Below are positions 1 to 36,723 of a stretch of 36,723 bases of DNA, in pieces. The DNA comes from Bacteroidales bacterium (GTDB lineage: Bacteria > Bacteroidota > Bacteroidia > Bacteroidales > JAAYUG01): assembly GCA_012517825.1 (NCBI GenBank), contig JAAYUG010000047.1, positions 1-36,723 of the forward strand, given 5' to 3'. How positions within the stretch are numbered: the stretch's first letter is position 1; each line of letters opens with the position of its first letter. Both the position numbers and the translations under genes were made by a program. The notes under the pieces are model-generated. The model was given only the letters and a program-made list of their open reading frames with translations, did not search any database and was not told the origin of the DNA.

Positions 1-262
1 ATCGGAAATCTCTGAAAATTTCCTATTTCCAATTTCCAATTTCCTTTACGAGATCACGCTATGAAAACTAAAACAAGTTAATTGGAAATGGGAAATCGGA
101 AATTCCGTTATCGGAAATCTCTGAAAATTTCCTATTTCCAATTTCCTCTACGAGATCACGCTATGAAAACCAGAACACGTCAATTGGAAATGGGAAATCG
201 GAAATCGGAAATCCTCATTAATGGGAAATGGGAAATCGGAAATTCCTTAATCGGAAATCCTT
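1..262. repeat. Heptamer-based intergenic tandem repeat
   Basis: Two copies of a unit of about 109 bases start at 1 and 110. Each has ATCGGAAATCTCTGAAAATT, then a run of AATTTCC heptamers, then ACGAGATCACGCTATGAAAAC, then GGAAATGGGAAATCGGAAAT. Copy 1 has one more AATTTCC heptamer than copy 2. A partial third copy covers about 220-262. The GGAAATN and AATTTCC tracts are mutually complementary, so the unit can fold on itself. Open frames through it (LEMGNRKF-type peptides) come from the heptamer period and are not taken as genes. No gene is seen in 1-341. Confidence 0.85.
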
Positions 263-341
263 GGAACTCTGGAACATTGAAACCCTGGAACTTTCTATTG
301 CTCAATCCCGGATAAACAAACAAAGTATTATCTTCGCACTG

Positions 342-1235
342 ATGAAACACCTTCTGATCACAGGAATCGCCTCACTGCTGTCATTTGCTGCATCTGCCCA
401 GATGTTGCTCGATACCGTTTGGTTCACCAGAAACTGGCAGCAAAGCACCCGTGACAGCGCCTTTTATTACCGGCTGGTGTATGCCGACACATCGGGGAAA
501 ATCCGCTTTATTGTCCGCGATTATTACCCCGGCGGCACACTTCAGATGGAAGGCTTCTACCGTTCCATCAATCCGGATATTAAAGACGGACACTTCCTGT
601 ATTATTACCCCGACGGAAGCAAAAAACTGGAATGCACCTTTAACGGAAATCAGGTTGATGGCATGCTGACCGAATGGCATTCAAACGGAGCGTTAAAACT
701 GCAGGTTGGCTACCGGAACGGAAAATACCACGGAATCTTTCTTCAGCTTGACACCAGCGGAATACCCATCCTTTCAGCGAATTACCGCGACGGGGAACTG
801 CACGGGAAATTCATTTCCTACTACCCCAACGGACAGAAAGTGCGGGAAGATGTATACTCTAAGGGTATCCTGAAGAAGAAACGTTGCTACACCCGGGATG
901 GGCAGGATACAGCATGGTTTCCCTACCTGGCCCTGCCTGAATTCCCTGGCGGAAGAAGCAAATTCCAGGAATTTATCGATGAACACCTCATCTACCCGGC
1001 CGAAGCCCTTGCCGGCAAACTGCAGGGAAGCGTGGAACTGGAAGTACAGGTTGGAAAAGATGGGCGGCTCGTCAACATCCGTGTTGTGGAAAGCCCCCGG
1101 CAGGATTTTGCCGAGGAGGCAGTGCGGGTTCTTTCCTCTTCTCCCCCATGGAAACCGGGATGCAAAGACGGACAACCCATAGAAATGACCATACATATCC
1201 CAATAAAATTCCGGATAAAACAATCCTTTCCATGA
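342..1235 (+). CDS. Secreted YwqK/MORN-repeat protein with TonB C-terminal domain
   Basis: The protein has 297 residues. ATG 342 is chosen because it gives a clean signal peptide (MKHLLITGIASLLSFAASAQ); the frame upstream is only repeat DNA. Residues about 50-190 contain YwqK/MORN_2-type repeats of about 23 residues with Y-Y-P-[DN]-G cores (YYYPDGSKK, SYYPNGQKV). The C-terminus, about 200-297, is a TonB C-terminal domain: PEFPGGRSKFQEFI, then the G-x-V-x-L-x-V-x-V-x-x-D-G-R pattern and a terminal KFRI strand. TonB domains bind TonB boxes of outer-membrane receptors, so a periplasmic role is expected. The N-terminus looks like a cleavable signal rather than a long transmembrane anchor. Its stop overlaps the next start (ATGA), suggesting translational coupling. 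The ligand is unknown. Confidence 0.85.
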   Translation: MKHLLITGIASLLSFAASAQMLLDTVWFTRNWQQSTRDSAFYYRLVYADTSGKIRFIVRDYYPGGTLQMEGFYRSINPDIKDGHFLYYYPDGSKKLECTFNGNQVDGMLTEWHSNGALKLQVGYRNGKYHGIFLQLDTSGIPILSANYRDGELHGKFISYYPNGQKVREDVYSKGILKKKRCYTRDGQDTAWFPYLALPEFPGGRSKFQEFIDEHLIYPAEALAGKLQGSVELEVQVGKDGRLVNIRVVESPRQDFAEEAVRVLSSSPPWKPGCKDGQPIEMTIHIPIKFRIKQSFP

Positions 1236-1363
1236 GAAAAATCTTTAAACGGGCAATCCTTCTGCTGATAGCGATCAGTTTTGTAACGGCCTGCGCGCAT
1301 CAGCCGGTGCACCGGAACCACCCGCCAAAACCGGGCCGGCCCGAACCCTGCAATTGCCATTAA
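1232..1363 (+). CDS. Small 43-residue putative lipoprotein
   Basis: This ORF starts at ATG 1232, overlapping the stop of the TonB-domain gene by four bases. It encodes MRKIFKRAILLLIAISF, then VTAC, a plausible lipobox with Cys21 as the lipidated residue. The mature part is only about 23 residues, rich in Pro and His, and ends PCNCH. It fits a tiny lipoprotein co-translated with the upstream gene. Support is the basic N-terminus, hydrophobic core, lipobox and overlap. No family is recognised, and the short length leaves room for a chance ORF. Confidence 0.55.
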   Translation: MRKIFKRAILLLIAISFVTACAHQPVHRNHPPKPGRPEPCNCH

Positions 1364-1428
1364 ACACCTCCTGTTTTTTGTACCGGAAATTTCCTATATT
1401 TCTCCCCAATTAACCAGTTATTAATTTT

Positions 1429-3336
1429 ATGAAAACCCTCATCCAGCTGTTTGAAGAAAGCGTGGAAAAATTCCGCGACAACAATCTTCTCTTTGAAAAA
1501 ATTGGAAATCAGTATGTTGGTATGACCTTTGCCCAGACCCGCGAACGGGTTTACCGGATGGCCGCCGGCTTATTGAGCCTGGGTGTCAGCAAAGGCGACC
1601 GGATTGCCCTTTTGTCGGAAGGGCGCAACGACTGGGTGGTCAGCGAACTGGCTATCCTTTACACCGGGGCGGCCAACGTACCTCTGTCGGTTAAACTCAT
1701 GGAAACTTCCGACCTCCGGTTTCGCCTGAGCCATTCAGGTGCCCGGATGATCATTGTTTCCCGCAATCAGCTGGCAAAGATTATCCCTCTGAAAGATGAA
1801 CTCAGCGAACTGGAGAAAGTGATTATACTGGACGAAGTCACTAAGGAACACCCCAAAGATATTCTTCTGAAAGAAGTGCTGGCTCTCGGGGATGCTTTCC
1901 TTGCCGAAAAACGCCACCTTCTTACGGAGCGTATGCAAAGCATACAACCGGGTGACCTGGCCAACATCTGCTATACTTCCGGCACTACAGCCGATCCGAA
2001 AGGCATCATGCTCTCCCACCGCAACTATACAGCCAATGCTGAACAAAGCCTTTCCCTGATGGACGTCTTCCCCTGGTATACCACCTTACTTATACTGCCA
2101 TGGGACCACTCTTTTGCCCATACCTGCGGCATATACACCCTCATGTCGGCCGGAGGAAGTCTGGCTGCTGTCCAGTCAGGAAAAACAGCTATGGAAACAC
2201 TGAAAAATATTCCCGTCAACATCCGGGAGATCCGTCCTGTTTTCCTGCTCAGTGTCCCGGCCCTGGCAAAAAACTTCAGAAAAAATATTGAGAAAGGCAT
2301 CTCTGAAAAAGGAAAGCTGGCGGAAGCCCTCTTCCGGTTTGCCCTGAAAGTTTCCTATGCCTATAACGGAATTGCATGGAACAAAGGAAAAGGCTGGAGG
2401 ATTCTGCTAAAACCCCTTGTCAGCCTCTTCGATGCTATTCTCTACAAAAAAGTGAGAGAAGCTTTTGGCGGCCGGCTGAAATATTTTATCGGAGGCGGAG
2501 CCCTGCTCGACATCGAACTGCAACGCTTTTTCTATGCCATTGGAATTCCTATGTTCCAGGGATATGGACTCTCGGAAGCTTCTCCTGTCATCTCTTCCAA
2601 CTCCGAACGCAAAGCTAAACTGGGTTCTTCGGGCTATCTGGTGTCCAACCTTGAACTGAAAATATGCGATGAACAAGGAAACGAACTTCCGCTTGGGGAA
2701 AAAGGAGAAATTGTGGTCAGGGGTGAAAATGTGATGGTGGGATACTGGAAAAATGAAACAGCCACCCGCGAAACAATCCGCGACGGATGGCTCTACACTG
2801 GTGATATGGGATATATGGACGCCGACGGATTCCTTTATGTACTGGGACGTTTCAAGAGCCTCCTGATTGCTGACGACGGAGAAAAATACAGTCCGGAAGG
2901 TATTGAGGAAGCCTTCTGCGATCAGTCAAGGTATATTGACCAGTGCATGCTGTACAATAACCAGAATCCTTATACTGTTGCCCTCATTGTTCCTTCGCGT
3001 GAAGCGCTCAAGAAATACCTCAAAGAGAAACATCTTGATCCGGCATCAGAGGAAGGAATCATTGCCGCCCTGAAACTCATCGAATCCGAAATAGCAGAAT
3101 ACCGTACCGGCCGAAAATACGGAAACATGTTCCCCCAGCGCTGGCTTCCCCCGGCACTGGGAATTCTGGATGAACCCTTTACCGAAGATAACCACATGCT
3201 GAACAGTACCATGAAAATGGTCAGGGGTAAGATTACGGAACGCTACCGCGAACTGCTTGCCTTCTTATACACTCCCGAAGCAAAGGATATTACCAACAAA
3301 AGAAATAAGGAGGCAATGAAAAAACTGCTGATGTAA
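1429..3336 (+). CDS. Long-chain fatty-acid-CoA ligase (AMP-binding family)
   Basis: This 635-residue adenylate-forming enzyme activates a carboxylic acid, most likely a long-chain fatty acid, with ATP and then CoA. Visible motifs are the phosphate loop YTSGTTADPKG (Tyr182 onward), GYGLSEASP (378 onward; A5), YTGD with Asp459 (A7), and GRFKSLLIADDGEKYSP (A8 hinge). The long C-terminal segment (Y-R-T-G-R, then about 70 residues) is typical of the FAA1-like long-chain group found in Bacteroidota. The gene is monocistronic, with a near-consensus -7 element TATATTTC at 1395-1402 and a strong terminator at 3357-3398. Exact chain-length preference cannot be read from sequence. Confidence 0.9.
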   Translation: MKTLIQLFEESVEKFRDNNLLFEKIGNQYVGMTFAQTRERVYRMAAGLLSLGVSKGDRIALLSEGRNDWVVSELAILYTGAANVPLSVKLMETSDLRFRLSHSGARMIIVSRNQLAKIIPLKDELSELEKVIILDEVTKEHPKDILLKEVLALGDAFLAEKRHLLTERMQSIQPGDLANICYTSGTTADPKGIMLSHRNYTANAEQSLSLMDVFPWYTTLLILPWDHSFAHTCGIYTLMSAGGSLAAVQSGKTAMETLKNIPVNIREIRPVFLLSVPALAKNFRKNIEKGISEKGKLAEALFRFALKVSYAYNGIAWNKGKGWRILLKPLVSLFDAILYKKVREAFGGRLKYFIGGGALLDIELQRFFYAIGIPMFQGYGLSEASPVISSNSERKAKLGSSGYLVSNLELKICDEQGNELPLGEKGEIVVRGENVMVGYWKNETATRETIRDGWLYTGDMGYMDADGFLYVLGRFKSLLIADDGEKYSPEGIEEAFCDQSRYIDQCMLYNNQNPYTVALIVPSREALKKYLKEKHLDPASEEGIIAALKLIESEIAEYRTGRKYGNMFPQRWLPPALGILDEPFTEDNHMLNSTMKMVRGKITERYRELLAFLYTPEAKDITNKRNKEAMKKLLM

Positions 3337-3356
3337 CCTGAACCGCGCCTGCAGAA

Positions 3357-3398
3357 ATGGAAAAACCGGGAATTTTCCTCCCGGTTTTTCCATTTTTT
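3357..3398 (+). terminator. Rho-independent terminator after the acyl-CoA ligase gene
   Basis: A perfect 15-bp stem pairs ATGGAAAAACCGGGA (3357-3371) with its complement (3379-3393) around a 7-base loop, followed by a T run to 3398. It separates the ligase gene from metH. Confidence 0.9.
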
Positions 3399-3457
3399 GT
3401 TTTCCTTCATCACCATGCGTCCGCATTTTTTCTGATGTAACAATCAGCTTAATTCAA

Positions 3458-3465
3458 TAAATTTG
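3458..3465 (+). promoter_or_regulatory. -7 promoter element of metH
   Basis: TAAATTTG matches the Bacteroidota -7 consensus TAnnTTTG. It lies only 6 bases before ATG 3472, so transcription would start at or very near the start codon. No clear TTTG -33 box is seen at 19-21 bases upstream. Confidence 0.55.
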
Positions 3466-3471
3466 CCGTCT

Positions 3472-6400
3472 ATGGAGGAAGGAAAAAGGAACATACGGCA
3501 GGAACTGGCGCAACGGGTGCTGGTGCTTGACGGAGCCATGGGAACCATGATTCAGAAGCACCGCCTTTCGGAAGAAGATTTCAGGGGCGGGCAATTCAGA
3601 AGCTGGAACCGGCCCCTGCGGGGAAACAACGACATCCTCAATCTGACCCGGCCCGACATCATCCAGAGCATTCACATGGCTTACCTGGAAGCCGGTGCCG
3701 ACATCATCGAAACCAACACCTTCAATGCCAACCGGATTTCTCAGGCCGATTACGGCATGGAAGAGCAGGTATACGCCATCAACAGGGCAGCTGCAGCTAT
3801 TGCCAGCACCGCTGCAATGGAAATGACCAGGCGCAATCCTTCCCGTCCCCGTTTTGTTGCCGGGGCAATGGGCCCCACCAATAAAACAGCTTCCCTCTCG
3901 CCCGATGTGAATGACCCGGGCTTCAGGGCGGTTACTTTCGACGACCTCAGGGAGGTTTACTACGAGCAGGCAAAAGCTTTGACAGAGGGCGGAGTTGATA
4001 TATTGCTCCTGGAAACAGTTTTTGATACCCTGAATGCCAAAGCAGCTGTGTTTGCCATCCATCAGCTCCGCAAAGAGCTTGGCAGAGACATACCCCTTAT
4101 GGTTTCCGGTACCATTGTTGATAAAAGCGGCCGGACCCTATCGGGCCAGACCATCGAAGCCTTTCTTTATTCCATGTCCCATGCAGATCTGCTCAGTATC
4201 GGACTGAACTGCAGTATGGGAGCAAGGGAAATGAGGCCATTCCTTGAAGAGCTTTCAGCCAGGGCTCCCTGGTACGTAAGCGTTTATCCCAACGCCGGAT
4301 TTCCCAATCAGTTTGGCGAATACGACGAAACACCCGGCGAAATGGCCGTCTTTATGAAAGATTTTCTCGACCGGCGGCTCGTAAATATCATTGGAGGCTG
4401 CTGCGGTACCACCCCCGATCATATACGGACATTTGCCGCTCTGGCAGAAAATGCGCCGGTACGCATCCCTCCGCCACGGGAACACAAGCTTTCACTCAGC
4501 GGACTGGAACCGCTCGTGGTTTACCCGGGGAGCAATTTCATCAACATAGGTGAACGGACCAATGTGAGCGGCTCACGAAAATTTGCCCGTCTCATCCGGG
4601 AAGAAAAATACAGCGAAGCCCTGTCGGTGGCCCGTGAAATGGTTGAAGGAGGTGCCCAGATCATTGACGTGAACATGGATGATGCCATGATTGACGGAGA
4701 AAAGGCCATGGTGAAGTTTCTTAACCTGCTGTCGGCCGAGCCTGATATAGCCCGTGTTCCCGTTATGATCGATTCCTCCAACTTCAGGGTAATCGAAGCC
4801 GGCCTGAAATGCCTGCAGGGAAAATCGGTTGTTAACAGCATCAGCCTCAAGGAAGGAGAAACTATCTTTCTGGAGCAGGCACAGAAAATCAGAATGTACG
4901 GAGCAGCCATGGTGGTGATGGCGTTCGATGAAAAAGGACAGGCTGATACTTTCGACCGCCGTATTGAAGTTTGCGAAAGAGCATACCGGCTGCTTACCGA
5001 AAAAGCCGGTATTCCTCCTGACGACATCATCTTTGACCCCAATGTGCTGGCCATCGGCACTGGAATGGAAGAGCACAACTCCTATGCCCTCGATTTTATC
5101 AGGGCAACCCAATGGATAAAGAAAAACCTCCCGCATGCCAGGGTTAGCGGAGGAATCAGCAACCTTTCCTTTTCGTTCCGCGGCAATGATGTTGTGCGCG
5201 AAGCCATGCATTCGGTCTTTTTGTACCACGCCATCCATGCCGGCCTGGATATGGGTATTGTCAATCCCGCCATGCTGCAGGTGTATGAAGAAATTGACCC
5301 GGAACTCCTCACCCTGGTAGAGGATGTTGTTCTTAACCGCAGACCGGATGCTACCGAGCGGCTTATTGCCTATGCGGCTACCGTGCGAAAGGAAAACGCA
5401 AACGAAAACAAAGAAGTCGCCTGGAGGAACCTGCCTGTAAAAGAACGTCTGCTCCATGCGCTCGTCCATGGTATTGACGAATTTATTGAAGCCGACACCG
5501 AAGAAGCCCGGAAGGAATACCCCCGCGCACTGGACGTTATCGAAGGACCTCTGATGGAAGGAATGAACGTGGTGGGAGATTTGTTCGGAGCCGGAAAAAT
5601 GTTTCTGCCCCAGGTGGTGAAAAGCGCCAGGGTAATGAAAAAAGCAGTTGCCGTGCTCCTCCCCTATATTGAAGCAGAAAAACTGGCAGGCGATACCAGT
5701 ACCTCGGCCGGCAAAATTGTGATGGCAACCGTAAAGGGCGATGTGCATGACATAGGAAAAAACATCGTAGGGGTTGTTATGGCCTGCAACAATTACGAGG
5801 TTATTGACCTCGGAGTCATGGTCCCGGCAGAGCGCATTCTTGAAGAAGCCAGAAAACAAAAAGCAGATGTTATCGGATTGAGCGGACTCATTACCCCTTC
5901 CCTCGAAGAGATGGTGCATGTGGCGGGTGAAATGGAACGGCAGGGATTTGATATTCCCCTTCTTATCGGAGGAGCTACGACTTCGCGCCTCCACACCGCA
6001 GTAAAAATAGCACCCTCATACCATGGCCCCGTTGTTCATGTAAAGGACGCATCCCGCTCCGTGCCGGTGCTGAACCAGCTTCTTACGCCCCAAACACGCA
6101 CGAAATTTATTGACGAGCTGGAGGCCGGATACCGGCAACTGAGGGAAAGCTATTCCGCATCACGGAAAAAGAACCTGTACGTTACCCTGGCAGAAGCACG
6201 CGCCAACAAGCTGAAAACCGACTGGGAGCATATTCAGATCATCCCTCCTGCCCAACCGGGAATTCACGTTTTCCGCGATTTCCCTATCGAAGAAATAGAA
6301 CCGTATATTAACTGGATGTTCTTTTTTATCGTCTGGCAAATCAGAGGGAAGTTTCCTGATTTACTCCATGATCCTGTGCACGGAGAGGAAGCCCGCAAGC

Positions 6401-7155
6401 TATACGACGATGCCCTTGCCCTGCTGAACCGCATTAAAACGGAGAAACTGCTCAGGGCCAACGCTGTGGTAGGCCTTTTCCCTGCCAATTCGGTAGGTGA
6501 CGATATCGAGGTATACCGCGATGAAAATCGGTCCGAAGTTCTTGCGGTCTTCCGTAACCTGCGCAACCAGGAGCAGAAAAAACCGGGCGTTCCCAATCTG
6601 TGCCTGGCCGACTTCATCGCTCCCCGTTCCGGCCGGCGGATTGATTACATCGGAGCATTTGCCGTAACGGCAGGAATCGGTGCTGACGAGCTCGCCGCAG
6701 AATTCCGGCAGAAAAACGACGATTATTCAGCCATCATGGTCAAAGCCCTTGCTGACCGTCTGGCAGAAGCTTTTACTGAACTTGTCCATGCCAAGGTGCG
6801 CCGTGAACTATGGGGGTATGCCGCCGCTGAAAATCTCTCAACGGACGACCTTCTGATGGAGCGATATAAAGGCATCAGGCCGGCCCACGGCTATCCTGCC
6901 TGCCCCGATCATTCGGAAAAACAGACGCTCTTCCGCCTGCTTGAAGCGGAAAAACATGCACAGATTACGCTTACGGAAAATTTCTCCATGGTACCGGCTG
7001 CATCGGTTTCGGGACTTATGTTCGCCCACCCCTTTGCACAGTACTTCTTTGTTGACAAAATCGGCCGCGACCAGGTAGAAGATTACGCCCTGCGCAAAAG
7101 GATTGCCCCGGAAACCATTGAAAAATGGCTTGCTTCCAACCTGAACTACCGGTGA
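3472..7155 (+). CDS. metH: Cobalamin-dependent methionine synthase
   Basis: The 1227-residue protein transfers the methyl group of 5-methyltetrahydrofolate to homocysteine through cobalamin. All four modules are present in order. The homocysteine domain has zinc ligands Cys247, Cys310 and Cys311 (GLNCS, GGCCGTT). The pterin domain begins [16 protein letters not shown]. The B12 domain has [11 protein letters not shown] with His759 as lower axial ligand, plus GLSGLITPS and GGATTS. The reactivation (AdoMet) domain has [12 protein letters not shown] and ends near [10 protein letters not shown]. With ATG 3472 as start, the ligand numbers equal those of E. coli MetH, which supports this start over the in-frame TTG at 3463; that TTG also sits inside the promoter element. 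metF follows after about 70 bases. No cobalamin riboswitch is visible in the 135-base leader. Confidence 0.98.
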
Positions 7156-7175
7156 GTTTGCGTCCGAGCCGAAAT

Positions 7176-7208
7176 TTTGGTATCTTGCCGACCCCCTGAA
7201 TAAATTTG
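7176..7208 (+). promoter_or_regulatory. Promoter of metF
   Basis: TTTG (7176-7179), a 21-base spacer and TAAATTTG (7201-7208) match the Bacteroidota TTTG-N19-21-TAnnTTTG pattern. The predicted start of transcription, near 7214, falls after ATG 7212, favouring ATG 7227 as the metF start and giving metF its own promoter apart from metH. Confidence 0.65.
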
Positions 7209-7226
7209 GAGATGACCCATTCAACC

Positions 7227-8180
7227 ATGAAAGTTACTGAAGTCCTTTCCCGTTCAAAAGAGACACGTTTCTCCTTTGAACTGCTTCCTCCATTAAAAGG
7301 AAGCAGCATTCAGGTGATTTATGATGCCATTGATCCGCTCATGGAGTTTAATCCGCTGAATATCAATATTACCTACCATCAGAGCGAAGTGGAATACCGC
7401 CGTCTTCCGGGAGGTTTGCTCGAAAAGCGCATTATCAGGAAACGCCCCGGAACGATAGGAATTGCAGCCGCTATCATGAACAAATATCAGGTAATGGTGG
7501 TGCCTCACCTCATCTGCGGTGGATTTACCAGGGAAGAAACTGAAGATGCCCTTATCGACCTTCATTTTCTTGGCATCAGAAACATCCTTGCCCTGCGCGG
7601 AGACCCCCAGAAAGGAGAAAAATATTTTATCCCCGAAGAAGGAGGCCATGCCCATACTGTTACCCTGGTAGAACAGATCATCAATATGAACCGGGGCATT
7701 TATCTCGATGAAAACCTTAAAAACGCTATCCCCACCGATTTCTGTGTGGGTGTGGCCGGATATCCCGAGAAACATTTTGAAGCCCCTAACATGGAAACCG
7801 ATTTGCGGCATCTGAAAGCCAAAATCGATGCAGGAGCAGAATATGTAGTAACCCAGATGTTTTTCGACAACCGCAAATATTTCGATTTCGTGGAGCAGTG
7901 CCGTAAGGCTGGGATTCATGTACCCATCATCCCCGGCATCAAACCGGTCAATACCCTGCGCGACATTGAACTTCTGCCCCGGGCTTTCCATATTGACCTG
8001 CCCGAGGAACTTGTGCACGAGGTCCAGAAATGCAAAACCAACCAGGAAGCTAAAGAAGTGGGTATCGAATTCTGCATTGCCCAGTCAAAAGAGCTTGTCA
8101 GGGCAGGCGTTCCGGCTATCCATTATTATACCATTGGAATATCAGACAACATCCGTAAAATTGCTTCGGCAGTCTTTTGA
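7227..8180 (+). CDS. metF: Methylenetetrahydrofolate reductase
   Basis: This 317-residue FAD enzyme reduces 5,10-methylenetetrahydrofolate to the 5-methyl form used by MetH next door. Family signatures are FSFELLPP near the N-terminus (Glu18, equivalent to the catalytic Glu of the FEFFPP motif), ALRGDPQKG with Asp126 near the flavin, and TQMFFDN with Gln210 in the folate-binding strand. Length is slightly above the roughly 296 residues of E. coli MetF. ATG 7212 would add five residues (MTHST); ATG 7227 is preferred because the promoter predicts transcription starting near 7214. Together metH and metF complete the methyl branch of the folate cycle. Confidence 0.95.
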   Translation: MKVTEVLSRSKETRFSFELLPPLKGSSIQVIYDAIDPLMEFNPLNINITYHQSEVEYRRLPGGLLEKRIIRKRPGTIGIAAAIMNKYQVMVVPHLICGGFTREETEDALIDLHFLGIRNILALRGDPQKGEKYFIPEEGGHAHTVTLVEQIINMNRGIYLDENLKNAIPTDFCVGVAGYPEKHFEAPNMETDLRHLKAKIDAGAEYVVTQMFFDNRKYFDFVEQCRKAGIHVPIIPGIKPVNTLRDIELLPRAFHIDLPEELVHEVQKCKTNQEAKEVGIEFCIAQSKELVRAGVPAIHYYTIGISDNIRKIASAVF

Positions 8181-8344
8181 TTTCCGGCATTGATTCAGAA
8201 GATTTTTATTATCGGAACCTTTCAAAGTAAATTTTATCTTTTTTATTTTAATACCCCCCTTCGGGGTTCTGATACATTCACCCTATACCATTTTCTTTTT
8301 GAACTTTTTTCAAGTTTTTCTGTTTAAAAAATAAACAATTCATT

Positions 8345-8851
8345 ATGGCTCAGATTACATTAAAAGGATCGTATATCCATACCTACGGAGATCTGCCTGC
8401 AAAGGGCACCCAGGCCCCGGATTTCCTGCTCACCGGAACAGACCTTGCCGATTTCTCCCTGAAGAAATTTGCCGGGAAAAAAGTCTTGCTCAACATTTTC
8501 CCCAGCCTGGATACATCAGTATGTGCCACCTCAGTGCGCAAATTCAATGAACAGGCGGCTTCTCTTCCCAACACAGTGGTGATCTGTGTATCGAAAGATC
8601 TTCCTTTTGCCCACAACCGTTTCTGCGTAGCGGAAGGAATCAAAAACGTTGTTTCGGCCTCGGTTCTTCGCAATGACCAGTTTGGAAAAGATTACGGGGT
8701 ACTGATAACCGACGGCCCTATGGCCGGATTGCTGGCGCGGGCGGTTGTGGTCATCGATGAGGCCGGAAAAGTAGTTTACACCCAGCTGGTACCGGAAATT
8801 GCTCAGGAGCCGGATTATGAAGCGGCGTTGAACGCCTGCCGCAATGCATAA
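8345..8851 (+). CDS. tpx: Thiol peroxidase (Tpx-type peroxiredoxin)
   Basis: This 168-residue atypical 2-Cys peroxiredoxin reduces H2O2 and lipid hydroperoxides using thioredoxin. The peroxidatic Cys60 lies in SLDTSVCATSVRKFN and the resolving Cys94 in NRFCVAEG, at the spacing expected for Tpx. The usual Thr-Pro before the cysteine is Thr-Ser here; the Thr that activates the thiolate is kept. The gene stands alone. The 164-base gap upstream has no clear TAnnTTTG element. A short C-rich/G-rich hairpin with a TTCG loop near 8254-8266 lies in that gap. Transcription likely ends at the hairpin at 8918-8939. Confidence 0.93.
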   Translation: MAQITLKGSYIHTYGDLPAKGTQAPDFLLTGTDLADFSLKKFAGKKVLLNIFPSLDTSVCATSVRKFNEQAASLPNTVVICVSKDLPFAHNRFCVAEGIKNVVSASVLRNDQFGKDYGVLITDGPMAGLLARAVVVIDEAGKVVYTQLVPEIAQEPDYEAALNACRNA

Positions 8852-8910
8852 AAGGTATTGCTCCGGCCTTTCCCTGATTTTGTTTCAAAAAGCCTGACGG
8901 AAGCATGAAA

Positions 8911-8945
8911 TAAAAAAGGTGTTGCAGCCCTGCAACACCATTTTT
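8911..8945. terminator. Bidirectional terminator between tpx and tRNA-Phe
   Basis: GGTGTTGCAG (8918-8927) pairs perfectly with 8930-8939 around a 2-base loop. T-rich ends lie on both sides (ATTTTT on plus; TTTTTTA on minus), so it can end tpx rightward and tRNA-Phe leftward. Confidence 0.85.
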
Positions 8946-8946
8946 G

Positions 8947-9019
<73 letters not shown>

Positions 9020-9037
9020 GCTGTTTTTTTCGTGGCA

Positions 9038-9067
9038 CAAAGGTATAAAAAAATTTTACATTCCAAC
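9038..9067 (-). promoter_or_regulatory. Promoter of tRNA-Phe
   Basis: On the minus strand GTTG (9067-9064), an 18-base spacer and TACCTTTG (9045-9038) approximate the Bacteroidota promoter, about 19 bases before the mature tRNA 5' end. Its -33 box lies almost back to back with that of the divergent peptidase promoter. Confidence 0.5.
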
Positions 9068-9069
9068 AT

Positions 9070-9102
9070 TCTGTCAGTACAATTTGGAATCGTTTAACTT
9101 TG
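9070..9102 (+). promoter_or_regulatory. Promoter of the M16 peptidase gene
   Basis: TCTG (9070-9073), a 21-base spacer and TAACTTTG (9095-9102) fit TTTG-N19-21-TAnnTTTG with one mismatch. It is 20 bases before ATG 9123, which rules against the longer in-frame start at 9012 inside the tRNA. Confidence 0.55.
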
Positions 9103-9122
9103 CATCCGCATTCCCCTATACC

Positions 9123-10352
9123 ATGCAATATTTTATTCATCAGTTTGCCAACGGAATACGACTGATACACTATCCGGTCAGCTCACCGGTAGCCCATTGC
9201 GCCATCCTTGTCAACACAGGATCGCGCGATGAATGGCCCGAAGAACATGGCCTGGCCCATTTTGTGGAACATACCATATTCAAAGGAACAACACACCGGA
9301 AACCCTGGCATATTATCAGCGCCCTGGAAGATGTCGGCGGCGATCTGAATGCCTATACAACAAAAGAAGAAACCTGTGTTCATGCTTCGTTTATGAAGGA
9401 AGACTTTGCAAAAGCATTCGACCTTCTGAGCGACCTTATCTTCAGGGCCACCTTCCCGGAAAAGGAAATTGAAAAGGAAAAGGAAATTGTTCTGGACGAA
9501 ATCAACTCTTACCTCGATACCCCTTCCGAACTGATTCTCGACTCCTTTGAAGAACTGATATACAGCGACAATCCGCTGGGACGCAGCATTCTCGGACGTA
9601 CCGAAACCGTCAGGCAGTTTACCAGAAGCCAGATCCTTGCTTTCATTGAACGAACCTACCATACCGACCAGATGGTGGTTGCCGCGGCAGGTGAGATTGA
9701 CAGCAAAAAGCTGGTCCGCCTTGCCGAAAAATATTTTGGCTCCCTCCCGGCACGCATCCGCACCGACGAAGCAAAAAAGTACCGCCAGCCTCCGGTTTAT
9801 CATTCCATACAGCGCACTGAAAACCGGAACACCTACCAGACCCACTGCGTAATAGGCACCACTGCGTATCATCTGAACGACAAACGCCGTATCGGACTCC
9901 ATCTGCTCAACAATATTCTCGGAGGCCCTCATATGAGTTCACGGTTAAATATGTCACTGCGTGAACGATACGGTTATACCTATACGGTAGAAGCAAACTA
10001 TACTCCTTATTCTGATGCCGGTTTACTGACCATCTATTTCGGAACCGATAAGAACTATCTCGATAAAAGCATCAGGCTGATCAGGCGCGAAACCGAAAAA
10101 CTCCGTACCACAAAACTTGGATCCCTTCAGCTTCACCGGGCCAAGAAACAGCTAATCGGCCAGATTGCCATTGCGTCCGAAAACAATGAAGCCCACATGC
10201 TGAGTATCGGCAAAAGCCTTCTGGTATTCGACCGGGTTGATACCATTAAAGAAGTAACCAGAAAAATCGAAGAGGTAACGGATTCGGCCCTCCTGGAAAT
10301 TGCCAACGAAATCCTGCATCCCGATAAGCTTTCAATGCTGATCTATCAATGA
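9123..10352 (+). CDS. M16 family zinc metallopeptidase (pitrilysin type)
   Basis: The 409-residue protein has the inverted zinc motif HxxEH (His46, Glu49, His50 in HFVEHTIFKGT). A downstream acidic helix with EIVLDEINSY holds Glu126, about 75 residues further and near the spacing expected for the third ligand. The C-terminal half carries the R-E-R-Y-G-Y-T-Y-T-V region that marks the second M16 domain (about 270-290). It resembles the processing-peptidase-like M16 enzymes of bacteria rather than full-length pitrilysin. No signal peptide is seen, so a cytoplasmic place is likely. Its stop overlaps the next start (ATGA), so the two genes form one transcript. The substrate is unknown. Confidence 0.9.
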   Translation: MQYFIHQFANGIRLIHYPVSSPVAHCAILVNTGSRDEWPEEHGLAHFVEHTIFKGTTHRKPWHIISALEDVGGDLNAYTTKEETCVHASFMKEDFAKAFDLLSDLIFRATFPEKEIEKEKEIVLDEINSYLDTPSELILDSFEELIYSDNPLGRSILGRTETVRQFTRSQILAFIERTYHTDQMVVAAAGEIDSKKLVRLAEKYFGSLPARIRTDEAKKYRQPPVYHSIQRTENRNTYQTHCVIGTTAYHLNDKRRIGLHLLNNILGGPHMSSRLNMSLRERYGYTYTVEANYTPYSDAGLLTIYFGTDKNYLDKSIRLIRRETEKLRTTKLGSLQLHRAKKQLIGQIAIASENNEAHMLSIGKSLLVFDRVDTIKEVTRKIEEVTDSALLEIANEILHPDKLSMLIYQ

Positions 10353-10996
10353 ATACTCTGTTTACCAACGACCTCACCGAAGATTACATCAGGAAAAACA
10401 GCACGAAAGAGCCGGAACTTTTGCGCATGCTGGAAGAAGAAACCTACCGTTTCACAGGTAATCCGAGGATGCTGTCGGGGTTTCTCCAGGGAAGAGTCCT
10501 GTCTTTTTTATCCAGGCTGATTCGTCCAGAACGAATTCTCGAAATCGGAACCTTCACGGGCTACTCAGCCCTCTGTCTCTGCGAAGGCCTGGCCCCGGGC
10601 GGAATATTGCACACCATTGAATGCAACGACGAAATTGCACCTGTTGCAAGAAAATACTTTGACCTGTCAGAATATAAAAACCAGATTGTGTTTCACATCG
10701 GTGACGCCCGTACCCTCCTTCCCGGAATCAGAGAAACCTTCCAGCTCGTTTACCTGGACGGAGAAAAAAAGGAATATCCGGAGTACTTCGCACTCGTGTC
10801 AGACAAAATCTCATCCGGAGGACTGCTGATATGCGATAACCTGCTCTGGAACGGAAAGGTTTTTGACCAACCTGAACCGGCAGACCATTCAACAAAAGCT
10901 ATTCTGGAATTCACCAATGCAATAACCAGGGATCTTCGCTTCGAAAGCATTATTCTTCCGATAAGGGACGGCATCATGATAGCAAGAAAAAAGTAA
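10349..10996 (+). CDS. Class I SAM-dependent O-methyltransferase (COMT/CCoAOMT-like)
   Basis: This 215-residue protein belongs to the methyltransferase_3 (caffeoyl-CoA/catechol O-methyltransferase) group. SAM motif I is LEIGTFTGYSALCLCEGL (about 66-85). An acidic residue after the next strand sits in HTIECND, and YLDGEKKEYPEYF holds the metal/substrate Asp. The later CDNLLWNGKV is typical of the family, whose members need a divalent metal. It starts four bases inside the M16 peptidase gene and is surely co-transcribed. The methylated substrate cannot be told; in Bacteroidota this pair is seen as a conserved housekeeping-like unit (from memory, not checked). Confidence 0.9.
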   Translation: MNTLFTNDLTEDYIRKNSTKEPELLRMLEEETYRFTGNPRMLSGFLQGRVLSFLSRLIRPERILEIGTFTGYSALCLCEGLAPGGILHTIECNDEIAPVARKYFDLSEYKNQIVFHIGDARTLLPGIRETFQLVYLDGEKKEYPEYFALVSDKISSGGLLICDNLLWNGKVFDQPEPADHSTKAILEFTNAITRDLRFESIILPIRDGIMIARKK

Positions 10997-11064
10997 TTTC
11001 CGAAACTTTTTTGAGCAATATTTGTTTATTTTGATGCTATTAAACTGTCGACAAATAAATCCTC

Positions 11065-11952
11065 ATGGCACATTACACCATCCATGACCTTGAACAGCTT
11101 TCGGGCATCAAGGCCCACACCATACGGATATGGGAAAAGCGATACGGACTTATCAAACCGGAGCGTACCTGTACCAACATCCGTATTTACAGCGATAATG
11201 ATCTGAAAAAGATACTGAACATTTCCCTGCTCAACCGTCATGGATTCAGAATATCAAAGATTGCCGGTCTGAGCGAGGAGGAACTGAACGAAAAGGTTCT
11301 GCTCCTGAGCCAGCATTCCCATTCATACGGTGACCAAATCGATGCCCTTACCTCAGCCATGATTGAGCTGGATGACGAACGCTTCTACCAGCTCTTGTCC
11401 TCATCCATTATGAGAATTGGATTCGAGGAAACCTTTATTCACGTTATCTATCCTTTTCTGGATAAAGTAGGCATTCTGTGGCAGGCCGGAACTATCAACC
11501 CTGCACAGGAACATTTTATTTCAAATCTGATCCGGCAAAAGCTGATTGTAGCCATTGACGGTGCCCTTATTCACCAGAAGACCTCAGCACGAAAATTCCT
11601 CCTCTACCTTCCCGAAGGGGAAATGCATGAACTTGGACTGCTGTTCTACCAGTACCTGATTATCAGAAGAGGACACAAAACCCTGTATCTTGGTCCTTCT
11701 GTGCCACAGAAAGACCTGGCAGAAATCAGCAGGCATTATCAGCCCGATTATCTTGTTTCCTTTTTTGTTACGCAGATAGAACCAAAAGAATTCAGGCAAT
11801 ATATTGACTTCATCAGCAGCAGTTTTCCTTCCACTCCTTTCTTTTTTTCAGGACAGCAGGCAGCTCCTTATGCCGAGAGCCTTCCTGACAACATAATTTA
11901 TTGTCCTACCCCGGTTGCTTTCACCCAGGCACTCCAGAAAGCCGGGATTTAG
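11065..11952 (+). CDS. MerR-family regulator with cobalamin-binding domain (CarH/LitR-like)
   Basis: The protein has 295 residues. Residues 1-70 form a MerR winged helix (YTIHDLEQLSGI, TIRIWEKRYGLIKPERT, RIYSDNDL). The middle domain has W-x9-E-H (Trp139, Glu149, His150 in WQAGTINPAQEH), the signature of CarH-type four-helix caps that sit over adenosylcobalamin. The C-terminal Rossmann-like part carries E-x-H-x-x-G (Glu186, His188, Gly191), a variant of the B12-binding D-x-H-x-x-G, so His188 is the likely axial ligand. In CarH, light breaks the Co-C bond and releases DNA. Carotenoid genes, the classic targets, are not nearby. No MerR-type operator is evident by eye. Confidence 0.88.
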   Translation: MAHYTIHDLEQLSGIKAHTIRIWEKRYGLIKPERTCTNIRIYSDNDLKKILNISLLNRHGFRISKIAGLSEEELNEKVLLLSQHSHSYGDQIDALTSAMIELDDERFYQLLSSSIMRIGFEETFIHVIYPFLDKVGILWQAGTINPAQEHFISNLIRQKLIVAIDGALIHQKTSARKFLLYLPEGEMHELGLLFYQYLIIRRGHKTLYLGPSVPQKDLAEISRHYQPDYLVSFFVTQIEPKEFRQYIDFISSSFPSTPFFFSGQQAAPYAESLPDNIIYCPTPVAFTQALQKAGI

Positions 11953-12289
11953 TTAGTAAGCCCGGATTACGCATCAGGAGAGCAAGCGATCTGATGCGCA
12001 GTGCGCAGGCCTTGCGCGCAAGCATCCGGGCAAACCCCGCTGGAACGCAGTGGAAGCGGCCATTGCGGCACGTTGCGCGTTTTTTTAAAGCGCAATGTGC
12101 TCTCAAACTTCATTCACCCACTCAGTCCCCTTCAATTAGCCATTGCCTTTGTCTATTGTCCATTAGCTCTCAAGGAGTTAGCAGAAGAATAAACAGTTGA
12201 TGCATTCCAGAAGTTTTAACTAGGTATTCAATCACTGACAGCAAACTGTTTGCAAGCCAGGTTGTACGATAAGACATTGGACAAAAAAT
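11953..12289 (+). other. Gene-free stretch with hairpins and repeat copy A
   Basis: No gene is seen. CGCATCAG (11970-11977) pairs with 11991-11998 as an 8-bp stem. Copy A of the dispersed repeat follows (12032-12106). After it, the text ATTAGCCATTGCCTTTGTCTATTGTCCATTAG (about 12136-12167) has a loose heptad rhythm like other Bacteroidota intergenic repeats. Short frames across here are not taken as genes. Confidence 0.6.
12032..12106 (+). repeat. Dispersed intergenic repeat, copy A
   Basis: It begins AAACCCCGCTGGAAC and includes two potential hairpins: CCGCT pairing with AGCGG, and CGTTGCGC (12071-12078) pairing with GCGCAATG (12090-12097, one G-U) around a T-rich loop. It aligns with copy C at about 83% identity by hand count. 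It lies about 80 bases after the MerR gene, in the same orientation. Confidence 0.75.
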
Positions 12290-12465
12290 GTTAATTTTGT
12301 GTATCTTTATTAAATTTAATGTTAAACATATTGCTATTTGTTAATTTAGATATAATTTATAATGACATCATACATTTGTATATTAAAATATTGTAATTTA
12401 ATATTTTATAAATTTATCTTATTTATATAAATACCTTTTTATCCTATTTTATATCCTTAATCGAT
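12290..12465. other. Very AT-rich leader upstream of the ECF sigma gene
   Basis: This stretch is almost only A and T, unlike its surroundings. TAATTTTG (12292-12299) and TACATTTG (12371-12378) match the -7 consensus but lack a well-placed TTTG box. It may act as a UP-like or regulatory region, or hold alternative promoters. No ORF or RNA gene is recognised. Confidence 0.45.
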
Positions 12466-12497
12466 TTTGATTTGTGTTTATTTATTTCGTATATTTG
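12466..12497 (+). promoter_or_regulatory. Promoter of the ECF sigma factor gene
   Basis: TTTG (12466-12469), exactly 20 bases, then TATATTTG (12490-12497): a full match to the Bacteroidota housekeeping promoter. The leader to ATG 12535 is about 30 bases. Confidence 0.75.
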
Positions 12498-12534
12498 CCT
12501 CAACAAAATAGTTCACAACCAAAAACAACATACC

Positions 12535-13038
12535 ATGACAACAGCAGAATTTTCCAGTGAGCTTCTGAGCCTTGAACCCAGCTTGGAACGGTTTGCCCTG
12601 AGTCTGACATCCGACAGGGAAAGAGCCAAGGACCTGGTGCAGGAAACCTATCTGAAAGCCCTCACATACAGGGAACAGTTCGAAGCTTTCACCAACATGA
12701 AAGCCTGGACATTTACCATCATGAAGAATACCTTCATTAACAATTACAGGCGGTCAAAGCGTGAACGGAACACCCTGGATACGGCAGGCGATCTGAACCA
12801 TGTCAGCTTTGTTCAGGAAACCAGAGGAAACTCTCCTGAATCGCATTATTCAACAAGAGAAATTACCCGGGCAATTGAAGAACTCGAAGATGATTACCGG
12901 ATTCCTTTTGAAATGCACAATGCCGGCTACAAATACAAGGAAATCGCCGATCATCTTGGGTTAAAGATCGGTACGGTAAAGAGCCGCATCTTCTTCACCA
13001 GAAAAAAGCTGATGGATGCCCTGAAAGATTATGCCTGA
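12535..13038 (+). CDS. ECF-type RNA polymerase sigma factor
   Basis: The protein has 167 residues. Region 2 is at about 10-80 (SDRERAKDLVQETYLKAL, then FTNMKAWTFTIMKNTFINNYRR). Region 4 is at about 112-165, with the helix-turn-helix YKYKEIADHLGLKIGTVKSRIFFTRKKL. ATG 12535 is used rather than an earlier in-frame ATG at 12472, because the promoter's -7 box lies between them. No anti-sigma (FecR-like or zinc-finger) gene is next to it, so how activity is controlled is unclear; it resembles the stand-alone ECF factors of Bacteroidota. A perfect terminator follows at once. Confidence 0.93.
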   Translation: MTTAEFSSELLSLEPSLERFALSLTSDRERAKDLVQETYLKALTYREQFEAFTNMKAWTFTIMKNTFINNYRRSKRERNTLDTAGDLNHVSFVQETRGNSPESHYSTREITRAIEELEDDYRIPFEMHNAGYKYKEIADHLGLKIGTVKSRIFFTRKKLMDALKDYA

Positions 13039-13053
13039 TATTTTCAGGAAATG

Positions 13054-13091
13054 AAAAAAAGGTGTTTCCCCTATCGGAAACACCTTTTTTT
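13054..13091 (+). terminator. Rho-independent terminator after the ECF sigma gene
   Basis: A perfect 16-bp stem: seven A then GGTGTTTCC (13054-13069) against GGAAACACC then seven T (13076-13091), with a 6-base loop. The A run on the left could let it work on the minus strand too. Confidence 0.92.
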
Positions 13092-13139
13092 ATGGGGTTT
13101 TGTTTTGCCCTTCCGTGTAACATTTCTCCCCCAAATGAT

Positions 13140-13147
13140 TATTTTTG
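13140..13147 (+). promoter_or_regulatory. -7 promoter element of the aldo/keto reductase gene
   Basis: TATTTTTG matches TAnnTTTG, 24 bases before ATG 13172. No convincing -33 TTTG is seen at the right spacing. Confidence 0.5.
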
Positions 13148-13171
13148 AGCTTTCATTAAACACAGACTCGT

Positions 13172-14383
13172 ATGAAAAAATCCAGTCGGCGCAGATTTCT
13201 TGCCAGCAGTGCAGGTCTTTTGGGAGCTGGCCTGGCCGGCCTTCCGGTGCTGGCAGAAACCAACAGAAACCATTCATCGGAACGAAATGCTTCCGGAATG
13301 ATATACAGAACCCTTGGCCGGACGGGAATCCGGGTTCCGGTTGTCAGCATGGGCGTGATGAATGCTTCCAACCCGAATCTGGTGAAGGAAGCATGGAAAT
13401 CAGGAATACGGCACTTCGACACCGCATGGATTTACCAGAACGGGAACAACGAACTCATGGTAGGCCGGGTGCTGAAAGAATTGCAGGTGCGCCGTGAAGA
13501 CGTCATCCTGGCCAGTAAAGTATTTCTCCACGACAAAAGAGGTGTGCAGAAGGATAATGATTTGAAGGATATTTTCCTGCAACGCTTCCATCAAAGCCTG
13601 GAAAGACTTCAAACCGACTATATCGATATTCTTTATCTGCATGATGTTTCAGATCCTTCTCAGGTAAATGCCCCCTGGCTAATTGATACATTTTCTGAAC
13701 TGAAAAAAAGCAAAAAGATCCGCTGGGCCGGCTTTTCCACTCACACCTACTGGCCGGAACTCGTAAAAGATGCGGCCGATAAAGGCTTTTACGATGTCAT
13801 TCTGCTTTCCATCAATTACTCAATGTCGCACGATACCGCTTCTCTCGAAGCCATGAACTATGCAGCCGCTAAGGGCGTCGGACTGATTGCCATGAAAACC
13901 CAATGCCAGCAGGCATGGTACAAAGAAAATCTGCCCGCCGAGATGCAGAAATTCTATGAAGGAAAGATCATGCATTCAGCACTGCTGAAATGGGTATTGC
14001 GCCACGAATCCATTGCCACGGCTGTTCCCGGATTTACCACCTTTCAGCAACTCGAAGAAGATATGGCTGTAGCCACCAACCTGGAATACACATCCGATGA
14101 ACTTAAATTTCTTACCGATCATAATGTTCAGCTTGCCCTGAATGCCAACTGCCGTTTTTGCGGCAAATGCCTTCCGGGCTGCCCTCATAATGTACACATT
14201 CCCACACTGATGCGCGCCCATATGTACGCCTATGCATACGGAAATGTACACATGACCCGGCAAACCCTGTCAGGACAAAACGGACTGGAAGCATGTGCCA
14301 AATGCGATGTATGTACAGCACAATGTGTAAACGATGTTCCCATTGCCCGTCGAATCGGAGAAATCATTCCCCTGCTTGGATAA
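13172..14383 (+). CDS. Tat-exported aldo/keto reductase with two 4Fe-4S motifs
   Basis: The protein has 403 residues. The N-terminus MKKSSRRRFLASSAG is a twin-arginine signal followed by a hydrophobic stretch and an Ala-rich cleavage region. Residues about 43-310 are an aldo/keto reductase barrel with the tetrad Asp83, Tyr88, Lys116 and His157. The C-terminus has two ferredoxin-like motifs, Cys327-330-333-337 and Cys375-378-381-385, each C-x2-C-x2-C-x3-C. The Tat signal suits a protein that folds around Fe-S clusters before export. The electron partner and substrate are unknown. A GH3 glucosidase gene follows after 29 bases, probably in the same transcript, so a role in periplasmic sugar oxidation or reduction is possible but not shown. 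Confidence 0.93.
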   Translation: MKKSSRRRFLASSAGLLGAGLAGLPVLAETNRNHSSERNASGMIYRTLGRTGIRVPVVSMGVMNASNPNLVKEAWKSGIRHFDTAWIYQNGNNELMVGRVLKELQVRREDVILASKVFLHDKRGVQKDNDLKDIFLQRFHQSLERLQTDYIDILYLHDVSDPSQVNAPWLIDTFSELKKSKKIRWAGFSTHTYWPELVKDAADKGFYDVILLSINYSMSHDTASLEAMNYAAAKGVGLIAMKTQCQQAWYKENLPAEMQKFYEGKIMHSALLKWVLRHESIATAVPGFTTFQQLEEDMAVATNLEYTSDELKFLTDHNVQLALNANCRFCGKCLPGCPHNVHIPTLMRAHMYAYAYGNVHMTRQTLSGQNGLEACAKCDVCTAQCVNDVPIARRIGEIIPLLG

Positions 14384-14412
14384 CATGTTAATACCTATAA
14401 AAAGTAAGTACC

Positions 14413-16659
14413 ATGAGAACAAAATGGCTTTTATTCATTCTGCCGGTTGCACTTCTCCTGCTGAATGGCAGCTGCAGCAAACAGGCAAAAAACCTTTCAC
14501 CGGAAGATAAAATGACAGAAAAGAAAATTGATGCCCTGCTGAAGCAAATGACCTTAGAGGAAAAAGTAGGTCAGATGAACCAGTACAGCGGCTGGGTGGA
14601 TACAACTGGGCCTAATTTTGGCGACAAGAACATTTTTGAAGAAATTAAGAAGGGATGGGTTGGCTCGGTGCTCAACATTACCGGCGCCGAAAACGTGCGG
14701 AAGGTACAGCAAATGGCCGTTGACTGCACGCGGTTGCATATCCCGCTCATTTTCGGACTCGATGTGATTCACGGTTACCGCACCATTTTCCCGGTACCCC
14801 TGGCCGAGGCATGCAGCTGGGATCTGGAAGCCATTGAAAAGGGTGCACGGATTGCCGCTACCGAAGCATCTTCAGCGGGTGTAAACTGGACCTTTGCCCC
14901 CATGGTTGACATTGCGAGGGATCCCCGCTGGGGGCGCATCATGGAAGGTGCGGGAGAAGATCCATACCTTGGCTCGCTTGTTGCTGTTGCCCGTGTAAAA
15001 GGCTTTCAGGGCAGTGATCTTTCGGCCAACAACACGATCGTGGCCTGCGCCAAGCATTATGCCGCCTATGGTGCTGCTGAGGGCGGAAGAGACTATAACA
15101 CGGTAGATATGTCGGAACGCACCCTCAGGGATGTATACCTCCGTCCGTTTAAAGCCGCGGCCGAAGCCGGTTGCGGTACTTTCATGAATTCCTTTAATGA
15201 AATCGGCGGGATTCCTTCCACAGGTAACTCCCATCTATTGCGCGACATTCTGAAAGGCGAATGGAATTTCAGGGGCTTTGTCGTTTCGGACTGGGGATCG
15301 GTTGGAGAAATGATCAACCATGGCGTTGCCGCTAACAAAGCCGATGCCGCCGCACTGGCCGCTACCGCCGGATGTGACATGGACATGGAATCACGCTGTT
15401 ACCGGGAAGAACTTGTGAACCTGGTCCGGCAGGGAAAAGTGGACATAAAATACATTGATGATGCCGTCCGCAGAATCTTACGGATCAAATTCCAGCTCGG
15501 ACTGTTTGACGATCCTTACCGCTATTGCAATCCGGAACGGGAAAAGGAACTGATTCTCCATCCCGATCACCTGAAAGCCGCAAAGGAAATGGCCGTAAAA
15601 TCAATGGTCCTGCTGCGGAACGAAGGCCACATTCTGCCCCTGAAGAAATCGAATCAAACCATTGCCCTTATAGGCCCCCTGGCCGCATCGAAAGACGACA
15701 TGATTGGCGGCTGGAGCGCACTGGGACAGGGGAATGATGCCGTATCCCTTTACGAAGGCCTGACCGCAAAACTGGGAAATTCTGCAAAAATTGTTTATGC
15801 CCGTGGATGCGGAATTGCCGAAGATAACCGTAACGGATTTCAGGAAGCCATAAACGCAGCCCGAAAAGCTGATGTCATCCTGCTGGCCATGGGAGAAAGC
15901 CGCCACATGAGCGGCGAAGCCTCATCAAGGGCATACATCGGTTTGCCCGGTGTACAGGAAGAACTGATTAAAGAAATCATGAAGCTTGGAAAACCAACCG
16001 TTCTGGTTTTGTTCAACGGGCGTCCCCTTACTATTCCGTGGATTGCAGAACATGTCCCGGCTATTCTGGAAGCCTGGTTCCCGGGAATACGCGGAGGAGA
16101 AGCCATTGCTGATATTCTGTTCGGTGATGCCGTACCTTCCGGTAAACTGGTTACTACTTTCCCCCACAGCCTCGGACAGGTTCCCCTGTACTATAACCAT
16201 AAAAACACCGGCAGGCCTTACTCTCCCGATTCCTATTTTACCTCACGTTACCTCGATGAAACCAACGATCCGCTCTTCCCGTTTGGCTACGGCCTCAGCT
16301 ATACCACATTTGCCTATTCCGGCCTTCAGCTGAGCGATTCCGTTATGACCGGCAGCCAACCTCTCAATGTTTCTGTTACTGTAACCAATACAGGAAATTA
16401 TGACGCCGAGGAGGTAGTTCAGCTCTATGTGCGCGATATGGTGGGAAGCGTTACACGACCGGTTAAAGAACTCAAGGGTTTCAAAAAAGTATTGATCAAA
16501 AAAGGTGAATCTGTAACGGTTTCATTTACCCTTACCGAAGCCGACCTTCGCTTTTATGATGCCAGCATGAACTTTGTATCCGAACCCGGCGAATTCAGAG
16601 TATTTGTGGGAGGTAATTCAAGGGATGTGCTGGAAGGAAAATTCTGGTTAAGACTCTGA
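14413..16659 (+). CDS. Glycoside hydrolase family 3 beta-glucosidase (BglX-like), probable lipoprotein
   Basis: This 748-residue enzyme removes terminal beta-linked glucose or related sugars. The N-terminal segment MRTKWLLFILPVALLLLNGSC is a likely lipoprotein signal with Cys21, though the lipobox (LNGSC) is not ideal. The catalytic barrel follows: LKQMTLEEKVGQMNQYSG, FGLDVIHGYRTIFPVPLAEACSWD, and VSDWGSVGEM with nucleophile Asp293. After it come the alpha/beta sandwich (about 400-610) and a C-terminal fibronectin III-like domain (about 655-745; VTVTNTGNYDAEEVVQLYV). The length matches E. coli BglX. It likely acts in the periplasm. The acid/base Glu was not assigned by eye. It is followed by an inverted repeat and a terminator. 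Confidence 0.93.
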   Translation: MRTKWLLFILPVALLLLNGSCSKQAKNLSPEDKMTEKKIDALLKQMTLEEKVGQMNQYSGWVDTTGPNFGDKNIFEEIKKGWVGSVLNITGAENVRKVQQMAVDCTRLHIPLIFGLDVIHGYRTIFPVPLAEACSWDLEAIEKGARIAATEASSAGVNWTFAPMVDIARDPRWGRIMEGAGEDPYLGSLVAVARVKGFQGSDLSANNTIVACAKHYAAYGAAEGGRDYNTVDMSERTLRDVYLRPFKAAAEAGCGTFMNSFNEIGGIPSTGNSHLLRDILKGEWNFRGFVVSDWGSVGEMINHGVAANKADAAALAATAGCDMDMESRCYREELVNLVRQGKVDIKYIDDAVRRILRIKFQLGLFDDPYRYCNPEREKELILHPDHLKAAKEMAVKSMVLLRNEGHILPLKKSNQTIALIGPLAASKDDMIGGWSALGQGNDAVSLYEGLTAKLGNSAKIVYARGCGIAEDNRNGFQEAINAARKADVILLAMGESRHMSGEASSRAYIGLPGVQEELIKEIMKLGKPTVLVLFNGRPLTIPWIAEHVPAILEAWFPGIRGGEAIADILFGDAVPSGKLVTTFPHSLGQVPLYYNHKNTGRPYSPDSYFTSRYLDETNDPLFPFGYGLSYTTFAYSGLQLSDSVMTGSQPLNVSVTVTNTGNYDAEEVVQLYVRDMVGSVTRPVKELKGFKKVLIKKGESVTVSFTLTEADLRFYDASMNFVSEPGEFRVFVGGNSRDVLEGKFWLRL

Positions 16660-16671
16660 ACATAAACCGAA

Positions 16672-16699
16672 GTACCATGAATTAACAAATTCATGGTAC
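16672..16699 (+). repeat. Perfect 12-bp inverted repeat after the GH3 gene
   Basis: GTACCATGAATT (16672-16683), loop AACA, then its exact complement (16688-16699). It has no T run, so it is not a classic terminator. It could protect the mRNA 3' end or bind a regulator. Confidence 0.6.
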
Positions 16700-16720
16700 C
16701 TGGGATAAAATTCTTTCCGG

Positions 16721-16759
16721 GGGATGTCAAAAAAGGAAGTTTTGAGACATCCCTTTTTT
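16721..16759 (+). terminator. Terminator of the aldo/keto reductase-GH3 unit
   Basis: GGGATGTC (16721-16728) pairs with GACATCCC (16746-16753), followed by TTTTTT. The inner AAAA and TTTT can lengthen the stem. Confidence 0.8.
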
Positions 16760-16805
16760 GTTTTGAAATTTTACTAAAGTTCCTGGTCAGAAATTGATTA
16801 TAAAG

Positions 16806-16839
16806 AAAGAGCGAAAGTTTTCCCTTTCGCTCTTTTTTT
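16806..16839. terminator. Second hairpin terminator, next to tRNA-Leu
   Basis: AAAGAGCGAAAG (16806-16817) pairs perfectly with 16824-16835 around TTTTCC, then more T. It lies just past the 3' end of the minus-strand tRNA-Leu and may end that transcript as well as late read-through from GH3. Confidence 0.75.
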
Positions 16840-16845
16840 GTCATG

Positions 16846-16931
16846 TACCCGGAGCGGGAATTGAACCCGCACAACCATTACTGGTTACAGGATTTTAAGT
16901 CCTGCGCGTCTACCTGTTCCGCCATCCGGGC
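16846..16931 (-). tRNA. tRNA-Leu (TAA)
   Basis: This 86-base class II tRNA has acceptor GCCCGGA/TCCGGGT. The anticodon stem CAGGA/TCCTG encloses loop CTTAAAA (anticodon TAA at 16897-16895). A long variable arm and T-arm GGTTCAATTCC follow. Discriminator is A; CCA is not encoded. Confidence 0.96.
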
Positions 16932-17061
16932 AAAAAAAAATACCATAAAGCGTTTGTCGTGAGTGAAATTGTATTGGAGTGGAAATCTGCATTCCTGCTA
17001 ATGAACACTGTAATGTAAGGAAAAGAAAAACTGCAGTTCCCCAAATTCATCCGGGGGTTTG

Positions 17062-17134
17062 AGCGGGAAACGGGACTCGGACCCGCGACCCCAACCTTGG
17101 CAAGGTTGTGCTCTACCAACTGAGCTATTCCCGC
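17062..17134 (-). tRNA. tRNA-Gly (GCC)
   Basis: This 73-base tRNA has acceptor GCGGGAA/TTCCCGC, D arm AGCTCAGTTGGTAGAGC, and anticodon stem CAACC/GGTTG with loop TTGCCAA (GCC at 17101-17099). The T loop is GGTCCGAGTCC. Discriminator is T; CCA is not encoded. It is upstream of tRNA-Leu on the same strand with a 130-base gap. Confidence 0.96.
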
Positions 17135-17186
17135 AATCTATTTTGCCTTTCCAAAGAACCGGCTTACCTTTTAACCAAAGGTGGTG

Positions 17187-17217
17187 CAAATTTAATGGAA
17201 ATTTTCTTTTTGCCAAG
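17187..17217 (-). promoter_or_regulatory. Possible promoter of the tRNA-Gly/tRNA-Leu pair
   Basis: On the minus strand CTTG (17217-17214), 19 bases, then TAAATTTG (17194-17187). It lies 52 bases before tRNA-Gly. A nearer CACCTTTG (17183-17176) is a one-mismatch alternative. Confidence 0.4.
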
Positions 17218-17297
17218 ACAAAAATTTCAATTTTACCACCTGTAATCTTACAAGCCTGAAAGAGAGAAATCCCTTTCATGCCTTACCCTGCCTGAGA

Positions 17298-19247
17298 TTA
17301 AAGTTTTACAAAGGGCAATGCATAAAAACCGTCCTTTTGAAAAATCCTCAGCCAGTATGTACCCGGATGCAGATCGCCGAGCTCAATTCTGAATTCATCT
17401 TTCAGGCCAACGGAAGAGGATTTCTCCTGATTAAGGATTCTCCCATCAGCGCCTACAATCTGATACGACAGGATCTTTCCAGCAAAAGAATGAGCAATAA
17501 TATGGTTTCTGGCCGGATTGGGATACAGAGATACCGGATGCTCGACATGGCCTCCCGGCGCTATTCCTGCCGGTGTTCCTTCCTGATTGACAACAATTTC
17601 TTTTGCAGGCAACCCCTTGCCTTCAATCCGAATGGTATCGGTTCTGGTGATTCCTGTATTCTTGTCGGCAGAAATCGTAATCACCGCATCATCGCTCCAG
17701 GAAGTAATGTTGGCATTAAGCCAGCTACTCCCGGTAGTGATTTTCCAGTATGTATTAGAGGAAAGGGTAAGTGATTTTTCTCCGCCGTCTCTTTGAAAAG
17801 TAAATCCAGCAGGCGTAACCTGCAAATAAAAGGTATCCTTTCTGTCCCAGTAAGGTCTGAACACCCTGAGAGCCTGAACCGGGAGACGGTTTCCTTTTTT
17901 AACCAGCATCAGCACATGTTTTGTGTTAGCAATACCCTGAAAAAGAGGTATGATATTTTCTGTTGCAGGCACCTGGTTTGCGGAGGGAATAACCTGATTC
18001 TGCGCCATGGGATAGGTTTTCCAGTAAAAGGTATAACCCGGCTGAACCGTATACCCGGTAACGTCATGTGTGCGCTTGATGTGCCAGTCATCTTTCGAAA
18101 TAATCACCCTTCCTGAAGAAGAAACAAAGTTCTGCTGGCCTGACCCCGAGCCGTCATTTCCGGTTACCGAACCTGTTACTTTGAACGTAAAATTGTCGTA
18201 GGCCTGATTAATGGTAAGGATCTGACATGCCCACTCTTCCTCTTTATTCCAGGGGAATGTATGCTGCAAATAATACCAGCATCCCATACTCCAGGGAAAA
18301 CTGCCGCCGATTTTATCGTAAGGCCGGGTATAATTATAAACTCCCTGAAAGCTTTCCGGAGGAACACCGTCAACAAAAACCAGAAAAGAATCAGCAGCAG
18401 CGGCATCATCAGGCGCAATGACCTCTACCTTATTCCCTTCAAAGGGAAAGATAAGGGTATCAGATGCCAGGGAGAAGTCAATACCGGCATAGAACGTTTT
18501 CACCAGGCCCAATGGATCGGGATCACTATAGACTGCGTTCCTCCTCAGGTTTGGTTCTATAATGGCTGCCATGAGAGCATTTCCGTTACTATTCAGATGC
18601 ACCCCGTCACGCAGAAACTGCCCCGGCGAAAACGAGGGATTGTCCTTCAGATAATCAATCCAGTGTTTTCGTACCTTGATCAGTTCACACTTGTACTTGT
18701 CAGCAAACCCGGGTTCAAAAATGAATGACATTTTGTTTTCCCAGGAACTGAAATTCAGGTCATATTGGTGGGCATCATAATCGGAAACCTCGGAACTATT
18801 TGTTATATGATCTGTCTGAATGACAACTTCTGCAGCAGTGCGACTGCGAATGGTTTTGATAATTGTCTCATAGTCAATGTGCGAACCATAAACATGAAAC
18901 AATACCAGATCGGGATAAAAGGAAGTCACATCCATTTCTACGGTTTTCCATAACATTTGCGAGGAGAATCCGCCAATTGCCCGGTTTATCATTACCAGGT
19001 TGGCATGGGGATATCGTTCTTCCAGCTTCTGTTTGACCGTAAGCCACCATTCCTGCTCACTGATCGACTGGCCATATACAAGAATTTTCACTGTGTTTCG
19101 CTTCTCAGGCGAACTGCTCTCAAGCAGATGCATGGTGCGGGTAATGTATTTCCCTCCACCAGTTGTATCACGCAACAATGGTAAGGGAATCTGGGCATTA
19201 CAAACAAAAGAAAACAGAATTCCTGCCAGGAAAAAAATACGTTTCAT
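17298..19247 (-). CDS. Secreted SGNH-fold hydrolase with BACON domain and T9SS sorting domain
   Basis: The protein has 649 residues. ATG 19247 gives the signal peptide MKRIFFLAGILFSFVCNAQ; ATG 19250 would add one Met. The N-terminal domain (about 52-250) has an SGNH pattern: block I is ILVYGQSIS (Ser61, with GQS in place of GDS), block II NRAIGGFSS, block III HVYGSHIDY (His where Asn is usual), block V DGVHLNSNG (Asp214, His217). A middle domain follows. A BACON-like domain is at about 490-560 (TYWKITTGSSWLNA to IVVNQEG), and a Por secretion C-terminal sorting domain is at about 575-649 (VSLYPNPARNHI to the terminal strand). It is likely sent to the cell surface by the type IX system and may de-esterify a polysaccharide. 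The substrate is unknown. Confidence 0.82.
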   Translation of the reverse strand: MKRIFFLAGILFSFVCNAQIPLPLLRDTTGGGKYITRTMHLLESSSPEKRNTVKILVYGQSISEQEWWLTVKQKLEERYPHANLVMINRAIGGFSSQMLWKTVEMDVTSFYPDLVLFHVYGSHIDYETIIKTIRSRTAAEVVIQTDHITNSSEVSDYDAHQYDLNFSSWENKMSFIFEPGFADKYKCELIKVRKHWIDYLKDNPSFSPGQFLRDGVHLNSNGNALMAAIIEPNLRRNAVYSDPDPLGLVKTFYAGIDFSLASDTLIFPFEGNKVEVIAPDDAAAADSFLVFVDGVPPESFQGVYNYTRPYDKIGGSFPWSMGCWYYLQHTFPWNKEEEWACQILTINQAYDNFTFKVTGSVTGNDGSGSGQQNFVSSSGRVIISKDDWHIKRTHDVTGYTVQPGYTFYWKTYPMAQNQVIPSANQVPATENIIPLFQGIANTKHVLMLVKKGNRLPVQALRVFRPYWDRKDTFYLQVTPAGFTFQRDGGEKSLTLSSNTYWKITTGSSWLNANITSWSDDAVITISADKNTGITRTDTIRIEGKGLPAKEIVVNQEGTPAGIAPGGHVEHPVSLYPNPARNHIIAHSFAGKILSYQIVGADGRILNQEKSSSVGLKDEFRIELGDLHPGTYWLRIFQKDGFYALPFVKL

Positions 19248-19279
19248 CATAATAAAATTAATTTTCAATGGTATGATGG

Positions 19280-19337
19280 AACCCACATGTTCGGCATTTT
19301 ATTACCGCTGTGTTTGTGTTTGTAAAACATGTGGGTT
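19280..19337. repeat. Inverted repeat in the leader of the SGNH hydrolase gene
   Basis: AACCCACATGTT (19280-19291) and its exact complement (19326-19337) are separated by 34 bases. It lies between the stop of the LytTR gene and the SGNH start, downstream of a near -7 box TTTCTTTG (19374-19367, minus). No T run follows. Confidence 0.6.
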
Positions 19338-19394
19338 TCATAAAGAGTTGGTTGGTTATGGTGCCGCAAAGAAAAGAAAATTTCCTGACATCGG

Positions 19395-20249
19395 TTATTC
19401 CGGAGGCATTCCGGAAAAGGTTCTGATAATCTGATCAACATAGGTTTTTGATACGGGCAGGGTAAGCTTCTCGGGTACATCCAGATCAAGAACCAGTCCA
19501 TCCCTTTCCTTCCGCATAATTTTTACCCGGTCAAAATTAACCATATACGATCTGTGGCAGCGGATGATTCCTTTACCGCGCAATAAAGGTTCAAGGTTCT
19601 TGATGGTATTCCGGACAACGTATTTCTGCCGCCGCCCATGATCAAGGTAATGTATGATGATGTAATTATCGGCCGATTCGATGTAGAGCAGGTCGGGCGA
19701 CTTGACACTGAACCGCAGATCACCTTTTTCATCATGAAATGGAATCAGTGCCGGGCCGACATCTCTCGGATTAGCGGCGCCGGCAAGTTCTTCCAGCTTT
19801 TTGTTCTTGTCACGCCATGAAAAATACAGCCAGGCAAGGGTGTAGGGAATGAGCAGTACCAGCAGGGTAATGGAAAGAGAAATCCGGAAAACCGACAGAA
19901 AGTCGCGCGGATCATTCAGCACAAGCTTCATCAGTATGGCATACACCAGGGCCATGCTGGCAATCTCAATGGCAATCCAGCTGGCGTACTGCCCGTTGGT
20001 CAATGCCTTGAGACGCGAAACAAAAAACATGATGATACGGCTGATGGCTATGAATAAAACCCCGGTGAGAATCACCAGACTACTGTATAACAGCAACTCA
20101 GTCCTTGTTACGTTGTACCAGGTCTCCACTCCAAAAGGAGCATACATATTGATGAATACAAGAGCAAAGATGGCCGTAAAAATCACGTGCTTGAACATGT
20201 TGCCCTTTTCGGTCAGATAGCCTGGCAGGGGTTTTTCCCAAAAAATCAT
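19395..20249 (-). CDS. Membrane-anchored LytTR DNA-binding regulator
   Basis: The protein has 284 residues from ATG 20249. The N-terminal half has four hydrophobic helices (around HVIFTAIFALVFIN, LLLYSSLVILTGVLFIAIS, ASWIAIEIASMALVYAI and ISLSITLLVLLIPYTLAWLY). A soluble linker leads to a LytTR domain (about 170-280) with the typical LLYIESADNYIIIHY, RNTIKNLEPLL, IIRCHRSYMVNFDRV and LPVSKTYVDQI segments. No receiver domain or phospho-Asp is present, so the signal probably enters through the membrane part. LytTR domains bind short direct repeats spaced about two helical turns apart, which is what is seen just upstream. The SGNH hydrolase gene follows on the same strand and may be a target or co-transcribed. 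Confidence 0.9.
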   Translation of the reverse strand: MIFWEKPLPGYLTEKGNMFKHVIFTAIFALVFINMYAPFGVETWYNVTRTELLLYSSLVILTGVLFIAISRIIMFFVSRLKALTNGQYASWIAIEIASMALVYAILMKLVLNDPRDFLSVFRISLSITLLVLLIPYTLAWLYFSWRDKNKKLEELAGAANPRDVGPALIPFHDEKGDLRFSVKSPDLLYIESADNYIIIHYLDHGRRQKYVVRNTIKNLEPLLRGKGIIRCHRSYMVNFDRVKIMRKERDGLVLDLDVPEKLTLPVSKTYVDQIIRTFSGMPPE

Positions 20250-20268
20250 AATGGATGCTGATTTGTTC

Positions 20269-20276
20269 CAAAAATA
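20269..20276 (-). promoter_or_regulatory. -7 promoter element of the LytTR gene
   Basis: TATTTTTG on the minus strand (20276-20269), 19 bases before ATG 20249, matches TAnnTTTG. No good -33 box is seen, consistent with activator or repressor control through the boxes upstream. Confidence 0.55.
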
Positions 20277-20304
20277 CCGCAAAAAAGCGAAACAGTTAAT
20301 TTTG

Positions 20305-20375
20305 TTTCACACTCAATAAAAAATATTTCACCCCTCGAAAAAAAATTTCACCCCTATAAAAACAATTTTGTCCCG
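20305..20375. promoter_or_regulatory. Four phased 10-bp boxes, candidate LytTR operator array
   Basis: Boxes start at 20305 (TTTCACACTC), 20326 (TTTCACCCCT), 20346 (TTTCACCCCT) and 20366 (TTTTGTCCCG), at intervals of 21, 20 and 20 bases. A-tracts fill the gaps at the same period. The array lies between the divergent LytTR and hydrolase genes, about 30-100 bases upstream of the LytTR -7 box and 50 or more upstream of the hydrolase -7 box. Confidence 0.6.
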
Positions 20376-20423
20376 TCATCAGACTAAAACCCCCTTTTTT
20401 CAGCATTTGAGGAGATACGTAAG

Positions 20424-20431
20424 TACATTTG
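20424..20431 (+). promoter_or_regulatory. -7 promoter element of the DUF6051-type hydrolase gene
   Basis: TACATTTG matches TAnnTTTG and ends 18 bases before ATG 20450. An in-frame TTG at 20429 lies inside it and is therefore not a likely start. Confidence 0.55.
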
Positions 20432-20449
20432 ATCACAAAAGTTTTGTAT

Positions 20450-21616
20450 ATGATTTCAGATACCCACGCAATAATCAAAAAATACTTCACTACCGGAACT
20501 GACAATATATGCATCCCGGAACTCAGTCTGCGCATTCATTTTGTCCCGTTCAGTTCCGACACTGACACACCGTGCGAAAACAGGGAGATGCTCGCGTCCA
20601 TGCGCGCATCCGTTGCCGCTGAAGACAATACCGTTCCTGAAAACAAGCAGTTTGTCTACCCGGTGTTTATGCCTTACAACCGTCTGATGAGCGACAAGGT
20701 TATAATCCTTTTGCATGGACTTAACGAGCGAAAATGGGATAAATACTATACCTGGGCCCATGTTCTTGCCCTGGAAACCGGTAAAGCCGTCATTTTATTT
20801 CCCATATCATTTCATCTGAACAGAGGTAAACAGGAATGGACTGACCCGCACCTGATGAACCGGCTGGTGGAGGAACGCAAATCGCAGTTTCCGAACATTG
20901 AAGCCTCAACATTTATCAATCTGGCCCTCAGCGAACGCCTCACCCAGTCGCCGGAACGATTTTTTCTTGCCGGCCTCCAGACTATCTGCGATCTGAATGA
21001 ACTGATCACCCATATCCGTTCGGGGAAACATCCCATGTTCGAAAAAAATACCCGGATCGACTTTTTTGCTTATTCCATCGGGGGACTCATTGCCCAGGTA
21101 ATGATGATCGCCGACCAGGAAGGCATTCTGTCGGAATCCCGCTTTTTCTTTTTCGCTGCCGGCTCTGCATTTCAGGATATGAACGGCACCTCGAGGCTGA
21201 TTATGGACAGCAAAGCATACCAGCGTACCTTACATTATTACACCAAAGAGCTTGATGCTGAGCTGGGGAAAAAAGGAATTATGCATGACTTCTTTGAAGG
21301 AACTGCACTGGGGAAAGCATTCCGGTCGATGATCACGCTTGACCGGTTTTCAGCAATACGCAATCAGGCATTCCGCCGTTTCAGCGACAAAATACGCGGT
21401 ATTGCCCTTGAAGAAGACAAAGTAATTCCTGCCGACAAAATTATCAGGGCTTTCACAGAGAAAGGACAAATCCCGAAAGGATCGATTGAGGTTGTCCATT
21501 TTCCGTTTCCCTACTCCCATGAACTGCCCTTCCCCCTGAAAAGCGAACTGATGACCCCGCAGGTGGAAGAAGCATTCCAGCATGTTTTCCGCTCTGCCGC
21601 ATCATTTCTGGCCTAA
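20450..21616 (+). CDS. Alpha/beta-hydrolase fold protein, DUF6051-like
   Basis: The protein has 388 residues without a signal peptide. An alpha/beta-hydrolase plan is visible: the oxyanion segment VIILLHGLNERKWDKYY (about 83-98), the nucleophile elbow FAYSIGG with Ser209, an acidic residue Asp323 in LEEDKVIPADK, and His357 in PYSHELP. The order and spacing fit a Ser-Asp-His triad. The whole resembles the Bacteroidota family DUF6051 (recognised from memory, not searched). Function is unknown; an esterase or peptidase-like activity on a cytoplasmic substrate is possible. It is divergent from the LytTR gene across a shared regulatory region and converges on mutS with only four bases between stop codons. 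Confidence 0.72.
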   Translation: MISDTHAIIKKYFTTGTDNICIPELSLRIHFVPFSSDTDTPCENREMLASMRASVAAEDNTVPENKQFVYPVFMPYNRLMSDKVIILLHGLNERKWDKYYTWAHVLALETGKAVILFPISFHLNRGKQEWTDPHLMNRLVEERKSQFPNIEASTFINLALSERLTQSPERFFLAGLQTICDLNELITHIRSGKHPMFEKNTRIDFFAYSIGGLIAQVMMIADQEGILSESRFFFFAAGSAFQDMNGTSRLIMDSKAYQRTLHYYTKELDAELGKKGIMHDFFEGTALGKAFRSMITLDRFSAIRNQAFRRFSDKIRGIALEEDKVIPADKIIRAFTEKGQIPKGSIEVVHFPFPYSHELPFPLKSELMTPQVEEAFQHVFRSAASFLA

Positions 21617-21620
21617 GGTT

Positions 21621-24254
21621 TCAGATGCCGGTGATTTTTTTCAGCTCGTTCAGTTTGTTCAGAGCCTCAATAGGAGTAATGTTGTCCAGGTCAAGGTTTT
21701 TAAGCTGATCACGAACTTGCCGCAATACCGGATCATCGAGCTGAAAGAAACTCAGCTGAAGACCTTCCCTGTGGGAAGCAATCTGATCAACCGGGCGGGA
21801 TAAATTCTGGCGAACGTCAGCCCCTTCGAGCTGTTTCAGAATTTCATTGGCACGGCTTACCACACTTTTCGGCATACCGGCCATACGTGCCACATGGATT
21901 CCAAAGCTGTGTTCACTTCCTCCCGGTACCAGCTTCCGGAGAAAAAGTACCTTGTTCCCTACTTCTTTCACTGAAACATTGAAATTCTTTACCCTGGGAT
22001 ACGTTTTTGCCATTTCATTCAGTTCGTGGTAGTGGGTTGCAAACAAGGTCTTTGCCCTGGCTTCCGGATGCTCATGGATGTATTCCACCATGGCCCAGGC
22101 AATGGAAATGCCGTCGTATGTACTGGTACCTCTGCCGATTTCATCCAGCAGGATCAGGCTCCGTGGGGAAAGATTATTCAGGATACTGGCCGTTTCGGTC
22201 ATTTCAACCATAAAGGTTGATTCACCCAGAGAAAGGTTGTCTGAAGCGCCTACCCGTGTAAATATCTTATCCACAATTCCGATCCGGGCCGAAGCGGCCG
22301 GGACGAAACTCCCCACCTGCGCCAGCAAAACGATCAGGGCGGTTTGCCTCAGCAATGCCGATTTTCCTGACATATTCGGTCCTGTTATGATGATAATCTG
22401 CTGCTGTTCAGGATCCAGGAACAAATCATTGGCAATGTATGGTTCACCGGGGGGAAGCATTTTTTCAATCACGGGGTGGCGACCTTCTTTTATATCAATA
22501 ATAAGGGATTCGTCCATTTCAGGGCATGTGTACCTGTTTTCTTCGGCCACCACAGCAAATGAGAGCAAACAGTCAAGCCGCGCCAGAAGCTGTGCATCCA
22601 GCTGTATCACCGGAATGAATTCATGCAGGCTCTCCACCAGTTCATTATAAAGCTTCGCCTCCAGTTCCAGAATTTTTTCTTCTGCCCCCAGAATCTTGCT
22701 TTCATATTCCTTCAGTTCTTCCGTAATATACCTTTCGGCACTCACCAGCGTCTGTTTCCTGATCCAGTCAGACGGAACCTTATCTTTATGGGTATTTCGA
22801 ACTTCAATAAAATATCCAAAGACATTGTTGTAGCTTACTTTCAATGAAGGGATTCCCGTTCTGGCTGCTTCCCTCTGCTGAATCTGCAGAAGAAAATCGC
22901 GACCCGAATGAAGAATATTTCTCAGTTCATCCAGTTCGGCAGAAACACCCTGTGCAATAACTCCTCCTTTTGTTATAAGGGCAGGTGCGTCTTCGGCAAT
23001 ATGCTGTTCAATTTTTCTGATGACTGCCTGGCACGGCTGAAGGTTTTCTCCCAGATTGACAAGAGGTTCCAGCCCGGTTGCTGTGCAGGCTTCCTTTATG
23101 GGATGAACCGCTTTAAGAGCCGTTTTCAGCTGAAGCAACTCACGGGGCGAGACCCGCATGGCCGAGACCTTGGATACCAATCGTTCCAGGTCACCGATCA
23201 GCCGGAGATTATCCGACAGAAGGGAGGCAAATTCCGGATGGGTTACCATGAAACCTACGATGGCATGCCGTTCTCTGATGGAACTGATCTGCCGTAAGGG
23301 TAACGAAAGCCACCTTTTCATGGTGCGTGACCCCATCGGGGTAATGGTGCGGTCGAGCACATCGATCAGCGCCCTGGCTCCTTCATTTATTGTCTGGAAT
23401 ATTTCAAGATTGCGTATGGTAAATTTGTCAAGCCATACATACTGGTCCTGCTCAATCCGCGAAATCTTGGAAATATGATCAAGGCGTGTATGCTGCGTGA
23501 GGTCGAGATACTGCAGTATGGCGCCTGCCGCCACAATGCCTGCATTCAGCCCCTGCACCCCAAAACCTTTCAGGGAAACAGTCTGAAAATGTTTCAGCAA
23601 CCGGTCTTCGGCCGCCTCCGGAGTAAACATCCAGTCGTCGAGCTTGTAAGTGTAATACCGGTTCCCGAACAGATCAGTAAAATCCTTAAGGTGGCTCCGT
23701 TCAACAAGCACTTCTTTCGGCTGAAAACTGCTCAGCAGTTTATCCACATAATCCGATGTGCCTTCAGCCAGCATAAACTCACCGGTTGAGATATCAAGAA
23801 ATGCCACTCCGGTAAGTTGCTTGTCAAAATGCACACAGGCCAGAAAATTGTTCTCCCGGTGGTTCAGCACATTATCATTCAGTGATACTCCCGGGGTAAT
23901 CAGTTCGGTAATGCCCCGTCTGACAATTTTTTTCGCCAGCTTCGGATCTTCCAACTGTTCGCAGATAGCTACCCGTTGACCAGCCCGTACCAGTTTCGGA
24001 AGGTAGGTATCAAGCGCATGATAGGGAAAACCGGCCAGATCGACGTAGGAAGCGGCTCCATTGGCTCGCTTTGTAAGCGTAATACCCAGAATTTCCGACG
24101 CCTTGATTGCATCCGATCCGAACGTCTCGTAAAAATCCCCTACTCTGAAGAGCAAAATGGCATCGGGGTACTTTGCCTTGATGCTCATGTATTGCTTCAT
24201 GAGAGGCGTATCCGCAAGGTTTTCAGGGATTTTCGTCCAATCAGCTGTGCTCAT
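21621..24254 (-). CDS. mutS: DNA mismatch repair protein MutS
   Basis: This 877-residue MutS1 ATPase recognises mismatches and small loops and recruits MutL. The mismatch-binding F-x-E motif is at Phe41-Tyr42-Glu43 (GDFYETF). The connector, lever and clamp regions follow. The ATPase has Walker A GPNMSGKS (625-632), and a Walker B around residue 700 ([16 protein letters not shown]) followed by ATHYHEL. The C-terminus [13 protein letters not shown] is the short dimerisation tail. Start ATG 24254 is preferred over TTG 24272, which lies beside the promoter element. Length and motifs are intact, so the gene should be functional. It stands alone here; mutL is not in the window. Confidence 0.98.
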
Positions 24255-24273
24255 CCGGATCAGGAATATCAAA

Positions 24274-24281
24274 CAAAAATA
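24274..24281 (-). promoter_or_regulatory. -7 promoter element of mutS
   Basis: TATTTTTG on the minus strand (24281-24274) matches TAnnTTTG, 19 bases before ATG 24254. Confidence 0.55.
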
Positions 24282-24722
24282 AAAAATTGCCGCTGATTGC
24301 TCTGAGGATTTTCAAAACCATTTTCTCGCTCCGGAATGAGCAATTTTACTAATGGTATTTTTTTCCTGCCTGACAAACCCTTTCAGCACTATAAACAAAC
24401 TCCCTGCCAATTATGTCCGTTTTTACAACTTCCATGTACGTAAATGAACACATTTTGCCCATTATTTCATTTAAAAAATTTCTTTTAACCTCTTGATTTT
24501 CTGCCTATTAATCATGATGGCATGCATTCTGTTGTTTACCTGTCAGCAATGCTATTCATGTTATTCTGGCTCATACCGGTTACAGGCTGCCGGCATTTTC
24601 AGGCAGAAAGCTTCTTACGGCTTGTGCCTGTTCTTTTTTCCGTCTCGATAGGGAAAAACCATTTTATAAATGTCTCATTATCAAACGGGACGTCCTCAGG
24701 TACATATACTCACTTAATCATC
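24282..24722. other. Gene-poor stretch between mutS and the small secreted protein
   Basis: No gene, RNA or clear promoter is recognised here. A 69-codon frame from ATG 24522 contains a lipobox-like VTGC after a hydrophobic run but has no further support. The region is longer than usual between these genes and may hold an upstream promoter or leader of the gene at 24736. Confidence 0.4.
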
Positions 24723-24728
24723 AGGAGG
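24723..24728 (+). promoter_or_regulatory. Strong Shine-Dalgarno site
   Basis: AGGAGG, seven bases before ATG 24736. A full anti-16S match like this is rare in this window, where most genes have A-rich leaders with no clear site. Confidence 0.75.
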
Positions 24729-24735
24729 TAATTTT

Positions 24736-25197
24736 ATGAAAACACTTGCATCACTTATTCTGGTTTTGCTGATCAGTATTCCGGTCAGCGCGAATCTGAA
24801 CCTGCCGGGGGATTATATCCAGACCCGGGACGGCAATATGTACTTTGCCACTTTTAACTTTGGAATGAAAAATTTGCGGGCAAGGCATACCGACGGAAGA
24901 TTGTTCAAGATCAGGTATGCCGATGTTGTTTCGTACAAAAAAGACAATACAGTGTTCGAAAAGAAAGCTCTTTATGAAGGGAAAGTGCCCACAGGATATT
25001 CGGCATTCATGGAACTCGTCTGCCAGAAAAACGACCTGAAACTTTACCGTTACAAGGAATACGGCACCTATTTTGACTGCCGTAATTTTTCATTCTGCAA
25101 AGGCAACACCCGTTATTTTGTTTACCGCGGCGATGAATTTATTGTAGAACTTACTGCACAGAATGTTCAGACCATATGCAGGTTTTTCGAGCTGTAA
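24736..25197 (+). CDS. Small secreted protein of unknown function
   Basis: The protein has 153 residues. A signal peptide MKTLASLILVLLISIPVSA is clear, cut before NLNLPGDY. The mature part of about 134 residues is predicted by eye to be mostly beta strand, with alternating aromatic and charged residues (GNMYFATFNFGMKNLRARHT, YFDCRNFSFCKGNTRYFVYR). It has three cysteines (in ELVCQKN, FDCRNFSFC) plus one near the C-terminus (TICRFFEL), which could form disulfides. No family is recognised. Start choice is firm because of the AGGAGG site. It is followed by its own terminator, so it is a single-gene unit in the periplasm or outer envelope. Confidence 0.8.
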   Translation: MKTLASLILVLLISIPVSANLNLPGDYIQTRDGNMYFATFNFGMKNLRARHTDGRLFKIRYADVVSYKKDNTVFEKKALYEGKVPTGYSAFMELVCQKNDLKLYRYKEYGTYFDCRNFSFCKGNTRYFVYRGDEFIVELTAQNVQTICRFFEL

Positions 25198-25218
25198 GAC
25201 AGAACAGGCCTCACAAGG

Positions 25219-25251
25219 CCGGTTGTTCATTTACGAACAGCCGGTTTTTTT
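25219..25251 (+). terminator. Terminator of the small secreted protein gene
   Basis: CCGGTTGTTC (25219-25228) pairs with GAACAGCCGG (25235-25244; one G-U) around ATTTAC, followed by seven T. Confidence 0.9.
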
Positions 25252-25283
25252 GTTCAACTACTTCTTTGCGCGTTGGTCTTTTG

Positions 25284-25370
25284 CACCGGCATCCGGCTAA
25301 ACCCCGCTGAAACGCTATGAAATCAGCCCTCGCATACATTCTACATTACAAAATGTGCCATGCAGCCTTA
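25284..25370 (+). repeat. Dispersed intergenic repeat, copy B (partial)
   Basis: GCATCCGGCTAAACCCCGCT (25289-25308) matches copy A closely, and GAAACGC continues the match. The second half has diverged but keeps a small hairpin (ACATT/AATGT, about 25342-25356). Confidence 0.6.
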
Positions 25371-25457
25371 TTCAGCCTACCGGGTGTTATGCAACAGGGT
25401 TGATTTTTATCAGAATCTGCAAAATGATAGTACCTTCGTCATAAAGTGGCAATAGGT

Positions 25458-26807
25458 ATGCAAAAGATACTTGTTCTGGGAGCAGGACTCTCCTCAGGGG
25501 CACTGATCAGTTATCTTCTTGAACATGCAGGAAAGGGCAGATGGAAGGTCAGAATTGCTGATATTTCCGAAGAGATGGCCCGGCAGAAAATCATGGGTCA
25601 TCCTGCCGGAGAAACGGTAAAGCTGGATGCAGGAGACGAAGATCATCTGGCTTATGAAATTCATAATGCTGACCTGGTCATCTCCATGCTTCCTGCCAGG
25701 ATGCATCCCCGTGTGGCCCGGCACTGTGTTCGATACGGCAGGCACATGATTACGGCTTCCTATGTTTCGCCTGAACTCAGGGAACTTGACGAGGAAGCCC
25801 GGAAAAACAATGTACTTCTGCTCAATGAGATAGGAGTCGATCCCGGCATTGACCACATGTCGGCCATGTACCTTCTGGAGCGCTTACGCAAGCAGGGAGC
25901 AGAAATAACTGCTTTTGAATCAAATACCGGCGGATTGGTTGCCCCCAAGCATGACAACAACCCCTGGAATTACAAGTTTACCTGGAACCCCCGCAATGTA
26001 GTGCTTGCCGGTCAGGGTGGGGCACAGTTTCTGCATAACGGCATGTACAAATACATTCCCTACCATAAGATATTCAGAAGGTATGAACGTATTTACATCC
26101 TGGATCTTGGGGAATTTGAAGCCTATCCGAACAGGGACTCCCTGAAATACCAGGATGCCTATGGTCTGCAGAATGTTGAAACCATGTTTCGCGGAACAAT
26201 CCGCAGGCCGGGCTTCTGCAAGGCATGGGACATTCTGGTCCAGACCGGCATGACCGACGATTCATACATCATGCATCATTCCGACCAGCTCACCTACCGC
26301 GAGTACACCAACAGTTTCCTGGCATGGAGCCCCACCATGAATGTGGAAGATAAACTCGCCGAATACACAGGAGTTGACAAGGACTCGGAAACCATGTACA
26401 AAATCCGCTGGCTGGGGTTGTTCAGCAATGAACGCGCAGGCCTCAGGGATGCCACTCCGGCACAAATCCTTCAGAGCCTCCTCGAAAAACGGTGGAAGCT
26501 CGACCCTGACGACAAGGATATGATTGTCATGCAGCACCAGATTGAATACAAAACCGGAGGCCGGAAAAAGAAAATTCTCTCCTCCCTTGTATATACCGGG
26601 AAAGATGCAAAAAGCACGGCCATGTCAGTTACAGTGGGCTTGCCGGTGGCCATTGCTGCCCGGCTGATAATGGAAGGAAAGATATCTCTTCGCGGGGTGC
26701 ATATTCCTATTCACCCTGAGATTTACATGCCGGTACTGCAGGAGCTTTCCGAACACGGAATCCGCTTCGTTGAAGAAGAAGGTATCCCGCAGGAATTACA
26801 ATACTGA
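25458..26807 (+). CDS. Saccharopine dehydrogenase-family oxidoreductase
   Basis: The protein has 449 residues. The N-terminal Rossmann motif is KILVLGAGLSSGALISYL, followed by VRIADIS and the S-M-L-P-A segment typical of saccharopine reductases. The C-terminal domain begins around 120-130 (LNEIGVDPGIDHMSAMYLL, then ESNTGGLVAPKHDNNPWNYKFTWNPRNVV), which matches the LYS9-like lysine-pathway group well. It would interconvert saccharopine with an aminoadipate semialdehyde/glutamate pair using NAD(P). Since Bacteroidota usually make lysine by the diaminopimelate route, lysine breakdown or a related polyamine step is possible. ATG 25458 is preferred over GTG 25446; a near -7 box TACCTTCG is at 25431-25438. 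Its end converges with the export operon with 13 bases between. Confidence 0.88.
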   Translation: MQKILVLGAGLSSGALISYLLEHAGKGRWKVRIADISEEMARQKIMGHPAGETVKLDAGDEDHLAYEIHNADLVISMLPARMHPRVARHCVRYGRHMITASYVSPELRELDEEARKNNVLLLNEIGVDPGIDHMSAMYLLERLRKQGAEITAFESNTGGLVAPKHDNNPWNYKFTWNPRNVVLAGQGGAQFLHNGMYKYIPYHKIFRRYERIYILDLGEFEAYPNRDSLKYQDAYGLQNVETMFRGTIRRPGFCKAWDILVQTGMTDDSYIMHHSDQLTYREYTNSFLAWSPTMNVEDKLAEYTGVDKDSETMYKIRWLGLFSNERAGLRDATPAQILQSLLEKRWKLDPDDKDMIVMQHQIEYKTGGRKKKILSSLVYTGKDAKSTAMSVTVGLPVAIAARLIMEGKISLRGVHIPIHPEIYMPVLQELSEHGIRFVEEEGIPQELQY

Positions 26808-26820
26808 ACGCTGTACCGTA

Positions 26821-27600
26821 TCAGAATTTTTCAAAAATGCCAAGTCCGAACAAAGCATAGTCGTACCTGACCGGATCTTCAGGATCCAGCAATTTTAAAG
26901 CTGATGTAAGTTCTTCCACTGCTTTCCAATCGTTCTGTTTCCGGTTCAGTAATCCAAGTTTTCTGGCAACATTGCCCGAATGCAGATCAAGGGGAATATA
27001 CAGGGAAGAAGGGGGAATGTGGCTCCATAATCCAAAATCTACTCCGCCGTTGTCTTTACGCACCATCCAGCGAAGGAACAGATTGAGGCGCTTGGCCGAT
27101 GCGTTGTCGCCCACACTGGCTATATGCTTTGCTACATGGGCCGGGTGAGCCGGTTTAAGAAATTCCCTGCGGAAAACAATCAGAACGTCCTTTAAATCAC
27201 CTGTTTCCCTGTAGCACCGTGAAAAGAAATTCCCAAGGCTTCCGTATTTTCTGTACATGCGCTGAAGGGAGAAGAGAAAAAACATACAATCGTTGCCGTT
27301 AAACGTTCTGTGAACAAAGTTTTTAAACCTCCGCAGATCGTCTGTCCCGGCTTCCATTATAAAATGCCATGGCTGATTGTCCATGCGTTGCATCAGTTCC
27401 CCCGCCTTTTGAACAGCCACGGTGCGCTGTCCCCATGCCAGAGCAGCGGCAAAAAAGGCGGCAATTTCAATATCCTGCTGTTTATCAAAACGGTGTGGAA
27501 CCGATACAGGATCACCTTCTATGAAAGATGGGGTATTGTATTGACGTACTTTGTAATCAAGAAACTCCTTTAATTCCGGGTCAGGAATCTGTGGGTGCAT
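26821..27600 (-). CDS. TIGR02757/DUF2400 family protein, HhH DNA-glycosylase-like
   Basis: This 259-residue protein is recognised as the TIGR02757 (DUF2400) family from DIEIAAFFAAALAWGQR near the N-terminus, the central F-V-H-R-T-F-N-G-x-D segment, and the C-terminal SLYIPLDLHSGNVARKLGLL followed by RKQNDWKAVEEL. The last part has the look of a helix-hairpin-helix with a following acidic residue, as in HhH-GPD base-excision glycosylases, so a DNA-repair role is inferred but not proven. It is the last gene of the secDF-tat-lolD operon, 14 bases after lolD, although nothing in its own sequence suggests export. No signal or membrane segment is seen. Confidence 0.82.
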   Translation of the reverse strand: MHPQIPDPELKEFLDYKVRQYNTPSFIEGDPVSVPHRFDKQQDIEIAAFFAAALAWGQRTVAVQKAGELMQRMDNQPWHFIMEAGTDDLRRFKNFVHRTFNGNDCMFFLFSLQRMYRKYGSLGNFFSRCYRETGDLKDVLIVFRREFLKPAHPAHVAKHIASVGDNASAKRLNLFLRWMVRKDNGGVDFGLWSHIPPSSLYIPLDLHSGNVARKLGLLNRKQNDWKAVEELTSALKLLDPEDPVRYDYALFGLGIFEKF

Positions 27601-27614
27601 GCGGAAGGGGGAGA

Positions 27615-28280
27615 TTACTGCTCAAAACGACCGTCAGCAATTTTCAGGCGGCGGTGTGCCATGGCGGCAAGTTCCTGGTCGTGGGTGGCGATAACCAGAG
27701 TCTGCCCGAATCGTTCAGGAAGGGTAAGAAAAAGCTCGTGCAATTCTTTTTTGTTTTTGCTGTCAAGATTTCCTGAAGGTTCGTCGGCCAGGATGACAGA
27801 AGGATTGTTGATCAGGGCTCTGGCAATAGCCACCCGTTGCTGTTCCCCTCCCGACAACTCAGACGGTTTATGATTGAGACGGTGCTTCAGTCCGAAGAAG
27901 GCAAGAATCTCCGTGGCTTTTCTGATCGCCTCTCCCCTGGGTACACCGGCAATGAAAGCCGGAATACATACATTCTCGAGAGCCGTAAATTCAGGCAGAA
28001 GATGATGAAACTGAAATACAAATCCAATGTTCCGGTTTCTGAACCGGGCCAGTTCCCTGTCGCGGAGCCTGCTCACTTCGGTTCCGTCAATAATAATTTC
28101 TCCTGTATCAGGTTTATTGAGGGTACCAAGTATCTGCAGCAGGGTTGTTTTCCCGGCTCCGCTGGCACCTACAATCGAAACGATTTCCAGTTTCTTAACT
28201 TCCAGATCAATACCCTTCAGCACGTTTACGGTTCCAAACGATTTGGTAATGTTTCGGGCATGGATCATAATCTCCTGCAT
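27615..28280 (-). CDS. lolD: Lipoprotein-releasing ABC transporter ATP-binding protein
   Basis: This 221-residue ABC ATPase powers release of lipoproteins from the inner membrane with LolC/E partners. Walker A is GASGAGKT (38-45), the Q-loop is in [12 protein letters not shown] (the HHLL segment is typical of LolD/MacB), the signature is [14 protein letters not shown], Walker B is [12 protein letters not shown], and the H-loop is ATHD. The permease genes are not here, which is common in Bacteroidota. It starts three bases after the tat gene and is followed 14 bases later by the TIGR02757 gene, so it sits inside one operon. An FtsE-like role is a less likely alternative. Confidence 0.9.
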
Positions 28281-28283
28281 CGG

Positions 28284-28664
28284 TTATTCCTGGACTTTAT
28301 CCTGTTCTTCCTCATCCGGGTCCTTCAGGGCAGCCTCTGCTGAGGAGGCGACATCTTTTTCAATATTCGTATAGGATTGCTCGATATCGGTTGCTACCTT
28401 CTTCTGGATTTCATTTCCGATTTCGCTCAGAGGCTGTTGAATATGGGTCTGCACCTGCCGCTCCACATCATTTTTAAGTTCGGTAATCTCATCAACAATA
28501 CCGCTCGAAGACCGGTTCAGTTCTTCCTTGATTTCATCGGCAGCCTTACGGAACTCATGCATTCCCTTGGCAATCCCGCGCATGATTTCCGGGATGCTTT
28601 TGGCGCCGAAGAGCATGAGCGCCACCAGTATCACGAGCAATATTTCCCCACCGCTCAGGCCCAT
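28284..28664 (-). CDS. TatA/TatB-type twin-arginine translocase subunit
   Basis: This 126-residue protein has a short N-terminal membrane helix (GGEILLVILVALMLFGAKSIP), a hinge, and an amphipathic helix (EIMRGIAKGMHEFRKAADEI), the hallmarks of TatA/B/E. The long charged C-terminal part (about 50-126) is likely helical and ends in an acidic tail, more like TatB than the short TatA. Since many Bacteroidota have only TatA-like and TatC proteins, it may serve both jobs. tatC is not in the window. It is 34 bases after secDF and 3 before lolD. The Tat-signal aldo/keto reductase at 13172 is a candidate substrate. Confidence 0.9.
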   Translation of the reverse strand: MGLSGGEILLVILVALMLFGAKSIPEIMRGIAKGMHEFRKAADEIKEELNRSSSGIVDEITELKNDVERQVQTHIQQPLSEIGNEIQKKVATDIEQSYTNIEKDVASSAEAALKDPDEEEQDKVQE

Positions 28665-28698
28665 AAGAACCTTTCATTAATGGCTATTTAAAGAATTT

Positions 28699-31600
28699 TC
28701 ATTTCTGCATTTTCCTTTCCCTGCGTTTTTCTTCGATACGGAGAAAATCAAACGCTACAGGAGCCGCGACGAAAACAGAAGAATACGTTCCAACAAAAAT
28801 ACCAATCAGCAAGGCAAATACGAATCCCTTAATGACCACTCCTCCGAAGAGGAAAATGATTAGAACAACCAGGAAGGTTGTCATGGACGTATTGAAGGTA
28901 CGACTCAAGGTGCTGTTAATAGCTCCGTTAAACACATCAATGGGTTCACGTTTTGGATACAATTTCCGCCATTCCCTGATTCGGTCATATACTACCACGG
29001 TATCATTGATGGAATATCCGACGACGGTCAGTATGGCCGCAATAAATGCCTGGTCTATTTCCAGGCTGAACGGCATAATACCATACAGCAGGGAATAAAG
29101 GCCCAGCACAATCAGTACGTCATGAAGCAGGGAAACAATGGCTCCCATACCAAAGGGCCAGTTCCGGAACCGGATGATGATATATACTGCAATGATCACC
29201 AGAACAAACAAAACAGCCCAGATAGCCTGAATGGTAATATCCCGTGCAATGGTTGGCCCGACTTTCTGCGTATTCATCAGGTAATTGGCGTTCCATGTCT
29301 CAAAGGAAACCGTGTCACCAAGCATGGGTTTGAAGCCCTGGTAAACAGTATAATTAACCAGACTGTCCACTTCGGGTCCCTGCTGATCAATTAAATACTT
29401 GGTGGTAACGCGGATCTGATTGGACTGGCCAATGGTAATTACTTCCGGGGTGCCCTTGAGAACAGGAGTGAGCATCTCCTGAACCTTCAGCGTATTTACA
29501 GGTTCATTGAAACGAATAACAAAACTTCTTCCTCCGGTAAAATCAATGCCGGTGGCAAGTCCACGGGTTAGCAACGAAATGATGCCGATGGTAATCAAGA
29601 TTCCGGAAACAACGTAGAATATCTTTCTCTTTTCAAGCCACTTGACTTTGACATTCTTGAGGAACCCTTTTGAAAACCGGTTGGTAAAACGGACATCCAT
29701 ACCACGGTTCAGGCGCCATTCGTACAATAATCTGACAAGGAAAATAGCTGTGAAAAGAGAAGTAAGGATACCGATAATTAATGTAGTAGCGAAACCGCGG
29801 ATTGGCCCTGTTCCGAAAACATAAAGGACAACGCCGCTGAGGAGGGTTGTAACATTTGAGTCGATGATAGCCGACATAGCCATTTTATAACCATCGGCCA
29901 CCGCCAGCTTTGGTCCCTTTCCTGCTGCTATTTCTTCCTTGATACGTTCATAGATCAGAACGTTCGCATCAACAGCCGTTCCCAGGGTAAGCACAATCCC
30001 TGCGATACCGGGCAGAGTAAGCACTGCTCCCAGGGATGCAAGAATACCCATGATAAAGAATACGTTGAAAATCAGGGCAAAGTCGGCATACAAACCTGCC
30101 TGGGCAGTATAGAAAAATATCATGTAAAGAACCACTGCCAGAAAAGCAATGATAAATGACTTGATTCCAGCCTGGATGGCTTCTTTACCCAGCGAGGGGC
30201 CTACAACCGTTTCCTGAATGATCTGTGCCTTGGCAGGCAGTTTTCCTGATTTCAGGATGTTGGCCAGGTCGTCAGCTTCCTTGATGGTAAAGTTGCCGGT
30301 AATCTGGGAGTGGCCTCCGGTAATCGGGCCGTTAACCCGGGGGGATGACTGCACTTTGTCATCGAGGACAATGGCAATGCAACGGCCAACGTTGTCGCTG
30401 GTCATACGTGCCCAGATTTTAGCCCCTTCAGGGTTCATGCTCATGGCAACCTCAGCAGTACTTTGATTCTGGCCGAATTCACGACGGGCAGATGTAACAA
30501 CATCCCCTGACAAAGGGGCTCTGCCGTCACGGGTTGACACCTTTATGGCATGCACTTCATAGAGTGTTCCGGAAGGATCATTCTGCCATGGTTTTGCTGA
30601 ATACAGAAAACGCACATCCCGCGGAAGGACTGCTTTAATAGGCTTGAGGCTCAGGTAATAGTTGAGCTTGCCGGTATCTTTAACATGCACCAAACCTACC
30701 ATAGATCCGGGCAGAGGCGCATTGTTCCGGTCAATATTGGGACGCAAAACGGCAAACAACGGATTCTGCTGGTTCCAGCTTTCCAGTCCTGATATCCCCG
30801 TATCAGCTGCTGTTGTGTCCTTCTCAAGCTTTTCCAGAAGGGAAATTTCGGTCTTCTTTTCTTCCCGGGTTTGCGCCGGTTCTTTTGCCGTCTGCTTCAG
30901 ACTGTCAGAAGCTGCCCTCTCCGCTTTAAGAATTTCCCTGAGCCGGCTATTGGCCTGGATCAATGAAGGCAATATTTCGGAATTTTCATAGGTGAGCCAG
31001 AACTCAAGATTTGCCGTACTCTGCAGAATCTTGCGCACACGTTCGGGTTCGGTTACACCCGGCAACTCGACCAGTATTCTTCCCTGGGTTTCCAACCTCT
31101 GGATCTTGGGATTCACCACACCAAACTGGTCAATACGGTTTGAAATGATATTAAATGCATTGTCAATGGCCGCCTGGGTTTCAGACCGCAATACCTTGAT
31201 AACATCAGCGTTGGAACTGCGGAAGTTGATTTTGTCTTTCAGTTCAACTGTACTGAAAATGGCCGCCAGACTGCCGTTGGGATCAATCTTCTGAAACTCC
31301 TCGGCAAAGAGGGTAATAAAATCGGCCTGGCTTACCTTCTGACGTTCCTTTGCCTGGCGTATTGCCCTGTTAAAAGTGGAGTCGGTACTGTAATTGGAAA
31401 GTGCACGAAGCATATCTTCCACAGACACCTCAAGAATCACGTTCATACCTCCCTTGAGGTCGAGGCCAAGCTGTATCTCTCTTTCCTTGCAATCAACATA
31501 GGTGTATTTTACAACGCCAAGATTATAGACAGGCACAGAAGAAAGAGAATCAAGGTAATTCCTTTGCTTAACCGGATCTCCCTGTGCATACTCCCTGGCC

Positions 31601-31701
31601 TGCTTTTCTACCTTGCGGGTAACCAGCGTGAAGGAAAGCTGATAAATACAAACAAGAATAAATACGATGGTAAACAGCTGAATAGCTCCTTTATTGCGCA
31701 T
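28699..31701 (-). CDS. secDF: SecDF fusion protein translocase subunit
   Basis: This 1000-residue fusion of SecD and SecF uses the proton gradient to help pull secreted proteins across the membrane. The SecD half has a first transmembrane helix, LGLDLKGGMNVILEV, a large periplasmic domain (about 90-500) with a longer insert (a Lys/Glu-rich stretch around 260-300), and the TM4 motif GTAVDANVLIYERIKEE. The SecF half begins near residue 690 with a new helix, then GIDFTGGRSFVIRF, and ends with GYSINDTVVVYDRIRE. Six helices per half are expected. The single-chain form is typical of Bacteroidota. It leads the operon with tat, lolD and TIGR02757. Confidence 0.97.
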   Translation of the reverse strand: MRNKGAIQLFTIVFILVCIYQLSFTLVTRKVEKQAREYAQGDPVKQRNYLDSLSSVPVYNLGVVKYTYVDCKEREIQLGLDLKGGMNVILEVSVEDMLRALSNYSTDSTFNRAIRQAKERQKVSQADFITLFAEEFQKIDPNGSLAAIFSTVELKDKINFRSSNADVIKVLRSETQAAIDNAFNIISNRIDQFGVVNPKIQRLETQGRILVELPGVTEPERVRKILQSTANLEFWLTYENSEILPSLIQANSRLREILKAERAASDSLKQTAKEPAQTREEKKTEISLLEKLEKDTTAADTGISGLESWNQQNPLFAVLRPNIDRNNAPLPGSMVGLVHVKDTGKLNYYLSLKPIKAVLPRDVRFLYSAKPWQNDPSGTLYEVHAIKVSTRDGRAPLSGDVVTSARREFGQNQSTAEVAMSMNPEGAKIWARMTSDNVGRCIAIVLDDKVQSSPRVNGPITGGHSQITGNFTIKEADDLANILKSGKLPAKAQIIQETVVGPSLGKEAIQAGIKSFIIAFLAVVLYMIFFYTAQAGLYADFALIFNVFFIMGILASLGAVLTLPGIAGIVLTLGTAVDANVLIYERIKEEIAAGKGPKLAVADGYKMAMSAIIDSNVTTLLSGVVLYVFGTGPIRGFATTLIIGILTSLFTAIFLVRLLYEWRLNRGMDVRFTNRFSKGFLKNVKVKWLEKRKIFYVVSGILITIGIISLLTRGLATGIDFTGGRSFVIRFNEPVNTLKVQEMLTPVLKGTPEVITIGQSNQIRVTTKYLIDQQGPEVDSLVNYTVYQGFKPMLGDTVSFETWNANYLMNTQKVGPTIARDITIQAIWAVLFVLVIIAVYIIIRFRNWPFGMGAIVSLLHDVLIVLGLYSLLYGIMPFSLEIDQAFIAAILTVVGYSINDTVVVYDRIREWRKLYPKREPIDVFNGAINSTLSRTFNTSMTTFLVVLIIFLFGGVVIKGFVFALLIGIFVGTYSSVFVAAPVAFDFLRIEEKRRERKMQK

Positions 31702-31753
31702 GTTCGTTAATATTGGTTATTCCTAATTATGAATACATTTTTAACAAGTGCCG

Positions 31754-31761
31754 CAAATATA
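31754..31761 (-). promoter_or_regulatory. -7 promoter element of the secDF operon
   Basis: TATATTTG on the minus strand (31761-31754) matches TAnnTTTG, giving a leader of roughly 45 bases before the secDF start at 31701. Confidence 0.6.
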
Positions 31762-31830
31762 GGAATTATTTTCTGATAGGAATCAGTTCGTAATGTCATA
31801 TAGCATGCTTAATTCTTCCTGCATTTCCTT

Positions 31831-31838
31831 TACCTTTG
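31831..31838 (+). promoter_or_regulatory. -7 promoter element of the YwqK-repeat lipoprotein gene
   Basis: TACCTTTG matches TAnnTTTG, 26 bases before ATG 31865. It supports that start over an earlier in-frame ATG at 31793. Confidence 0.5.
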
Positions 31839-31864
31839 GTAAAAGAGATTTTAACCGGGACGTC

Positions 31865-32686
31865 ATGCACCGTATCATTTTTCTTATTCTTCTGGCTATG
31901 CTGGCCTCTTCATGCAAAAATTCCGTGATACTGGGGAACAAAGAACAGGAAACGGATACTATTGCCAGCGGAAGCGACACAACCCTGAGCAAGGCATATT
32001 ATGAAGACGGAGCACTTAAGTCGGTAAGCCAGATGAAAAACGGACTGAGAAACGGGCTTACAAAAAATTTTTACCGGAACGGAGCCTTGCTTTCAGAAGT
32101 GTATTATGCAAACGGATTGAGGAACGGTGTGGCTGTGAACTACTACAAAGAAGGGGGAGTTCATGCCCGCATACCTTACAGGAATGATGTGAAGGAAGGA
32201 GAGGCAGTCTGGTATTATCCTTCAGGGAAACCTTACAGAATTACCCCATACCATCAGAACCTCATCGACGGAATTCAGCGTTTTTTTTATGAATCGGGCC
32301 AGCTTCAGGCTGAAGTACCCTGGAAAAAAGGCCAGCCTGGCACCGGATTGAAAGAATATACCGAAAGCGGAAGGCTTATCAGAGAACCATCCGTTGTAGT
32401 AAGGCCGGAACGATTAAACGACGCGGTAATTCTTTATATCAGCCTCTCCGACGAAAGCCGAAATGTAACCTTTTACCAGGGAGAACTGACCGAAGGAAGG
32501 TATCTTAACCGCAATCTCAGACAATTAAAAACAACCGGCGGCAAAAGCATCATACAATTCCGGCCGTCGGATCCTGAGACAACTCCAAAGGAATTTCACA
32601 TCGTGGCAATAAAAGAAACTTCGTTACGAAACCAGCAGATTCTTTACAGAAAATACCGGTATCATTACCCACCCGGCAATGAATAA
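31865..32686 (+). CDS. YwqK/MORN-repeat lipoprotein
   Basis: The protein has 273 residues. The N-terminus MHRIIFLILLAMLASSC is a lipoprotein signal with Cys17 as acceptor. From about 45 to 175 there are five to six repeats of about 23 residues of the YwqK/MORN_2 type (YYEDGALKSVSQMKNG, FYRNGALLSEVYYANG, YYPSGKPYRITPY, FYESGQLQAEVPW). The last 90 residues form a separate unknown domain. Such repeats form elongated beta sheets and are common in Bacteroidota envelope proteins; some are annotated as toxin-antitoxin 'YwqK antitoxin', but no toxin gene is next to it. It is divergent from secDF. Hairpins and repeat copy C follow. Confidence 0.85.
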   Translation: MHRIIFLILLAMLASSCKNSVILGNKEQETDTIASGSDTTLSKAYYEDGALKSVSQMKNGLRNGLTKNFYRNGALLSEVYYANGLRNGVAVNYYKEGGVHARIPYRNDVKEGEAVWYYPSGKPYRITPYHQNLIDGIQRFFYESGQLQAEVPWKKGQPGTGLKEYTESGRLIREPSVVVRPERLNDAVILYISLSDESRNVTFYQGELTEGRYLNRNLRQLKTTGGKSIIQFRPSDPETTPKEFHIVAIKETSLRNQQILYRKYRYHYPPGNE

Positions 32687-32896
32687 ACCCATTTGACGAA
32701 CTTTAAAAAGTTCCATGTGCCTGAAGGAACGCTTTCATTTTATTATTATACTGGGTGAACCGCAATGTGAAACCCTGATTTTGCTTCGATTTCCTTATAC
32801 AGGGTTTCTTTAACTCAAATTCGTCAATTGAAAAACTCAATTGATGAATTCAGGTTAAATGCCAACTGTCCGATTTTTTCTGCCGGATTTGCCTTC
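32687..32896 (+). other. Gene-free stretch with three stacked hairpins
   Basis: AACTTT/AAAGTT lies at 32699-32712. GAAACCCTG (32769-32777) pairs with 32800-32808. A 14-bp stem (one G-U) pairs 32818-32831 with 32837-32850 around AAAAC. None ends in a long T run, though TTTCTTTAA follows the second. No gene is seen between the lipoprotein and sucC. Confidence 0.65.
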
Positions 32897-32970
32897 AAAC
32901 CCCGCTGAAACACAGTGAAAGCGGCCCTTGCTGCACATTGCGCATTTTTTTATGCTCAATGCGGCCTCAA
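32897..32970 (+). repeat. Dispersed intergenic repeat, copy C
   Basis: It begins AAACCCCGCTGAAAC and has CCGCT/AGCGG and a second stem, CATTGCGCAT against ATGCTCAATG, with seven T between the arms. It is the best match to copy A, and lies on the same strand, downstream of a gene. Confidence 0.75.
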
Positions 32971-33100
32971 TTCTGAGAAATATCTCCGGTAATCTGCGCA
33001 GAAAAAAATTAAAAAAAAACCGAAAGGTAAAAATTTATAAGGGCCGGCGATAAACAAAAAAATCGTAAGTTTAGCGCGGTGATTATAAGGCGGTTGAAAT

Positions 33101-34300
33101 ATGAATCTTCATGAGTATCAGGCAAAACAGATTTTAAGGCATTATGGCGTCAGGGTTCCTGAAGGGCGGCTCATTATCAGTGCAGCGGATGCAAAAGAAG
33201 CTGCCCTTGAGATTGGTTCCGTTACCGGTACAGACACATGGGCGGTTAAAGCCCAGATTCATGCCGGAGGAAGAGGTAAAGGCGGAGGCGTAAAAATTGC
33301 CCGCTCTCCCGAAGAAGCGGAAAAGCATGCCGCTTCCATTCTGGGTATGCGCCTGGTTACTCATCAAACCCGGCCGGAAGGAAAACTGGTAAGAAAAGTC
33401 CTGGTGGAGCAGGGAATTTATTATCCGGGGGCGGAACCGGTGAAGGAATATTATATGAGTATCCTGCTCAACAGGGCCAGCGGGAAGAATATCCTGGTCT
33501 ATTCTCCTGAAGGTGGTATGGATATTGAAAGCGTGGCCGCGCAAACTCCGCATCTGATATTTCGCGAAGAAATTGACCCTGCTGTCGGGCTATGCGATTT
33601 TCAGGCAAGAAAAATAGCCTATACACTTGGCCTCGACGGCAATGCCCACCGGGAAATGCAGGCCTTTGTAAAGGCTCTGTACTCCGCCTACCTTCAGTCG
33701 GATGCAACGCTCACCGAGATCAATCCGGTAGTAAAAACCTCTGACGGGAAGATTTATGCTGCCGACGCAAAGGTCAATCTGGACGACAACGCCCTTTTCC
33801 GGCACCCGGAATATAAAGAAATGCGCGATCCTGACGAAGAAGATCCGGCTGAGCTGGAAGCCTCGGCCCATGGCCTCAATTTTATCAAACTTGACGGAAA
33901 CGTTGGCTGTATGGTCAACGGAGCGGGACTTGCCATGGCTACCATGGACATGATCAAACTTTCGGGAGGAGAGCCGGCCAATTTTCTGGATGTGGGCGGA
34001 ACAGCCAGCGCACAGACTGTGGAAGCAGGCTTCCGGATTATCCTGAAGGATCCCAATGTGAAAGTCATTCTTATCAACATTTTCGGAGGCATTGTCCGGT
34101 GCGACCGTGTAGCCCGGGGAGTAGCAGATGCATACCGGTCTATCGGAAACATCCCCGTACCGGTCATCCTTCGCCTGCAGGGAACCAATGCACAGGAAGC
34201 CAGAGAATTAATCAACAATTCCGGATTAAAGGTCTTTCCGGCTACTACACTGGAAGAAGCTGCCAGGCTGGTAAAAGAGAAAATCTCCGAAGTGAGTTAA
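33101..34300 (+). CDS. sucC: Succinyl-CoA synthetase (ADP-forming) beta subunit
   Basis: This 399-residue ATP-grasp subunit of the TCA-cycle enzyme converts succinyl-CoA and succinate with nucleotide phosphorylation. The N-terminal MNLHEYQAKQILRHYGV, the nucleotide segment VKAQIHAGGRGKGGGVKIA, EINPVVKTSDGKIYAADAKV with metal-binding residues, and the C-terminal NIFGGIVRCDRVARGV are all clear. The length is normal for bacteria. The alpha subunit gene sucD, often next to it, is not here; it must be elsewhere. A near -7 element TAAGTTTA is at 33066-33073. Repeat copy D and then the AT-rich island follow. Confidence 0.97.
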   Translation: MNLHEYQAKQILRHYGVRVPEGRLIISAADAKEAALEIGSVTGTDTWAVKAQIHAGGRGKGGGVKIARSPEEAEKHAASILGMRLVTHQTRPEGKLVRKVLVEQGIYYPGAEPVKEYYMSILLNRASGKNILVYSPEGGMDIESVAAQTPHLIFREEIDPAVGLCDFQARKIAYTLGLDGNAHREMQAFVKALYSAYLQSDATLTEINPVVKTSDGKIYAADAKVNLDDNALFRHPEYKEMRDPDEEDPAELEASAHGLNFIKLDGNVGCMVNGAGLAMATMDMIKLSGGEPANFLDVGGTASAQTVEAGFRIILKDPNVKVILINIFGGIVRCDRVARGVADAYRSIGNIPVPVILRLQGTNAQEARELINNSGLKVFPATTLEEAARLVKEKISEVS

Positions 34301-34346
34301 ACACAACTAAAGCATAAGACAAAGCTTTGGTCTCATTTCATTGGAA

Positions 34347-34420
34347 TCAACCCTGCAGAAACAAAGCCAAAGCGACCTACCACACCAAAGCACATTGCTC
34401 ATTTTTTAAGACGTAATGGG
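34347..34420 (+). repeat. Dispersed intergenic repeat, copy D (diverged)
   Basis: TCAACCCTGCAGAAAC aligns with the start of the family, and GCACATTGCTCATTTTTT matches the second stem and T-rich loop of copy C. CATT/AATG closing pairs are kept while inner bases differ. Confidence 0.6.
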
Positions 34421-34572
34421 GGGTGTTGTGTCTTAATCTCATTACATTAAAGTTTTCCTTAAGCAATCTTAACTAATATTTTTTTACGCAAGAAAAAATC
34501 AGAAAAATAATACTAATTTTATAACTAAATTTATTGTCAAAATGGTTGGCTTTATTCCTATCGTAACAGCAG
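34421..34572. other. AT-rich non-coding leader of the ATPase gene
   Basis: Within the 303-base gap after sucC, this part holds no gene. It marks the change from GC-balanced core DNA to the AT-rich island and may contain control signals of the ATPase gene. Confidence 0.5.
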
Positions 34573-34580
34573 TATCTTTG
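34573..34580 (+). promoter_or_regulatory. -7 promoter element of the ATPase/TOPRIM pair
   Basis: TATCTTTG matches TAnnTTTG, 23 bases before ATG 34604. No good -33 TTTG is seen. Confidence 0.5.
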
Positions 34581-34603
34581 ATTAAAAATTAAAATTAAAC
34601 AAT

Positions 34604-35773
34604 ATGATTATCAAAAAAATAAAACTTCATAATTGGAAAAACTTTCAAAATTGTGAAGTGGATTTAGTTGAACGTTGTTTTATCATTGGGCCCAATGCAT
34701 CAGGTAAATCCAATTTTATTGATGCACTGCGTTTTCTTCGTGATATATCAAAACAGGCAGGCGGATTACAGAGAGCTGTTGAAGAGAGAGGGGGAATTAA
34801 AAAAATTCGTTGTCTTGCAGCCAGAAAATCAACAAATGTTTCTTTAACGGTAGAATTAGGAGAACCAAATGAAAATAAACCAAAGTGGAGTTATCATCTT
34901 GATTTACAGCATACCGGAGGCGGTATTATGAAAAGTCAGGCTAAAATAGTTAAAGAGGAAGTATTTTCATATGAAAAACAAAAGTATGTTTGCAAAAGAA
35001 GTGCTCAAAACAAAGACGAAGACGAGGAAACGTTGAAATATACATATTTAGAGCAAGTAAATGCCAATCGTGAGTTCAGAGAATTACAAATATTTTTTCA
35101 AAATATTGAATATTTGAATATAATTCCACAGTTAGTCCGAGAATCTTCTTCTGCATTACAAACATACACGAAAGAAGATTATTATGGTAGAAATTTTTTG
35201 GAAAAGTTAGCTAGAATGAATGAACGAATTCGTAATTCTTATTTCAAAAAAATTAATGAATTTCTAAAAATTGCAGTTCCTCAATTGAAAGAATTAAAAT
35301 TCATTAAAGATAATATGGGTGTACCTCACATCGAGGCAAGATATATCCATTGGAGAGCGAAAGGAAGCAAACAGCAGGAAGACCAATTCTCAGACGGAAC
35401 TCTTCGCTTAATTGGTTTCTTATTTGCTTTAATTGACAGTAATGGGGTGATTTTATTAGAAGAACCTGAAATAAATCTTCATTCAGCAATTATTGCTCAG
35501 TTTCCGGAATTTATTGCCAAAATACAACGGTCAAAAAAAGGAGCCCAACAAATACTAATAACAACTCACAGTTACGATATACTTGCAAATACAGGCATTT
35601 CACCTGATGAAGTCATTTTGTTACTCAACGCTTCTGAAGGAACAGATGTAAAAAAACTAACAGAGATTAATGAAATTCTTCAAATAGTTAATTCAGGTCT
35701 ATCTATTGCCGATGCTGTCATTCCATATACAAAACCTAAGAATATTGAAAATATGTCTCAATTAAGTTTATGA
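34604..35773 (+). CDS. ABC-type AAA ATPase (OLD/RloA/AriA-like), putative defence protein
   Basis: This 389-residue ATPase has Walker A GPNASGKSN (29-37) after a RecF/SMC-like start (IKKIKLHNWKNFQNCEVDL), a signature-like FSDGT (262-266), Walker B VILLEEPEINLH with Glu286/Glu287, and the switch LITTHSYD with His322. A middle region (about 130-250) lacks known motifs and could sense or bind partners. No nuclease domain is fused, unlike OLD proteins; the next gene, 12 bases on, supplies a TOPRIM-like protein. The pair resembles PARIS (AriA/AriB) and AbiL/RloAB plans. The DNA is much more AT-rich than the neighbours, suggesting horizontal gain. The exact family is uncertain. Confidence 0.87.
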   Translation: MIIKKIKLHNWKNFQNCEVDLVERCFIIGPNASGKSNFIDALRFLRDISKQAGGLQRAVEERGGIKKIRCLAARKSTNVSLTVELGEPNENKPKWSYHLDLQHTGGGIMKSQAKIVKEEVFSYEKQKYVCKRSAQNKDEDEETLKYTYLEQVNANREFRELQIFFQNIEYLNIIPQLVRESSSALQTYTKEDYYGRNFLEKLARMNERIRNSYFKKINEFLKIAVPQLKELKFIKDNMGVPHIEARYIHWRAKGSKQQEDQFSDGTLRLIGFLFALIDSNGVILLEEPEINLHSAIIAQFPEFIAKIQRSKKGAQQILITTHSYDILANTGISPDEVILLLNASEGTDVKKLTEINEILQIVNSGLSIADAVIPYTKPKNIENMSQLSL

Positions 35774-35785
35774 TTTTTTTTAACT

Positions 35786-36439
35786 ATGAAGGTATATATT
35801 GCTGGCGAGGATGATGTAACACGGGCAATTATTAAACGAATTCTTTCGCACTGCTCCAATAATATTGAGATTATTTCAGAGTTACCTGCACGAGGAGGTC
35901 AAATAAAAAGTAAGATAACCGAATTCAATAAATTGTCGGCTGAGTATCCGGTAATTTTGCTTATAGATTTAGATGCAACCCCTTGTGCTCCGCAATTGTT
36001 GCAGGAATTATTGCCAACAGGTAAACATAAACAGTTTATTTTTAACATAGCAGTTGACGAAGGTGAAGCATGGTTAATGGCCGATAGAAAAGGCTTTGCT
36101 GATTTTTATGGAGTTGATATTAAGTTAATCCCTATTTCTACTCCTCAAAAACAAGGAGGTAGCAAAGCTTTAGTTGAAATGGATTTTAAATACAAATCAA
36201 GTATTTTTCTTACACAATACCTCATAAAAGAAATTAGGAACCCAATATTTAAAAAACAACTGACCCCTAAAAAAGGTGCTTCAAAAGGTCCGGAGTATAA
36301 TACAGCAATCTTGCCATTTATTCAGGAAAAATGGAATATTAACGAAGCTTGCAAAAATTCTGACAGCTTAAGCAGAATGATAAACCGAATAAAATCATTA
36401 GTGGCTACAAAAGAAACAGCATTACCGAAAATTAAATAG
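35786..36439 (+). CDS. TOPRIM-like partner of the AAA ATPase, putative nuclease
   Basis: This 217-residue protein has a TOPRIM-like N-terminal half: an acidic start VYIAGEDDVTRAI (Glu8 or nearby Asp), a central strand VILLIDLDA with Asp61 and Asp63 (D-x-D), and then DEGEAWLMADRKGFADFYGV (91-110), recalling the E-x-W segment of RloB/DUF4276/DUF4435 proteins. TOPRIM folds use such acidic residues to bind Mg and cut nucleic acid. The C-terminal part (about 140-217) is Lys-rich. It lies 12 bases after the ATPase gene, so the two should act together. No close family is recognised with certainty; AriB-like, RloB-like or DUF4276-like are the options. Confidence 0.75.
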   Translation: MKVYIAGEDDVTRAIIKRILSHCSNNIEIISELPARGGQIKSKITEFNKLSAEYPVILLIDLDATPCAPQLLQELLPTGKHKQFIFNIAVDEGEAWLMADRKGFADFYGVDIKLIPISTPQKQGGSKALVEMDFKYKSSIFLTQYLIKEIRNPIFKKQLTPKKGASKGPEYNTAILPFIQEKWNINEACKNSDSLSRMINRIKSLVATKETALPKIK

Positions 36440-36467
36440 TCGTCCCTGAAAAAATGCCTTTTTTTCA

Positions 36468-36723
36468 TCAAGCATAAAAAAAAGAAAATTCAGGATAAAA
36501 AATCCTTCTGACAAGCTTTAAGATAAAATGAAAAAAATAATTTACATACCGTAGCATAGTATTTATGGCATCCCCGGTGGTTCCCTTTAAAAAGTTTCTG
36601 GCCATGCGGTAATCTTGTTTTAAGTGGGAAATTACAGGTTCAATAGCGGATCGTGACCTGCAACGCTTGCGAAAAGTCTTTTTATTGTATTCTGAGGTGG
36701 AAGATGGTAATTTTTTAGGCGTA
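36468..36723 (-). CDS. IS5-type transposase, C-terminal part, cut by the window edge
   Basis: On the minus strand, the frame entering at 36722 reads 84 residues to the stop at 36470-36468. It holds RKRCRSRSAIEPVISHLKQD, then YRMARNFLKGTTGDAINTML, the end of an IS4/IS5-clan DDE transposase with the catalytic Glu in AIEPVISHLK. After INTML the usual A-A-x-x-N-x-x-K block is not seen; instead it reads RYVNYFFHFILKLVRRIFYP, so a small deletion or frame change is possible. The start and the other IS end are outside the window. Confidence 0.75.
   Translation of the reverse strand, partial: TPKKLPSSTSEYNKKTFRKRCRSRSAIEPVISHLKQDYRMARNFLKGTTGDAINTMLRYVNYFFHFILKLVRRIFYPEFSFFYA

Follow-up and report, generated by a model that had tools for sequence, protein, structure and literature searches.

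We report that two adjacent genes near the right end of a contig from a Bacteroidales bacterium are, judged by profile matches, a clear member of HEC-01, a family catalogued in PADLOC as a candidate anti-phage system, and do not represent a new kind of system. The pair encodes an OLD-ABC ATPase followed by a predicted DUF4276 TOPRIM nuclease, and we consider with good confidence that it most likely acts in phage defence by abortive infection. The window, i.e. the whole stretch of DNA analysed, is the complete contig C47 (36,723 bases) of an assembly of 3.3 Mb in 207 contigs that is 95% complete. According to papers that cite its source (Payne et al. 2024), HEC stands for Hma-embedded candidate, and the family carries the label 'candidate' in PADLOC. 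In the literature searched HEC-01 was present only as an annotation, in Desulfovibrio piger, and no experiments on it were found there.

Family assignment of the gene pair

The features at the right end of the window are as follows.

34301..34603, + strand: AT-rich upstream region, expected location of the promoter (from the sequence; weak candidate element: TAnnTTTG box, 34573-34580)
34604..35773, + strand: ORF1, HEC-01A, OLD/AriA-type ABC ATPase, 389 aa (PADLOC PDLC04180, E 1.9e-137; Pfam AAA_21, 3e-36; model pLDDT 88.5)
35786..36439, + strand: ORF2, HEC-01B, DUF4276 TOPRIM protein, 217 aa (PADLOC PDLC04194, E 6.6e-43; Pfam DUF4276, 34.2 bits; model pLDDT 92.1)
36468..36722, - strand: IS5-family transposase, C-terminal fragment, cut by the contig end (tblastn)

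ORF1 and ORF2 lie on the same strand with a gap of 12 bases. ORF1 carries a Walker A motif (GPNASGKS, with Lys35), a variant signature (SDGTLR, residues 263-268), a Walker B motif (VILLEEPE, residues 282-289) and the H-loop His322, while the motifs of ORF2 are MKVYIAGEDD (with Glu8), LLIDLDAT (with Asp61 and Asp63) and EAWLMAD (residues 94-100). A sequence-only reading of this DNA had described an ABC-type ATPase with all its motifs followed after 12 bases by a small protein with an acidic start, and coordinates, motifs and conservation among homologues all agree with that description; its title called ORF1 an AAA ATPase, of which the ATPase part stands while the class is better termed OLD-type ABC ATPase. 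Between the ORF1 stop codon TGA and the ORF2 start codon ATG (35771-35788) the in-frame codons are TTT TTT TTA ACT, leaving one stop codon between the two frames, which is probably due to chance because the homologous genes mostly overlap by 4 bases. The claim of a single promoter was not confirmed by comparison with shuffled sequences (12 sigma-70-like sites against 9.2 +/- 3.2 in the shuffles), and in a frequency count TAnnTTTG boxes, including the one listed above, were no commoner than expected by chance.

Both proteins match the HEC-01 profiles over nearly their full length (residues 1-385 of ORF1 and 3-207 of ORF2), the genes are adjacent on one strand, and the homologues share gene order and spacing with the pair. 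Moreover, ORF2 exceeds the curated cut-off of the Pfam family DUF4276 (PF14103; cut-off 30.2 bits) over residues 8-105. By eye ORF2 had been held not to fit DUF4276 clearly, and the pair to be possibly a separate subtype; that idea falls because ORF2 does fit DUF4276 and the pair fits HEC-01 strongly. The pair differs from HEC-01 as described in that ORF2 falls in a branch made up mostly of Bacteroidales, where position 91 is Asp and not Arg/Lys and some 14 extra residues are inserted near 133-148, and in that the locus lies outside an Hma cluster. No NCBIfam equivalog was found for ORF1 or ORF2.

The related systems resemble the pair in layout and differ in the proteins themselves, and the earlier proposal is upheld in that the ATPase/TOPRIM pair is split, has PARIS, AbiL and OLD as relatives and is plausibly an anti-phage system. 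In PARIS, too, a small TOPRIM protein comes after an OLD-ABC ATPase, but in PADLOC ORF1 scored far better on HEC-01A than on the AriA (6.3e-32), AbiLi (5.2e-27) or GajA models, and ORF2 matched no AriB/DUF4435 model in Pfam or PADLOC at E up to 1, i.e. the second protein of PARIS was not found. The same holds for AbiL (RloA/RloB), also an ATPase and TOPRIM pair, where ORF2 matched no RloB/AbiLii model of these two collections at E up to 1. Gabija GajA and OLD have the same two domains, yet fused in one protein, whereas here they are encoded by two genes, and in place of an adjacent UvrD-like GajB helicase the next ORF is the transposase fragment. WonAB/PD-T4-4 has a comparable two-gene layout of an OLD-ABC ATPase and a nuclease, and WonAB acts by abortive infection (PMC12137116), but its nuclease is of the PD-(D/E)xK type and not TOPRIM.

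Predicted fold and candidate substrate

Alignments of 81 ORF2 and 78 ORF1 homologues were used to identify conserved residues, and they show that the motifs of the two proteins did not arise by chance. All ORF2 homologues share E8, D61, A89, V90, E94, W96 and S194, and position 63 is Asp in 79 and Glu in two of the 81; Glu94 and Asp100 are conserved besides the predicted catalytic residues Glu8, Asp61 and Asp63. In ORF1 the Walker A, signature, Walker B and H-loop motifs are all conserved, with E286, E287, P288, E289 and H322 invariant.

The AlphaFold2 model of ORF2, computed from the 81-homologue alignment, has a pTM of 0.89 and predicts a TOPRIM fold, as the sequence-only reading had anticipated. 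Its elements run in the order strand 2-7, helix 10-23, strand 28-32, helix 39-50, strand 56-61, helix 68-75 and strand 84-89, placing Glu8 after strand 1 and Asp61/Asp63 at the end of strand 3 as in the TOPRIM pattern; from this order the acidic residues are predicted to cluster. In the VIA list of solved structures the first four places went to OLD proteins, matched in their C-terminal nuclease region (Z 7.4-7.8, rmsd 3.8-4.0, 160-165 residues aligned), followed by GajA structures with Z 6.5-7.0, which were interspersed with unrelated alpha/beta folds of similar Z; over both groups the alignment to the C-terminal nuclease domain covers about 143-165 residues. Since a Z of 7.8 would not be decisive by itself and the Foldseek matches are weak (E 0.03-0.1), these structural matches are supportive, and the TOPRIM assignment is convincing because sequence motifs, element order and family agree, not because of Z alone. 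Sequence searches of ORF2 against solved structures gave no match with either the single sequence or a profile. AriB and RloB chains were absent from the list of structural matches, an absence compatible with likeness, and the best viral match (BFVD) was an RloB-like protein, at the level of a weak structural match (probability 0.80, TM 0.41, E 0.064). The ORF1 model matched PtuA, Rad50 and SMC heads.

These matches bear on which nucleic acid the TOPRIM protein would cut. In PARIS, a phage protein is sensed by AriA, which then switches on AriB, a TOPRIM tRNA nuclease that the E26A change disables (PMC12409363; PMC12839542). Since this free-standing TOPRIM partner cuts tRNA, we lean slightly to RNA (tRNA) as the substrate of ORF2 by analogy, with DNA nearly as likely. 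It is quite possible, if somewhat short of an even chance, that the pair defends the cell in the manner of Gabija or OLD, with invading DNA and not tRNA being nicked or cut by the TOPRIM protein, which would then serve as a direct restriction factor. This reading is a variant of the main explanation and shares in the confidence placed in it. The variant is favoured by the closest solved counterparts of ORF2, which are two DNA nucleases, OLD and GajA, and by the type III restriction operons that enclose the pair in several loci; it is weakened by the tRNA-cutting PARIS partner, and the substrate is not readable from an overall fold match.

Pairing, neighbours and spread

An ATPase gene lies directly upstream of the ORF2 homologue in 83 of 88 loci, usually with a 4-base overlap or a spacing of a few bases. 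Among the five exceptions two (L074, L112) are cut by a contig end and one (L064) looks broken, while in L080 and L089 the second gene was probably called too long by the simple ORF caller, with its start placed upstream of the ATPase's end. The identity matrices of ORF1 and ORF2 are strongly correlated (Mantel r 0.88, with none of 2000 permutations as high), and the pair is under purifying selection, with dN/dS of about 0.02-0.09 against the nearest homologues, at saturated dS. The upstream ATPase, the matrix correlation and the low dN/dS together indicate that ORF1 and ORF2 are retained and passed on together. Decayed-looking copies were also seen, in L064 as a truncated second gene without an ATPase directly upstream and in L118 as shortened ORFs separated by a gap of 170 bases.

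In seven loci (L078, L079, L083, L096, L108, L115, L126) the pair lies on one strand, with the gene for a large methyltransferase on one side and that for a large ResIII-like protein on the other, and in three of these (L083, L096, L126) one or both restriction genes are in pieces. The methyltransferase alone adjoins the pair in L091 and in L106, where a UvrD-like helicase then follows. Matches to PADLOC type III methyltransferases (L079, L106, L108) and to Pfam ResIII (downstream proteins of L078, L079, L108) underlie these assignments, the remaining mod/res neighbours having been assigned by BLAST clustering. In L056 a type I hsdR gene lies 13 bases downstream of the pair. At E 1e-20 about 20 of 295 neighbour proteins matched PADLOC models (an approximate count from family tallies) compared to 1 of 119 proteins from 20 control stretches, which were taken from the same class; because the control was not matched by phylum we treat the enrichment as supporting evidence only. 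MADS components (mad2, mad3), PD-Lambda-2, HEC-09 and several PDC candidates also occur near HEC-01 homologues. In L079 and L083, whose records are labelled Nitrospinota and Planctomycetota, closely related ATPases sit in the same mod-pair-res operon, which suggests recent transfer or mis-binning.

An alignment-based scan of contigs, drawn from a single genome for each species, yielded 369 confirmed relatives, and 80 of them were kept; a scan with the single protein as query gave none. The relatives belong to Bacteroidota, Acidobacteriota, Pseudomonadota, Planctomycetota, Cyanobacteriota, Chloroflexota, archaea and more, and the phyla are intermixed in the tree. For ORF1 the closest relatives reach 82% and 81% identity, and their records carry the labels Prolixibacteraceae and Paludibacteraceae. 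DUF4276 was present in 42 of 395 sampled genomes of the class. By tblastn no homologue was found in the plasmid and phage collections, and the viral contigs held no ORF2 relative, so phage- or plasmid-borne spread of the ORF2 branch was rejected. The genome has a second, divergent HEC-01 pair on contig C28 (about 32211-33988; L004:5212-6989), which is flanked by mtnA and a gene for a HAD-family phosphatase and whose ORFs overlap by 4 bases; the two pairs are 47% and 34% identical and fall in different branches of the tree, which rules out recent duplication as its source.

Upstream of the pair are secDF, a gene for a 297-aa protein and sucC, named by reading the translations; these are ordinary chromosome genes. 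The GC content drops from about 0.52 to 0.32 at the pair, bearing out the AT-rich DNA noted earlier, and the IS end reported beside it was confirmed, since the right edge codes for 84 aa from the C-terminal end of an IS5-family transposase (tblastn to annotated plasmid IS5-family transposases, E down to 3e-11). In G395, a genome of the same genus with about 84% DNA identity to the window over secDF to sucC, the pair is absent, and directly after sucC come an oppositely oriented 169-aa ORF and a der-like gene. The der/era DNA of G395, sought in the assembly of the window for the right-hand junction, was not found there. In both genomes sucC lacks a following sucD (33101-34300 in the window; L146:3291-4490 in G395). 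Low GC, the IS5 end, the empty site in G395, the labels of the nearest relatives and the second divergent pair form the pattern of a horizontally acquired accessory module, for which the IS5-family element, itself outside the system, is a possible vehicle.

We consider it improbable that the two genes form a toxin-antitoxin pair or one that stabilises an element, with a toxic nuclease kept in check by the ATPase and with phage defence as a mere side effect. The strict, co-evolving pairing and the adjoining IS end would fit such a pair, and the PDB entries 8v45-8v49 call AriA an 'antitoxin', but the plasmid and phage collections lack homologues, the pairs are embedded in restriction operons, and the comparable WonAB nuclease is toxic only with its ATPase, which rules out simple sequestration in that system (PMC12137116). 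A housekeeping RecF/Rad50-like repair or cell-cycle module, as suggested by the resemblance of the ATPase to Rad50 and SMC heads and by the cell-cycle role reported for the archaeal OLD-family ATPase Cran1 (PMC12796447), is very improbable, because the homologues, instead of keeping to fixed housekeeping contexts, are patchy (ORF2 relatives in 7 of 395 genomes of the class, this genome included), the genome has two divergent copies, G395 lacks the pair after sucC, the GC is low and the tree mixes phyla.

Proposed mode of action

The abortive-infection defence favoured here borrows its working mode from PARIS, and by analogy with PARIS and WonAB ORF1 is expected to be the sensor that controls ORF2. 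The ATPase would dimerise head to head around ATP, bind the small TOPRIM protein and hold it inactive. A phage product or a phage-induced state may then alter the ATPase such that the TOPRIM protein is released or activated; it would cut nucleic acid using two metal ions bound at Glu8, Asp61 and Asp63, and the infected cell would no longer support the phage. Against a role in defence, the locus adjoins sucC and does not lie in a recognised defence island; the defence island proposed for it earlier is not borne out, the left neighbour being sucC and the contig ending in the IS.

OLD-ABC units linked to TOPRIM proteins were described in a survey of BREX loci as suicidal effectors that back up restriction systems (PMC12839542), and the embedding of HEC-01 in type III operons agrees with this description. 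More speculatively, and on balance doubtful as a whole, HEC-01, found between mod and res genes of type III systems in several phyla, might be a back-up suicide module that guards a restriction system and fires when a phage defeats restriction, with a DUF4276 TOPRIM substrate unlike those of AriB, OLD and GajA, and with the Bacteroidales branch that carries the insert having a substrate of its own.

HEC-01-like genes are common, as the DUF4276 count in the class illustrates, and the alignments point out residues for mutation and place the family in archaea as well as in many bacterial phyla. Finally, the repeated insertion of the pair into type III restriction operons suggests a testable link from restriction failure to activation.
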